54,454 bases of DNA, taken from NCBI GenBank assembly GCA_012729535.1, contig JAAYCY010000081.1:1-54454 (forward strand), given 5' to 3'. The number at the start of each line of letters is the position of its first letter. Position 1 is the first letter of the stretch. The translations under genes and the position numbers were made by a program. The DNA is from Methanomicrobiales archaeon. GTDB lineage: Archaea > Halobacteriota > Methanomicrobia > Methanomicrobiales > Methanospirillaceae. The notes beneath the pieces are model-generated. The model worked only from the letters and a program-made list of their open reading frames with translations, did not search any database and was not told where the DNA came from. Shown one piece after another: positions 1-54,454 of the stretch.

Positions 1-213
1 AAATGAGCTATGGTCACATTTGAATCATCAACGATGGACATTATTCAAAAGGAGTATACAACGTACTCAGATTTAAATGTTTGTACAAAAAATTGGTTTC
101 GTAACACTCGTTGCTGCCGAGTGTCGGGTAAAATATTGATTATAAGAATTTTCTTTTCGGTTAACATTATTCATTTCCAAAAAAGGAATGATGTCCCGTA
201 TTTTTTTTGATTA

Positions 214-504
214 TTATGATTGGACTTTCAAATTTTCAATCATTTCATGGATTTCTCTGGTATAATTTGAAGCTTCGGTAATATGGGTTGAAATATGTTC
301 TACAAAAGAACAGGTATTGATACATGATCCGGCTGATGTCTCTGCGTCTTTTGCAGTTTCGGTCATCAGGTTTCCGATAGTCTGTGCCCGTTCATACAGA
401 CCTTCAATTAGAGCTTCCTGATCTTTTGTGAGTGTTCCGGTATCTCTGCTCATATCAGCAATAACTTTTATTTTTTTAATCATCTCCTCAAAGAGATTGG
501 CCAT
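214..504 (-). CDS. Hypothetical small helical protein
   Basis: This 96-residue protein is not recognised. It is predicted to be mostly alpha-helical and soluble, with no signal peptide or membrane segment, and has two Cys separated by three residues (CINTC) near residue 60. The annotated ATG has no convincing ribosome binding site. The reading frame stays open upstream of that ATG. In another frame, a start at 614 gives about 32 codons of similar polar helical character ending near 517, so the gene may once have been about 40 residues longer and lost its first part to a frameshift. The regular heptad-like pattern resembles helical bundles of sensory proteins, but no function can be assigned. 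No gene is convincing between 505 and 1083. Confidence 0.5.
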   Translation of the reverse strand: MANLFEEMIKKIKVIADMSRDTGTLTKDQEALIEGLYERAQTIGNLMTETAKDAETSAGSCINTCSFVEHISTHITEASNYTREIHEMIENLKVQS

Positions 505-1083
505 TTCACAAATTGCTACACTTCCTGATAATTCTGATTGATTATCGTCTGAATGAGCGAATCAATCGTCTGATTAGAATTTTTTAATGGTATTTGATTT
601 ATCATCTGATTCATTCCGGTATTTTCTTTGGTATTGATATAAAGTGACCAAAAACAGTTTGTTTTATCACAGTGAAAAAATTCAATGTAAAAAAATTTCA
701 GAATAATAAAAATAATTAAGAAAGAATCTCGATAAATTATCGTTTGATATTATTATGCAGTAGAAAAGAGAGGCATCCTAATTAGTAGCCTCTTTCTGTC
801 ATGTCAGGATGATATATGTGCATAACATAATCCATGTATCCATGGTTAACTCTGAACATTATATTTATGCAAATTTAGTGTTTCTGCATCCGGATTTTAA
901 ATAGTCTCATTTTTTTTAAAATCTTTATGCAAGGCACTATAAATGGGAAAAAATCCCGGGTTTTAGTTTTGGGAATTTTCTGATTATGGGTTAAGCCACA
1001 CCTCCTCTAATATCTGTCTCGAATTATTCGGCTTTCTGTTCCGGAATATAGCATGTATATATTTCATTTACCTCCATATTTTT

Positions 1084-1128
1084 CATCACCAGTTTTCGGT
1101 GATGATTCTTTGCACATCTACTGTGCAA
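1084..1128. promoter_or_regulatory. Two tandem perfect hairpins upstream of binding-protein gene
   Basis: Two inverted repeats stand five bases apart. CATCACC at 1084-1090 pairs with GGTGATG at 1098-1104 (7-base loop), and TTGCACA at 1110-1116 pairs with TGTGCAA at 1122-1128 (5-base loop). They lie about 200 bases before the start of the metal-complex binding protein. They may be operators or stem-loops in a long leader. No riboswitch class is recognised. The stretch 615-1329 otherwise holds no gene. Confidence 0.45.
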
Positions 1129-1329
1129 TATCCCTATTACCTGTTTGGTGCAGATGTAATCTTACCTAATAAACTTCATTCAGGTCATAAATTCCCGACT
1201 ATTTTGAATCAAATGAAAATCCTTTTTGAATGAAAAAAATGCTACTTATTTTTTTTAAAAACCGAAATTTTTTCGGTATTGGTTGATTTCTACCAAAATT
1301 TATACAGAGTAGGGAATTAAGGGGTTTAA

Positions 1330-2415
1330 ATGGCATACGATGTTGGTTTAAAAATCTTTATCTGTATGATGCTTGTTATGGCATTGTTCTCTGTTGTGCA
1401 GGCAGATGAGGTTGTATCATTTACCGATGCAATGGACAGGCAAATTTCTCTTGAAAAACCCGCTGAAACACTTGCATATTACATGGTAGGTGATCCGATT
1501 AAGATAGTCGGAGCATGGGACAAGGTTGTGGCTCGGGATGGAATGTCCAGCGACGAGCGGTTTTATCCGAATGCTGGTAGTATTCCGGTTATCAGTGCTG
1601 AAAATGGATATATGAACCTTGACTATGAGAAATTAATGGAATTAAAGCCTGATGTTGTAATCATTAGAAAACAGGAATGGGATCTGGAAGGAATCCAAAA
1701 GGCGATTGATTCACTGGAACCCGAGATTCCGGTAGTTTTACTTGATTTCCTCGATCTGAACACCATGGCTGAAAATTATGAAAAACTTGGAAAATTAACT
1801 GGAAATACAGAAGAAGCACAAGATTATCTGGCATTTTTTGATTCAGTAGTTACTCCAATTAAAAGTAAAACCTCAACCATACCAGATTCTGAAAAGCCCA
1901 ATGTATTTCTCCAGGCACATGGGATGAGTTCTCCGGATGAACTCTATACCTATGGAGGAGGATTTGCTGCTGCCAATGCATTGCTTGGTATTGCAGGTGC
2001 AAATAATGTTGCTGCGGAAATTTCAGGGCCATATAGTGAGTTTGATTCAGAATGGCTGATTGGAAAAGATGTCGATGTTATTGTAAAAGAGGTCTGGGAA
2101 GGGTTTTACCCTGAATGGGTAGGTCTCAAGGCTACGAATCCGGCAAATAAAATTGCATCAGCTCAAAAGGTCCGTGAAGAAACACTTGCTGATGAAATTT
2201 ATACCGGAAGTGAAGCAGTAACAAATGACCGGGTGTACCTGGCAGATCATTTCCTTTGGAATCATCCGGTGGCCTATGTGTCCTATCTTGCAAAATGGAT
2301 CCATCCGGAGTTATTCGGGAATCTTGAGCCGGAAAAAACATACCAGGAATACCTGACCAAGTATCTGAAAACCGATGTCAATCTTGATGATGTTGGCATT
2401 GCAGGGTATCCCTGA
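1330..2415 (+). CDS. ABC transporter substrate-binding protein, iron-complex/cobalamin type
   Basis: This 361-residue protein belongs to the periplasmic-binding family PF01497 (FepB/BtuF-like), which captures siderophore, haem or corrinoid complexes outside the membrane. Residues about 1-25 form a signal peptide ending in VVQADE; no lipobox Cys is seen. After it come the family's typical N-terminal strand (VVSFTDAMDRQISLEKPAET), the LMELKPDVVIIRKQEW segment and a C-terminal lobe containing DRVYLADHF. The start ATG is preceded by AAGGGG. No permease or ATPase gene is adjacent, so it is an orphan; the only related ATPase is a C-terminal fragment at 16982-17191. The substrate cannot be told from sequence. 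Confidence 0.8.
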   Translation: MAYDVGLKIFICMMLVMALFSVVQADEVVSFTDAMDRQISLEKPAETLAYYMVGDPIKIVGAWDKVVARDGMSSDERFYPNAGSIPVISAENGYMNLDYEKLMELKPDVVIIRKQEWDLEGIQKAIDSLEPEIPVVLLDFLDLNTMAENYEKLGKLTGNTEEAQDYLAFFDSVVTPIKSKTSTIPDSEKPNVFLQAHGMSSPDELYTYGGGFAAANALLGIAGANNVAAEISGPYSEFDSEWLIGKDVDVIVKEVWEGFYPEWVGLKATNPANKIASAQKVREETLADEIYTGSEAVTNDRVYLADHFLWNHPVAYVSYLAKWIHPELFGNLEPEKTYQEYLTKYLKTDVNLDDVGIAGYP

Positions 2416-2616
2416 AAAACATATTTTATTTTAAAATTAAATCTTTTTTGACTTTTAACAGTTCCCGTGTTGATTTTTTTCGGTATTGCCCAGGATATAA
2501 ATAATTGGGATAAGGTAATGACAAGAAACAATGATGGGCTGCTGTTTATTTATATATCTAAATTGATATAGGTAGGAGTTTTTCAAGTTATTTTTTCCTG
2601 AATATCAGGTTTTATT

Positions 2617-3627
2617 ATGTTCAATATTCATTTATCTCCGGTTTTTGAAATCTTAAAAGGATTAATCATTCCGATTGTAATTGGAATTATCGCCTGGTCG
2701 GTTGGATCATTCATTCCTGTTTTAGGAGGTCCTGTTATTGCCATTTTTATTGGTCTAATAATCGGACAGATCTTTGGCGTCAGAAAAGAATGGGAGCCAG
2801 GGATAACATTTGCAGTTAAAAGGGTACTACAGGGTTCCATTGTTCTTTTAGGTGCCGGGATGTCTCTTACAGAAGTTGCACGTATTGGAATATCAGGCCT
2901 TCCGGTAATGGTTGGAACACTGGTGCTCTGTATTGCATGTGGTTTCATTATTGGCCGGATTTTAGACGTTGAGTATGAGACACGTTCACTTGTTACCTAT
3001 GGTACTGCAATTTGCGGGGCTTCTGCCATTGCAACCATGAGTGCTGTTATGAAAGCATCCGGACCTGCCGTTGCAATTTCCATCACCGTTATTGTCCTGT
3101 ATAATGTTCTCGGTGCGGTGTTATTTCCCACGCTTGGTCATATGATGGGACTCTCGCAGGAGTCTTTCGGACTCTGGGCCGGAACTGCGATTAATGATAC
3201 ATCATCTGTTATGGCTGCTGCCACGGTGTATGGTGCTCTGGCAACTTCATATGCAGTTGTGGTAAAACTCACCAGAACTCTGGCCATTGTGCCCCTGGCT
3301 CTTTTCCAAAGCTGGGTTCAAAACCGTGAACTCCCATCTGAAGAGCAGGATAAATCTGCATGGTACCACCTGGTTCCACCATTTCTGGTTTTTTTCCTGG
3401 TAGCAGCAGTGATGCAGTCAGTCGGCCTGATTCCGGATATCCTCAGCGTTCCTCTCAAATTCCTGGCACGTTTTGGTATTATCGTTGCTATGGCTGCAGT
3501 TGGGATGAGCAGCTCCATAACTGCGGTGAAAGATGCTGGATGGAGGCCGGTAGCCCTTGGAGGAATACTCTGGGTAATCATAGCCACCAGCAGTCTAGCA
3601 CTGCAGTGGATTACCGGAAAAATTTAA
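2617..3627 (+). CDS. YeiH/UPF0324-type membrane exporter
   Basis: This 336-residue polytopic membrane protein belongs to the PF03601 family (YeiH, putative sulfate or other anion exporter). Roughly ten hydrophobic helices span the whole length. Family-typical segments are visible: VLQGSIVLLGAGMSLTEV near residue 70, TAICGASAIATMSAV near 130, and GTAINDTSSVMAAA near 190. The last helix pair carries AAVGMSSSI. Length is close to the usual 330-350. It stands alone in its orientation, 200 bases after the binding protein gene, with AT-rich DNA between. The transported substrate is not established for archaeal members. Confidence 0.85.
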   Translation: MFNIHLSPVFEILKGLIIPIVIGIIAWSVGSFIPVLGGPVIAIFIGLIIGQIFGVRKEWEPGITFAVKRVLQGSIVLLGAGMSLTEVARIGISGLPVMVGTLVLCIACGFIIGRILDVEYETRSLVTYGTAICGASAIATMSAVMKASGPAVAISITVIVLYNVLGAVLFPTLGHMMGLSQESFGLWAGTAINDTSSVMAAATVYGALATSYAVVVKLTRTLAIVPLALFQSWVQNRELPSEEQDKSAWYHLVPPFLVFFLVAAVMQSVGLIPDILSVPLKFLARFGIIVAMAAVGMSSSITAVKDAGWRPVALGGILWVIIATSSLALQWITGKI

Positions 3628-3917
3628 AAAATTCACTAGAAAAGGTACAAGATATAAAAGATTCATCTTCATCAAAGACAGCTTAAGCAGTTGAGACGGG
3701 AGTAAACTCATCAATAAGAGTCAATGTAGAATAAGAAATATAAATCCTGAAAAACAGTTTACCTTCAATTTTTTAAGTAGAAAAGATACGCAAATAGAAA
3801 TTTATGAAGAATTACTCTCTCATACTGGATTAATCAGTGTATATAAAAAGGACAATAGAAAGCATCTGAATGGACTGTTTCAACACAAAATAAGGAGTTG
3901 ATGAATGCCGTATGTTA

Positions 3918-4928
3918 ATGCCGGTCGTACACTTAAATTTTAAACCTCTACAGGATTTCCTCCTAAAAAAGTCGGAGGCAAATCTGCTTCTTGCCGGATT
4001 AGAACTAAAAATCTAAAAAATTTTACAACCTATCATTCAGCTGATCAAATTGCTGAAAAACTTCACCAACATACCGAAAACACAGGTCATTTTCTAAATG
4101 CCCTGGTAGCATGTGATCTGATATGTAAATGTGAAGAAGTCTTCTGGAATTCTCCTATTGCGAACGAATTCCTGGTTGAAGGAAAAGAAACGTACCTTGG
4201 AGATTATCTCTTATACTGAAACCCTGGTATACCATCTCGCCTGAATCACTTTGCAGATTTGTCCGGGAAGGTCCTTCTGCTTCAGAATATCAGGTAGAAG
4301 TGCGTTCCGGTGAATTCTGGGAGATGCAAACCAGGGGTTCCATCAATTATCAGCGATCCGGGATGGCACAGATTATCGTTGATCTGGTGTCTTCGATTCC
4401 GGAATATGAGAACTTTTCAAAGATACTGGATCTGGGATGTGGTCCTGGTCTGTATGGTATTGCTCTTGTTCTTGATCATCCGGACCTAAATGGAGTTCTT
4501 TTTGATCAACCACCGGTAGCGAAAATTGCTGAACGTAATGCTGCAGAATATGGCCTAAATGATCGGATTGCCGTTATTTCCGGCGATTACCTGAATGATC
4601 CAATCGGGGAGGGGTATGATCTGATACTGGCTTCAATGATCCTGAATTTTGCCCTGGATTCTTTTGATTCCCTGATGACAAGATATTTGCCGCCTTAAAT
4701 CCGGGTGGAGTGTTTGTTGCAATATCTGATTGCAGGACACATGAGGGGACAAAACCTGCAGATATGGTAATTCCCATGCTGCTTCCGGCTTTAATGGGAT
4801 AGAACATGGTTATAGACGAGGATTTTATTGCGAATGTCATGCTTGACGCCGGGTTTTACAAAGTCAGAAACAAGCCTGTTTAGACTCCAGTGTGTGAAGT
4901 TGAGTGTACTATCGGAGGAATAAGATAA
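3918..4928 (+). pseudogene. Decayed SAM-dependent O-methyltransferase
   Basis: This is a broken gene for a class I methyltransferase with an N-terminal dimerisation winged helix, a type common in methanogens. The start ATG at 3918 opens a frame (MPVVHLNFKPLQDFL) that stops at 4016. A second frame carries TTYHSADQIAEKLH to a stop near 4216. A third frame, open through 4698, carries the SAM-binding motif ILDLGCGPGLYGIAL and DLILASMILNFALDSF. A further shift leads into ALNPGGVFVAISDCR, followed by two in-frame stops before 4928. At least three frameshifts and two stops are therefore needed to read it through. It is not expected to be functional. The stretch 3628-3917 has no gene. Confidence 0.85.
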
Positions 4929-5089
4929 TATTTTTGTAACTAAATGTCGAATGATGGGTGAATGAAATGATCTCAATTAATTAAAATTAGTTTACCTTTT
5001 GATAAAGATTTATTGCATGTGTTTCCAATTTTTTAATTCATTTATGAAAATATAAGGGCGCTTTTCGTTTTGTTAAAAATTTTCCTACG

Positions 5090-5113
5090 CTGTTATAACA
5101 GTTGTTTTAACAA
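5090..5113. promoter_or_regulatory. Adjacent palindromes upstream of the molybdate operon
   Basis: CTGTTATAACAG (5090-5101) is a perfect 12-base palindrome, followed directly by TTGTTTTAACAA (5102-5113), whose arms TTGTT/AACAA also pair. They lie about 145 bases before modA, in a position suited to a repressor of molybdate or tungstate uptake. The match to a known regulator site was not tested. Confidence 0.4.
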
Positions 5114-5255
5114 TTGTTTATACCCAATTTATCCGGTTTATTTTACTATGCCTAAATTTTGGAAAAATAGGTTCACATATGTGGATTTTGGGCATTTAAT
5201 CAATTTTTAAGACTTATTTCGTAATCTTTATCTTTTCTTAATCAATCATTCATTT

Positions 5256-6101
5256 ATGAAGGCGATACCTTCGATTTTTTGTATTTTATTCGTCTTAATG
5301 GCGACATTACTTGTGTGTGGTTGTACTTCAAATGCTCCCTTGGATGTTCCGTCACAGGAACCGGTTAAAGATCAGGTTGTTGAACCAATTACATCATCAG
5401 CCAAGACACTTCTGGTTTATTGCGGGGCTGGAATGAAAGAGCCGATGGAAGAGATTGCCAAGGTATATGAAGAGAAAGAAGGAACGAAAATTGAGTATAC
5501 CTATGGAGGTTCCGCTCAGTTACTCAGCCAGATTGAATTATACAAGAAGGGTGATGTCTACATGCCTGGTGCACTTTCGTATATCAAGTCTGCCATGGAT
5601 AAAGGATATGTTGACAAGACTGAAGATATCGTATACCATGTCCTTGCTATTGCTGTTCCGAAAGGAAACCCAGCTAATATCACTGGTATTCAGGATCTTG
5701 TCCGACCGGGAGTAAGGGTTGCCATTGGTGAACCATCAGGTCCGGCAGTTGGAGCAGCATCAAAGAAGATGCTTGAGAAGAATAACCTCTGGAATGAAAC
5801 AGAAAAGAATATCGTAGTAAAATCCGGCACCGTAAATGAACTCCTGGTATATGTTGCGATGAACCAGGCCGATGCTGCCCTTATCTGGATGGAACTTGCA
5901 AATCCGGAGAGTATGGAACTTGTTGAGATACCAAAAGAGATTGGTAAGGTAGATGTTGTTCCTATCGGAACTCTGACATTCTCAGAAAACAAGGAAGAAG
6001 CAGAGAAATTTGTAACCTTTGTTGCTTCGGATGAAGGAAAAGAAATCTATAAGAAACATCATTTTGAGATTTACCCCCTTGCAAAGTATGGGGATGCCTA
6101 A
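5256..6101 (+). CDS. modA: Molybdate/tungstate ABC transporter substrate-binding lipoprotein
   Basis: This 281-residue protein captures molybdate or tungstate outside the cell and passes it to the ModB permease. It starts with a lipoprotein signal peptide whose lipobox is LLVCGC (Cys about residue 23), followed by a Pro/Glu-rich linker. The binding domain begins near residue 48 with LLVYCGAGMKEPMEE, then YTYGGSAQLLSQIELYKKGD, and the hinge region ALIWMELANPE near 215. This is the ModA layout, and the protein is shorter than WtpA (about 340). It heads the run modA-trmO-modB-modC, all on the plus strand with short gaps. Which oxyanion is preferred is unknown; methanogens need both for formylmethanofuran dehydrogenase. 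Confidence 0.85.
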   Translation: MKAIPSIFCILFVLMATLLVCGCTSNAPLDVPSQEPVKDQVVEPITSSAKTLLVYCGAGMKEPMEEIAKVYEEKEGTKIEYTYGGSAQLLSQIELYKKGDVYMPGALSYIKSAMDKGYVDKTEDIVYHVLAIAVPKGNPANITGIQDLVRPGVRVAIGEPSGPAVGAASKKMLEKNNLWNETEKNIVVKSGTVNELLVYVAMNQADAALIWMELANPESMELVEIPKEIGKVDVVPIGTLTFSENKEEAEKFVTFVASDEGKEIYKKHHFEIYPLAKYGDA

Positions 6102-6142
6102 CTTTTTATTATTCCACCTATTTTTTCATAAGGAGAGATATT

Positions 6143-6688
6143 ATGAACTTTTCGAAGGAACATGGAGCAAAGTGGAAAGACACCGATATTGTCTTTCATC
6201 CTATAGGAATAATTCATTCTGAACACACAGAGCATGAAAATACTCCCGTTCAGGGTATTTTTAATCCATCAGTGGGATATATTGAAATATTTGATGAAGT
6301 AAAGGCCGGCCTTGCTGATATTGAATCATTCTCTCATATTTATGCATTCTACTATTTTCACCGGGCCACAGGAAAAAACCTGGTTCAGAAACCTTTCCTT
6401 GATGGTGAAAAAGAGCGGGGTATTTTTGCAATAAGACATTTCAACCGCCCGAATCCGTTAGGCATGTCGATTATGGAATTACTTGAAGTAAAAGATAATA
6501 TCTTGAAAGTTTCCGGAGTTGATGTACTGGATGGAACGCCACTTCTAGATATCAAGCCATATGTCCGGCAGTTTGACCATCGCGATGAGGTAAAGTCAGG
6601 TTGGGTAGATAACCAGCACATGGATGATATCGCCGAATGGAACAGTACTCCAAAGGAACTCCGGAACAGGGAACGGATTAAAAAATGA
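6143..6688 (+). CDS. trmO: TrmO-like tRNA N6-methyltransferase (UPF0066)
   Basis: This 181-residue protein is of the TrmO/YaeB family. Family members methylate the N6 of threonylcarbamoyladenosine at position 37 of some tRNAs using SAM. Recognised segments are PIGIIHSEHTE at about residue 20, GYIEIFDEVKAGLADIESFS, and the signature RPNPLGMSIMELLEV followed by VSGVDVLDGTPLLDIKPYV. The ATG at 6143 has a good ribosome binding site (AAGGAGAG). The stop overlaps the modB start by four bases (ATGA), so the two are probably co-translated. Its place between modA and modB is odd for a tRNA enzyme, and a metal-related role of this family branch is possible but is inference. Confidence 0.82.
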   Translation: MNFSKEHGAKWKDTDIVFHPIGIIHSEHTEHENTPVQGIFNPSVGYIEIFDEVKAGLADIESFSHIYAFYYFHRATGKNLVQKPFLDGEKERGIFAIRHFNRPNPLGMSIMELLEVKDNILKVSGVDVLDGTPLLDIKPYVRQFDHRDEVKSGWVDNQHMDDIAEWNSTPKELRNRERIKK

Positions 6689-7479
6689 GTGATATTAGAA
6701 AATCGTGGCTAAGGAGTGCAACGATTGGAACTAGTATCCTACTCACTCTGTTTATTGTTATCCTACTTCTTCTCATAGTTACAAAACCTACTCCAGATGC
6801 ATTATATGCATCAATAACAAGTCCGGAGATCCAGTTTGCAATCTTCATGAGTCTTGGTACTTCAATAATTTCAACGATTCTTTGTATTTTAATTGCAGTT
6901 CCTGCTGCATATGCACTCGCCCGATACTCATTTTTCGGGAAAGGGGTGGTAAATGCCTTTCTTGATATGCCACTGGCTCTCCCTCCGCTTGTAGCTGGTC
7001 TTGGACTACTCTTATTCTTTGGAACCACTGGTTTTGGAAATGCTTTAGCAGATATGGGTCTTGTTTTCGTATTTACTCCGCTTGGTATTATTGCTGCCCA
7101 GTTTTTTGTTAATTTTCCTTATATGCTGAGGATTATGCGTTCAACATTCGAATCTATCAGCACCCGCTATGAATTTGTAGCAAAAACATTGGGCTGCACT
7201 GATCTTCAGGCAGTATGGCGGGTAACTCTCCCCATGGCAGGTTCAGGGTTTTTTGCTGCATCGGTGATTACCTGGGCAAAAGGAATTGGAGAGTTTGGGG
7301 CTGCACTTTTAATTGCCGGAGCTATCCAGTGGAAAACGGAAACCCTTCCGATTGCATTATTTCTAAATATGTCCTGTGGCAATCTGAACATGGCAATATC
7401 TGCTGCTACGATTCTCATTATAATTTGCATCGTTTCTCTGTACATTTTTGAGCGATACGGTGGAGCATCACGATTATAG
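6685..7479 (+). CDS. modB: Molybdate/tungstate ABC transporter permease
   Basis: This 264-residue inner-membrane permease of the binding-protein-dependent type has about six membrane helices. The EAA loop that docks on the ATPase is visible as TLGCTDLQAVWRVTLPMA followed by KGIGEFGAALLIAG near residues 170-215. Its start overlaps the preceding trmO-like gene by four bases, and the ATPase gene follows after eleven bases. Together with ModA and ModC it forms a complete importer. Confidence 0.87.
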   Translation: MSDIRKSWLRSATIGTSILLTLFIVILLLLIVTKPTPDALYASITSPEIQFAIFMSLGTSIISTILCILIAVPAAYALARYSFFGKGVVNAFLDMPLALPPLVAGLGLLLFFGTTGFGNALADMGLVFVFTPLGIIAAQFFVNFPYMLRIMRSTFESISTRYEFVAKTLGCTDLQAVWRVTLPMAGSGFFAASVITWAKGIGEFGAALLIAGAIQWKTETLPIALFLNMSCGNLNMAISAATILIIICIVSLYIFERYGGASRL

Positions 7480-7490
7480 GGTTTTGATGT

Positions 7491-8537
7491 ATGTTACATA
7501 CTGAGAATTTATCAAAAGATATGGGCGAGTTTGTTCTTCGGAACGTAACGCTTGATATTACTCATGGAGAATACCTGGTAATTATTGGTCCGACCGGAGC
7601 TGGAAAGACCATTCTTCTTGAAACAATAGCAGGGTTTTACCCTCCGGACTCTGGAAAAATTATCATGGACGGTCGGGATATTACAAATATTCCTCCAAAA
7701 GACCGGAATATCTGTATGGTATACCAGGATTATATGCTCTTTCCCCATCTCACTGTAGAGGAGAATATTGGGTTTGGTTTAAAATCACGAAAAAAGGAAC
7801 CTGAATACATAAGAAAGAAAACGGTTGAAATGGCCCGGCTACTCAGCATTGATCATTTGCTCCACCGAAAACCTGATACACTTAGTGGAGGAGAACAACA
7901 AAGAGCAGCAATAGCCCGATCTCTCGTTATGGAACCAAACCTTCTGCTCCTGGATGAACCATTGAGTGCTCTTGATGGTCAGACAAGAGATAAACTCCGG
8001 GCTGAACTTCGAAGGATTCATGATATTACGAATGTGACCGTTGTCCATATTACCCATAATTTTGAAGAAGTTTTCTCTCTTGCAGACAGGGTGGCTATTA
8101 TGAATAAGGGAGAAATAGTTCAGATTGGAGATCCTGATGAAGTGTTCAGGAAACCGGAGTCAGAGTTCATTGCAGCCTTTACCGGTATGGAGAATATTTT
8201 TAAAGGAAGGTGTTCTCATCAGGACGGCATATCTGCCATTAAAATCGATGGTCACATTATCTATTCAGTAACCTGCTCGGGAGAAAGAGAAGTATATGCG
8301 ACAATACGTCCGGAAGATATTCTCCTTTCTAAAGATCCTATTCTATCCAGTGCAAGAAATTCATTCAAGGGTAGAATTACTGATATTAATAATAACGGGA
8401 TGGTTATCAAAGTTACCATTGATGTAGGAATACCGGTAGTCTCGATAATGACCCGGAGAGGTTGGGATGAACTGCAGATGGATGAAAGAGAAGAAGTATA
8501 TCTGACTTTTAAAGCATCAGCGGTCCATGTATTTTAA
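7491..8537 (+). CDS. modC: Molybdate/tungstate ABC transporter ATP-binding protein
   Basis: This 348-residue ATPase powers the ModAB importer. Walker A is GPTGAGKT (about residues 31-38), the Q-loop is in MVYQDYMLFPHLTVEENI, the signature is LSGGEQQRAAIARSL and Walker B is LLLLDEPLSALDG, with the H-loop in HITHNFEEV. After about residue 235 comes a regulatory C-terminal region that includes TIRPEDILLS and fits the TOBE-type fold of this family. It is the last gene of the operon. Confidence 0.87.
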   Translation: MLHTENLSKDMGEFVLRNVTLDITHGEYLVIIGPTGAGKTILLETIAGFYPPDSGKIIMDGRDITNIPPKDRNICMVYQDYMLFPHLTVEENIGFGLKSRKKEPEYIRKKTVEMARLLSIDHLLHRKPDTLSGGEQQRAAIARSLVMEPNLLLLDEPLSALDGQTRDKLRAELRRIHDITNVTVVHITHNFEEVFSLADRVAIMNKGEIVQIGDPDEVFRKPESEFIAAFTGMENIFKGRCSHQDGISAIKIDGHIIYSVTCSGEREVYATIRPEDILLSKDPILSSARNSFKGRITDINNNGMVIKVTIDVGIPVVSIMTRRGWDELQMDEREEVYLTFKASAVHVF

Positions 8538-8714
8538 TAAATCACAAAAATTTCTCATATTGCAAAAATTTTGAACTTCCTGATACAAAAATTTGGAGAG
8601 TAATTGATCATTAACTTGCTTGCTTGTACCGATGAAGAACCAAAAAAAAAATAATAGTTATCTTCTAAAAGCCAGTCAAGCCACTGAGCTGAACAAAGAC
8701 CTTCAGCAGTTTTT

Positions 8715-8888
8715 TCATCCGCTTAATAGACTTTCTGATAAAAAGTATAAAACCCAGTCTGCATTCTTGATATCTGAAAATTTATCGGGATATCTAACAC
8801 TCGATGGAGCCGAGTGTTCGGCATAGAGCATCGAAAGAATCGTACTTTTTCCGGCACCGTTTGTGCAGATAAATCCTAGAATGGTGGG
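8715..8888 (-). pseudogene. Fossil of an ABC transporter ATPase (Walker A region)
   Basis: The minus strand between two in-frame stops reads PTILGFICTNGAGKSTIL and then SMLYAEHSAP. This matches the Walker A region of an ABC ATPase (normally LGFxGPNGAGKST), with the Gly-Pro replaced by Cys-Thr. Nothing of the signature or Walker B motifs follows. It is 57 codons long and has no start. The rest of the 8538-9130 stretch has no convincing gene. Confidence 0.55.
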
Positions 8889-9130
8889 CTATTTATCCTC
8901 TATTCTTCTCTTTTTTTCCCTGACCCACGAAGATAATTATGATAAAATACTTTAATAATTCATTTTTTTTTATACATGAGATTTTGATACAAGTAGTATT
9001 TTTATTATTCCCTAATTATGAGTGGATAAATTTTGTATATCAATAAGATGATTTACTGACTACTCTTATCTTTCAACAGATGGGTATATTTATTAAATCT
9101 GCTTTTCAAAAAAGAACAAGGTCAAAGAGT

Positions 9131-9709
9131 TCAACCTTTGAATAATTTCTTTAATGTGCCCATTATCCCCCCGCTTCCTCCCTGGGATGCAATGAGCTGC
9201 TGGGCAATGTCGGCAACTTCCGGAGATGATTGCATGGCCATCTTTGACTGCTCACCAAGGAGATTTGAAAGCCCGTTTTTATCCATGTTGCCTCCTGAAA
9301 CCATGGAACTCACTTTGCCAAGGACGATGGGAACAGCCATCTGAAGTACTTTTCCAACAATTGCAGGTGGAAGACCGGTCTTTTTTGATATTGCATCTTG
9401 TATCGGGCCAAGCTGACTTCCAAGCAGGCTGGAAACAAGTCCTGCGCTTCCTGAAGGCTGGGAACCGCTTAAAAAACCACTTAAATTATCCATTGGATTT
9501 GCACCGCTCATCTGGGAAACCATACCCATCATGGCATCCATACCACCTGACTTTGATGCATTATTTGACATGGAACCAAGGATCAGGGGCATTGCCATTC
9601 CCAGGGCAGAATTAACAGCACTTGGATCTCCACCTACAGACTGGCTAATAGAAGCGAGATTGTCACCCGAAGCTACCTGTTTCATCAGTTCATCAACTAT
9701 TGAATCCAT
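9131..9709 (-). CDS. DUF937 family protein
   Basis: This 192-residue protein has the DUF937 (PF06078) layout: an N-terminal helical segment MDSIVDELMKQVASGDNLAS, the repeated AMPLILGSMSNNAS and MAVPIVLGKVSSMVS blocks, and a Gly/Ser/Met-rich middle. The helical repeats occur around residues 38-50 and 128-142. It has no signal peptide or true membrane helix. The function of the family is unknown. It is a lone gene in a region of gene remnants and appears intact. Confidence 0.75.
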   Translation of the reverse strand: MDSIVDELMKQVASGDNLASISQSVGGDPSAVNSALGMAMPLILGSMSNNASKSGGMDAMMGMVSQMSGANPMDNLSGFLSGSQPSGSAGLVSSLLGSQLGPIQDAISKKTGLPPAIVGKVLQMAVPIVLGKVSSMVSGGNMDKNGLSNLLGEQSKMAMQSSPEVADIAQQLIASQGGSGGIMGTLKKLFKG

Positions 9710-10190
9710 TATCTTGTCTCCATTATACTACCAGATTGAATACTGATGAGCATAATTTACCCTCATCATTAGTTCTGAGAGAATGCTGGTATCCGATTCT
9801 GGTATCTTCAAAATATGCATGAGACAAGTTAAAGATACCGGAGGTCAGGTAAAAAAACTCTCCAATGGAAAGACCTGGCCTGAAATATGTAACCATGCAG
9901 AAAGAGCAATTCAACCGGAAAAAAAAGGAGAGAAATAGGAATTAATAGTGAGTCCTGGAAAAAAACCCTAAACCCTTTGTCAAGATCCCTTGATTTGAAG
10001 GCTGATCTAGTACCAGCCATCTCCTATTTGATGCTTGTGCTCTGATCCTGAATAATTACCAAGAATAGTATGCACTATTGATAATTTGTGAATAATGCTC
10101 TTTATTCTGGCATACTCGTATATTTCTTACGGCATCATGAATAAAAAAGGATAACCTGTATGTTCTTTATTATTCAGAAATGAATGAGTG
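9710..10190. other. Gene-poor stretch with a 39-codon open frame
   Basis: No recognisable gene is seen. A plus-strand frame opens at 9819 and runs 39 codons to 9938 (containing NGKTWPEICNHAERAIQP), with open frame also upstream of the ATG. It could be the tail of a lost gene. It is not annotated as a CDS, because neither a ribosome binding site nor a family match was found. Confidence 0.4.
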
Positions 10191-10339
10191 TCAGTTCAGA
10201 ACTGTGAACGTTGCCATGTAATTATACCCAAGATCCACAACGTCTGTTCTAACAAATCCATATTCTGATAAGATTTTCTCAATATCTTGTGCAGAAATCC
10301 GCATATGGACTGGTGGACCAAACTGAGTATCTTCTTTTT
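10191..10339 (-). pseudogene. C-terminal fragment of a SAM methyltransferase
   Basis: About 49 codons on the minus strand read FGPPVHMRISAQDIEKILSE and then YGFVRTDVVDLGYNYMATF before a stop. This is the C-terminal end typical of small class I methyltransferases (UbiE-like), where GPP.H.RIS and VVDLG recur. The catalytic domain is missing: the fragment begins exactly at the end of an ISL3-type element at 10340, so the gene was cut by insertion or by a deletion beside it. Confidence 0.65.
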
Positions 10340-10735
10340 GGCTCTTCGTCAGTTTCAGTGCGTATGATGTAGTTTGAATGAAATAATGACAATATGACTA
10401 TTGCTGAAGAATTATTTCGTTCAGCCCTGCACCTGACTGCTCCCAGGATAATTTCATCATTAACATTTAATGAAGGAGAAAGAAAACTTGACATCTGGTT
10501 AGATTTTCCAGAAGGTTCAAAATTTTCTTGTCCTGAATGTAATGCATTAGATTATCCTGTTCATGATACAAACAAACGGACCTGGCGTCATTTTGATTTT
10601 TTCGAACACCAAACATATCTTCACGGTAGAATTCATCGAATCATTTGTCCTCATTGTGGTGTTCGACAAGTAAATGTCCCTTGGGCAAGAGAAAAAAGTG
10701 GTTTCACACTTTTAATGGAAGCACTGTTCGTTCTT
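10340..10735 (+). mobile_element. Truncated ISL3-type insertion sequence (left end and transposase N-terminus)
   Basis: The fragment opens with GGCTCTTCGTCAGTTTC at 10340, which looks like a terminal inverted repeat of the ISL3 family (family ends begin with GGCTCTT, from memory). The transposase starts at 10394 and carries the family's N-terminal zinc finger: CPEC near residue 49, CPHC near 85, then VNVPWAREKSGFTLLMEAL. After about residue 114 the reading runs into the reversed sequence of an MFS transporter gene, so the catalytic core and right end are missing. Only one end remains, and the element cannot move by itself. Confidence 0.75.
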
Positions 10736-11639
10736 TTTGTACAAACCATGCAAGAAAGACGGAAAAACCTGAAAGCATGAGGCCGACCATTATCTGGTAA
10801 CGGGGATCCTGTTTATCTGCCATTTTACCAAAAAACGGCTTTGTAAGTGCGATTGAAAGAACCTGCACGGCAAAGAATATCCCGATAAGGTATGCCTCAA
10901 ATCCCTGACTTATCAGATAAACCGGGAAAAATGTTTCAAATGCTCCAAATATAAAATAAGTTGCCATATCTACATAAGCAGTGGCACGGAGCCGGCAATC
11001 GGTCCAGAATATCTAAAGACTTTTCACAAATACATCAAGAGTAAGTGTTACATCTATTCCCTTCATATCTCCGGGAATACGGAAGATCAAAATACAGACA
11101 ATCAAACCGGCAACAAAAGCAGCGATATAAACGCTCTGGTACCTGAAAAGACCGGGTGTTATCGCAAAAAATGAAATGAGCAGGCCACCAATAAGAGGAG
11201 ATAGGGTCCGGCCATATAATGTTGCAGAAGAATACTGGCCGATTCGTTCTCCTTTCGTGACAGAAAACCGTTCTGCGATGATTGCAGATATCACCGGTCC
11301 GAGAATCGCCGTTGCCATACCATGAAAAAACCGGACCGGTATGAGCATAAGGGGATCGGCGATGAAAAGATAAAGAAGCGGAGCGGTGAGGAATATTCCT
11401 CCGGCGAAAAGGAGCATCCGTCGCCTCCCCAGACGATCTGATATAACTCCCACCGGAAAACTCAAAAGAATTCCGGCAATGGGCGATATTACAGATATCA
11501 ACCCGATGAGGGCATCATTTGCTCCAAGAGAAGATGCATAGAGGGGGAGGACAGGGTTTTTTGAGATGGTGGTGGAGAAGATTGCAAGAAAACCAATAAT
11601 TGAGAGCTGGATAATATATGCCCTGTTGGTAAGACTCAT
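10736..11639 (-). pseudogene. Broken MFS transporter
   Basis: The minus strand encodes a major facilitator superfamily exporter. The first 208 codons (ATG at 11639) include the MFS loop motif GVISDRLGRRRML and about six helices. A TAG at 11013-11015 ends the frame, but the same frame stays open and continues the protein (TAYVDMATYFIFGAFETFFP, then KPFFGKMADKQDPRYQ, the second half's loop motif). The gene then runs into the truncated IS near 10735 and lacks its last helices. It thus has an internal stop and a lost 3' end. Pyrrolysine at the TAG is unlikely (see rejected items). Confidence 0.8.
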
Positions 11640-11696
11640 AGAATAATATGTATCATATATTCATATAAATTCAGCAACCAAATACATTTTTTTATG

Positions 11697-12422
11697 TTAT
11701 AATTTTACTCTCCTGAACAACTTCACATTGATAGATACCACGAATATCGTCAGAATTACCAGGATTAGTATACTTTGTCCGGGAATGAGCCCGGCGGTAA
11801 CATCCCGGATTGAATCAATGGCAATACTCAATGGATTTATATGAGCAGGAATCCGGAGCCATTCAGGCATGGAAGAATACGGCATCATTGCACTTGATGT
11901 GAAAAAAAGAGGCATCGTAATCATTGCAGTGACTGCTGCATAACTATCATGTTCACCGATGGATATAGCAAGGGTTGTGGTTACCGATGAGAGCAGACAT
12001 CCAAAGAGTATCAGGATCAGATACACTCCGATGATTTGTAAAGGAGAATATATCGGAACACCTAGTAAAAAAGCCAGTACGAGAATGATTGTTGACTGGA
12101 TTATTCCCCTTATGGTGGTAACAAGAATTTTTCCAAAGAGTATGGACTCACGGGACGGTGGAAGAGCCATAAATTTATTGTAAAATCCAAGAATTTTGTC
12201 CATGATAATAAGTGCTCCTCCCTGCATCGATGCCGATAATGTTGTCATTACTAATATTCCGGGAGTGACAAAAGCAAGGTAATTATCTGTGAAAGTTACT
12301 GGAAGAGCCAGTCCGACAAAGATAAGCCATGCTGCCGGAGCGACCAGGGCTGATATAAAACCCCATTTTCCTCGAAACCAGCGGATAAGGTCGCGAACAC
12401 AATAAATTATGATTGCATTCAT
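11697..12422 (-). CDS. ABC-2 type transporter permease
   Basis: This 241-residue membrane protein of the ABC-2 family has about six helices. It is typical of daunorubicin-type exporters: FRGKWGFISALVAPAAWLIF near the N-terminus, FLGVPIYSPLQIIGVYLIL in the middle, and the family segment LRIPAHINPLSIAIDSIRDV near the C-terminus. The start overlaps the stop of the ATPase gene upstream by four bases (ATGA), so the two form one transporter. The substrate is unknown; family members expel drugs or lipids. Confidence 0.85.
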   Translation of the reverse strand: MNAIIIYCVRDLIRWFRGKWGFISALVAPAAWLIFVGLALPVTFTDNYLAFVTPGILVMTTLSASMQGGALIIMDKILGFYNKFMALPPSRESILFGKILVTTIRGIIQSTIILVLAFLLGVPIYSPLQIIGVYLILILFGCLLSSVTTTLAISIGEHDSYAAVTAMITMPLFFTSSAMMPYSSMPEWLRIPAHINPLSIAIDSIRDVTAGLIPGQSILILVILTIFVVSINVKLFRRVKL

Positions 12423-13378
12423 CTTCTCTTCCCAAGCATATTTCTGTACGTGCTCATATTCATCGGCCTTGTATCTTCATTGTCGTCGACAAGATGAAGA
12501 AATACGTCATCCAGGGTAGGTTTTCTTACATAGAGTGAATGGAGTGTTAACCCCTGAGACAAAACCTCACGGTGAATTAGTTCTGATGCCCTCTGCCCAT
12601 CATGAGCGAGAAATGTAATTTCATCTTCCTGCTGCCCGATGAACCGGATATCCGGGATATTACTAAAGGAAAAATTCCCTTTAATGGTAGCGACGATGAT
12701 ATCTCCGCTTATTATGGTCTTAAGTGAAGCAGGAGTATCACATTTCCGTACCCTTCCCTTATCAATAAAGGCGATCCGGTCACAATTCCGGTCAGCCTCA
12801 TCCATGTAATGAGTGGTAACAAAAACGGTCATTCCTTTTTTCTTAAGCGAACGAATATGATCCCAGATCTTTCTCCGTGCTGCAACGTCAAGTCCTACGG
12901 TTGGTTCATCAAGAAAGAGAACTTGTGGATCATGAACAAGAGCCTGGGCCAGTTCAAGACGTCTTCTCATTCCTCCGGAGTACGTTTTGACATAGTCATC
13001 CGCTCTCTCGGCTAAATCCAGAACTCCGATCACCTCATCAGTCATCTCCTTTGGACGGCTGACCCCGTATAATTCAGCAAAAAACCGGACATTTTCACGT
13101 CCGGTCAGGCGAACATCCAGTGCCATATCCTGGGGAACATAACTGATATGTTCCCGGACTTTTTTTGGGTATTTGACCACATCAATCCCGCAAACAGATG
13201 CAGTCCCTTTTGTCGGTTCAAGAAGCGTTGTGAACATGAGAACCGTTGTGGTCTTTCCGGACCCGTTCGGACCTAAAAGACCAAAGATCTCATTTCCCAC
13301 ATCAATATTCATTGAATCTACTGCACAGAGATTCCCGTAATTGCAGGTGAGATCCTCTGCAATTAGTGTTGAACTCAT
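12419..13378 (-). CDS. ABC-2 type transporter ATP-binding protein (DrrA-like)
   Basis: This 319-residue ATPase has Walker A GPNGSGKTT (about residues 35-43), Q-loop YVPQDMAL, signature YSGGMRRRLELAQAL and Walker B VLFLDEPTVGLD. The H-loop is in VTTHYMDEADR. The C-terminal region about residues 225-300, ending in the LHSLYVRKPTLDDVFLHL segment, is characteristic of DrrA-type drug exporters. It is the first gene of a two-gene unit with the permease that overlaps it by four bases. Confidence 0.87.
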   Translation of the reverse strand: MSSTLIAEDLTCNYGNLCAVDSMNIDVGNEIFGLLGPNGSGKTTTVLMFTTLLEPTKGTASVCGIDVVKYPKKVREHISYVPQDMALDVRLTGRENVRFFAELYGVSRPKEMTDEVIGVLDLAERADDYVKTYSGGMRRRLELAQALVHDPQVLFLDEPTVGLDVAARRKIWDHIRSLKKKGMTVFVTTHYMDEADRNCDRIAFIDKGRVRKCDTPASLKTIISGDIIVATIKGNFSFSNIPDIRFIGQQEDEITFLAHDGQRASELIHREVLSQGLTLHSLYVRKPTLDDVFLHLVDDNEDTRPMNMSTYRNMLGKRR

Positions 13379-13682
13379 ATTTTCATCAATTGTAATTCGT
13401 TATGGATATTGTTAATAATTCAGATATCTTTTCGATATTGCCCATATTAACCATCTCATCCGGTGAAATTCGGATCTGATGGAATACAGGGTTAAAGAAA
13501 TTTAAATTCCGGACTATAACGAAAATATGTTAGAATTCCGACTATTTTTGATTGAATCATATTAAAAAAATAGAGGTCAAGGTTAATATGAATATTCAAA
13601 AAAATTTGTGTACTTAATTACATAAATTTTGCCTATTTTCAGAATATTATTGCAAATGACGTTTCAGAAAAATCAGAATCAC

Positions 13683-13729
13683 AATTTGAATATGACGAAC
13701 CACATCAACTTAATATTCAAATTTTTTTT
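13683..13729. promoter_or_regulatory. 11-base inverted repeat followed by T-run, before the nickel operon
   Basis: AATTTGAATAT (13683-13693) and ATATTCAAATT (13713-13723) are perfect inverted copies separated by 19 bases, and the right arm runs into eight T (13722-13729). It lies 130 bases before the DUF4198 gene. It could be an operator for a dimeric regulator or a terminator-like hairpin. The whole 13379-13858 stretch is otherwise gene-free and AT-rich. Confidence 0.45.
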
Positions 13730-13858
13730 GCGATTCCCTGTTATGCAACAATTTACTCTCATTGATTGGAAACCAGATAACAGTACTAAAAATTTGGACA
13801 ATTCGTAAGATTTATTGTTATATAAGTTATATTACATAATTATCTCGGTGATTATTGT

Positions 13859-14503
13859 ATGAAAGAATATAATCTCGAATTAATGATCCAGGGACATGAA
13901 ATCTGGATGGAGCCGACAAAAGAAGACAATGACAGTGTCAGTGTTGACCTTTTATTCGGCCATAACATGCGTATTGATGGCATTGCGGACAAATCACGGT
14001 TCCTGACCACATATTTCTCTCCGGATGAGAAACAAGGGGAGATTAATCTTGTATCCGCTGAAGATCGCCATTACCTGAACTTCAATCCCACAACTGAAGG
14101 ATATTATTCAGTATATGCGGATATGGGAGCGGTGATATACTCGATAAACGAAGATGGGTACAATAAGGGACCAAAGCACATGTTCAAGGGGGTCACCTAT
14201 TCCGGAGCATTTCACCAGATGGCAAAAACCATTGTCCCTGTTGGAAATGTAGGAGAATTTCAGGGAAAGCCACTTCACGGAATTCTGGAAATTGTCCCCC
14301 GGAGAGTTTTGAATAGTGTCGGAAGCGAGGTAGAACCTACAGTATACTATGAAGACAAACCTCTCACGGGTGTTGATGTGAAGGCTATATCCGGAGCGGA
14401 AGGAAAAGAGATAGCATGCATTCCAACAGATCAAAATGGAGTTGTCACAATTCCCCTCTCCGCCCAGGGAAAATGGATGTTTCTGGCCAGATATGCAGAT
14501 TAG
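13859..14503 (+). CDS. DUF4198-like protein, putative nickel/cobalt handling
   Basis: This 214-residue protein resembles DUF4198 (PF10670) proteins, which accompany nickel or cobalt transporters. The hallmark segment GHEIWMEPT lies at residues 12-20, and a beta-rich C-terminal half carries YYEDKPLTGVDVKAIS and TDQNGVVTIPLSAQGKWMFL. Most relatives have a signal peptide before the HExW segment, but here only eleven residues precede it and none is hydrophobic enough for export. It is followed 65 bases later by the CooC and CooT genes on the same strand, which supports a nickel role. Binding itself is inference. Confidence 0.65.
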   Translation: MKEYNLELMIQGHEIWMEPTKEDNDSVSVDLLFGHNMRIDGIADKSRFLTTYFSPDEKQGEINLVSAEDRHYLNFNPTTEGYYSVYADMGAVIYSINEDGYNKGPKHMFKGVTYSGAFHQMAKTIVPVGNVGEFQGKPLHGILEIVPRRVLNSVGSEVEPTVYYEDKPLTGVDVKAISGAEGKEIACIPTDQNGVVTIPLSAQGKWMFLARYAD

Positions 14504-14568
14504 ACAAAAAAGGTAAGCGAAGAATTTGATGAGTCGGTTTTTATTTCAACTCTGGTCCTTGATGTGAA

Positions 14569-15364
14569 ATGAAAAAGATTATTTTTACCGGAAAAGGAGG
14601 GGTAGGCAAAACCACCATCCTTTCCAATCTGGTTCGTATACTGACTAATGAAGGACACAATATACTTGCAATAGATTGTGACCCAAGTATGAATCTTGCA
14701 ATGTCACTTGGAATTCCATTATCTGATATTACTTCCCTTGCAGAGGATAAAACCAGGGTTCAGCAGCAACTGGAAAATGAACTTCGGGACAGAGAACACG
14801 ATGAAGACGATGATGAGGAACATGAACATGGGGTAGTACCGGTAGGAAGTCTCTCTGATTATTTCATGAAGACTCAGGACAGAGTGCCTGGTGGTTATGG
14901 GGACCATTCCATATGGAGGAGCAGGATGTCTCTGTGCCCCTATCTCTCTCGTAAAAATGCTTGTACATTACCTGAGTTCAGGTCCGGGAGATTATGATTA
15001 CATCATCGTTGATTCACAGGCAGGAGTGGAAATCTTCGGCAGAGGGCTTGCCTCAGAATTTGATCTGACCCTTGTTGTAACCGAACCAACACCCAAATCA
15101 GTAGAGGTCGCAAAGCACGGATCAAAACTGGCAAAGGATCTTGGGGTTAAAAAGCTGGTAGCAATTATAAATAAAGTGGAAGTAGAAGATGATCTTGAGT
15201 TCGCATCTCATGAACTAAAGGGATATGTTGACCAGGTCATTTCAATCCAGTATGATAACTCGGTAAAAAATGCCGATAAAAAAGGAGTACTTCTTCTTGA
15301 TTTGTATCCGGACTCTCCCGTCCTCCATGATATCAACCAGGTTAAACAGTCCATTACAGAGTAA
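14569..15364 (+). pseudogene. cooC: CooC-type nickel-insertion ATPase, frameshifted
   Basis: CooC uses ATP to load nickel into carbon monoxide dehydrogenase. The first frame (14569-about 14888) carries the deviant Walker A GKGGVGKTT (residues 8-16), AIDCDPS, and an unusual run of His and acidic residues (REHDEDDDEEHEHG, about residues 75-88). The second frame, open from about 14888 to 15364, continues with VVMGTIPYGGAGCLCAP, which has the CxC metal site of CooC, then DYIIVDSQAGVEIFGRG. The frames differ by one base near 14881-14892. Joined they give about 264 residues, the normal family length, and no other damage is seen. It is either a recent inactivation, a sequencing error or recoding. 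Confidence 0.8.
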
Positions 15365-15369
15365 TAAAA

Positions 15370-15576
15370 ATGTGTGAATTTAAAGTATACCTTGTGGGTG
15401 AGAACCCGGAAGAAAAGGAACAAGTCGCAAAAGATATCGTTGTTGCGAAAATCCGGGATAATCGCATTGTTCTTCTCAATGTTATGGGTGAGCCTGTATA
15501 CGTGGAATCAACTTCCATTCGGGAAGTAAATACCATGACACAGGAGTTAATCCTTCAGAAACCATCTATTTCGTGA
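15370..15576 (+). CDS. cooT: CooT-family nickel-binding protein
   Basis: This 68-residue protein matches the CooT family (PF10133) in length and in its N-terminus MCEFKVYLV. In the Rhodospirillum CooT the Cys at position 2 helps bind nickel, and it is present here. The rest, VAKIRDNRIVLLNVMGEPVY, fits the small beta-barrel fold. It starts five bases after the cooC stop, so it shares that transcript. Together with CooC and DUF4198 it forms a nickel-delivery set. No carbon monoxide dehydrogenase gene lies in the window. Confidence 0.78.
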   Translation: MCEFKVYLVGENPEEKEQVAKDIVVAKIRDNRIVLLNVMGEPVYVESTSIREVNTMTQELILQKPSIS

Positions 15577-15732
15577 TGAGACAACGCAGTAAGATGACTT
15601 ACTGCCTCTTCTCCGTTCTGTTCCAGGAGTATCATCCGGAATTACAAACAGGAGATCGAAGAATACTGGACAAAAGATTGTTCATTTTATGATAATTATC
15701 CGGAGCACGGTCTTACAAAAAAAGAAGAAGAA

Positions 15733-16416
15733 TTGTGGGAGGAGTTTCTCCATGCGGAAATTGGGAACAAGCCACTTAGAATCCTTGATGTAGGGACTGG
15801 AACCGGTTCTATCTCACTTATTCTTTCTAAGTTAGGTCATGAAGTGACAGGTATCGATCTTTCTCCGGGAATGCTTTCAGTTTGTGAAAGAAAAGCAGGG
15901 GAGAGGAGTCTTACCCTGGACCTTCATGTGGGAGATGCTGAAGCATTGCCATTTCCGGATAATGATTTTGATATGATTACCAGCAGGTGGGTGCTCTGGA
16001 CTCTTCTGCAACCTGAAATCGCCATTAATGAGTGGAAACGGGTCATTAAACCCGGAGGAAAAATCCTTGCATTTGATGTCAAGACTCATGATTTTGGTAA
16101 TATGTCAATGATGAAAAAATTCATGCAGTTTGTTTCAAAAAAATTAATTTCCATTCAGGACGGGCGAAAGCCGGATAGTTATTCATATAAACAGGAGATT
16201 AATGATTCTCTCCCATTGTCTTACAGGAATGTGGATTGTTTTTATAGTCAGGTTACTCTTTTCATAAATGCCGGGCTTGAAGAAGTATCTGCAAAGATGG
16301 TAAAACCACTGACGGTAATGCAACATGAGAAGCTCGATAAACCATGGAGATATAAGATTGGGAGGAGAAAGTATGGTGACTGGCATTGTATCTCCGGAAG
16401 AAAACAGAGTCGATAG
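15733..16416 (+). CDS. Class I SAM-dependent methyltransferase, start codon missing
   Basis: The protein has motif I ILDVGTGTGSISLIL, then GIDLSPGMLSVCERKA, DAEALPFPDNDFDMITSRWV and RVIKPGGKILAFDV, the order of UbiE-like methyltransferases. From TTG at 15733 it has 227 residues. The same frame is open upstream to about 15597 and encodes plausible family N-terminus (EIEEYWTKDCSFYDNYPEHG, then LTKKEEELWEEFL) but contains no ATG, GTG or TTG before a stop. The true start therefore seems lost, perhaps by a frameshift that cut the link to the ATG at 15577. The catalytic part is complete; function is uncertain. Confidence 0.7.
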   Translation: MWEEFLHAEIGNKPLRILDVGTGTGSISLILSKLGHEVTGIDLSPGMLSVCERKAGERSLTLDLHVGDAEALPFPDNDFDMITSRWVLWTLLQPEIAINEWKRVIKPGGKILAFDVKTHDFGNMSMMKKFMQFVSKKLISIQDGRKPDSYSYKQEINDSLPLSYRNVDCFYSQVTLFINAGLEEVSAKMVKPLTVMQHEKLDKPWRYKIGRRKYGDWHCISGRKQSR

Positions 16417-16770
16417 AAAAAGTTGAGATCTGATGATCTAAAATTTTTTAAAATATTTTCTGCCCGTTAATCTGTCTCCTCTCTTTATTAAAATATTCAA
16501 ACTTTTTTCTCATATTCTTCAATATGGGCTCAACGCCTTCGGATTTCTTAAAAATACCCGGAAACATGAAAGCCTGATTAAGGCACAATAGCCAATCTAT
16601 TAATTAATATAATTAAACGCATAAATCTGGAGACATCTCATTTAAAACAATCGACTCATTTGCCCTTATTTCAATAAAATCTGCCGTTTTTGATCGGCAA
16701 AAAAATGAAGTAAAATTTACCTATAATATGGGTCCATTTTAACGAAATATTCATAAATCTTGAATTTATA

Positions 16771-16905
16771 ATGAGGTTATATTCCCCCTTATATGTAGGG
16801 CATATAAATTATCGAATAAAAAAAGATAGACCCATAGCGGCCTTCCAGAGAAGCGAAAAGTCACATCCAATATTAAGATGGCTCCCATTTTTGGGAATAG
16901 GTTTT
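16771..16905 (+). repeat. Degenerate coding repeat, copy A
   Basis: A plus-strand frame starting at 16771 encodes LYSPLYVGHINYRIKKDRPI and then AAFQRSE. It aligns without gaps to FYSSHYDGVLKYRLKKDRVI-ATLQ of copy B at 51122-51196. At DNA level 16810-16855 matches 51155-51200 at 39 of 46 bases by eye. The frame stays open to 16965 but diverges after the shared part. The source may be a mobile or multicopy small gene. The rest of 16417-16981 contains no gene. Confidence 0.55.
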
Positions 16906-16981
16906 TTATTTTCATATAAGTCTTTTACGAATTATCAATCGTTTGTTGATAGTGGCACGATATAACGATATGTACTATCCT

Positions 16982-17191
16982 TTAAATCCGCTTACCGATA
17001 TGTACCTGTACACGAAATGCATCACTAAGGTTCTTTTCAGTTATTACCTCTTCAGTCTTGCCAAAAAAAAGCCGACCGTTTCTTGTGAAAAGAAGTGATT
17101 TATATGAGATTCGAAGAGCATGATCCGGATAATGGGTATTAACAATACATGAGATTGATTTTGATAATTCTTGTATCAAATTCATGATCAT
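16982..17191 (-). pseudogene. C-terminal fragment of a FecE/BtuD-type ABC ATPase
   Basis: Sixty-nine codons on the minus strand read VNTHYPDHALRISYKSLLF, then GKTEEVITEKNLSDAFRVQV. This is the H-loop and C-terminal end of ATPases that drive iron-complex or cobalamin import (normally MTTHYPDHAL and EEVLTEENL). The Walker A, signature and Walker B parts are absent. It is a truncated remnant and may once have partnered a binding protein such as the orphan at 1330-2415, though they are 15 kb apart. Confidence 0.7.
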
Positions 17192-17228
17192 AAGTTGATT
17201 ATAAAAAACAAGGCTTGATTCAGGCTAT

Positions 17229-17576
17229 TTAATCATCACATATCAAAGATATCTGCTCTTTGAATTTTGGAATCTGTTCTTTAATTATAATCCATAATGT
17301 GCCAGTGTCAACTCCGAAATATCTGTGAATTACAATATTCCTTACACCAACGATTTTTGTCCAGGGGATTTCCGGAAATTTTTCACGAATTTCCTGCGGA
17401 ATTTGAGAGACAGCCTCTCCGATTATCTCTATATTTCTAATAACTGCATCAATCGTTTTTTGATCTTTTTCAAACTCATCTTTAGAGTAATCTCCAATAT
17501 ATTCTGAAATCCTCCCAGATGCTTCGATAATATCACTAAAAATTAGTTTGAAATCACGCCTTGACATATATTGCAT
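17229..17576 (-). CDS. hepT: HepT-type RNase toxin (DUF86)
   Basis: This 115-residue HEPN-domain protein is the toxin half of an MntA-HepT pair. The catalytic RxxxxHxY motif is visible as RNIVIHRYF at about residues 79-87, and the helical segment ESEYIGD-like ([17 protein letters not shown]) and [13 protein letters not shown] match the family. The length is normal. Its start lies 23 bases inside the end of the upstream mntA gene. HepT cleaves RNA and is silenced when MntA adds AMP to the Tyr of this motif in characterised systems. Confidence 0.85.
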
Positions 17577-17925
17577 CCTCTAATATTCCGGAATATAGGC
17601 GTTCTTTCTGCATTACTCCTGCTTTTAAGATGAGATCAATGTTAATACCAAATAGTTTTTCAAGGTCATCCCTGAGATCAACAACTTCCCATCCAATTGG
17701 CTCATAAAAGTCAACCATTATATCCAGATCGCTTTCAGCGGTTTCTTCTCCTCTGGCATATGAACCAATTATACTCATCTCTTTTATTTTGTATTTTTGT
17801 TGAAATGAGGAGAAATTCTCATTCAGTATTGTAATTATCTTTTGTAATTTCTTTTTTTTCTTATCAATTTCCATGATTTTATTTTCGGTTAGTTCAGATG
17901 GCATATCGGAGTTCATTTGATGCAA
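17554..17925 (-). CDS. mntA: MntA-type nucleotidyltransferase antitoxin
   Basis: This 123-residue minimal nucleotidyltransferase has the core motif [20 protein letters not shown], which is the GSx10DxD active site. A third acidic residue is expected near IDLILK. Family members modify HepT toxins by AMPylation. An extended N-terminus with a Lys-rich helix (residues about 12-25) precedes the domain. The gene runs into hepT with a 23-base overlap and both look intact, in contrast to the damaged pair at 52586-52966. Confidence 0.85.
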
Positions 17926-18114
17926 CCAGGAATATTTATAATCTGTATATTGTATGTATACAAGTTAAGTATTATGGATTTTTGATTAGAACCCAATCTT
18001 GCAATAATTTGATAATATCATAAATAAGTCAAGAGTTAACTTTCAAAATCACTGGAGAAACCATCTTTTTTTATGAAGGAAAAAAATTAGGCCGATCATT
18101 CCGGAATTTCAAGT

Positions 18115-18246
18115 TCAGCCAGTAACATTTCTCTCATAGATAACTTTCCCAGTCTTCTCTATCTCAAAATAAACGAGGTATGGGTTCTTTTTCAGCTCTT
18201 CATATCCTTCCGGGGTTTCTACAATCATACCAACCGGAGAACTCAT
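18115..18246 (-). CDS. Small hypothetical protein (43 aa)
   Basis: ATG at 18246 opens a 43-codon frame containing ETPEGYEELKKNPYLVYFEI and then EKTGKVIYERN. The composition is coding-like, charged and without hydrophobic helix. Past a likely frameshift near the end, an alternative frame reads EMLLAELEIPE to a stop, which may be the original tail. No family is recognised. Confidence 0.4.
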   Translation of the reverse strand: MSSPVGMIVETPEGYEELKKNPYLVYFEIEKTGKVIYERNVTG

Positions 18247-18286
18247 TTATATTCAATATGATGGGAATAGTAATTTAGTTGCTGAC

Positions 18287-19431
18287 TTATATCTCCTGTG
18301 CGGCAATGAGCGAAGCGTACATCCCATCCAAAGCCATCAGTTCTTGGTGTGTCCCCTGCTCAATTATCTCTCCCTGATTGAGCACAAGGATCTTATCTGC
18401 ATGTACCACCGTGCTGAGCCGATGTGCAATCATAAACACAGTTCTCCCTTTCATCAATTCCCGAATGGTATTCCGGACCATCAATTCTGTTCCCGTATCG
18501 AGGTTACTGGTCGCCTCATCCATGATAAGGACCGGAGCATTTTTGAGAATTGCCCGGGCGATTGCTACTCTCTGACGTTCTCCGCCTGAAAGGCGAATAC
18601 CCCGCTCGCCTACAAGCGTTTCGTAACCCTCCGGAGTCCCTCTATGAAATCATGTATCCTGGCAAACTTTGCTGCCTGCTCTATCTCCTGATCGGTCGCA
18701 TCAGCTCTTCCCACCCGGATATTTTCCCGGATAGATGTATTGAACAGAAAGATATCCTGGGTAACAATGGAAATGGTTTTCCGCAGATCCGAAAGACGGA
18801 GATCCCGGATATCATGCCCATCAAGCCTGATAATCCCCTTTTCAGGATCCCAAAACCGCATGAGAAGATGGGTTAGGGTTGTCTTTCCCGCTCCTGTCAT
18901 TCCAACAATTGCAGCAGTAGTACCTGAAGGGATCGAGAATAAAACTCCTTTCAGTACATATGGTTCCGTTTTCCCGTATCTAAACCAGATATCCGAGACC
19001 TCAAGGGTTGGAGCAGTTGAAATTGTAACTGAAGGAGTACCATTCTCACTTACCACGGGAGTATCATCCATGACAGCGAAAAATCGTTTTGCCCCGGCAA
19101 TTGTCATACTGAGTTGTTTTGAAACCTCGACAACTTCCTTCATTGCTGTGAATGCCCCGGCGGATAAAATTACAGTAATTGGAAGAAAGAAGGAATTTAT
19201 CTCACCCATTTGAGTAAGGATAGTTGCTACCACGAGAATAATTACAATACCACCAGATACGAGAACAGCATACGAAGCGGATGCACAGCGAGACAAATAC
19301 CCGGTGTAATGCCCGATGCCTCTTCTGCCCGCACCCGGAGATGAAAAAACGAGCGGAAATGCCGGATCAGATGATCGACAAGATCTTATCTGAAACGGTT
19401 CCCTACCTGGAGGGAGTTTCCCGATTTTCAT
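18287..19431 (-). pseudogene. Decayed ABC exporter (fused membrane and ATPase domains)
   Basis: This is the remainder of a multidrug/lipid-type ABC exporter half-transporter. The 3' part carries Walker B and after ([11 protein letters not shown], then [20 protein letters not shown]). The signature ([16 protein letters not shown]) lies in that same frame upstream. Walker A (GMTGAGKTTLTHLLMRFW) is in another frame, joined after a one-base shift near 18625. Upstream of about 19260 the membrane domain is again out of frame: DLVDHLIRHFRSFFHLRVRA is readable in a third frame. Sequence homology stops around 19440, so the first membrane helices are lost. Normal length would be near 580 residues. Confidence 0.85.
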
Positions 19432-19439
19432 ACTCCATC

Positions 19440-20174
19440 TAATTAGAAGGAAGGTTTATTTTGATTCTAAAGGATAATACCTAGTGCAATTAAAATTATC
19501 GTTCAATTTGGAAACATCATGCTATTTACTGTTTAATTTCAGTGTAATATCTTCAATTAAGCAACGAAACTTTGATAATATGATGATAATGGATTGTCAG
19601 AACCTGCTGGATTTATCGTTAAAATGATCGGTTCTATAAAATAATACAAAACAAAAAAATTTTTAATTAGTAATATCATAATGATATATTGTACTACAGC
19701 AATGAGACGGTGTAAGAGGAAGATGTACAACCAGAGAGAAGAGAAATTCCGATTCATGCAGTTATGCTTTCATTATCCGGGCAACACCAGCTAGTCTCCT
19801 GCTGTAATGCCTCTTATGCACTTTGATATTCTTCATCGGTCTGCCCGGATATAATCTTTAAGAATTACTATAATCTCCTTCCAATATTGATTAATATTAT
19901 TAAATTCTTTTGAGCAAATTCATAATTCATGTATTGTAAATTTATTCTTTGTACAAATTATAAAATTATTATTCTATATGAACAAAAATTATATCGTACT
20001 ACTGCAAGGGTTTAGTGAAGAGGTATAGTACATACACACTCCGTTTATACATGAGTAGCAATAAACAAGTATTTTCGTGATCAAAGGGTATTCCTGCCGG
20101 AAGAACACCTAAATTAAAACCCTTACAGAAAACCTCTTCTTATCGTTGTATTATTCTGTATATCGGTTGATTAT
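19440..20174. other. Gene-free stretch with a methyltransferase-like fragment
   Basis: No gene is supported. At 20087-20135 the DNA resembles the start of the decayed methyltransferase at 3918-3965: both carry a CCGG, ACACxTAAATT, AAACCxxTACAG pattern in the same order. This suggests a second fossil of the same family. The remainder is AT-rich. Confidence 0.35.
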
Positions 20175-21473
20175 TTATGAAACACCGGTTGTCATGCTCC
20201 GTTTCATCTCTTCCATTACAATTTTTATATTCTGTAATGCCGAAATCAAATGAGCCGTTTCAATCTCCTCTTCTCCAAGTTTCGATGCTTCGATTGCCTT
20301 TTTTGCATAATCCATTGATTTCTCTATTGAACCGGTAATTTCATTGATTGCCTGCGCTTTTTCTGTTGCGTTTGGTGACAATGAGTACGTTGAACTGGTT
20401 ACCATGTAATCATAAACAAGGTCCAGTACCGTTTCAATGTATTCAGATGCCCGGGAATAATCCCTTTTATTGAGAGCAGATTCAACCATTGTCAGTTCAT
20501 GTAATGTCCGGGACATCATGGTAGCAGAAACAGAATTAAAATTTGAATCATCATAGACCTGGTCCAAAGATATCTCTTTTTCAATCTCTGGGTCTTTTGT
20601 TAGCGTTGGTTCTCGGGTAAGGGTGGTGGAATTTTCGATAACTGGTTTGGCAAGAGTGTCTGATGGTGTGTCATGTACATCTGGAATCATCATATTATCC
20701 TGATTATTAGGGCCCGGATTTGCCATCAGCAATCCTGCATTCCAGAAAACAAGTCCGATGATACATATTATTGCACATGCAGAAAGGGCAATCCACCAAC
20801 CTTTTATTCCGTCCTGCTGGTCCTGTTTTTCCTGAATGATAGTGCCTGTATCAACATTTCTGGTTTCTGCCTGGAATACATCATCTGCATTACCTGTTTG
20901 TATTATGGGTTCAGTGCAGTGTGCACCCTGATATTGTATCTCATCATCAAAACCAGCCCCTTCTTCATCGTGAAAAATGCTGGAAAAACCATCATGTTCA
21001 TCTAAAAAAGAAGAATCATGAGCATTAACCTGGTTTTTGATTTCTCTGACATCATCCAGGTTTTCTTCTGCGACCTGGAGATCTTCTTCTATTGAAAATT
21101 CTCCCTCTTCTTCAATGGAGGTGAAATTATCAGGGATCCCGGTAACTAGTATTGGTTTTTTAAGCCGTACCGTTTGAGTGAGTTCTTCGGGTCTGATATA
21201 TGTACATTCATCGATTTCAAAGGTATTACGTAGTTTTTCCAGGATCTTTTCACGATTTTTCTTACAGACCGGGTTATCTGGATCTAATCGAAGTGCGGTA
21301 TCAACAGCAGATAATGCCTCAGAATAGTTACCGGTTTTTGAAAGTGCAACACTTAACGCATTCCATACCTTGACATTATCCGGCTCTTTTTTGCTTGCAT
21401 GACTCAGAGTATTGGCAGCATCTTTGAATTTTCCATCACGAAACAGTGCAAGACCCTTCTTAAATTGATCCAT
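20175..21473 (-). CDS. TPR-repeat protein with one membrane anchor
   Basis: This 432-residue protein begins with two to three TPR repeats (residues about 1-80, with AANTLSHASKKEPDNVKVWN and YSEALSAVDTALRLDPDNP). An acidic linker rich in Glu and Asp follows (about 100-225). A single membrane helix WWIALSACAIICIIGLVFW lies near 235-255, and a C-terminal helical domain follows that has IETVLDLVYDYMVTSS and IEKSMDYAKKAIEASK. The N-terminal TPRs are probably cytoplasmic and the C-terminal domain external. The function is unknown; such proteins organise membrane assemblies. It lies 54 bases after the PEP carboxylase gene on the same strand. Confidence 0.75.
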   Translation of the reverse strand: MDQFKKGLALFRDGKFKDAANTLSHASKKEPDNVKVWNALSVALSKTGNYSEALSAVDTALRLDPDNPVCKKNREKILEKLRNTFEIDECTYIRPEELTQTVRLKKPILVTGIPDNFTSIEEEGEFSIEEDLQVAEENLDDVREIKNQVNAHDSSFLDEHDGFSSIFHDEEGAGFDDEIQYQGAHCTEPIIQTGNADDVFQAETRNVDTGTIIQEKQDQQDGIKGWWIALSACAIICIIGLVFWNAGLLMANPGPNNQDNMMIPDVHDTPSDTLAKPVIENSTTLTREPTLTKDPEIEKEISLDQVYDDSNFNSVSATMMSRTLHELTMVESALNKRDYSRASEYIETVLDLVYDYMVTSSTYSLSPNATEKAQAINEITGSIEKSMDYAKKAIEASKLGEEEIETAHLISALQNIKIVMEEMKRSMTTGVS

Positions 21474-21526
21474 GTGTTATGCTGGTAACATATTCGCTCC
21501 AGGCATAAGAGGTAATCGGAAAAAAA

Positions 21527-23005
21527 TCATCCGAGGAACTTCCTGATAGCTGCAGCCTGGATTATCTTGTCCTGAACACTGTTGATCTGGCAGGATGTAA
21601 CTGCCTTTTCAATCTGTTCTGAAAGGATGAGATGTTCCTGATCTGGTTCTATATCTATCCAGTCTGGAAGAACAGATTTCAGTTCAACTGGAAAATAAGG
21701 TGATTCCTGGTTTAAGAATCTCCCTGCATCTGAAAGGTCATTGGTGATGTACTTGTACTGATCCATGACAAAATCACGGTCTTTATCACTCAGGGCATCA
21801 AGCCCAAGAATTTCAGGTGGAATACCGATTGAATAGAGTGCAGCAGTGACGGTAATAGCACGGGGAAGTGAAACTCCCCCCATGTTTCGGGAATAACCAA
21901 ACAATCCGACATGAAGTTTTCTTTTCCTTCGACTGGGGATATATGCTGCGACCCGGTTGATGAGTGGAGCTAATGATTGGATCTGTTTCTGGTATCCCTC
22001 TGCATACCGGTCAATAAGTGATATGGCATAGGTATCATCAATTTCCCTGGCAGGTTTAATTTCCCGTTCTTCAAGGTAACGGATAGCATTTTTTGCCTCC
22101 TCAAGGTTTGTATCATACTTAAACGCTGATTGAATGGTGAAGGTATAAGCACCTGCATACTCATCAGTTACCCGCTCTACAGTGTCAGGTCGTAAATTTC
22201 CCCTGAATGGTGCAGAACCTGCTCCGATTATGGGATAAACTGGAATTCCTGTCTCCTCTGTAAGAAGGTGCAAACGCCAAAGTCCAATCTTGTTTAATAG
22301 CACTGCACCGATTTGTCCATAATTAACTGCCGGATCTGACCTGGCAAAAAAGACCCGCTGGTAGGTAAGTTCCTTATCCTGGAAATATCTTTTAAGAATA
22401 GAATCAGCATTCAGGATACCATCTTTATCCTCAAAGAGAGGAATGACATTGATCTTATCCGGATGAAATGCCCCAATCCAGTCTGCAATTGTGATATCTC
22501 TTCCACCAAGTCTTTTATGCTGCTGACCAACGACGAAATCACAATAATACTGGTAGATGTTATCGATGGATGCAAAAGAGGTCGTCATTGGAAGAATGAC
22601 TTCAAAAATTGGTGCCAGATCATCTCCATAGCAATGACTGGCTACATCATATGACCGTGGAATAGAACCCAGTGTCTCAAGAAGGATTTTTGCCTCGGTT
22701 CGTTCTATATCAGGATTTGGGACACGGAGGGTAAGAAACAGGTCCCGACCCAGGTGGTGTTCTTTAAAAAATTCACTGTATCTTGAGAGCAGTTTCTTTA
22801 CTACGTAGTTATCTACTTCCTTTCCTTCACAATCCCACATCTGTTCAGTACATCCAAGATGCGAGTAAATGTAGTAGGCTTCTTTTACTTCATCTTCACC
22901 TGTCAATTCAATATTTTCTGTAAAAAACGGAGTATGGACATTATCAGGGTGCTGGGTGCTCATCGTCTTTGGAATCTTTGGTATCCAGCCATACTGTTCT
23001 TTCAT
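21527..23005 (-). CDS. ppcA: Archaeal-type phosphoenolpyruvate carboxylase
   Basis: This 492-residue enzyme makes oxaloacetate from PEP and bicarbonate for biosynthesis. It is of the archaeal short type (PF14010), half as long as the bacterial and plant enzyme. The N-terminus carries the family mark MSTQHPDNVHTPFF (residues about 15-28). Further conserved parts are EAYYIYSHLGCTEQMWDCEG and GLFGYSRNMGGVSLPRAIT. The genome context does not suggest an operon. Methanogens with an incomplete reductive TCA cycle use it to supply aspartate and glutamate. Confidence 0.93.
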   Translation of the reverse strand: MKEQYGWIPKIPKTMSTQHPDNVHTPFFTENIELTGEDEVKEAYYIYSHLGCTEQMWDCEGKEVDNYVVKKLLSRYSEFFKEHHLGRDLFLTLRVPNPDIERTEAKILLETLGSIPRSYDVASHCYGDDLAPIFEVILPMTTSFASIDNIYQYYCDFVVGQQHKRLGGRDITIADWIGAFHPDKINVIPLFEDKDGILNADSILKRYFQDKELTYQRVFFARSDPAVNYGQIGAVLLNKIGLWRLHLLTEETGIPVYPIIGAGSAPFRGNLRPDTVERVTDEYAGAYTFTIQSAFKYDTNLEEAKNAIRYLEEREIKPAREIDDTYAISLIDRYAEGYQKQIQSLAPLINRVAAYIPSRRKRKLHVGLFGYSRNMGGVSLPRAITVTAALYSIGIPPEILGLDALSDKDRDFVMDQYKYITNDLSDAGRFLNQESPYFPVELKSVLPDWIDIEPDQEHLILSEQIEKAVTSCQINSVQDKIIQAAAIRKFLG

Positions 23006-23101
23006 ATGTTTTCAGTATGGTATGGAGTTTATTATGCATCATTCTTCTGCATCATGAACTCATTGCCAATTCATTCTTCTCTATCTGATTCAATTTATTT
23101 T

Positions 23102-24445
23102 TTATTGCTCCGGATAATACCCAATCGCAAGAATGGTGCAATCATCACTCTGGGGATTATCTCCGGTCCATTGCCTTACTTCCTTATTGAGAAATTTGAC
23201 TACGTCTTCAGGTTTAAAAAAGGGTTTTTCATTGAGTCTTTGGACAACCTGTTCAAATCCATAGAGTTCTTCTCCCCGTTCTGCCTCGGTTACTCCATCA
23301 CTGACGATGGTAAGAATATCGCCTGGTTTTAAAGTCAGTTTCCTGGAAATATATTCTTCATCTTCCATGATACCAGCGGGTAAATTTCCATCAGGTTCCA
23401 GCCCATAAGTCCCTGAACGGCTGATAATAAACGGGGGAGGGTGTCCTGCATTACAAAAAGTTACTTCTCCTGTATCCGGGCATATGTGGCCTGTAATAAG
23501 AGTTAAGAATTGTTTATTGTCACCATCTTCAAGAAATGAGCGATTTACTTCACTGACCAGTGCACAGGGGTTTTTTGTCTCACGAAGCCTGGAACGGAGG
23601 ATCATCCGGGTTGATGACATGAGAAGTGCTGCGGGGACCCCTTTTCCTGACACATCTCCCAGGGCAAAATAGAGACTTCCGTCTTCAAGCTTGCGATAAT
23701 CATAGAGATCTCCTCCAATGTATGACACGGGGATCAGGGATGCAGCCAGGTTCAGGCTTTTCCATGTAAAAGTCTGCCCGGGAAGAGAGTCGAGCTGGAT
23801 CTGTCGTGCAGCCTGTAGTTCTCCTTCTATCTTGTATGATCTCCGGGTATTTTCTGCTTCAGTTCTTAAATTGTTGATGATGAATACAAAAATCACGAGC
23901 CCGGCGATAGTAGGAAGGAAGATGTCTAATATTCCTTCCAGTATTTCTCCAGGTTCCAGAATTTCAGGGCGGATTCCCGTTTCTCCAATACTAAACTGGA
24001 TAATTCCAATCAGACATCCAAGAAAAAAGACATGGGGTATCCGGACAATGTTATTTCTGTTAATTTGCCAGAATATTCCTCCGATGATTCCGGAAAGGAG
24101 GGTTATCAGACACGCTGCCGGCTCTATGGGGTTTCCAGTGGCAGTCTGGAGCAGCATTCCAAGAACTCCTGCTAAAAATCCCCCGGCAATACCTGATATC
24201 AGTCCGGCAATAACCGGTCCGAGAACCTGTATGCTGATAAAATACGGTCCTATCTCTACACCGGTAAGGATTCCGTACAGGTAAAAAATTCCCCCGATAA
24301 GTGTCATAAAAAGGACAGAAAACGGCGAAAAATTTCTTGTTACAAAAACACTGGCATATCTTGTCCTGGTAAGGAAATATGCAATAAGACATAATACTGC
24401 AACACCATCACAGAGATCTACAAGACGTTCCAGTTCAAAAACCAT
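23102..24445 (-). CDS. Membrane-bound SpoIIE-type PP2C phosphatase
   Basis: From the ATG at 24445 (MVFELERLVDL, preceded by GTGAGGG) the protein has 447 residues. Residues about 10-185 hold a multi-helix domain resembling the 5TM sensor of LytS-type receptors (GGIFYLYGILTGVEIGPYF, then LSGIIGGIFWQI). A coiled link with EGELQAARQIQLDSLPGQ follows. The phosphatase domain (about 225-447) shows the metal-binding GGDLYDY and GDVSGKGVPAALLM, then VSDGVTEAERG and NPQSDDCTILAI. Such phosphatases switch partner anti-sigma or STAS-type proteins in bacteria; no partner is adjacent here. Confidence 0.85.
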   Translation of the reverse strand: MVFELERLVDLCDGVAVLCLIAYFLTRTRYASVFVTRNFSPFSVLFMTLIGGIFYLYGILTGVEIGPYFISIQVLGPVIAGLISGIAGGFLAGVLGMLLQTATGNPIEPAACLITLLSGIIGGIFWQINRNNIVRIPHVFFLGCLIGIIQFSIGETGIRPEILEPGEILEGILDIFLPTIAGLVIFVFIINNLRTEAENTRRSYKIEGELQAARQIQLDSLPGQTFTWKSLNLAASLIPVSYIGGDLYDYRKLEDGSLYFALGDVSGKGVPAALLMSSTRMILRSRLRETKNPCALVSEVNRSFLEDGDNKQFLTLITGHICPDTGEVTFCNAGHPPPFIISRSGTYGLEPDGNLPAGIMEDEEYISRKLTLKPGDILTIVSDGVTEAERGEELYGFEQVVQRLNEKPFFKPEDVVKFLNKEVRQWTGDNPQSDDCTILAIGYYPEQ

Positions 24446-24820
24446 GATGCCCTCACTTGTGCATATTTTCCGAATTATCTCATGATATTTTTTATGATGT
24501 ACCAGGAAAAAACACAACGCTGATCCGGTAAATACAGGATACTCGTGTTATCCACAGTGTTTAAGAGATGAAAGCATATATAGGGATATGGATTGCTCAA
24601 TTTCTACTCCCGGTTTTCAGTCTCTATTTTCCTTTTGCATTAATGAGAATATTTGTCTGAAAAGATCCATGCTCAGACCAATGTATGATATGCTTTTAAT
24701 GTTACGTTCAGAAAAAGAATATTCGGAATTGTAAGAGCGTATTATCCGGTACAAAACACCTCAATGATTAAATATTTACATGTGGATTATTGCTACGGAT
24801 ATTACTGGTGGAGACTCATT

Positions 24821-25984
24821 ATGACTGATATTACTTTTGAACTTCGAAAATTCGTATCTCCTGAGTTTATTATTGGAGTAGATGCTAGGAAACTGGCCGG
24901 AAGATACGCAAAAAATCTGGGTGCCAGTCATGTGTTTCTGGTTACCGGTCCAAATATCATTAAAGCTGGCTGGGTCAGGGATGTCGTAGAAAGCCTGGAT
25001 ATGGAAGGGATTCATCATACGCTATATGCGGATGTTACTCCCAATCCCCGTGACCATGAGGTCATGAAAGGTGCTGAGCTGTATCACAAGGCTGGGTGTG
25101 ACGCGGTTGTTGCCGTCGGGGGAGGAAGCCCTCTTGATTGTGCCAAGGGGATAGGAATTGTAGCATCAAATAATCAGCATGTATTGGAATTTGAAGGCGT
25201 TGATAATGTTTCTATTCCTTCTCCGCCTCTTATCTGTATTCCGACAACAGCGGGATCGGCAGCTGACGTATCACAGTTTGCGATAATTACTGATACCAAA
25301 AGGAAAGTAAAAATTGCAATTATCAGCAAAAAAATTGTCCCGGATATCTCTCTTATTGATCCTATGCCTCTTACTTCACTCACTGCCGAACTTACCGCAC
25401 ATACCGGGATGGATGCCATGGTCCATAGTATTGAAGCATATGTTTCAAATGCGTCCTCTCCGGTTACTGATATCCAGGCACTTGAATCAATCCGCCTTCT
25501 GAGCTTGTACCTTCCTCTTGCTTATCACAATCTGAACCATATCGGATACCGGTACAAGACGATGCTTGGAAGTCTTCTGGCAGGTCTAGCTTTTTCAAAT
25601 GCCAGCCTTGGTGCGGTACATGCAATGGCGCATAGCCTGGGTGGATTTTCAGATCTCCCTCATGGAGAATGCAATGCACTTCTCCTGGAATCAGTTATTG
25701 ACTACAATTTTGATGTATGTCCGGGGAGATATGCAGCGATTGCACAGGCCATGAATATTGACTGCTCTTCCTGTAAAGAATCTGAAGTAAAACAAAAAAT
25801 ATTATCTGCTCTACAAAAACTAAGACTAGAACTGGGTATTACCGAACGTCTCACCGATCTTGGTATCGGCCACGAACATCTTTCCGAGCTGGCAAGATCA
25901 GCAATTAAAGATCCATGTATGGCTACAAATCCTCGTAAACCAACAATATCAGACCTGGAAACCATTTATGGAAAAGCACTCTGA
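24821..25984 (+). CDS. Iron-containing alcohol dehydrogenase
   Basis: This 387-residue NAD(P)-linked group III dehydrogenase (PF00465) interconverts alcohols and aldehydes. The cofactor loop GGGSPLDCAKGIGI lies near residue 95, and metal ligands are likely in TGMDAMVHSIEAY (with His about 198) and in GAVHAMAHSLGGFSDLPHGE (several His about 265-280). The ATG at 24821 has GGTGGAG nine bases upstream; an in-frame ATG at 24764 would add only 19 atypical residues. The 3' end overlaps the start of the kinase-like gene. The preferred alcohol is unknown; in methanogens related enzymes allow growth on secondary alcohols or detoxify aldehydes. Confidence 0.88.
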   Translation: MTDITFELRKFVSPEFIIGVDARKLAGRYAKNLGASHVFLVTGPNIIKAGWVRDVVESLDMEGIHHTLYADVTPNPRDHEVMKGAELYHKAGCDAVVAVGGGSPLDCAKGIGIVASNNQHVLEFEGVDNVSIPSPPLICIPTTAGSAADVSQFAIITDTKRKVKIAIISKKIVPDISLIDPMPLTSLTAELTAHTGMDAMVHSIEAYVSNASSPVTDIQALESIRLLSLYLPLAYHNLNHIGYRYKTMLGSLLAGLAFSNASLGAVHAMAHSLGGFSDLPHGECNALLLESVIDYNFDVCPGRYAAIAQAMNIDCSSCKESEVKQKILSALQKLRLELGITERLTDLGIGHEHLSELARSAIKDPCMATNPRKPTISDLETIYGKAL

Positions 25985-26855
25985 AGAAATGCCAGACTGG
26001 GAAGACCAGAGGATGAAAATCATTGGTCTTGGTGAATCTTCTATCCGGAAGAGTTACTACCCCGAACTGCAGCAGCGTCTCACTGAGCTTGAACAGACAA
26101 ACCAGGATCTGATTGATGCGATTGAAGAAATCCAGGAGAAAGAGTATGAGATCAGGCAGAATTATGAAGAGCTCCGGAATATCCAGGATGCTCTTAATAT
26201 GGCAAGAAAAAAACTCCATCTCCTCAACACCCTGACATTCCAGGATATCCAGAGTGCCATGTTTTCCTTAAACGGGTACCTGACATTGACAAAAGAACTA
26301 GTTCAGGATGAGAAAGCGTCAGATTACCTGGAGAAATCACTGAACCAGTTGCAGAAGATGGAACGGGTTTTTCATGTTGCCAAGCAGTACCAGAATATGG
26401 GTATCCATCCTCCAAAGTGGCAAAACGTTATGCAGGTCTATATTTATGCGGTTTCTCACCTGGATATATCTAAGTATAACCCTGATATCCGTCTTGATGG
26501 CCTGGAAATCTTTGCAGATCCACTTCTCGAAGATGCATTTTTCTATCTTTTGGAAAATTTCATTCAGCATAATATTCATGGAACCGGATACCGGTTCTGG
26601 TATGAAACTGGAGAAGGGATAGTCACCCTAATCCTGCAGGACGACGGCATTGGTATTTTAGATACAAAAAAAGAAGAGATATTTAACCGGGGAAATGGAC
26701 TGAAAGAAGGTATCGGACTCTTTTTGGTCAGAGAAATTCTTTCTATAACAGAAATTACCATTAAAGAAACAGGCGAGTATCAGAAAGGAGCAAGATTTGA
26801 AATAAGTGTTCCTGCTTCAAAGTACCGGCATATCAGTACTGGCAATCAATCATAA
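25968..26855 (+). CDS. Histidine kinase-like protein with Gln at the phosphoacceptor site
   Basis: The protein has 295 residues from ATG 25968, which overlaps the alcohol dehydrogenase by 17 bases (a second ATG at 25989 is possible). Residues about 20-85 form a coiled coil (ELQQRLTELEQTNQDLIDAI). The H-box position reads TLTFQDIQSAMFSLNGYL, aligned with the complete kinase at 40158-41912 as ITRHDISNLVTALAGYL, so Gln92 replaces the His. The ATPase part keeps its N-box (LLENFIQH), G1 (DDGIGI) and G2 (EGIGLFLVREI). It may bind ATP without self-phosphorylating at a His. No PAS or receiver domain is present. Its overlap with the dehydrogenase suggests co-translation. Confidence 0.8.
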   Translation: MEKHSEEMPDWEDQRMKIIGLGESSIRKSYYPELQQRLTELEQTNQDLIDAIEEIQEKEYEIRQNYEELRNIQDALNMARKKLHLLNTLTFQDIQSAMFSLNGYLTLTKELVQDEKASDYLEKSLNQLQKMERVFHVAKQYQNMGIHPPKWQNVMQVYIYAVSHLDISKYNPDIRLDGLEIFADPLLEDAFFYLLENFIQHNIHGTGYRFWYETGEGIVTLILQDDGIGILDTKKEEIFNRGNGLKEGIGLFLVREILSITEITIKETGEYQKGARFEISVPASKYRHISTGNQS

Positions 26856-27401
26856 CTGGAAAAATACCTTTAATCCTATCAGAATTAAGATAAAACCTCC
26901 TAATATGTCTACTTTTTTCCCAAGCAGGTGACCAACCTTTCCTCCGGTGTATATTCCTGCAACAGAAAACACCGCTGATATTATCCCGATGATAAATGAT
27001 GGTATTAAGGGTATTATCTCCAGGAACGCAAATCCTATTCCAACTGCAAGGGCGTCAATGCTTGTTGCTATTGATAGAGTGATGATTGCAAGAATATTGA
27101 ATATATCAGGAGACTCTTCTTTCCTGTCAGAAAAACCTTCATACGTCATTTTTCCTCCTATGATAAAAAGAAGAGCTGCTGCAACAAGATTATCATAGGT
27201 ATTGACAATTTCTGCAAAGCCTGTTCCCAGTACCCATCCAAGCAGTGTCATTCCGCATTGAAATCCTCCAAAAAACAGTGCCAGGATTGCTGCTGCCTTA
27301 ATACGTGACGTCCTTTGATGGGCACCTGCTGCAAACGAAACAGCAAGGCAGTCCATTGCAAGACCGACACCGATTAATAATGAGGTTGAAACAACTTCCA
27401 T
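26850..27401 (-). CDS. mntP: MntP-type manganese efflux protein
   Basis: This 183-residue membrane protein is of the MntP family (DUF204/YebN), which expels Mn(II). Six helices are expected. Typical segments are LIGVGLAMDCLAVSFAAG near the N-terminus and its partner TSIDALAVGIGFAF near residue 113, each with a conserved membrane Asp (AMD and SID) for metal passage. It converges with the kinase-like gene, overlapping it by six bases. No yybP-type riboswitch is visible in the 56 bases upstream. Confidence 0.88.
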   Translation of the reverse strand: MEVVSTSLLIGVGLAMDCLAVSFAAGAHQRTSRIKAAAILALFFGGFQCGMTLLGWVLGTGFAEIVNTYDNLVAAALLFIIGGKMTYEGFSDRKEESPDIFNILAIITLSIATSIDALAVGIGFAFLEIIPLIPSFIIGIISAVFSVAGIYTGGKVGHLLGKKVDILGGFILILIGLKVFFQL

Positions 27402-27457
27402 TTTGCAGGATAATATTTCAATGAAGTGATTAGTATAGTTTGCTTAAAATTTTTTTT

Positions 27458-28144
27458 TTAAAAACTGGTAATATTATACCTTACAGATGTCATCCTCACG
27501 AGAATGGTAACCACCATGCATGCAATAAAGCCGGTAGGGTAGGGAAGAGAAAAATACCAGGCAATGGCATATGCTCCTCCCCCGGCACAGGATGCAATTG
27601 CGTAAAACTGACTCGGTCTGAAGATTTCTGGGATCTTTGCAAATAATATATCTCGTAATACTCCTCCGAATGAGGCGGTTATGATTCCCATGATTGGGGA
27701 AATAATAAGTGGTATCCCGCTCGTTATGGCATACAGGGTTCCAAGATATGCCCACATGCCAATTGCAAAGGAATCTATCAGGGCAAATGAACCAGAAGTC
27801 CCGAACATGAGTCTTGTTATTGATTGAATAATACCTGAGGATCTCGTTTTTTCAGTAGGTTCTTCTCCTGATTTGGGGATAAGGATAATGCCAATGACAC
27901 CTACAATAAAAATGCCGGTAAGATAAATGGGATCCTGGAGCCAGAAGAGAGGATACCTGCCAAGGAGCAGATCTCTGATGGTTCCTCCTCCAACTGCAAC
28001 AATTGCTCCGATCACCAGGGCCCCAAAAAAATCAAGTCCGTTTCTTCGGGCGTCATAGACCCCTGTCGATGCAGAAAGAACGATAGCAATCCATTGTATG
28101 ACGGTCTGAAAAAGGATTAGAATGTCATCAACATCAGGTTCCAT
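27458..28144 (-). CDS. TRIC/UPF0126-type membrane channel
   Basis: This 228-residue protein carries the two UPF0126 repeats of prokaryotic TRIC channels or glycine transporters. The first has GGGTIRDLLLGRYPLFWLQD near residue 52 and the second SFGGVLRDILFAKIPEIFRP near 170, each followed by membrane helices. Conserved GG.xRD motifs are present in both. About seven helices in all. It follows the MntP gene closely on the same strand (57 bases), but common function is not implied. Confidence 0.85.
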   Translation of the reverse strand: MEPDVDDILILFQTVIQWIAIVLSASTGVYDARRNGLDFFGALVIGAIVAVGGGTIRDLLLGRYPLFWLQDPIYLTGIFIVGVIGIILIPKSGEEPTEKTRSSGIIQSITRLMFGTSGSFALIDSFAIGMWAYLGTLYAITSGIPLIISPIMGIITASFGGVLRDILFAKIPEIFRPSQFYAIASCAGGGAYAIAWYFSLPYPTGFIACMVVTILVRMTSVRYNITSF

Positions 28145-28184
28145 TACTTTTTGTTTTACTATATCCTTTTCATGGATTTGTGAA

Positions 28185-28784
28185 TTATTCAGGCATTAAG
28201 AAGGTTTCATTTGGGATGGTTACATTCTCTCCATATATCCCTGATCCAAGCCACCAGGTATCATCCACCTTTTCAACATATCCGAGTTTTTTCTCAACGG
28301 TATTATTATGAGCCGGATTTACATAATGGAAAACAACAAATCCGGATCCATTGATTGCTGAATCCCGCAGGTTTTTTATATATAATTCATCTCCCGCATC
28401 TTTCTCATCAAGTCTGCTCTTTCCAATAAGTTCTGTTTGTAAGGGGTGGGCAATTGTAATCCCATCAAAATCATATGCATAGATGTAAAGGTTTCCCCTG
28501 AAGAATGTTCCGTTCCTGTCACTAAACTCTTTGAGAACGTCTTCTTTCTCATTCATTCTGGCATATGTGACTGCTTCCTGTACAAATGATACCATCTCCC
28601 GGACCGGGTCAAGAGGTTTGGATACATTCTCGGATTCATAATAAACTTCTGACACATTTGCATCTTGAACGAGAGTACATGGCTGACTAACTGGAAAATC
28701 TGCAGAAGTGGTAACTATCAGTAATCCGGCAGTTAACAGAAGAAATATCTTGAAAAATTTCATTGTGTAATTATTGGTACTCAT
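28185..28784 (-). CDS. Secreted Cache-domain protein
   Basis: A signal peptide (FKIFLLLTAGLLIVTTS) is followed by a Cache-type ligand-binding domain of about 150 residues: AVTYARMNEKEDVLKEFSDR, then YIYAYDFDGITIAHPLQTEL and WWLGSGIYGENVTIPNETF. The Cache fold normally senses small ligands outside the cell as part of a receptor; here it stands free without a kinase or methyl-accepting domain. From ATG 28784 it has 199 residues; ATG 28763 or GTG 28808 are alternatives, and neither has a clear ribosome binding site. Cys at about residue 35 might anchor it, but no lipobox is clear. Confidence 0.72.
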   Translation of the reverse strand: MSTNNYTMKFFKIFLLLTAGLLIVTTSADFPVSQPCTLVQDANVSEVYYESENVSKPLDPVREMVSFVQEAVTYARMNEKEDVLKEFSDRNGTFFRGNLYIYAYDFDGITIAHPLQTELIGKSRLDEKDAGDELYIKNLRDSAINGSGFVVFHYVNPAHNNTVEKKLGYVEKVDDTWWLGSGIYGENVTIPNETFLMPE

Positions 28785-28842
28785 ATTAAATTGGAGTTGT
28801 GGTATCACCAGTCAAATAATACGTGGTTTTTCATAGCCATTA

Positions 28843-29502
28843 TTGTCCATCACGATAAAAAAATATGAAATGGTTGATCCTGATTTGTACAATCCGGGTA
28901 ATACATCTGATAAGATACTAACCGGACCTCCTTTTTATCTTCCTGAGTTTGAAGCTTCATATCGGTACATTATTGATGTGTATGATGTTCCCATACGGGA
29001 TATCGCAATCTTCATACCCTGTGCAGTAAGAAAACCGTATAGCTCCAGCCCAAGTCATAGAATAATGCATAAAATAATCGAAGAGGTATTAAAGCCGGAG
29101 AGTTATCATATCGTGATATTCGGGACCTGTGGTGTTGTACCTGCTGAGCTTGAGACGATGTATCCGTATGCTCATTACCGGTATATGCTTGGAAAAGTAA
29201 AGGACCAGAAGATCCAGGAGGATTTTATTCAGATTGAAACCGAACGAATTGCCGGATACCTGAAAAAAACCAGGGACACATATAAGAAACGTATTGCATA
29301 TTGCATCGGCCCATTCCGTGAAGCCCTGATAAGGGGCTCTGAACAATCCGGGGTACCAATTGACAGCATTCTTCCAGGCCGTGACGTTATTGAAAAAGTT
29401 ATGGAACTTGACTGTCCTTTCCAGGAAGGAAGTTTGAACATGGATGAATACCTTGAAGAATTCTATGAGGGGCTACAGCGAGTCAGGGATTTACCTGGAT
29501 AA
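28843..29502 (+). CDS. DUF5591 (ArcS-core-like) protein
   Basis: This 219-residue protein matches the DUF5591 domain found in ArcS, which makes archaeosine in archaeal tRNA. Visible marks are IPCAVRKPYSSSPSHRIMHK (about residues 59-78), IFGTCGVVPAELETMYP and YCIGPFREAL. The TGT-like and PUA domains of full ArcS are missing, so it is a stand-alone core domain. It starts with TTG at 28843 or, more conservatively, ATG at 28870 (MVDPDLYNPGN). It is divergent from the Cache gene with only about 60 bases between. Its exact reaction is unknown. Confidence 0.7.
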   Translation: MSITIKKYEMVDPDLYNPGNTSDKILTGPPFYLPEFEASYRYIIDVYDVPIRDIAIFIPCAVRKPYSSSPSHRIMHKIIEEVLKPESYHIVIFGTCGVVPAELETMYPYAHYRYMLGKVKDQKIQEDFIQIETERIAGYLKKTRDTYKKRIAYCIGPFREALIRGSEQSGVPIDSILPGRDVIEKVMELDCPFQEGSLNMDEYLEEFYEGLQRVRDLPG

Positions 29503-29544
29503 TTATGGGGTTATTCCCATGATATGTGACCGGCCCTGTTGTAA

Positions 29545-30702
29545 TTAATCGGTATCAGGTTTGTCTGAATACTCAATCCCATGGTGTTTTCGGATGTAAT
29601 TAATGACCTTTTCTGACTCTATCCATCTCCTGTCAAGTTGTGTAATTAATTCATCAATTTCTTTGGCCTGACTAATGACAATATCAGCAATTTCAGGGCA
29701 TTTAAGTTCTGTTTGTGCAACAATGACAGTAAGCGGATTCCGGATACCATCATTGAGTATTGAGAGTTCGGCAAAGTTTTTGCGGACCTGTGATAATGCC
29801 AGTGTTCTATCTTTTTCTGATTGTCTGAGTTCTTCCTCTGACTGGGCAATCTGGTCATAGGATTTTTGCAGCTCCTCGTGTTTTTGGAAAAGCATGTTTT
29901 CTGCTTCTACCTGTTCAGTGATATCGATATGGGTTCCAATCATCCGGAGAGGATTCCCATTCTTATCATAGGAGAGAATTTTTCCCCTGGACATTATCCA
30001 TTTCCATTTTCCCTGCTTTGTTCTGAACCTGAATTCCAATGAAAATTTATCTACTTTTTTTGAAATATAATTCTGGTATACCTGCTTAACATGTTCAGAA
30101 TCATCAGGATGAATCATGGAAATCCACCAGTCATAGGTGGGTAATATCTCATCCTTTTCATACCCAAACAGGTGAAAAAATTCTTCACTTGCCGATATTC
30201 TTCCTTTTTCTATATCAACGTCCCACAAACCCTGATTAGTAGCCATAATGGAGAGGCGGAGACGTTCTTCACTAATCATAAGTTTTTCTTCAATTTGTCT
30301 CTGTTTTACTGCCTGGATAATTTTTGCATGCAGCTCGGTATATTGGGCCCTCACCTCATGTCCCTTTTGAAGATAAAAATCAGCTCCCAGGTTGAGTGCT
30401 TCAATGACAACTTCTTCCCTTCCCCTGCCGGTAAAGATGATAAACGGGATATGATTTCCTGATGAACGAATAATCTTGAGAAGGTCAATTCCGTTGATTT
30501 CATGCATTTCATAATCTGCGATGATGGCATCATACTTTTTTTCAGCCATCAGATCCAGGGCTTTTTTCCCTGAATTAACAGTATCCAGGGATATATCTCC
30601 GAAATGTTCAAGAAATAGTTTTGTTGGTTCGAGGAGGAACTCCTCATCATCAACATACAGGACACGAAGTGTCTCCGGGGGGGAGTCTGATGTCATTTTC
30701 AT
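29545..30702 (-). CDS. REC-PAS protein with NDGIRNPL tail, no ATPase domain
   Basis: This 385-residue protein has a receiver domain (about 12-125; acidic VDDEE, phosphoacceptor Asp63 in IIADYEM, Thr91 and Lys113), then a PAS/PAC domain (about 145-270; GLWDVDIEKG, HPDDSEHVKQ), a coiled coil, and a C-terminal tail from residue about 310. The tail reads ELSILNDGIRNPLTVI, then ITQLDRRWIESEKVI and KHHGIE. It resembles the first helix of a kinase dimerisation domain but has Asn-Asp where His is expected (Asn317, Asp318), and no ATPase domain follows. The same tail ends the protein at 33351-36473. It may signal by protein contact rather than by phosphotransfer. Confidence 0.8.
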   Translation of the reverse strand: MKMTSDSPPETLRVLYVDDEEFLLEPTKLFLEHFGDISLDTVNSGKKALDLMAEKKYDAIIADYEMHEINGIDLLKIIRSSGNHIPFIIFTGRGREEVVIEALNLGADFYLQKGHEVRAQYTELHAKIIQAVKQRQIEEKLMISEERLRLSIMATNQGLWDVDIEKGRISASEEFFHLFGYEKDEILPTYDWWISMIHPDDSEHVKQVYQNYISKKVDKFSLEFRFRTKQGKWKWIMSRGKILSYDKNGNPLRMIGTHIDITEQVEAENMLFQKHEELQKSYDQIAQSEEELRQSEKDRTLALSQVRKNFAELSILNDGIRNPLTVIVAQTELKCPEIADIVISQAKEIDELITQLDRRWIESEKVINYIRKHHGIEYSDKPDTD

Positions 30703-30955
30703 AAATGGGAACGATTTCAGTTTTTCATGGGGGTGTGAAAGTTATCTGATGAAGGATATTCTGTTTACTGCTCCAATAAAAGCTATGGTTATTTTTGTCC
30801 GGTGTATCCTGATTTCGTTAGTGTTTTTCCGGACAGATCATAAACCGGACAAAGAAAAATTGCGAATATTGTTGTTATAATCAGACAACCAGATAGTAAT
30901 TGTTTGGTATTTAGCCTATTAAAAAGGGATAATATTGCTAAAGATTTGTTTCCAT

Positions 30956-32845
30956 TTATTCTTCGAGTGTTGAAATATCTCCCGGATCTACTCCCATTTC
31001 CTTGGCTTTTAAAACTCTGCGCATGATTTTTCCGCTTCGGGTTTTGGGTAATTTATCCATAAATTCTATTGCAGATGGCATGGCAATAGGGCCGATAGTC
31101 ATCCTGACATGGTATATCAGTTCTGAAATCAGTTTTTGATTTGGTTCATATCCCTGCCTAAGGATAACGAAGGCTTTTACTGCCTGACCTTTTACGTCAT
31201 CCGGGACACCGATAACCGCAGCTTCTGCAACTGCTTCATGAGCTACGAGTGCTGACTCTACTTCGGCAGTTCCCAGGTTATGACCGGATACAATGATGAT
31301 GTCATCTGAACGGCCAAGAACCATGATATACCCGTCTTCATCTTTTACTGCAAGGTCTCCTACCGTGTACCAGTGATTGATCTGGTTCCAGTACTGGTTG
31401 TATCGTTCTTCATTTTTGTAGACGGTTCTCATCATGGATGGCCATGGTTCCTTGATTACCAGCAGACCTCCCTGTCCCGGTGGTACCGGGTTTCCCTTTT
31501 TATTAACTACATCGACAACAACTCCGGGGATTGGAAGACCGGCAAACCCAGGTTTCATTGGCTCTCCCATTGGTGTTGTTATCATATGCATCCCGGTTTC
31601 AGTCTGCCACCAGGTATCAAGTATCGGGCATCTGTTTTTACCAATTACCCGGTAGTACCATTCAAACGCTTCAGGATTAAGTGGCTCACCGACTGATCCA
31701 AGTATTCGAAGTGAGCTGAGATTGTATTTGTCAGGCCATTGTTCACCGACTCTCATAAACATCCTGATGGCCGTCGGAGCAGTGTAGAATATTGTTACTC
31801 CAAATTCTTCGATGAGTTTCCACCAGATACCGGGATCAGGGTAATCAGGGGTGGTTTCAGTAATTAGTACAGTTGCCCCGACTGAAAGCGGACCATATAC
31901 AATATAACTGTGTCCGGTAATCCAACCGGTGTCAGCAGTACAATAGTGCACATCGTTTTCCTTGATATCAAAGATGTACTTGCTGGTATAATGAACACCT
32001 ACAAGGTATCCTCCAATGGAATGAACGATGCCTTTTGGCTGACCGGTGGTTCCGCTCGTATATAGGATAAACAGGGGATCTTCACTGTCCATCTCTTCAG
32101 CCGGACACTCTTCACTAACTCCTTCCTGAATTGCGTAATAATCCACCTCCATCTCTGAGTATAATTCAACCGGACACTTTTCTCTGCTAAGAACGACGAT
32201 TTTCTCAACGCTGGGAGAGTTTTTCACTGCTTCATCCACGATACTCCGAAGAGGGATGAGTTTTCCGCGTCGGACACCTACATCGGCAGTGATGACAATC
32301 TTAGCCTCTGCATCCTTGATCCTGGTATGAAGGGCTTCTGATCCAAATCCAGCATACACGATGGAATGAACAGCTCCGATACGGGCACAGGCAAGCATGG
32401 CGATAATATGTTCGGGAACCAGAGGCATGTAAAGGCAGACCCGGTCACCTTTCCTGATCCCCAGGTTTTTCAGGGCATTTGCAAATTTCATAACTGCACG
32501 GTGAAGCTGCCGGTAGGTGTAAATCTCCTCTTTTCCACGTTCTCCTTTCCAGATTAGAGCAAGTTTGTTTCTTCTTCCATTAAGTACATGACGGTCAAGA
32601 CAATTGGCTGTGATATTTAATTTTCCTCCACAAAACCACCTGGCATTTGGCCAGTTCCAGTCCCTGACCTTATCCCAGGGTTTTATCCAGTCTAGTTCAC
32701 GGGCTTTTTCAGCCCAGAATCCGTCTGGATCTGATAAAAATTCTGCATAGGCTTTTTTATAATCACCAAGGGTAGAATTTGCCTGGTATGACGGATCCGG
32801 AATGTATGCTTTTTTGTCAAGTTTGACACCAAAATCTTCAGCCAT
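30956..32845 (-). CDS. acsA: Acetyl-CoA synthetase (AMP-forming)
   Basis: This 629-residue enzyme activates acetate to acetyl-CoA via acetyl-AMP. The ATP-grasping core motif [15 protein letters not shown] is seen near residue 255, DTWWQTETG near 400, [20 protein letters not shown] near 510, and the C-terminal [14 protein letters not shown], whose Lys is the catalytic and acetylation-regulated residue in this family. ATG at 32845 ([12 protein letters not shown]) is preferred; an in-frame ATG at 32872 would add nine residues. Intergenic DNA of about 440 bases upstream likely holds its promoter. Methanogens that do not grow on acetate use it to assimilate acetate. Confidence 0.93.
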
Positions 32846-33288
32846 CGTTGCACCAATGTGGTTATAATACACGTGAAAGCCCGGTTATGGATATTCAGAT
32901 TCCAGCTCCGGGATAGATCAGAATCGGGCGATTGCTGATCGCATGATCAATCGTGTAGAATTAAAATTTATATATGTTTTTATATGTTTCACATATATGT
33001 CGATCATATGGGCGTATATTATTATTTCCCGTTTATGAGAAAAACGATACAGATTTCTCTTTGATATTATTGTATTTTTTCAGAATATATTCTGTAAAAT
33101 ATAAGTTGTGTTCTTTCCATTGTCTTTTCGCGCAATGTTAGATATTATCTCGTAATATTGGAAGCATCCTTTGACCGAAAGTCATATAATGTCTTAATCG
33201 GATTAAATTTTATTACAAAAAATGTTCCTGCAGACATGAAATAACTAAATTTTTTCTAAAACTGGTCTTCCCGGAGTTGAATGAGAAA
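32846..33288. other. Divergent intergenic region
   Basis: About 440 AT-rich bases separate acetyl-CoA synthetase (minus strand) from the multi-PAS protein (plus strand). The region must contain both promoters. Repeated TATATG/CATATAT runs are visible near 32969-33012. No coding sequence is supported. Confidence 0.5.
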
Positions 33289-33354
33289 ATGAACTGGTTA
33301 GGTAACGACGGCACATCTCCTCCTTACTGGAGGGTGGTAAGAGACCTTATATGA
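33289..33354 (+). promoter_or_regulatory. 21-codon upstream frame overlapping the multi-PAS gene, with SD-hiding hairpin
   Basis: An ATG at 33289, with GGAG upstream, opens a 21-codon frame (MNWLGNDGTSPPYWRVV) whose TGA (33352-33354) overlaps the ATG of the 1040-residue protein at 33351 (ATGA). Inside it, CCTCC (33319-33323) pairs with GGAGG (33329-33333) around TTACT, which would hide the most likely ribosome binding site of the main gene. Translation of the short frame would open the hairpin. This is a leader-type arrangement by inference. Confidence 0.4.
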
Positions 33355-36300
33355 CTGGCTCATGGAGATCTTACCTGAAAAGGATTAACAAAACCCTTCT
33401 CATCTTAATTCTATTCTCATTTATCTTTTTTTCCCTTATCTCCTGTGTTATTACAGTTTTTTTTCTAAATACGGTTTATTCGATCGAAGAATATGAAATG
33501 GAGAACCGGATGGAACATTTTTCTGATAATCTTAATAATTCTGTTGTATATCTGGGAAGAACTGTCGCTGATTATGCAGTATGGGATGAGATGGCCTGGT
33601 TTAGTCAGGGAAAGTACCCTGATTTTCCAAAGAAAGGAATGAGTCGCGATTCGTTCCAGGCATTAGGTATAGATATTGTGGGGATTATCAATGATTCCGG
33701 AGAAATCCTGTATCAGGATGATTATTCAAACCCAGTTGGTGAACATTATCCGTTCAGATCATGGTTTTTAACATATATTCAAAATTCCTGGCCAGTTAAA
33801 CGACAAAATGAAGGTGGTGCTGAATTATCATCGGTAATCTTTTCCAAGGAAAATCTATCCGGTGTACTCGTATCTCATCCCATTTTATACCATACAACAA
33901 ATGAAACTGGCAATGGGTATGTTGTCATGGGAAGGTACTTCAAACAACCATTCCTTGACGAATTATCAATAATCCTCGATTATCCGGTGTTCCTGGTTAA
34001 TGAAACAGAAGCGGCTTCGCATTTTTCTCCGAAAGATACATATGGAGAGATTTCTGATGTTGCAGTATATGTCGTAAATGAAACTTCAATTAATTCAATT
34101 TTAAGAGTTCATGATCCGGTTAGCAATGACTTTCTCTATTTTTGTATCACGTATCCCAGAAACCTGTACAAAGAGGGTATGTCAACCCTCATTTCGTTCC
34201 TGGCATTAATACTTGGAATAATTGCTGTTTTCTCTGTCCTTTCATTCTTTGGTCTTCGCTTTTATTATCGGTATGCAGAAGAATCAGCCAGAATTGCTGA
34301 GGAGAAATCCAGTTCATATCAGATGATCATATCAGAAATTGAAGATGGATATTTCAGGACAGATCAAGATGGAATACTAGAGACCGTGAGTCCGAGTACG
34401 GTAAGCATGCTTGGATATAATAATCCGGAAGATGTTATTGGAAAACCTCTTTCAGATTTTTATCAGAATCCTGATGAACGGAGCATCCTGAGAAAGGAAT
34501 TATTCATGCACAAGCACCTGAAAAACCAACCCCTTGTATTAAAGCGGATTGATGGTTCACTGGTATATGTTACTGCCCATGCACACCTCACATACGACAA
34601 GGATGGAACAGTTAACGGGATTGAAGGTATTGCTCATGATAATACAGACGTTCTCAAGGCAAAAAAGACGGCTCATGAGGGTGAGTCATTTTACCGCCTG
34701 ATATTTGAAAGTGCAAATATTGGTCTCTTTGAAAGCAATGCGAAAGGTGATATACTCCTTGTAAATCCGGTATTTGCCACAATGTTCGGGTACAGAGGGC
34801 CTGAGCAGATGAAACAGGAAGGTGTGAGTCTACCTGATACACTAGGGCTGGATTTAAATCAATATGAACGACTAAAAGGCGAACTAAAAACCCGGGGTTC
34901 TGTTAAAAATATGGAAGTGCCGCTTCTCAAAAAGGATGGCACCCCTGTCTGGTTGAACATGAACATCGTGGTAATTAAGGATTTTTCTGATAAGGCAGTA
35001 GTTATTATCGGGACTGCTATTGATATAACCGAAAAGAAAACGATAGAATCATCCCTTATTGAAAGCCAGGAAAAATTTAAGAGCCTCTTTTACTTCTCTC
35101 CGGTTGCAATTTTCGTATATGATACCGATGGTAAGGTATTAGATTCAAACTCTGCGGCAATTTCACTGTTTGGAACTTCAAAAAAGAGTATTCCGGAATC
35201 TGATCCCTTCTTTTTCCTCAGGTACTTTACTGATGAAGAGAAAGAATCCTTAAATACAGGAGCCTTGGTAAAAACAGAAATATTAATGGATTTTGACCAG
35301 TTACGAGGAAAATATGATATTCCCTCTGACCGCTCAGGTATTGTATATCTTGACCTGATGGTCACACCAATTCCTGGTTCTGATTACCATACCAGGTGGT
35401 TTTTGACTCAGATAACTGACATCACCGGAAGAAAAAAATCAGAAATTGCACGAATTATTGCCACCGAACGGCTAAAAGAGGCAGAGGTTATTGCCCGGCT
35501 GGGACACTGGGAACTGGACCTGAAAAAGAATGTCATGTTCTGGTCTGATGAGGTTTATTTCATTTTTGAGAAAGAGCCCGTGGATTATACTCCTACTTTT
35601 GAATCATTTCGTGAAATGGTTCATCCGGAAGACCGGCGTATTTTTTCAGAAACCTTTCATCACCATTTGTTTGATAATGCCATTTTTGACATTATCTTTC
35701 GGATAAATGTGAGAGATTCACGGATAAAATACGTCCGGGGTGTCAGTAGGATCCAGTGGGATGAGAAAGGAAACCCCATCCGTTCGCTAGGCATCATCCA
35801 TGATATCACAACCACACGCCTCAATGAACTGGCACTTCGTGAAAGTGAATTAAAATACCGGCAGGTGTTTTCAAATGTATCCCTTGGACTTATCCTCTTT
35901 GAATTTACCGATGATGGAGAACCGGGAAGAATCATTGACCTGAATCCAAAAGCCCAGGATATGATTCAAAAAACAATGCTCGATATGCTTATCACCCAGA
36001 ATAATATCAAGACTATTCTTCCTATTGGCAATTCCCTGGCCGGATACATTCGCAAACATACCTCTGGTGATGCAGATATCTGCACATTCAAGTCAGGAAT
36101 AATCAGAAGAGATGGCGAAATTCTCCCTGTGCAGGTGACCTTGGATATTTACCATCTTGACAAAAAGGTTGTGGGTTTAGCAATTATTGAAGACATTACT
36201 ATGAAAAACCAGTATGAAAATGAAAGAATCAAACTCATTCAACAGATTGAACGAAACTTAGCTGAACTTGCTATTTTAAATGACGGAATCAGAAATCCAC

Positions 36301-36473
36301 TTACGGTCATCATGCTTCTTGTCGATGAACTTGAAAAAGAGATATCCGAGCCGGTTATTGTCCAGATTAAAATTATTAATGAATTGATCCACCAACTGGA
36401 CCAGAGATGGATGGAATCAGACATAATTTTACGATTCCTTCAAAAACATCATAACATTCAGTTTGAAGAATGA
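33351..36473 (+). CDS. CHASE4 multi-PAS sensor with NDGIRNPL tail, no ATPase domain
   Basis: This 1040-residue membrane sensor has a helix at about 14-38, an extracellular CHASE4-type domain (about 45-265; GRTVADYAVWDEMAW and IVGIINDSGEILYQ), and a second helix near 275-297. Five PAS/PAC units then follow, beginning near 318, 446, 573, 710 and 835 (for example DGYFRTDQDGILETV and ARLGHWELDL). It ends with the tail LAELAILNDGIRNPLTVI, then IHQLDQRWMESDII and KHHNIQ. Residues Asn977-Asp978 stand where His-His stands in the complete kinase of this window. No ATPase domain exists and the stop is clean, so the absence is not due to truncation within visible sequence. Confidence 0.82.
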   Translation: MTGSWRSYLKRINKTLLILILFSFIFFSLISCVITVFFLNTVYSIEEYEMENRMEHFSDNLNNSVVYLGRTVADYAVWDEMAWFSQGKYPDFPKKGMSRDSFQALGIDIVGIINDSGEILYQDDYSNPVGEHYPFRSWFLTYIQNSWPVKRQNEGGAELSSVIFSKENLSGVLVSHPILYHTTNETGNGYVVMGRYFKQPFLDELSIILDYPVFLVNETEAASHFSPKDTYGEISDVAVYVVNETSINSILRVHDPVSNDFLYFCITYPRNLYKEGMSTLISFLALILGIIAVFSVLSFFGLRFYYRYAEESARIAEEKSSSYQMIISEIEDGYFRTDQDGILETVSPSTVSMLGYNNPEDVIGKPLSDFYQNPDERSILRKELFMHKHLKNQPLVLKRIDGSLVYVTAHAHLTYDKDGTVNGIEGIAHDNTDVLKAKKTAHEGESFYRLIFESANIGLFESNAKGDILLVNPVFATMFGYRGPEQMKQEGVSLPDTLGLDLNQYERLKGELKTRGSVKNMEVPLLKKDGTPVWLNMNIVVIKDFSDKAVVIIGTAIDITEKKTIESSLIESQEKFKSLFYFSPVAIFVYDTDGKVLDSNSAAISLFGTSKKSIPESDPFFFLRYFTDEEKESLNTGALVKTEILMDFDQLRGKYDIPSDRSGIVYLDLMVTPIPGSDYHTRWFLTQITDITGRKKSEIARIIATERLKEAEVIARLGHWELDLKKNVMFWSDEVYFIFEKEPVDYTPTFESFREMVHPEDRRIFSETFHHHLFDNAIFDIIFRINVRDSRIKYVRGVSRIQWDEKGNPIRSLGIIHDITTTRLNELALRESELKYRQVFSNVSLGLILFEFTDDGEPGRIIDLNPKAQDMIQKTMLDMLITQNNIKTILPIGNSLAGYIRKHTSGDADICTFKSGIIRRDGEILPVQVTLDIYHLDKKVVGLAIIEDITMKNQYENERIKLIQQIERNLAELAILNDGIRNPLTVIMLLVDELEKEISEPVIVQIKIINELIHQLDQRWMESDIILRFLQKHHNIQFEE

Positions 36474-36481
36474 TGGGTTTT

Positions 36482-37672
36482 CTAAACCTGTATGAGTCCG
36501 GGATTGTCTCCTGTTATACACTCTCCGCCCTTACCGGTTACAATAAAGGTATTTTCTATTCCAACCATACCTACACCGGGAATTCCTTTTTTTGGTTCCA
36601 GGGCAAAAGTCATGTTCTCTTCTAAAGGTTCATCAAAACCTCTCGCAATTACTGGTAATTCATCAATTAACAGGCCTAATCCGTGTCCTAAAAATTTAAC
36701 CTGTTTTTCTTTGTATCCCATGAAATTTTGTAAAAAGTCTTTGTCCAGGCTGTCCATCACTGATGTATATATTTCAGATGGGATATTTCCCGGAACCAGA
36801 AGTGAAGCTATGGTATTCTGGATAGTTACGCACCGGTTATGTTGCTCGATAACCTCATCAGGGAGAGTTTTTCCAAACATGTATGTCATGGTTTTGTCTG
36901 TGTGATAACCGTTTACTCCACATCCGATGTCGACGAAAACCAGGTCTCCCTGATGTAATTTCCTTTGCCGGTTTCCTAAAAGCGGAACTGCAGGGCAGAG
37001 TCCTAATGAACCACCAGGCCCGTCAAATGCTGTAGGGTACAGGGAACTTTCTCCGAATCCTATCTGGCCCATGAGCATTTCGGTATTGAACATACCAAAC
37101 CGGGTAATGCCATGGTGACCTTCATTAACCAGAACTTCATAGAGGCTACTGGCAAACTCTGCCTCGTTGATTCCTTCAGAAAGCATACCCGGAACAATAT
37201 TTTCAAGGACACGTTTATGAATCTCTCCGGATTTTCTCATGAATGATAACTCATACGTGCTTTTTTTTGCCCGTACCATGGCAATATCGGTGTCAAGGGA
37301 TCTGATGTCGGGTATGGGAAAGTGTTTTAAAAACCGGTTTAATAATGCAACCGGAACTATTTCGGTCTCAATATATACCGCTTTAGGAAGTTTTCTGTAT
37401 CCTTTTGCGGCATCCCGAAAGCTATCCATTTTATTGATTCTTTCAAATGATGATTCCTGTAACCCACGTTCATAACTTTTCCTGACCCAGAGAGTTGGCT
37501 CACCATCACGGGGAATTATCAACGTACTGTCCTGCATAGTGCCGGTGAAGTAGTACAGATTTATTTTGCCAAAAAAGGCTGCCAATTCCCATTCCGGATT
37601 TTTTTCATCCATCCTGGTTTTAAATCGTCTCATACGGTCTTTTAGTTCTTTCAAGGGAACCTGACTGTCCAT
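36482..37672 (-). CDS. M24 family (Xaa-Pro type) metallopeptidase
   Basis: This 396-residue protein has an N-terminal creatinase-like domain (about 1-150) and a C-terminal pita-bread catalytic domain. The five metal ligands can be placed: Asp in [10 protein letters not shown], Asp in YHTDKTMTY, His in FLGHGLGL, Glu in ALEPKKG and Glu in GIENTFIV. It is therefore expected to be an active dinuclear metal peptidase, probably cleaving Xaa-Pro bonds. It is cytoplasmic. It converges with the multi-PAS gene, separated by eight bases. Confidence 0.88.
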
Positions 37673-37817
37673 ATTATCTTTTGAACACAGATCACCATAG
37701 TATCTGTCATAATGATCTGGCTTGAATTGCTATTCAGGAACTTTCTAAAAAGTTTGAGAATCTGGTAATATCAGGTAATGACTGCTCTTTATTACTAAAT
37801 AATCTGCATATATCTGT

Positions 37818-38639
37818 ATGACTGTCAGGGATCTGATTTTGGATGCATGTGAAAACCTGGAGGTTTCCTGTGTTGGATTTGCCCCGGTAAGCCGGTGGGA
37901 CAGTCCGCTTTTTGAACCCTGGATTCCTCCTGTCTTTCGTCCGTCGTCGATATTTCCTGAAGCAATGACTGCAATTGTTATTGGTCTTCCTATTCATCTT
38001 CCTGTCCTGGAATCTACCCCTTCTATTTGGTATCATGAGGAATACAAAACGGTCAATGCCCTTTTGGATCAGTATACCTGGAAAATTGCATCTCTTCTCA
38101 ACTCTCACGGATATCCTTCAGTATCTGTTCCACGGGACGGGTACGGGAGTATTCAGGTGTTACTGGAAAACCCGGTTGCTTTCTTTTCACACCGCCATGC
38201 CGCAGTTCTTGCAGGTCTTGGAACATTTGGCAGGAATAACATGGTTTTAACCCGGGAATGGGGCCCCCGGGTCAGGTTTGGCACGGTTCTTACTGGTGCA
38301 GAATTGAAACAAAGCCCCCTGATAACAGAATCATTATGTACCAGGTGTAATGCCTGTGTTGCAGCATGCCCGGCCTGTGCATTATCAGAAGAAGATTACC
38401 CTGAATCAATTACTGATAAATCAGCGTGTGCAGCCAGGAGTGCATACTTAAGCCAGCACCATCTCTCTCCCTGTGGTATCTGTATCAAGGTATGTCCGGT
38501 AGGAAAGGACCGGGACCTTTACAATCGGACTGATATCGGGATATATGAAGATTCATCTTCTTTAGTTATCTATCACCAGGCATGGGACCATGTTCGATCA
38601 TATGGTGGGATTCGTGAGAAAAACGGAATTGAAAAATGA
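37818..38639 (+). CDS. QueG-like 4Fe-4S protein
   Basis: This 273-residue protein resembles epoxyqueuosine reductase (COG1600) in its two ferredoxin-type cluster motifs: CTRCNACVAACPACA near residue 176 and CGICIKVCPVG near 221. Upstream segments HRHAAVLAGLGTFGRNNMVL and RVRFGTVLT are also typical of this group. QueG is about 380 residues and reduces the final precursor of queuosine in tRNA. This shorter form lacks the C-terminal repeat region, and archaea mostly use archaeosine, so the reaction is uncertain. Confidence 0.78.
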   Translation: MTVRDLILDACENLEVSCVGFAPVSRWDSPLFEPWIPPVFRPSSIFPEAMTAIVIGLPIHLPVLESTPSIWYHEEYKTVNALLDQYTWKIASLLNSHGYPSVSVPRDGYGSIQVLLENPVAFFSHRHAAVLAGLGTFGRNNMVLTREWGPRVRFGTVLTGAELKQSPLITESLCTRCNACVAACPACALSEEDYPESITDKSACAARSAYLSQHHLSPCGICIKVCPVGKDRDLYNRTDIGIYEDSSSLVIYHQAWDHVRSYGGIREKNGIEK

Positions 38640-38766
38640 TGATTCGTTCGATCCTGTTAATCTGAACTCCAGTCAGATTAAGAATTGTAATACCGGTACC
38701 TGGTGGTGGACATGGGATGCTATATCAATATCCGGAATAGATGATACACTACATAAATCTCTTCCT

Positions 38767-38804
38767 CTCATAAAAATAGGGTGAACAGCCTTCCATTTTA
38801 TGAG
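38767..38804. promoter_or_regulatory. 9-base inverted repeat between QueG-like and RRM genes
   Basis: CTCATAAAA (38767-38775) and TTTTATGAG (38796-38804) are perfect inverted copies 20 bases apart, and the match extends imperfectly inward. It may terminate the preceding transcript or serve as an operator for the RRM gene, which begins 207 bases later. The 38640-39011 stretch is otherwise non-coding. Confidence 0.4.
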
Positions 38805-39011
38805 AATAATATCCCTTTACGACAAACCTTTTATTCTTATATGACATTGTATGTGTGCAGACGAAAGAGTAAATTCTGACAATAGTTTTTGATTCTTGAC
38901 CGTTCGGTTCGAAAGGGATAATCTCAGTGCTATTTTTGGTAATTCTCTGGCGCAATGTGATAGTGATCACGGCGGCCCAACAGTTATGCAATAACCCTTA
39001 CAGGGAATATC

Positions 39012-39320
39012 ATGGAAGGAAAGAAATTATACGTAGGCAACCTGTCCTACTCCACTAACGAAAGCCAGCTCAGTGAACTTTTCTCTACCTATGGAGAGGT
39101 TGTCAGCGCCAAAATCATTGAAAACAAAGGTTTTGGATTTGTCGAGATGGGAACTTCAGAGGAAGCCCAAGCAGCACTTGATGCCCTGAACGATACTGAA
39201 TTTGACGGAAGAACTATGCGTATTGACGAAGCACGTCCAATGCAGCCACGTCGTGACTTTGGCGGAAACCGCAGCGGCGGATTCGGCGGAAGTGGCGGCT
39301 TTAACAGAAGACGCTTCTAA
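39012..39320 (+). CDS. Single-RRM, Gly/Arg-tailed RNA-binding protein
   Basis: This 102-residue protein has one RNA recognition motif. RNP2 is LYVGNLSY (residues 6-13) and RNP1 is NKGFGFVEM (about 38-46), with the two aromatic residues for RNA stacking. After residue 80 a disordered RGG-like tail follows (RRDFGGNRSGGFGGSGG). The layout equals small RNA-binding proteins of cyanobacteria, which respond to cold. RRM proteins are uncommon in archaea. The gene is alone, with AGGGA before the ATG and a T-run (39335-39342) as likely terminator, after a leader region of up to 370 bases. Confidence 0.92.
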   Translation: MEGKKLYVGNLSYSTNESQLSELFSTYGEVVSAKIIENKGFGFVEMGTSEEAQAALDALNDTEFDGRTMRIDEARPMQPRRDFGGNRSGGFGGSGGFNRRRF

Positions 39321-39372
39321 TACAAAAAAATATAATCTTTTTTTCTGGATGTTTTAATCCAGAGCTTTGTTA

Positions 39373-40161
39373 TCAATAACCGGTTGCATAATAGAACCCA
39401 TCTTCACGGCGGATTTTTACCGGAACTTCAAATACAGAACTGATTGATTCGTTCGTTAGTACTTCTTCTTTAACACCGTCCCTGAAAATTTTCCCGTCTT
39501 TAAAGAGTAACACCCTTTTAATATCCGGGATTATATCTGGCAGGGAATGAGTAACCAGAATGATTACGGTTTTTTTTGCAACTTTTTGCATGGTTGATCT
39601 GAGCAGATGGAGAGCAGTAAGGTCAAGGCTGTTTGATGGTTCATCAAGAATGAGGACCCGGGGATCATGAACGAGTGCCCTGCCGATGAGAAAACGCCTG
39701 GCCTGGCCTGTTGACATGGTATTGAGTGGCCTATTCATCAGGTGTGAGATCTCCAGGAATTCTGAAATTTCCTTTGCCTTCTCTTCCATCTTTGGTGTTA
39801 TGGAATGGAAAAAGAGACCAATGCTGCTGAAAAACCCTGATAGAATTACATCCCTACCAGATATGTTACGGTTAAAAGATGACTGCAGATCCTGGGAAAT
39901 ATAGCCAAAAAGAGACCTGAGCTCAAAGACATCCCATAGCTCTTTCCCCCATGTTCTGAATATTGTACCTGAATGGTTATATGCCGGATAATGTTCTCTT
40001 ACGATAGTTTTAATAAAAGATGACTTTCCAGATCCATTTGGTCCGAGAATTGCGACATGTTCGCCATCAGGTATCATAACAGAAATTGCGTTTAAAACTA
40101 CATTATTGCCGAGAATTATGGTAACATTATGGAAGTCAATAAAGGGTGGCGATTTTTTCAT
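39373..40161 (-). CDS. ABC transporter ATP-binding protein (ModF/YlmA-like)
   Basis: This 262-residue ATPase has Walker A GPNGSGKSSFIKTI (about residue 40), Q-loop YISQDLQSSF, a slightly altered signature MSTGQARRFLIGRAL and Walker B VLILDEPSNSLDL. The H-loop is in LVTHSLPDI. It lacks a membrane partner gene nearby. The signature STGQ and FELRSLFGYISQDLQ put it near the ModF/YlmA group. Its start overlaps the stop of the upstream histidine kinase by four bases (ATGA), so the two are translated together. This coupling is unusual. Confidence 0.82.
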   Translation of the reverse strand: MKKSPPFIDFHNVTIILGNNVVLNAISVMIPDGEHVAILGPNGSGKSSFIKTIVREHYPAYNHSGTIFRTWGKELWDVFELRSLFGYISQDLQSSFNRNISGRDVILSGFFSSIGLFFHSITPKMEEKAKEISEFLEISHLMNRPLNTMSTGQARRFLIGRALVHDPRVLILDEPSNSLDLTALHLLRSTMQKVAKKTVIILVTHSLPDIIPDIKRVLLFKDGKIFRDGVKEEVLTNESISSVFEVPVKIRREDGFYYATGY

Positions 40162-41912
40162 GGGATTTTCTCTCCTGGTGCTGATGGCAAAAACTCAGGA
40201 CTTGCTGACACCGATTTCCATTTACCTGATGGAATTGTGATCTCAAATCGTGCACCTTTATTTTCCTGTCCGGTCTCAATAATGGTAATTTCCGTAACTG
40301 CGAGAATTTCTCGTGAAAGTGCCAGTCCAATCCCGGTATTTTTACCATACCCCTGTTTGAATATCAGCTCTTTTTCTTCAGGTCTGATACCGGATCCGTC
40401 ATCTTCGATTATGAGCTGAAAAGTTCCATCCGGATTTTCATTTGAACATATGTGGATATACGAAATTCCGTTCCCATGCCGGACAGCATTTTCAAGAAGA
40501 TTATAGATTACCTTTTCAGTAAGGGGATCAGCCATAATATCTACATCAGCAGTTTCAAGAGAGATACTGACATGTTCATGATTAAGATCAGCAATTGCTT
40601 TTCGCACTATTTCCCTGACGGACTGCCAGACTGGTTCATGGATGCCGACATTCTGGTATTCCCGTGAAAATTGAAGTTGATGGGTGATCTTCTCCACGAG
40701 GGCGATGCTTTTGGATATCATCAGGTTTCTTGCACGTTCATCTTCTTCATCTTTGAGTACTTCAAGATACCCTGCAAGTGCCGTTACCAGGTTGCTGATA
40801 TCATGCCTGGTTATCCGGTTCAACTGGGAAATTTTCTCATTTGCCAGCCGTAAGATTCTTTCTGATTTCTTTCGTTCCGTAATATCATGAATTATCAGGA
40901 TCATTCCTGCAGAATCACCATATGGGTCGGTTACCAGTGATCCGGAAATACTCACCGTTTGTGGATTAGTAGTCCCTGGATATATCTCGTAATCTGAAAT
41001 GACTCCTCTGTTTCTTATCGTTTCCCTGATGTCAGAAAATGCCGGTTCAGGAATTGGAGGATCTGTGCCTATTCCTGGTTTTCCATCCCAGGGATGTGAA
41101 AGCAGTGAAATCGCAGAATTGTTGGAACTAATTATTTTTCCATTCATATCGAGTAATAATACTCCATCTGGCATGGTCTGTATGATATTGCTTGCAACGG
41201 TTTCCGGGCTTAGAATAAAAAGTCCATACCGTAAAGTAGCGTATCCAATAATAAGGGAAAAGATTACTATTCCAATGAATACCAGGTTCGGTGCATAAAC
41301 ACCAACCATTGGCAGAATTATTGCTGACTGTGATCCCGATACAAAAAGAACTAAAAGGCCTATGCTAATCGTACTGGCCTGCTTTTTAAATTTGTCTTTT
41401 CCAGCAGATATTCGGCTTCGAAATCCAACGTATAATCCCCAGATAAATAACAGGAGAAAATAACACGTTGAGATCTGATACCATGGATTTGTATGGGTGG
41501 GAGTATAGTAATAGCGAAATGAGGGTGAATAGTCAACAGTAAAGATATAGTCGGTAAAAACATTCAGCAGGGAAATACATAATGCAGGAATATAGAGAAT
41601 AACAATCAGATAAAGAAATTTTCCCGGTTTGGATAATGGATGGTCAGCAAAGGCCAGGATAAAATGAATACACATGACAATAACAAGGGTCCAGAGTGAA
41701 CTTGCTTTGAGCCAGAACCAGACATTCTCGTAAGAATTCTGATGCCAGATTAGAAATTCACCAACTGCCCAGTATGAAGCCATGATGCTTACAAGAAGAA
41801 ATAAACGGTTTACTCTGTTATCCGGATTTTTAGCATATATAAAAATGCCAAGACCATAGGTGATAACCGCTGAAAAGATGCAGAATAATTCTAGTATATA
41901 AATAACATCCAT
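40158..41912 (-). CDS. Membrane histidine kinase (7TM-PAS-HisKA-HATPase)
   Basis: This 584-residue kinase has seven predicted membrane helices in its first 230 residues, of the 7TM type found in histidine kinases (LFVSGSQSAIILPMVGVYAP). A PAS domain follows (about 240-345; MPDGVLLLDMNGKIISS). The dimerisation helix has a canonical phospho-acceptor, His370 in ITRHDISNLV, and the ATPase has N-box LLENAVRHG, G1 EDDGSGI and G2 NTGIGLALSREI. All required residues are present. It is translationally coupled to an ABC ATPase gene by a four-base overlap. No response regulator is adjacent. Confidence 0.88.
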   Translation of the reverse strand: MDVIYILELFCIFSAVITYGLGIFIYAKNPDNRVNRLFLLVSIMASYWAVGEFLIWHQNSYENVWFWLKASSLWTLVIVMCIHFILAFADHPLSKPGKFLYLIVILYIPALCISLLNVFTDYIFTVDYSPSFRYYYTPTHTNPWYQISTCYFLLLFIWGLYVGFRSRISAGKDKFKKQASTISIGLLVLFVSGSQSAIILPMVGVYAPNLVFIGIVIFSLIIGYATLRYGLFILSPETVASNIIQTMPDGVLLLDMNGKIISSNNSAISLLSHPWDGKPGIGTDPPIPEPAFSDIRETIRNRGVISDYEIYPGTTNPQTVSISGSLVTDPYGDSAGMILIIHDITERKKSERILRLANEKISQLNRITRHDISNLVTALAGYLEVLKDEEDERARNLMISKSIALVEKITHQLQFSREYQNVGIHEPVWQSVREIVRKAIADLNHEHVSISLETADVDIMADPLTEKVIYNLLENAVRHGNGISYIHICSNENPDGTFQLIIEDDGSGIRPEEKELIFKQGYGKNTGIGLALSREILAVTEITIIETGQENKGARFEITIPSGKWKSVSASPEFLPSAPGEKIP

Positions 41913-42073
41913 TTATTTTCGACCTGATCAAATTCTGCAATTATTACAGTTACCGTTTTGGAGCCCTCCATTTGCGATAAAAAGAAGAGACCTTATTATA
42001 TGATAGGTCATCTTCCTGTGAAATAACCCTTTTCATGGGAAAGTCTTAATTGCTATTCTTGGTTTACTTCCTT

Positions 42074-43117
42074 ATGGTTTCTTTGGAACAATTGCCCCAG
42101 GTGGACCGCATTATTCTTCTCACCGCCTGTTGTTTTATTATTCTGGCCGGTCTTAAGATGTTCGGGGGATTTATCGGTCCGATGCTGATGTCAGTGTTTG
42201 CTGCGATTATTTTTTCAATTGTCTCCCAGTGGCTTCAGAAAAAAGGCATGAAGCCCAGGGTTGCCAGTTATCTTGCGTTTTTTCTTTTTGTCGCTCTTCT
42301 AATCGGAGTTAGCGCTATGGTCATATACTCTCTTTCTCCATTAATCGGATATTTACCAAAGATTGAAGAGGGTATTGTATCTAACATGAATACACTTCAT
42401 ATTTCCTTATCGAAATTTGGAATTGATCTCTCAACGATTATTCCTGCCAGCCAGGTTTCCGGTTCCCTTTCCAGCTTCTCTCCCGAGATGATAACATCGG
42501 TTATAGGTCAGGTATCAGCTCTTTTTATAGTGCTGTTCACCACTCTGTTTCTTCTGCTGGAAGCAACAATTTTTTCAAATAAGATTAATTCTATTCTCGG
42601 TTCATATCGCCAGGAACTTGCAGACCGAATGACCGAATTTGGTTCTATTGTTATTGAGTATGTGATTATCAGGACAAAAGTAAATTTTGTTACCGGTGCA
42701 GGATTTGCCCTGGTACTGGTATTCATGGGCATCGAGGATCCCTGGCTTTGGGGAATACTCATGTTTGTCTTAAATTTTGTCCCGTATATCGGGTTTATTA
42801 TCGCAATCATTCCTCCTACTCTCCTTGCCCTGGTAGAAATTGATCCGTTTGCTGCCATTCTGGTCGTGTTTCTTGCTAGTCTGGTAAACCTGTTATCTGA
42901 GAATATCATATTTCCAGAACTTGCAGGTCGGAGCATGGAACTCTCGCCTGCGGTGGTGTTCATATCCATGGTTTTCTGGGGTTTTTTACTGGGTGCTTCC
43001 GGAGTTCTCGTTGCGGTACCGCTTACAGTGCTCTTTAAAATGATACTTGAAAGTTATCCTGAAACCCGGGATATTGCATTGTTTTTCGGTATAGGTGAAG
43101 AAAAAGTGGAGGGATAA
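42074..43117 (+). CDS. AI-2E family transporter-like membrane protein
   Basis: This protein of 347 residues from ATG 42074 (an in-frame TTG at 42050 would add eight) belongs to PF01594, proposed exporters or antiporters. Around eight helices are predicted: two near the N-terminus, a soluble region near 95-145, then a group of helices at 150-330. The family segments VLNFVPYIGFIIAIIPPTLL and SPAVVFISMVFWGFLLGASG are clear. Substrate cannot be said. Confidence 0.82.
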   Translation: MVSLEQLPQVDRIILLTACCFIILAGLKMFGGFIGPMLMSVFAAIIFSIVSQWLQKKGMKPRVASYLAFFLFVALLIGVSAMVIYSLSPLIGYLPKIEEGIVSNMNTLHISLSKFGIDLSTIIPASQVSGSLSSFSPEMITSVIGQVSALFIVLFTTLFLLLEATIFSNKINSILGSYRQELADRMTEFGSIVIEYVIIRTKVNFVTGAGFALVLVFMGIEDPWLWGILMFVLNFVPYIGFIIAIIPPTLLALVEIDPFAAILVVFLASLVNLLSENIIFPELAGRSMELSPAVVFISMVFWGFLLGASGVLVAVPLTVLFKMILESYPETRDIALFFGIGEEKVEG

Positions 43118-43187
43118 TTTTTTTCAGGTAATTTCTCGTACATCTGTCTTAAAAATATTAATGAAAGCTGAAAGATGAAAAGTACAG

Positions 43188-43646
43188 ATGGATAATGAAA
43201 TCTCCTGGGACCCTGCCAGGATGGAATTTAAACCTGTGTCAATGCATCTTACCCATGAAGGTGGGATGCGTTTTACCGCAAAAACAAGTACAGGTCTTTC
43301 AATACCTATTGATGCCCATGTCCACCTGGGTGGAGAAGGCACTTTTCCTAACCCTATTGATTATCTTTTTGCATCACTTGGAGGTTGCATCGCGGTAAAA
43401 ATTCTCCTTGATCTTGGCGACAAGGGAATTACTCCCGATGTGCTTACTGTCGAGACGGTAGCGACCAGAAGGCAAAACCTGCCTGCTACATTTGATACGG
43501 TGCATCATATCATCTCTTTGAAGGTTTATTGTGATGAGGTGACTGTTTCAGAAACACTAACCAGAACTATGACGCTTCTCTGTCCGATAGCGGTCATATT
43601 TGGGGAAACATCACAAATGACCTGGGAACACCGGATTCTCCATTAG
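43188..43646 (+). CDS. OsmC-family peroxide-reductase-like protein
   Basis: This 152-residue protein has the OsmC fold. One Cys sits in SLGGCIAVKILLDL (about residue 67) and the second in TLLCPIAVIFGE (about residue 131). In OsmC/Ohr these two Cys form the thiol centre that reduces organic peroxides. The Glu/Arg partners cannot be checked by eye. It is a stand-alone gene. Confidence 0.85.
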   Translation: MDNEISWDPARMEFKPVSMHLTHEGGMRFTAKTSTGLSIPIDAHVHLGGEGTFPNPIDYLFASLGGCIAVKILLDLGDKGITPDVLTVETVATRRQNLPATFDTVHHIISLKVYCDEVTVSETLTRTMTLLCPIAVIFGETSQMTWEHRILH

Positions 43647-43707
43647 AAATTCAAAATATTCACGGTGGACCTAATTACCTGGCTTAAAGGGAAAAAGGGT
43701 ATTCATT

Positions 43708-44094
43708 TTATTGTGGGCGGTTATGTAACAATTCCCTGACCCGTTCTATCTCCATGAATTTCTTTTCATAGGAACCAACGATGGATTCTTTTAGTTCATC
43801 CAGAATATCATCAAGGCTTTTTGCCAGGTGGTAGACCTTCATGGGTCTTCCCTTGTTTTCTGTTATCTGATGAACAATGTGAATCCATTTTTTTTTCATG
43901 AGGTCTGTTATCGCTATACTCACCTCCGGTTGACGCAGATCTACCACCCGTTCTATTTCACGGGAGGTCATATCCACATCCTTTATGAGAAGTGTCAATA
44001 CCCGGGCAACATTGCGCTTAAGCCCGATATCCCAGAATAAGTCTGCAATTTCTTCATCCCCTGCGGAGAAGTGCAGACGAAAATCGCCCCCCAT
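43708..44094 (-). CDS. Winged-helix transcriptional regulator (copy 1)
   Basis: This 128-residue protein has a winged-helix domain: MTSREIERVVDLRQPEVSIA (helix-turn-helix, about residues 42-61) and the wing KGRPMKVYHL near 81. The C-terminal third (LDDILDELKESIVGSYEKK) is a coiled coil, probably for dimerisation. It is closely related to the protein at 53792-54190, sharing GDEEIA.LF.DIG, SRE.ER..DLRQPEVSIA.TD and ENKGRP. It lies divergent from the hybrid kinase gene, with 197 bases between. Targets are unknown. Confidence 0.8.
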   Translation of the reverse strand: MGGDFRLHFSAGDEEIADLFWDIGLKRNVARVLTLLIKDVDMTSREIERVVDLRQPEVSIAITDLMKKKWIHIVHQITENKGRPMKVYHLAKSLDDILDELKESIVGSYEKKFMEIERVRELLHNRPQ

Positions 44095-44291
44095 CAGACC
44101 ATCTCTATTTTATTATGTCAATAATATATGAGATACTAGATAAATTTTGGGATCAGCTACCTGTAAGTATTACCATATCATGGATCAAAGGATCAATTAG
44201 TAAAGATTATCGTAAAAAAGTGAATATCTATTGTATTCTATTTTATAGTGAGTATTATATTATTAAAAAACAATGAGCGTATAAGAATTAA

Positions 44292-47258
44292 ATGACAATC
44301 TTTATCCTGTTCGTAGATGATGAGGAGGATAACCGCACCTTGGGCGTTACGTACTTAGGGAGAGAAGATGGTTTTTCATGTTTATCTGTATCGAGTGTCT
44401 CAAAAGCCCTTGAACTAATAGATCAGCATTCTTTTGATGTTATTGTAACCGATTACCAGATCCCTGATCCGGATGGACTTGACCTTTTTAACGAGTTAAA
44501 TGCGAGAAATGTGACCACACCGGTAATTTTGTTTATCGAGCGCGGGAGGGAAATGGATGCTATTGAAGCATTAAACCGTGGTGCAGCATTTTGTGTTCAG
44601 AAGGATTCACCAGTTAAGGTCCAGTTCCAGGAGCTCATTCATCAGATAAAAATTGCAGTTGATCGTGACAGGACTAGGAGAAAGCTTGTTAAAAGTGAGC
44701 AGCGGTTCAGAAAATTTTTTTCCCATACTCAAATCGGAAGTGCGATTCTCAATGGCTCATTCCATGTTATTGAAGTGAATGATTATCTCTGTCATTTGCT
44801 TGGATTAAAAAGAAAAGATCTGATCTTCCACATTTTTTATGACATTATTCCAGGTTTGAAAACCGGGAATGCATTGAGCCTTGCCGATAGTGAACCTGGA
44901 ACGCATTATGATATTCAATATTCTCGCCATGATGGAACGAATCTCTTACTACGCATTATAATATCTCCGGTTCGTGAGAAAGAAGTCATCATAGGATATT
45001 GTGTTCAGGTCAGCGATGTAAGTCCTGAAAAAGAATTACAGGAGCGATATGATGAATTGTCAGAAAACTCAAGACTTGTAGCGGGACATGAATCAAGTAT
45101 TCGCAAAGTCCTTAATGTCCTGGATGAGAGTGGATTTTTGTTGGATTATTCAGGGGAAATCCTCTATTATAACCAGAAGGCTGATGAGATATTCTCTCTC
45201 GGATCTGACAAAGTCCGGCATAACCTTTGTTCGATTCTTTCTGAACCTGAACGCAGCAAAATACGAAGTGCTCTCATTTCCGCAAAAAATTCAGGATTGG
45301 ATCAGGTAATCACAACCGCATCCGATAACAGGACTTTTGAATGGACTATTCACCCAATTTCCCCAACAAAATCGCTCAAAGGCAGGTTTGTTCTGTTTTG
45401 CAGGGATGTTACGACTATCCGGGAACTTTCCGGTGAACATGAAGACAACAGGGAACTATGCCGACATTTTAGTGAGTTTCTCCCCCAGTCAATATTTGAA
45501 ATTGACATGAATGGGATGGTGGTCTACCTAAACCCCCATGCCCGGGAACTGTTACAGGTAACTGATTTTGATTTAACACAGGGTATTTATTACGAAGAAC
45601 TGGTCCACGAAAGTTGTCATGACTTTCTTCGGAAAAAAATAACAGATGTAATTATGGGTTATGAAGGAAAACCCATGGAAGTTCTCCTTCTCCGAAAAAC
45701 CGGTGAGGTTTTCCCTGCCTTTATTCAGGCACTGCCTATCTTGCAGAAAAATATTATTATCGGATTTCGGGGGATTGTTATTGATCTCTCTGACATCAGG
45801 AAAGAGAAGAAATCCAAGAGTGAACTTGAAAAAAAATACCGGGTACTTATCGAAAATTCAAGAGAAATTATTATTGTTTCACAGGATGGTCTAGTAAAAT
45901 TTGTCAACCCTCTTGGAGCGATTGTGACTGGTTATGAAATTAATGAACTGGTTGGGAGCCCGTTTACCCGGTTTATTCATCCGGATGATCAAAAGCTGGT
46001 ATTTGACAACTACCTAAAGCGATTAGATAATCCGGATTACCACGATGATTACCTGTTCAGGTTTATTGACCGGAGTGGAAATATTCACTGGGTTAAGACA
46101 AATGCTATCAGGATAGAATGGGAAGGCAAGCCTGCAACGCTTAACATGCTGAGTGTGATTACTGACCTTGTCAATGCACAGGAAGCATTAACACAATCAG
46201 AGAGTCGGCTGTCCTCAATTCTAAATTTTCTGCCGGATCCTACGTTTGTAACTGATACCAATGATACGATAATTGTATGGAACCTCGCCATCGAGAAATT
46301 TTTGGGAATCGCTGCTCAAGAAGTCCTTGGTAAAGACAGAGGTGAAATTGCTTATCTATTGTATGGGAAAAAAAGACCTCTTCTGGTAGACCTGCTAAAA
46401 AATCCTTATAGCCGGTTACCGGAAAATTACCTGATCCATACCTGGGATAAGAACCTGGTCATAGCTGATGTAAAAATCGTTTTACCAAATCAGGATATCA
46501 GATATCTCTGGGGTAAAGCAACATATCTTTTCAATCCCAATGGGGAGATTATCGGTGCTATTGAATCTATACGGGATATTTCGGACAGGAAAAGAATTGA
46601 AAAGAGATTGGAAACGGTTAACGCGAAATTAAACCTTTTTAGTTCTATAACCCACCATGATATCAGAAATCAGCTGAGTCTGATTTTCCTTGTACTGGAT
46701 ACATTTTCAATTCAACCTGGTAATGAGATGGTTAGCAGTGAACTACAGAAGATAGATGACTCTGCCACAAGAATCCTGGAATTTATCGATCTTGCCCGTA
46801 CGTACCAGGAGATAGGTGTTGCAAAACCGGTATGGAAACCGGTTATGAAAACACTTCTCAAAGCTGCTGCTTTACTGGATTGTGAGGTTGTGTGTACTGA
46901 CTGTGCGGTAGATTGTAGTGCAGCACTGGTGTATTCTGATCCGTTGCTGGATAAGGTCTTTTTTAATCTCATTGATAATGCTGTAAAATATGGTTCAGGA
47001 AAGAAGAGGATTTTTTTGAGGTGCTTTGAAATAGATTCTTTTCTGGTGCTGGAGATTAAAGATGAGGGCCCGGGAATTCCTGATAGTGAGAAAGAGCTTA
47101 TTTTCTCACATGGGTATGGCAGTGGCACGGGTATTGGTCTGTTCCTGTTAAGAGAAATACTGGACATAACGGGAATGACTATCCAGGAGATTGGAGAATC
47201 AGGAAAGGGGGCGATATTTCAAATCCGAGTCCCTCCGGGTATTTACCAGATTAAATAA
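44292..47258 (+). CDS. Hybrid sensor kinase: REC, multiple PAS, HisKA, HATPase
   Basis: This 988-residue soluble kinase starts with a receiver domain (residues 1-115; VDDEED, phosphoacceptor Asp54 in IVTDYQIP, Lys104). Five PAS domains follow (starting near 136, 270, 390, 525 and 655). The dimerisation helix contains the phospho-acceptor His789 (ITHHDIRNQLSLI). The ATPase part has N-box FNLIDNAVKYG, G1 DEGPGIP and G2 GTGIGLFLLREI. No membrane helix is visible, so it senses cytoplasmic signals. It is the only protein in the window with both receiver and complete kinase domains. Confidence 0.88.
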   Translation: MTIFILFVDDEEDNRTLGVTYLGREDGFSCLSVSSVSKALELIDQHSFDVIVTDYQIPDPDGLDLFNELNARNVTTPVILFIERGREMDAIEALNRGAAFCVQKDSPVKVQFQELIHQIKIAVDRDRTRRKLVKSEQRFRKFFSHTQIGSAILNGSFHVIEVNDYLCHLLGLKRKDLIFHIFYDIIPGLKTGNALSLADSEPGTHYDIQYSRHDGTNLLLRIIISPVREKEVIIGYCVQVSDVSPEKELQERYDELSENSRLVAGHESSIRKVLNVLDESGFLLDYSGEILYYNQKADEIFSLGSDKVRHNLCSILSEPERSKIRSALISAKNSGLDQVITTASDNRTFEWTIHPISPTKSLKGRFVLFCRDVTTIRELSGEHEDNRELCRHFSEFLPQSIFEIDMNGMVVYLNPHARELLQVTDFDLTQGIYYEELVHESCHDFLRKKITDVIMGYEGKPMEVLLLRKTGEVFPAFIQALPILQKNIIIGFRGIVIDLSDIRKEKKSKSELEKKYRVLIENSREIIIVSQDGLVKFVNPLGAIVTGYEINELVGSPFTRFIHPDDQKLVFDNYLKRLDNPDYHDDYLFRFIDRSGNIHWVKTNAIRIEWEGKPATLNMLSVITDLVNAQEALTQSESRLSSILNFLPDPTFVTDTNDTIIVWNLAIEKFLGIAAQEVLGKDRGEIAYLLYGKKRPLLVDLLKNPYSRLPENYLIHTWDKNLVIADVKIVLPNQDIRYLWGKATYLFNPNGEIIGAIESIRDISDRKRIEKRLETVNAKLNLFSSITHHDIRNQLSLIFLVLDTFSIQPGNEMVSSELQKIDDSATRILEFIDLARTYQEIGVAKPVWKPVMKTLLKAAALLDCEVVCTDCAVDCSAALVYSDPLLDKVFFNLIDNAVKYGSGKKRIFLRCFEIDSFLVLEIKDEGPGIPDSEKELIFSHGYGSGTGIGLFLLREILDITGMTIQEIGESGKGAIFQIRVPPGIYQIK

Positions 47259-47357
47259 TAACATGGTGGGGATAATTTCTGTCCATCTTCTTTTTTTTCT
47301 TCGGACTGCCAATACTATTAAATAATATGTCAGGAGAGTTAATTCTGGGGTAGGATT

Positions 47358-47564
47358 ATGACAGACTTGCCTATAGCAGCAGTTGTAAGAATTGCAAAAG
47401 CAAATGGGGCTGAGCGTGTTGGAAGCGACGCAGCAGCGGTATTGGTTGAAAAGGCTGAGGAATATATCGGGTCTCTTGCAAAGGAAGCAAATAAGCTGGC
47501 ACTTCATGCCGGACGAAAAACGATAAAGCAGGAAGACATAGAGATGGCGGTAGAAAATTTCTAA
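47358..47564 (+). CDS. Archaeal histone
   Basis: This 68-residue histone has the HMf fold: helix 1 LPIAAVVRIAKANGAERVG, long helix 2 DAAAVLVEKAEEYIGSLAKE, and the terminal GRKTIKQEDIEMAVENF. It packages DNA as dimers and longer stacks. An AT-rich TATA-like stretch (about 47315-47325) and GGGG precede the ATG. A T-run at about 47569-47574 likely ends transcription. Confidence 0.95.
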   Translation: MTDLPIAAVVRIAKANGAERVGSDAAAVLVEKAEEYIGSLAKEANKLALHAGRKTIKQEDIEMAVENF

Positions 47565-47694
47565 ATCTTTTTTATTACCTGGTGTCTTTTGTTCCGCGAC
47601 ATAGCGTGATAACCATGGATGAAGTGTTGTGCTGGCATGAATCTCCTTAGTGACGGAATACTTTCTAATAGCAGCTATGCCAATGTATTAAGGC

Positions 47695-47779
47695 GCGAGG
47701 GTACCAAAGCCTGGCCAAATGGGCCGGACTTAAGATCCGGTTTCGAAGGAATCCAAGGGTTCAAATCCCTTCTCTCGCA
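47695..47779 (+). tRNA. tRNA-Leu (TAA anticodon)
   Basis: The 85-base sequence folds as class II tRNA. Acceptor GCGAGGG pairs with CTCTCGC (with one G-T). The D stem is CCA/TGG, and the anticodon stem is CCGGA/TCCGG enclosing CTTAAGA, so the anticodon is TAA. A long variable arm (about 14 bases) follows, and the T arm is AAGGG/CCCTT around TTCAAAT. The discriminator base is A and no CCA is encoded. It reads leucine UUA codons, plausible given the AT-rich coding. Confidence 0.93.
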
Positions 47780-47786
47780 TATAATT

Positions 47787-48323
47787 TTGTATTTTAAGTA
47801 TCTTATAGGAAAAATAATCATATTAACAAAAAAAAATAAAAGAAAAGAACATCCGATAATTTATTCATTAATTTTTCTGGCTTTTTTTTTTATAATTCCG
47901 ATTCAATTTTATTTTCTTGGTGATGGATATGGTTTTGGGATCCAAGGGTTTATTTACCGATACCAGATAACAATTCAAGGAAGTAGTTTAATTCCAATTT
48001 CTTATGAAGTTGGGTATATAATTGATGGAAGAATCACCGGAAAAAGCATATACTCAATAATGGTATGGGCTATTGGATCATTTCTATATGCAATTGGATT
48101 GCTTTGCTATTTATTGACTTTCGATATCAAGACATCAAAATGGTATAAAACGAGTATGATATTAATGCTATTCTCATTAGCATTAATAGTATTTTCCATC
48201 ATTATTCAATATGGGCCTTTTTTTGTTGGTGCGGCTGGAATATCAATACCTATTGGAATTCCGTTATTATTCGGTGTGACTTGTCTGACATTTTTAAAAC
48301 GGAGAAAAATTAATAAAAATTAA
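47787..48323 (+). CDS. Four-helix membrane protein, hypothetical
   Basis: The frame is open through the tRNA and has no ATG after it; TTG at 47787, 8 bases past the tRNA, is the first usable start and gives 178 residues. Hydrophobic helices occur near residues 30-48, 82-104, 118-139 and 149-167. The loop after the first helix is FGIQGFIYRYQITIQGSS. No known family is recognised. Base composition is strongly AT-rich. The real start is uncertain and no ribosome binding site is visible. Confidence 0.55.
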   Translation: MYFKYLIGKIIILTKKNKRKEHPIIYSLIFLAFFFIIPIQFYFLGDGYGFGIQGFIYRYQITIQGSSLIPISYEVGYIIDGRITGKSIYSIMVWAIGSFLYAIGLLCYLLTFDIKTSKWYKTSMILMLFSLALIVFSIIIQYGPFFVGAAGISIPIGIPLLFGVTCLTFLKRRKINKN

Positions 48324-50107
48324 TTTAATGAATATAAACTATTAAAAAAATAATTAATTATTGGAAGAAGAGGGGGGTATCCGGAAAATAAATATGAATA
48401 AAAATTACACAACAGTAGTAAAGAAACCTGCCATATACATGGCAATGCTGTAAGGATAGAGATAGGTATATATAAATAATTACCTTTAATGTAGTTAAAG
48501 AATTTTAAATTCAATGAAAGAAATGTTACAGTTATGAGAAGATAGATGAAAATTGAAGTAGTTCCATTTAATAACAAAAAAACATCCCAAAAAAACAATT
48601 TATTATGATATTGGGTTAAAAATCCTAACATTAGGAGTATTCCTATTGAAAAGGAAATTAAATAGAATTTTAAGAATTTTTTTATATCTATTTTAATAAC
48701 TTGTATTTTTTGAAAAATGATTAATCCAATTATCGTTAAGGGTAGATATGTCGGAGATAAATACCGAATATCTGGATATACTCCCATACTGTTACTTAAT
48801 CCTGTTAATGAGGTTGTATAAGCAATAATTGTTATAATGACAAAAAGGATTAGAGTCAATATTGTTTTTTTCTCATTTTTGTCCAGTTGAATATTAAGAT
48901 AATATCTGGTAATAGGTAATAGCAATATTGATAAAACAAAGAATGGAGTTATGGCAAATAATGGTAATTTTAATGTTGCCGGGTTTAAAAAGATACCATA
49001 AATGTCTTGTAACGGTGTATTAGTATTTGGTGTTAATCGATAAAGATAATGGTTGATAATTGTTGATAAAGTAGTTTCACTTGGGATTTCACTAGGTTTT
49101 GTTATGCTAGGAGGTTTAATTTGCCAAGCCAAAATAAGTGGATTGCCTGTTGTTAAATAATTACCAATTAATAAAGGGATGAATCCAATAATTGCAAAAA
49201 TGGGGCTAATATTAAGGATAAACTTTTGATAGAAATTTTTATTAGTATATTTATATTTTAATAATGTTATAAAATACAGAAAAAAGACAGTTCCTAATAT
49301 AAAAATACCAAATTCAGGTCGAATCCATGAGAGTAGTCCTGAAAGAATAAATGAGGTTGGAATATACCAGATATCATTAGTTTTTTGGAAAAGGAGGACT
49401 GAATATATAATTAATGCTAGTAGAAAGACACAATCTATATGATCTTTGAGAGTAGTTGTCCAAAAAAGATATGATGAACAGGAAAAACAAACAATTGTTC
49501 CGAATAAAGAGTAGTAAAAATCTTTGAATATTAATTTGCACAATAAAAATATTATTCCAACTAATAATGAGCATATTATTATATGATAAAACACTACTCC
49601 TAAAACTTCATATTGAGAATATTGAACATTGAAAGGAACTCTTTCGTATAAAATTAAGTTAGCAAAAAAAACAGTAAAAGAAAATGGAATCAATAAACGG
49701 ATTAAAAACTGAAAATTTTTATTTTCTATTTGGATATCTCTTAACAGTAAGCTGAATAAAATTAATAATAAAGACCAAAAAATTGAAACAATAAAACTAA
49801 TCGATTCACCAAAATGTTTTCCTAAATATACTGTTGGATATGACATTATGGGAAGATATGAAGTATATGGTAAAAGGTTTCCTTTTGCTTTAAAATATGC
49901 TTTTGGAGTATTGTTCTCAAAAAATCCATACTTTCCTTCTGCATAAAGAATTTGGTGGTGTATATCTAATTGATAGACTTGATTGGCAGTTATCCAATCA
50001 TCATTCATATATATTAAAGGTCTTATAAATAATAACATTAGTATAACTGATGCAATAATTATTAAAAAAAATAAGAATGTTGTATTTATTTCGATTTTTT
50101 TTATCAT
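48320..50107 (-). CDS. Polytopic membrane protein, possible GT-C glycosyltransferase
   Basis: This 595-residue protein has at least eleven membrane helices. The loop after the first helix contains the acidic pair Asp-Asp (RPLIYMNDDWITANQVYQLD), the place where GT-C fold glycosyltransferases keep their catalytic acidic residue. A further SYPTVYLGKHFGE and WIRPEFGIFI are in external loops. This suggests, but does not prove, transfer of sugars from a lipid carrier. It converges with the preceding gene with a four-base overlap. Its AT content is much higher than the average of the window. Confidence 0.5.
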   Translation of the reverse strand: MIKKIEINTTFLFFLIIIASVILMLLFIRPLIYMNDDWITANQVYQLDIHHQILYAEGKYGFFENNTPKAYFKAKGNLLPYTSYLPIMSYPTVYLGKHFGESISFIVSIFWSLLLILFSLLLRDIQIENKNFQFLIRLLIPFSFTVFFANLILYERVPFNVQYSQYEVLGVVFYHIIICSLLVGIIFLLCKLIFKDFYYSLFGTIVCFSCSSYLFWTTTLKDHIDCVFLLALIIYSVLLFQKTNDIWYIPTSFILSGLLSWIRPEFGIFILGTVFFLYFITLLKYKYTNKNFYQKFILNISPIFAIIGFIPLLIGNYLTTGNPLILAWQIKPPSITKPSEIPSETTLSTIINHYLYRLTPNTNTPLQDIYGIFLNPATLKLPLFAITPFFVLSILLLPITRYYLNIQLDKNEKKTILTLILFVIITIIAYTTSLTGLSNSMGVYPDIRYLSPTYLPLTIIGLIIFQKIQVIKIDIKKFLKFYLISFSIGILLMLGFLTQYHNKLFFWDVFLLLNGTTSIFIYLLITVTFLSLNLKFFNYIKGNYLYIPISILTALPCIWQVSLLLLCNFYSYLFSGYPPLLPIINYFFNSLYSLN

Positions 50108-50339
50108 AGGTCTTTTATTACTAATTAGATATAATTCTCAATAAAGAAATAAAATTCATAGAATTTCCTAATAATTCTAGCGGTTGTTGTCCAACTAGAA
50201 TAAAGTTTCTTAAAAGTATCTAAATTCATTTTAACAAATCATGAATATTAGACTGTGCTCTAACAATCAATTTCATTGTATCATGAATTTGGAGTTACTT
50301 AACAGTCTTTTCACGATTGAAAAAAAGAATAAATTAGAT

Positions 50340-50705
50340 TTATGTAGTATATGATCTATCTAATAGAATATTCTCACTACCGTCTGTAAATTTGACTACA
50401 ACCACCACTCTTCCACTACTTAGTGGAACAGCAACAGAGCTACCCACAGCAGATAATGAAGCAGTATAGTCGTTATTGTTTACGGTAATTGCTTGAATCT
50501 GACCAACATCCTGTCCACCATGATTTGTAACTAGAGCTGTTGTTTCTCCTCTCAATTCAGAGACAAAGGCAACATTCTTCGTTTTCTGAACATTTCCAGC
50601 CATACCAAATACGAACGCTGCAATCACTGCAGCGAGAATTACGGTGATCGCCACCATCAGGATAACACCGATAACCGGTGAAACTGCATCATCACGTTTA
50701 AACAT
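50340..50705 (-). CDS. Archaeal type IV pilin-like protein
   Basis: This 121-residue protein starts with a class III signal peptide: FKRDDAVSPVIGVILMVAIT, followed by a hydrophobic helix to about residue 36. The short charged leader before AVSPVIG is cut by a prepilin peptidase and the hydrophobic part builds the pilus core. The C-terminal part (about 45-121) is a beta-rich domain. The Pilin_N (PF07790) signature is clear. A strong AGGAGGTG stands 6 bases before the ATG. It is isolated from other pilus genes. The stretch 50108-50339 is non-coding. Confidence 0.88.
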   Translation of the reverse strand: MFKRDDAVSPVIGVILMVAITVILAAVIAAFVFGMAGNVQKTKNVAFVSELRGETTALVTNHGGQDVGQIQAITVNNNDYTASLSAVGSSVAVPLSSGRVVVVVKFTDGSENILLDRSYTT

Positions 50706-51061
50706 ATCACACCTCCTGAGTGCGTACGAATTCTTTGTATCAATACCATAAGAAAGTTTTTGTATAGGTGTCTTACAATAAAATAAATCAGTAAAAATTT
50801 CGTATCTGTATTAAAAAAGCCCTAATATAACCGTAAGGCAACTAGTTTTTCTTTATGACTGTAACCAATTCATTTTTAGCACATTCCGGGATTAATAATC
50901 GTAAATGACCGGCATTTATGTTATGATTAACACAGGTGGACAATCAATTAATATATATAACTAAGCAGATTCGTGACAATCCATACAATAAAAAAGGTCG
51001 GATATCCCAGTATTTTTAGAAAATTTACGATTATTTCTATGTCACATAAAAGGTGAAAAAA

Positions 51062-51196
51062 ATGCCCCCAAAGGTCTCTTATTTTTATAATATTAGCCTG
51101 ATCCGTGGTTTTATATCGGCCTTTTATTCCTCACATTACGATGGGGTATTAAAGTATCGACTAAAAAAAGATAGGGTCATAGCGACCCTCCAGTGA
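51062..51196 (+). CDS. Small hypothetical protein (44 aa), carries repeat copy B
   Basis: ATG at 51062, with AAAGGTGA upstream, opens a 44-codon frame (VSYFYNISLIRGFISAFY, then SSHYDGVLKYRLKKDRVIAT) ending in TGA at 51194-51196. Its C-terminal half aligns ungapped with the repeat A peptide at 16777-16848. The TGA sits where repeat A has AGA, so the frame may be cut short. No family is recognised. The 50706-51061 stretch before it has no gene. Confidence 0.45.
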   Translation: MPPKVSYFYNISLIRGFISAFYSSHYDGVLKYRLKKDRVIATLQ

Positions 51197-51250
51197 AGCG
51201 GCACACAATCTCAAATTTGATAAGGCGCTCACGTTTGGATTCCAATTACT
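51122..51250 (+). repeat. Degenerate coding repeat, copy B
   Basis: Positions 51155-51200 match 16810-16855 of copy A at 39 of 46 bases by eye (shared TATCGA, AAAAAAGAT, CATAGCG, CCAG.GAAGCG). Weaker similarity extends upstream to 51122 and downstream to about 51245. It contains the end of the 44-codon frame. GGGTC-ATAGC-GACCC (51174-51188) can form a hairpin here, though copy A does not keep it perfectly. Confidence 0.5.
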
Positions 51251-52015
51251 ATTTTTGGATATGCATAATAATGACCAGGTAAATCAACCAATTCAGATTT
51301 TAGCCGTATTTTGTGATTAATTGTCCCAGGATTCAGAGAAAACCAGACCTGGTATGGCAGATGGTTACTTATTGTGTATTATGTACACCTCACCGATGAT
51401 GATATTGAATCAGAACATTGTAAGTAGTTAGGAATAATGAAGGTGGACCGGACAGAAGAAACTGCATCTTTTAAATCCCGGAATTTCCAAAGTGTAAAAC
51501 CTTGTGCAGTCCGATGAGTAATATGGTAATCTTTGTGGAGCGGCGTTGACAAAGGAAGCTTCAGATGACCTTGGGATGGAAGAGAAGTTCATTGCACAGT
51601 AGTTTTCGCCTGATGATATGGAGATGCTGAAAAACTTCCAGCAAAGATGAAGAGGTAACATGCGTAACATCTGTACCGGATTGATCGGAGATCTTCTCCG
51701 GTCTGAAAATTATTTTGCAGGGGTGTGTGTTCAGGAAGTGGTACAACAGGTATATGTATTCCACTTTTCTCCTGTGGTGCTCCTCTGTCACATCATCACC
51801 TCGCTCCTCTACCGGGGGTCGGATAATTACGGGCATAGGTAGACTCTTTCATCCTGCGAACAGGTCGCGGCCAGACAGGTCAACCGATGCCCTGAATGGT
51901 TAAAGGACACAAAAATGGAGAATCAGATAGTGATTACGAAACCGCTTACCGTGATAAGAATACATTGATTGGATATTTTGGGGAGAGGAGAATTCAATGA
52001 ACCTTATGCAAAATT
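51251..52015. other. Stretch of decay without a supported gene
   Basis: Several open frames of 60-90 codons exist here on both strands but overlap and share no family traits. The plus-strand frame at 51660-51842 is the longest in the likely orientation (hydrophobic FHFSPVVLLCHIITSLLYRG), yet no relative is recognised. Composition differs from the AT-rich block before it. It is likely remnant DNA. Confidence 0.4.
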
Positions 52016-52239
52016 TCAGAGTTTTTTTTCGAACTCTTCCTGGGTTATGCCTGCTGCCTGCAATATAGATTGTAATGTTTTTGGGGCAAGAGTTTTCCCT
52101 GTATGAACTGGGATGATGATGAGAGATCCTGTACTTGGATATAAGGTAATGATGACATCCCCGTATTCTGATCTCTTCATACCCCATCCCCTTTAAGATT
52201 TTGAGAACTTTTTTCTCCTGAAATTCGGGGTAATTTCAA
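52016..52239 (-). pseudogene. hicA: HicA-type mRNA interferase toxin, frameshifted twice
   Basis: Three frames read in order give a full HicA: KLPRISGEK from a TTG start at 52239, then VLKILKGMGYEEIRIRGCHH after a shift in an A-run near 52210. After a second shift near 52143 comes TGSLIIIPVHTGKTLAPKTL, followed by AGITQEEFEKKL to a TGA at 52016. The catalytic His of the GSHH-type segment is present but the chain is broken. The start overlaps the hicB stop by four bases (TTGA). As read the toxin cannot be made. Confidence 0.8.
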
Positions 52240-52499
52240 TATGCCGTGATCTCTTTATGAGTTTGAACAGTTACCTCAACAGGGATTGGTTTATGTAAAC
52301 CATCCAAAACTTCCAGATATCCCTCAATTGCCTCGGTGATATTTTCAATCGCTTCGTCCCATGTATCACCTTCACTGATACATCCGGGAAGTGAAGGAAC
52401 AGTCACGGTATATCCATCATCTTCGTTTTTTTCAATCAAACCGGTATATCTCAATTGGTTCATACGATCAGATCCCATGTAGTTTTCGTAATATTCCAT
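52236..52499 (-). CDS. hicB: HicB-family antitoxin
   Basis: This 87-residue protein has the HicB partial RNase-H fold: LRYTGLIEKNEDDGYTVTVP, SLPGCISEGDTWDEAIENIT and AIEGYLEVL. The usual C-terminal DNA-binding part is absent, so it is the short form. Start at 52499 or at an internal ATG at 52463. The toxin gene right after it is frameshifted, leaving the antitoxin without an active partner here. Confidence 0.85.
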   Translation of the reverse strand: MEYYENYMGSDRMNQLRYTGLIEKNEDDGYTVTVPSLPGCISEGDTWDEAIENITEAIEGYLEVLDGLHKPIPVEVTVQTHKEITAY

Positions 52500-52585
52500 G
52501 TTAAGGGTAAGAACATGAACCTATCTCTATGAAAGTACCTATCCAAAATAGAGCGGTCTCATTGAGTGATAAGTGATGAAATTCT

Positions 52586-52681
52586 CTACGAACTCTCTTT
52601 TTCCTGGTTATACCTGATTATTTTATCAGCAGCATTGAGTCTGTCTGTCAGAAAATTGGGGAGATCACGTTTTTCAGACAT
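52586..52681 (-). pseudogene. Truncated HepT-type toxin (first 31 codons)
   Basis: ATG at 52681, overlapping the end of the intact mntA frame by eight bases, begins MSEKRDLPNFLTDRLNAADK, the usual start of a DUF86 HepT toxin, but a TAG follows after 31 codons. The RxxxxHxY active site is not present. It is a remnant of a second MntA-HepT module. Confidence 0.65.
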
Positions 52682-52966
52682 ACTTAACTTCCGAGAGGAT
52701 TTTTGAACGGAGAAGAGGTTTAATCCCTTCAATATCCACCAGGTCAACTGGAGCCTGTAATATTCTTCTAATTTCTCTTCCAGCTCCAGAAATCCAAAGA
52801 TACTCGGTGTAGTATCAAACTCGACAAGGATATCAATATCGATTTCCGGAGACTGCTCTCCTCGGATTACTGAACCGAATAAGCCAAATCTTCTGATATG
52901 ATATTGACTGGCTAATTGCGGTTTTATGGATTTAAGTGTTTCAAGAACCGTCAAAGCCTTCGTCAT
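52674..52966 (-). pseudogene. MntA-type nucleotidyltransferase, frameshifted
   Basis: The first part (ATG 52966) carries FGLFGSVIRGEQSPEIDIDI, the GSx10DxD active-site motif. Near 52755 the frame breaks; the correct continuation is PVDLVDIEGIKPLLRSKILS to a TGA at 52674, with the third catalytic Asp in PVDLVD. In the current frame it runs on into the hepT remnant instead, giving a false fusion of 126 residues. Compare the intact pair at 17229-17925. Confidence 0.8.
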
Positions 52967-53001
52967 AGTATATCATACATTGGAATAATCTATGTTTATT
53001 T

Positions 53002-53205
53002 TTACTTCGGTTCATTTCGGTTTTTGATTCGGGCTACAACAGCATCAAAATCTTCATCCGGGTTCTGATATTTTTCTTCGGTATAATTCCCGGTTCCCTG
53101 TTCAAAACTATTAATGTACCGTATTGCGTCTCCCGGACCAAGTGCTTTTATTAATGCGGCAAACCCCTCATCACGAATCTGATTTATTGTTTTAATTTCT
53201 GTCAT
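53002..53205 (-). CDS. Small antitoxin-like protein
   Basis: This 67-residue protein (MTEIKTINQIRDEGFAALIK, then ALGPGDAIRYINSFEQG) has a helical, acidic character and lies next to a PIN-domain gene on the same strand. The context suggests an antitoxin for it, although it stands downstream of the toxin. No family name can be given. AGGTGC stands before the ATG. It looks intact. Confidence 0.55.
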   Translation of the reverse strand: MTEIKTINQIRDEGFAALIKALGPGDAIRYINSFEQGTGNYTEEKYQNPDEDFDAVVARIKNRNEPK

Positions 53206-53274
53206 TTTGCACCTCCATCACCAAAAGTACTGGATTATATACAGGTATCTTGCATAGTGATCTATTCTTATCAA

Positions 53275-53636
53275 TTATTTTGATAATTTTGTCATCTGAG
53301 GTAATAAAGCAGCATCTACTGATTCAGCTAATGCCAGATGAAGTGCATCAAGTGTCCTGATACCTGCCTTTTTGAACATTCTCGCCCGTGATACAATCGT
53401 ATCATCAAGGATGACATATTCATCTGCTATTGCCAGGAGATTTAATACTCTGGTTCTTTTTTCAGGATTTGTTATCATCCTGATTTCATCTTTAATGACT
53501 TGACTGGAACCAGAGTATAATCCTGTTTACATAGTTCAAGGATGGTATGGACTGCTTCAGACTCTGGAAAAAATCGATGGTTGAGAAATTTATCGAAGGG
53601 TCTGCATAAACAGCAAACATCCAGATATACTTTCAC
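53275..53636 (-). pseudogene. PIN-domain (VapC-like) toxin, frameshifted
   Basis: Starting with GTG at 53636 the first frame has MKVYLDVCCLCRPFDKF, whose first Asp is the catalytic residue of PIN RNases, and SEAVHTILELCKQDYTLVP. The frame breaks near 53508. The other frame continues SQVIKDEIRMITNPEKRTR, then RTLDALHLALAESVDAAL with the second catalytic Asp, to the stop at 53275. Joined it has about 120 residues. One shift only, so the damage seems recent. The likely partner is the small protein at 53002-53205. Confidence 0.8.
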
Positions 53637-53791
53637 ACTATGAGAATTCTTTTCGAAATTTTTAAATTTTTGTTATCCTTGAATGGGAAATTTGGATCTT
53701 TAGATAAATGTGTCGAGTTAAGAAAAATTTTGAAAGGGAAGATATATCGCCTTCAAGATATATTATTCAATACATAATATAGGGGTGCTTA

Positions 53792-54190
53792 ATGGGGGAA
53801 GGCGATCTGTCTCTGCAATTCTCCAGGGGGGATGAGGAGATTGCAGAATTATTTACTGATATCGGGGTTAGGCGTCATGCTGCCCGGGTCCTGGTCTTGC
53901 TGCTCAGGGATATTGATCTGACATCACGGGAGATGGAACGGATCTGTGATCTCCGGCAACCCGAAGTGAGTATTGCTCTTACTGATCTGATTGACAGAAA
54001 ATGGGTGAAGAAAGTCAGTCAGAAGGCAGAGAATAAAGGGCGACCTGTTTTGATATATCATCTGTCAAGGAAGCTGGATGATATTCTTGACCAGTTGAAG
54101 AATGAGATTGTCGGGGATTATGATGAGAAAGTGAAAGAGATTGAGAAGGTGAGGGAGATGCTTCGGGTAAAAACAATTGAGAAAAATTAA
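53792..54190 (+). CDS. Winged-helix transcriptional regulator (copy 2)
   Basis: This 132-residue protein has a winged helix (TSREMERICDLRQPEVSIAL, about residues 44-63) and a wing with ENKGRPVLIYHLSRKLDDIL, then a C-terminal coiled coil. It is a paralog of the protein at 43708-44094, on the opposite strand. GGGGT precedes the start ATG. It is followed by non-coding DNA and the partial gene at the window end. Confidence 0.8.
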   Translation: MGEGDLSLQFSRGDEEIAELFTDIGVRRHAARVLVLLLRDIDLTSREMERICDLRQPEVSIALTDLIDRKWVKKVSQKAENKGRPVLIYHLSRKLDDILDQLKNEIVGDYDEKVKEIEKVREMLRVKTIEKN

Positions 54191-54315
54191 TATTATCCAT
54201 TTTTTTTGATTATGAAGTTGAATTAATGCAATATTAAGTCTTTAGCTCGTTTCTTTAAAATTGCTCTCCATATCCCCGAAAAAGCGTATATACTTTCAAT
54301 CCCTAATATTATGTC

Positions 54316-54454
54316 ATGGAAACGTGGGTTACAGAGTGGCTTGCAGAAGAGCGGAGGAAGGGAAAAAAGTGTCTTGAAATCAAGTACATTCAGGATAAAC
54401 CCTATGTCTATTATTCAACCAGTACCTACGACAGAGCAACGAAAAAAACAAAGA
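54316..54454 (+). CDS. Start of a possible transposase, cut by window end
   Basis: ATG at 54316 opens a frame of 46 codons to the last base of the window (METWVTEWLAEERRKGKKCL, then YVYYSTSTYDRATKKTK). The KxYVYYxTSxYDRxTKK pattern resembles the N-terminus of IS4/IS1634-type transposases, which begin with a description of linker residues before KYLG. This cannot be confirmed from the fragment. An alternative ATG at 54311 is out of frame. Confidence 0.4.
   Translation, partial: METWVTEWLAEERRKGKKCLEIKYIQDKPYVYYSTSTYDRATKKTK

Follow-up and report, generated by a model that had tools for sequence, protein, structure and literature searches.

A DUF4198-CooC-CooT gene cassette of methanogens and ANME-1 as a possible cytoplasmic nickel relay, with a broken copy in a Methanomicrobiales genome

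Gene order and lesions at the locus

We analyzed a 54,454-nucleotide stretch of archaeal DNA (the window), contig C74 of a Methanomicrobiales genome (G000) of 3.09 Mb in 86 contigs, which is 96.8% complete. At positions 13859-15576 on the plus strand lie, in order, a DUF4198 gene, a CooC-like MinD-type P-loop ATPase that is read in two frames, and CooT. A sequence-only reading had described three nickel-linked families in a row, and the matches to PF10670, the CooC-like ATPase, and PF10133 agree with this description. The features of the locus and of two nearby genes are as follows.

13859..14503, plus strand: DUF4198 (NikK-fold) gene, 214 readable codons with a TAG end; PF10670 at 95.5 bits, cut-off 34
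14501..14503, plus strand: premature in-frame TAG in DUF4198; the profile match continues to model position 236 with "1 TAG" inside
14504..14572, plus strand: untranslated DUF4198 tail, 22 codons and a TGA, which would hold the last beta-strand (strand 225-236 of a relative's AF2 model)
14569..14889, plus strand: N-terminal piece of the CooC-like ATPase, with Walker A
14791..14832, plus strand: His/acidic stretch of CooC, residues 75-88
14884..14894, plus strand: CooC frameshift, two bases fewer than in homologues by codon comparison
14891..15364, plus strand: C-terminal piece of the CooC-like ATPase, with CxC motif GCLC
15370..15576, plus strand: CooT, intact, Cys2 kept; PF10133 at 45.1 bits, cut-off 27
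15733..16416, plus strand: SAM methyltransferase (UbiE-like), resembling genes that adjoin the cassette elsewhere
10704..11639, minus strand: MFS transporter pseudogene, with TAG where the sister genome G012 has CAG, and with its 3' end missing

Homology extends the methyltransferase reading upstream of the TTG at 15733 (window 15595-15735), with no ATG, GTG, or TTG at the start position of the homologues. Further downstream, at 17229-17925, a HepT-like ribonuclease gene (PF01934) overlaps a nucleotidyltransferase gene (PF01909) in a toxin-antitoxin-like pair.

The CooC gene had been called broken, and comparison with in-frame homologues bears this out: the reading changes frame near 14884-14894, and no single open reading frame spans the gene. 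The one-base difference reported at this junction describes the two frames correctly, but the sequence itself is two bases short, as four in-frame homologues show a complete codon at a point where the window retains a single base. The net change of frame is +1, and there is no homopolymer at this point. All other motifs had been judged perfect. The Walker A sequence GKGGVGKTT, of the deviant GKGGxGKT type, is indeed present in the first CooC piece and the CxC metal pair (GCLC) in the second, but an in-frame TAG in DUF4198 had been overlooked.

This TAG (14501-14503) leaves the DUF4198 domain incomplete, falling before its last strand. In an AlphaFold2 model of a Methanothrix homologue (L070, pLDDT 89), the last beta-strand comprises residues 225-236, within the part lost in the window. 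Past the TAG, 22 more codons follow in frame, 18 of them (counted by eye) identical to the intact homologue in genome G039, and the resumed frame ends at a TGA overlapping the CooC start. The profile search likewise reads the gene as full length with one TAG inside, and the window protein has 60% identity to the G039 homologue. Since DUF4198 is broken too, a single sequencing slip in an otherwise healthy operon does not describe the locus. A backup DUF4198 copy was considered and rejected, as the genome holds a single match; CooT is likewise single.

We also rejected a pyrrolysine reading of the TAG, because this genome gave no match to pylD and, for pylS, three matches with none above the cut-off. 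TAG ends ordinary genes as well. It terminates 6 of the 33 window ORFs of at least 170 aa, three of the six being the shortened MFS, DUF4198, and ABC readings, and the gene at 4164-5864 of L115 ends in TAG at 566 aa vs. 568 aa in G039. Judged from these sequence data, TAG is a stop codon in the analyzed genome.

Decay or artefact in the window

The sister genome G012 matches the window at 87% nucleotide identity over 10753-13683 and then passes into CooT within ~90 bases. DUF4198 and CooC are absent at this place in G012, and CooT is kept there. Across the 12 genomes of the genus, five of them <90% complete, DUF4198 of this type occurs in two, broken in G000 and intact in G039. Next door in the window, the MFS gene has, besides its TAG, lost its end near an ISL3-type transposase remnant (10394-11639). 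The operon in the window is thus probably decaying, because G012 is without DUF4198 and CooC and the neighboring transporter is stopped and shortened. CooT has been constrained since the split from G012, given a dN/dS of 0.18 (68 codons, window vs. the G012 orthologue), which is an average since that split and not a measure of present-day selection. Three neighboring genes gave 0.06-0.11. In the CooT tree, support was weak at the placement of the window and G012 proteins relative to the cassette CooTs.

An ABC transporter reading at 18287-19431 also lies in two pieces, apparently without its N-terminal part. Together with the MFS/ISL3 remnant, it looks like a sign of a decaying stretch from ~10.4 to 19.5 kb.

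If the lesions were assembly or sequencing errors, DUF4198 and CooC would be intact in the organism and the operon would work. The source is one draft genome in 86 contigs, and conservation in frame persists past each lesion, so the lesions are either very recent or artefacts. Relative to G039, dN/dS was ~0.13 and 0.18 for the two CooC pieces, at dS values (2.4 and 1.3) near saturation. However, the two lesions differ in kind and lie in adjacent genes, that of CooC is outside any homopolymer, and a third gene next door, the MFS transporter, is broken by both nonsense and truncation. The sister genome is without the same DUF4198-CooC pair, and the cdh and cooS loci of the analyzed genome have open reading frames, with CooS over its cut-off. 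We consider error at both sites quite unlikely. Conservation past both lesions would also be expected if the genes were still functional by recoding, through TAG read-through and a programmed +1 frameshift or through a two-piece CooC. This seems very improbable given the pylD and pylS results and the ordinary genes that TAG ends. Moreover, no frame change occurs in the other cassette CooCs, which therefore hold no conserved shift signal, and the CooC junction consists of missing bases, not a slippery run. Real decay is instead favored by the G012 state, the constraint on CooT, the broken neighbors, and the open cdh and cooS loci. We infer that both lesions are real, and that the window copy is probably a recent pseudogene pair (DUF4198 and CooC) beside a surviving CooT.

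Proteins and surroundings of the cassette

Ahead of the equivalent His, each of the 18 DUF4198 proteins compared, that of the window among them, has 10-25 residues, none of them forming a strongly hydrophobic stretch. These lengths rest on start codons assigned in this analysis, and L062, L069, and L073 also offer longer readings that begin further upstream. From the hydrophobicity of these residues at the assigned starts, none of the 18 has an apparent signal peptide that would leave an N-terminal His. The window protein had been thought to have lost its signal peptide; instead, the signal-peptide-less form appears to be a family trait. The cytoplasmic placement suggested along with it would fit all 18 proteins. 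Clear relatives with the same short N-terminus in unrelated contexts had been named as evidence that would tell against the original interpretation. Nine loci without CooC do carry it (three Methanosarcina-like genomes, five Methanothrix contigs, and one Methanoregula-like genome), but mostly beside metal-uptake-type genes.

His13 is present in 18/18 DUF4198 proteins and His35 in 17/18. In the known case from I. sakaiensis, DUF4198 is secreted and binds nickel via its N-terminal His and His18 with a Kd of 18 nM, as passages of PMC12537917 report. The L070 model aligned with this nickel-bound structure (9gcb) over 206 residues (Z 20.7, rmsd 2.9), the first aligned pair being residue 13 of the model and residue 1 of the chain, and the cassette protein is accordingly modeled, through this homologue, as having the NikK fold. 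Sequence alignments to 9gcb covered a part that leaves out the His35/His18 position. Because 10-25 residues precede His13, the alpha-amino ligand of the known nickel site is missing in the cassette DUF4198.

For the ATPase, a MinD/CooC fold is likewise predicted through the model of the L070 homologue, whose best PDB match was CooC1 (3kje, TM 0.72). An insert of His and acidic residues had been placed at about residues 75-88. Its position stands, whereas its reading as an insert does not. Measured from the SLGIP region to the VMG strand, the segment is 50-68 residues long in 12 cassette CooCs, with G039 alone reaching 68, and 50-56 residues long in 29 CooCs from outside the cassette; the window has 55 residues before the lesion. 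On these lengths we rejected a true insertion. By contrast, composition differed: the segment holds on average 3.67 His in the cassette CooCs vs. 0.17 in the others (2-5 in 12/12 vs. 0-2) and 13.8 vs. 8.6 Asp+Glu. Rank tests gave p ~2e-8 for His and ~1e-6 for Asp+Glu, values that are indicative only because the sequences are related. The control set of 29 is what remained of 31 rows after two cassette members were dropped. Aligning CooC homologues, the check proposed at the outset, thus revealed a composition common to the cassette clade, but a segment of similar length in other CooCs too.

A midpoint-rooted tree, with the window pieces left out, groups the 12 cassette CooCs in a single clade (support 0.94), separate from CooS-linked and cdh-linked CooCs, and the analyzed genome has both of these linked types too. 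Of the control CooCs, 21 of 29 fall in the clade with CooS-linked CooCs, a linkage read only in G000, G012, and G039. Among the 12 cassette and 29 other CooCs, the His/acidic clade was found only in this cassette. The stretch therefore reads as a similar-length replacement and a compositional mark of the cassette CooC clade. It could still be a disordered loop with no metal role: the L070 CooC model has some of its lowest confidence in the His/acidic segment (mean pLDDT 52 for residues 71-80) and in the CxC region, the letters and length of the segment vary, and the ANME-1 members L069 and L098 have only one His in its variable part. We hold this to be possible though doubtful, given the His content of every cassette CooC relative to the controls. 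In CooT, Cys2 was found in 17/17 proteins compared, and the window protein combines it with its PF10133 match.

Beyond the window, a contig scan with a DUF4198 alignment gave 14 loci, of which nine were in Methanothrix/Methanosaeta, two in Methanophagales/ANME-1, and three in Methanoregula. A phylum search (E up to 1e-10) found DUF4198 in 14 of 392 genomes, our own included, with some matches weak or partial. Leaving out repeats of the same genome, we examined 23 other DUF4198 stretches. CooC adjoins DUF4198 in 13 of them (L052, L060-L062, L067, L069-L073, L098-L100), and in two of these, L061 and L072, the contig breaks off within CooC; in the other 11, CooT follows (11/11). DUF4198 stands without CooC in nine (L054, L063-L066, L068, L101-L103), and L104 is cut inside DUF4198. 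Judged by gene order, Methanothrix, ANME-1, and Methanoregula carry the cassette intact.

We surveyed the neighbors in 24 stretches of 3-19 kb (window included), counting relatives at E up to 1e-6. A SAM methyltransferase was present in 12, a SBP_bac_5-type binding protein in 11 and its permease in 10, a FecB-type binding protein in eight, FecCD in five, NikR in two, and a LarC-like protein in one, so that roughly every second stretch has importer genes of the Nik/Opp type. A CdhA or CooS relative was found in 0/24, and we rejected the cassette as part of a CODH operon for the surveyed stretches. Among 11 importer proteins from six loci, the best NCBIfam match was a nickel transporter family for 10 and an oligopeptide family for that of L069; one of the 11 scored over the curated nickel-family cut-off and 10 below. 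Family membership, recurring gene order, and nickel-type neighbors are consistent with the nickel-delivery operon proposed in the sequence-only reading.

Several surroundings deserve description. At L054:7114-9658, a lone short DUF4198 lies between frhD (hydrogenase maturation protease) and HmdB, both over cut-off, and a NikR-like gene is in the same stretch, which looks like a nickel-limitation neighborhood; Hmd is used when nickel is scarce. On an ANME-1 contig (L069:44-2214), a NifH/NifD-type nitrogenase-like pair stands directly upstream of the cassette. We found no support for these as F430 genes, with 343 of 402 bits placing them under the CfbC cut-off. A second short DUF4198 group (RGHEIW) in L101-L103, presumably Methanosarcina-like genomes, has a SAM methyltransferase and a FecCD-type importer as neighbors but neither CooC nor CooT. 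SAM methyltransferases of the UbiE-like kind turn up repeatedly close to DUF4198 and importer genes (L052, L060, L062-L064, L067, L098, L100-L103), as if a methylated metal chelator were involved.

Proposed nickel relay and comparison with known systems

In the intact form pictured from relatives, nickel would enter via Nik/Opp-type ABC importers and be bound by a cytoplasmic, signal-peptide-less DUF4198 of NikK fold, through conserved His13 and His35, with His13 no longer N-terminal. It would then pass to an ATP-driven CooC dimer that holds the metal at its CxC pair; the flexible His/acidic segment could collect nickel, and CooT, with its Cys2, may serve as a small nickel buffer. The delivered nickel would reach a nickel enzyme, of which CODH/ACS is the likeliest single user. 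Nickel binding, the order of transfer, and the target enzyme are what we infer here. In the window, this relay would be out of order, with DUF4198 without its last strand, CooC split, and CooT kept. Because two of the three genes are broken, the window copy looks like a relay being lost, with the DUF4198-CooC pair disappearing from this lineage. We lean toward this account, an intact cytoplasmic nickel relay with a broken copy in the window, as reasonably probable. The broader proposal finds us evenly divided: an undescribed relay of methanogens and ANME-1 in which an internalized NikK, its N-terminal nickel ligand now internal, works with CooT and a dedicated CooC clade of His/acidic type, and whose link is to nickel import, not to CODH genes, with the window showing its loss and CooT left behind. 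Against the relay reading stand DUF4198 without CooC in nine of the 23 other stretches, and the importer proteins, 10/11 of them below nickel-family cut-offs and that of L069 best matched as an oligopeptide family.

CODH/ACS as the nickel user is only the likeliest single guess. CdhA is over cut-off in the analyzed genome and in none of the proteins of G012, which lacks the DUF4198-CooC pair. Still, four genus members (G024, G032, G046, and G052) have CdhA without the cassette, and this mismatch, together with the 24 stretches free of CODH genes, makes the target weak. CooT is also present without CdhA over cut-off in G012 and in G058 (84% complete), and the L054 and L069 neighbors add to the uncertainty of the guess. 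The intact cassette might instead serve another metal (zinc or cobalt), another nickel enzyme (hydrogenase or MCR/F430), or general nickel homeostasis. Zcp, with structures that contain zinc, cobalt, and copper, is among the closest structural matches, and the stretches without a CODH gene, the persistence of CooT in G012 and G058, and the L054 DUF4198 between genes for NiFe-hydrogenase maturation and HmdB, with NikR in the same stretch, all fit such a role. However, the NikR, LarC-like, and nickel-type importer neighbors speak against another metal, as does the description of CooC and CooT as nickel proteins in bacteria in passages of PMC6006190, and an F430 role is countered by the sub-threshold score of the L069 pair. 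We rate this alternative as rather unlikely.

Methanogens need several nickel enzymes, and the route of nickel from importers to enzymes is little known. A cassette away from CODH genes that contains a cytosolic version of a proven nickel-binding fold offers a concrete, testable relay. Moreover, a lineage with a decaying cassette but a kept CooT separates the role of CooT from those of DUF4198 and CooC. Passages of PMC6006190 call the functions of CooT and CooJ unclear and question whether all CODHs need CooC. Those of PMC13056359 report CooT from CODH operons of clades E and F alone and leave DUF4198 unnamed, and those of PMC11247825 name NikK, CooC, CooT, and CooJ for cable bacteria, where the import genes and the maturation genes are separate. 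Among the open-access matches listed, no paper joined DUF4198 or NikK with CooC/CooT in archaea. What emerges from gene order and phylogeny is a recurring, little-noticed cassette that joins a NikK-like protein of the cytosol to a CooC clade of its own.

Compared with CooC-CooT-CooJ in the CODH operon of Rhodospirillum rubrum, the cassette also has a CooC-type ATPase and CooT among three small nickel-linked proteins. However, it has no CODH gene nearby in the 24 stretches, DUF4198 stands where CooJ would be, its CooC belongs to a separate clade with a His/acidic segment, and two genes are broken in the window. The CooC1 of Carboxydothermus hydrogenoformans (3kje) has the deviant Walker A and the CxC pair in common with the cassette CooC and was the best structural match of the relative's model, whereas the cassette CooC has the His/acidic segment and no CODH link, in a genome with other, CooS- and cdh-linked, CooC types. 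Zcp (PDB 9mhi-9mho) is predicted to have the same fold as DUF4198 (Z 22-23, relative's model), but identity is ~20%, and the His mutated in 9mhk (29, 31, 142) are not at His13/His35 in the alignment. The molecule name of 9mhi, "Phosphoribosylglycinamide formyltransferase," was set aside as a depositor label, since the entry title says Zcp. The secreted NikK/DUF4198 of I. sakaiensis (9gcb) has its fold, as seen in the relative's model, and the aligned His in common with the cassette protein; by contrast, the cassette form is without an apparent signal peptide, its His is internal with the alpha-amino ligand unavailable, and it adjoins CooC and CooT.
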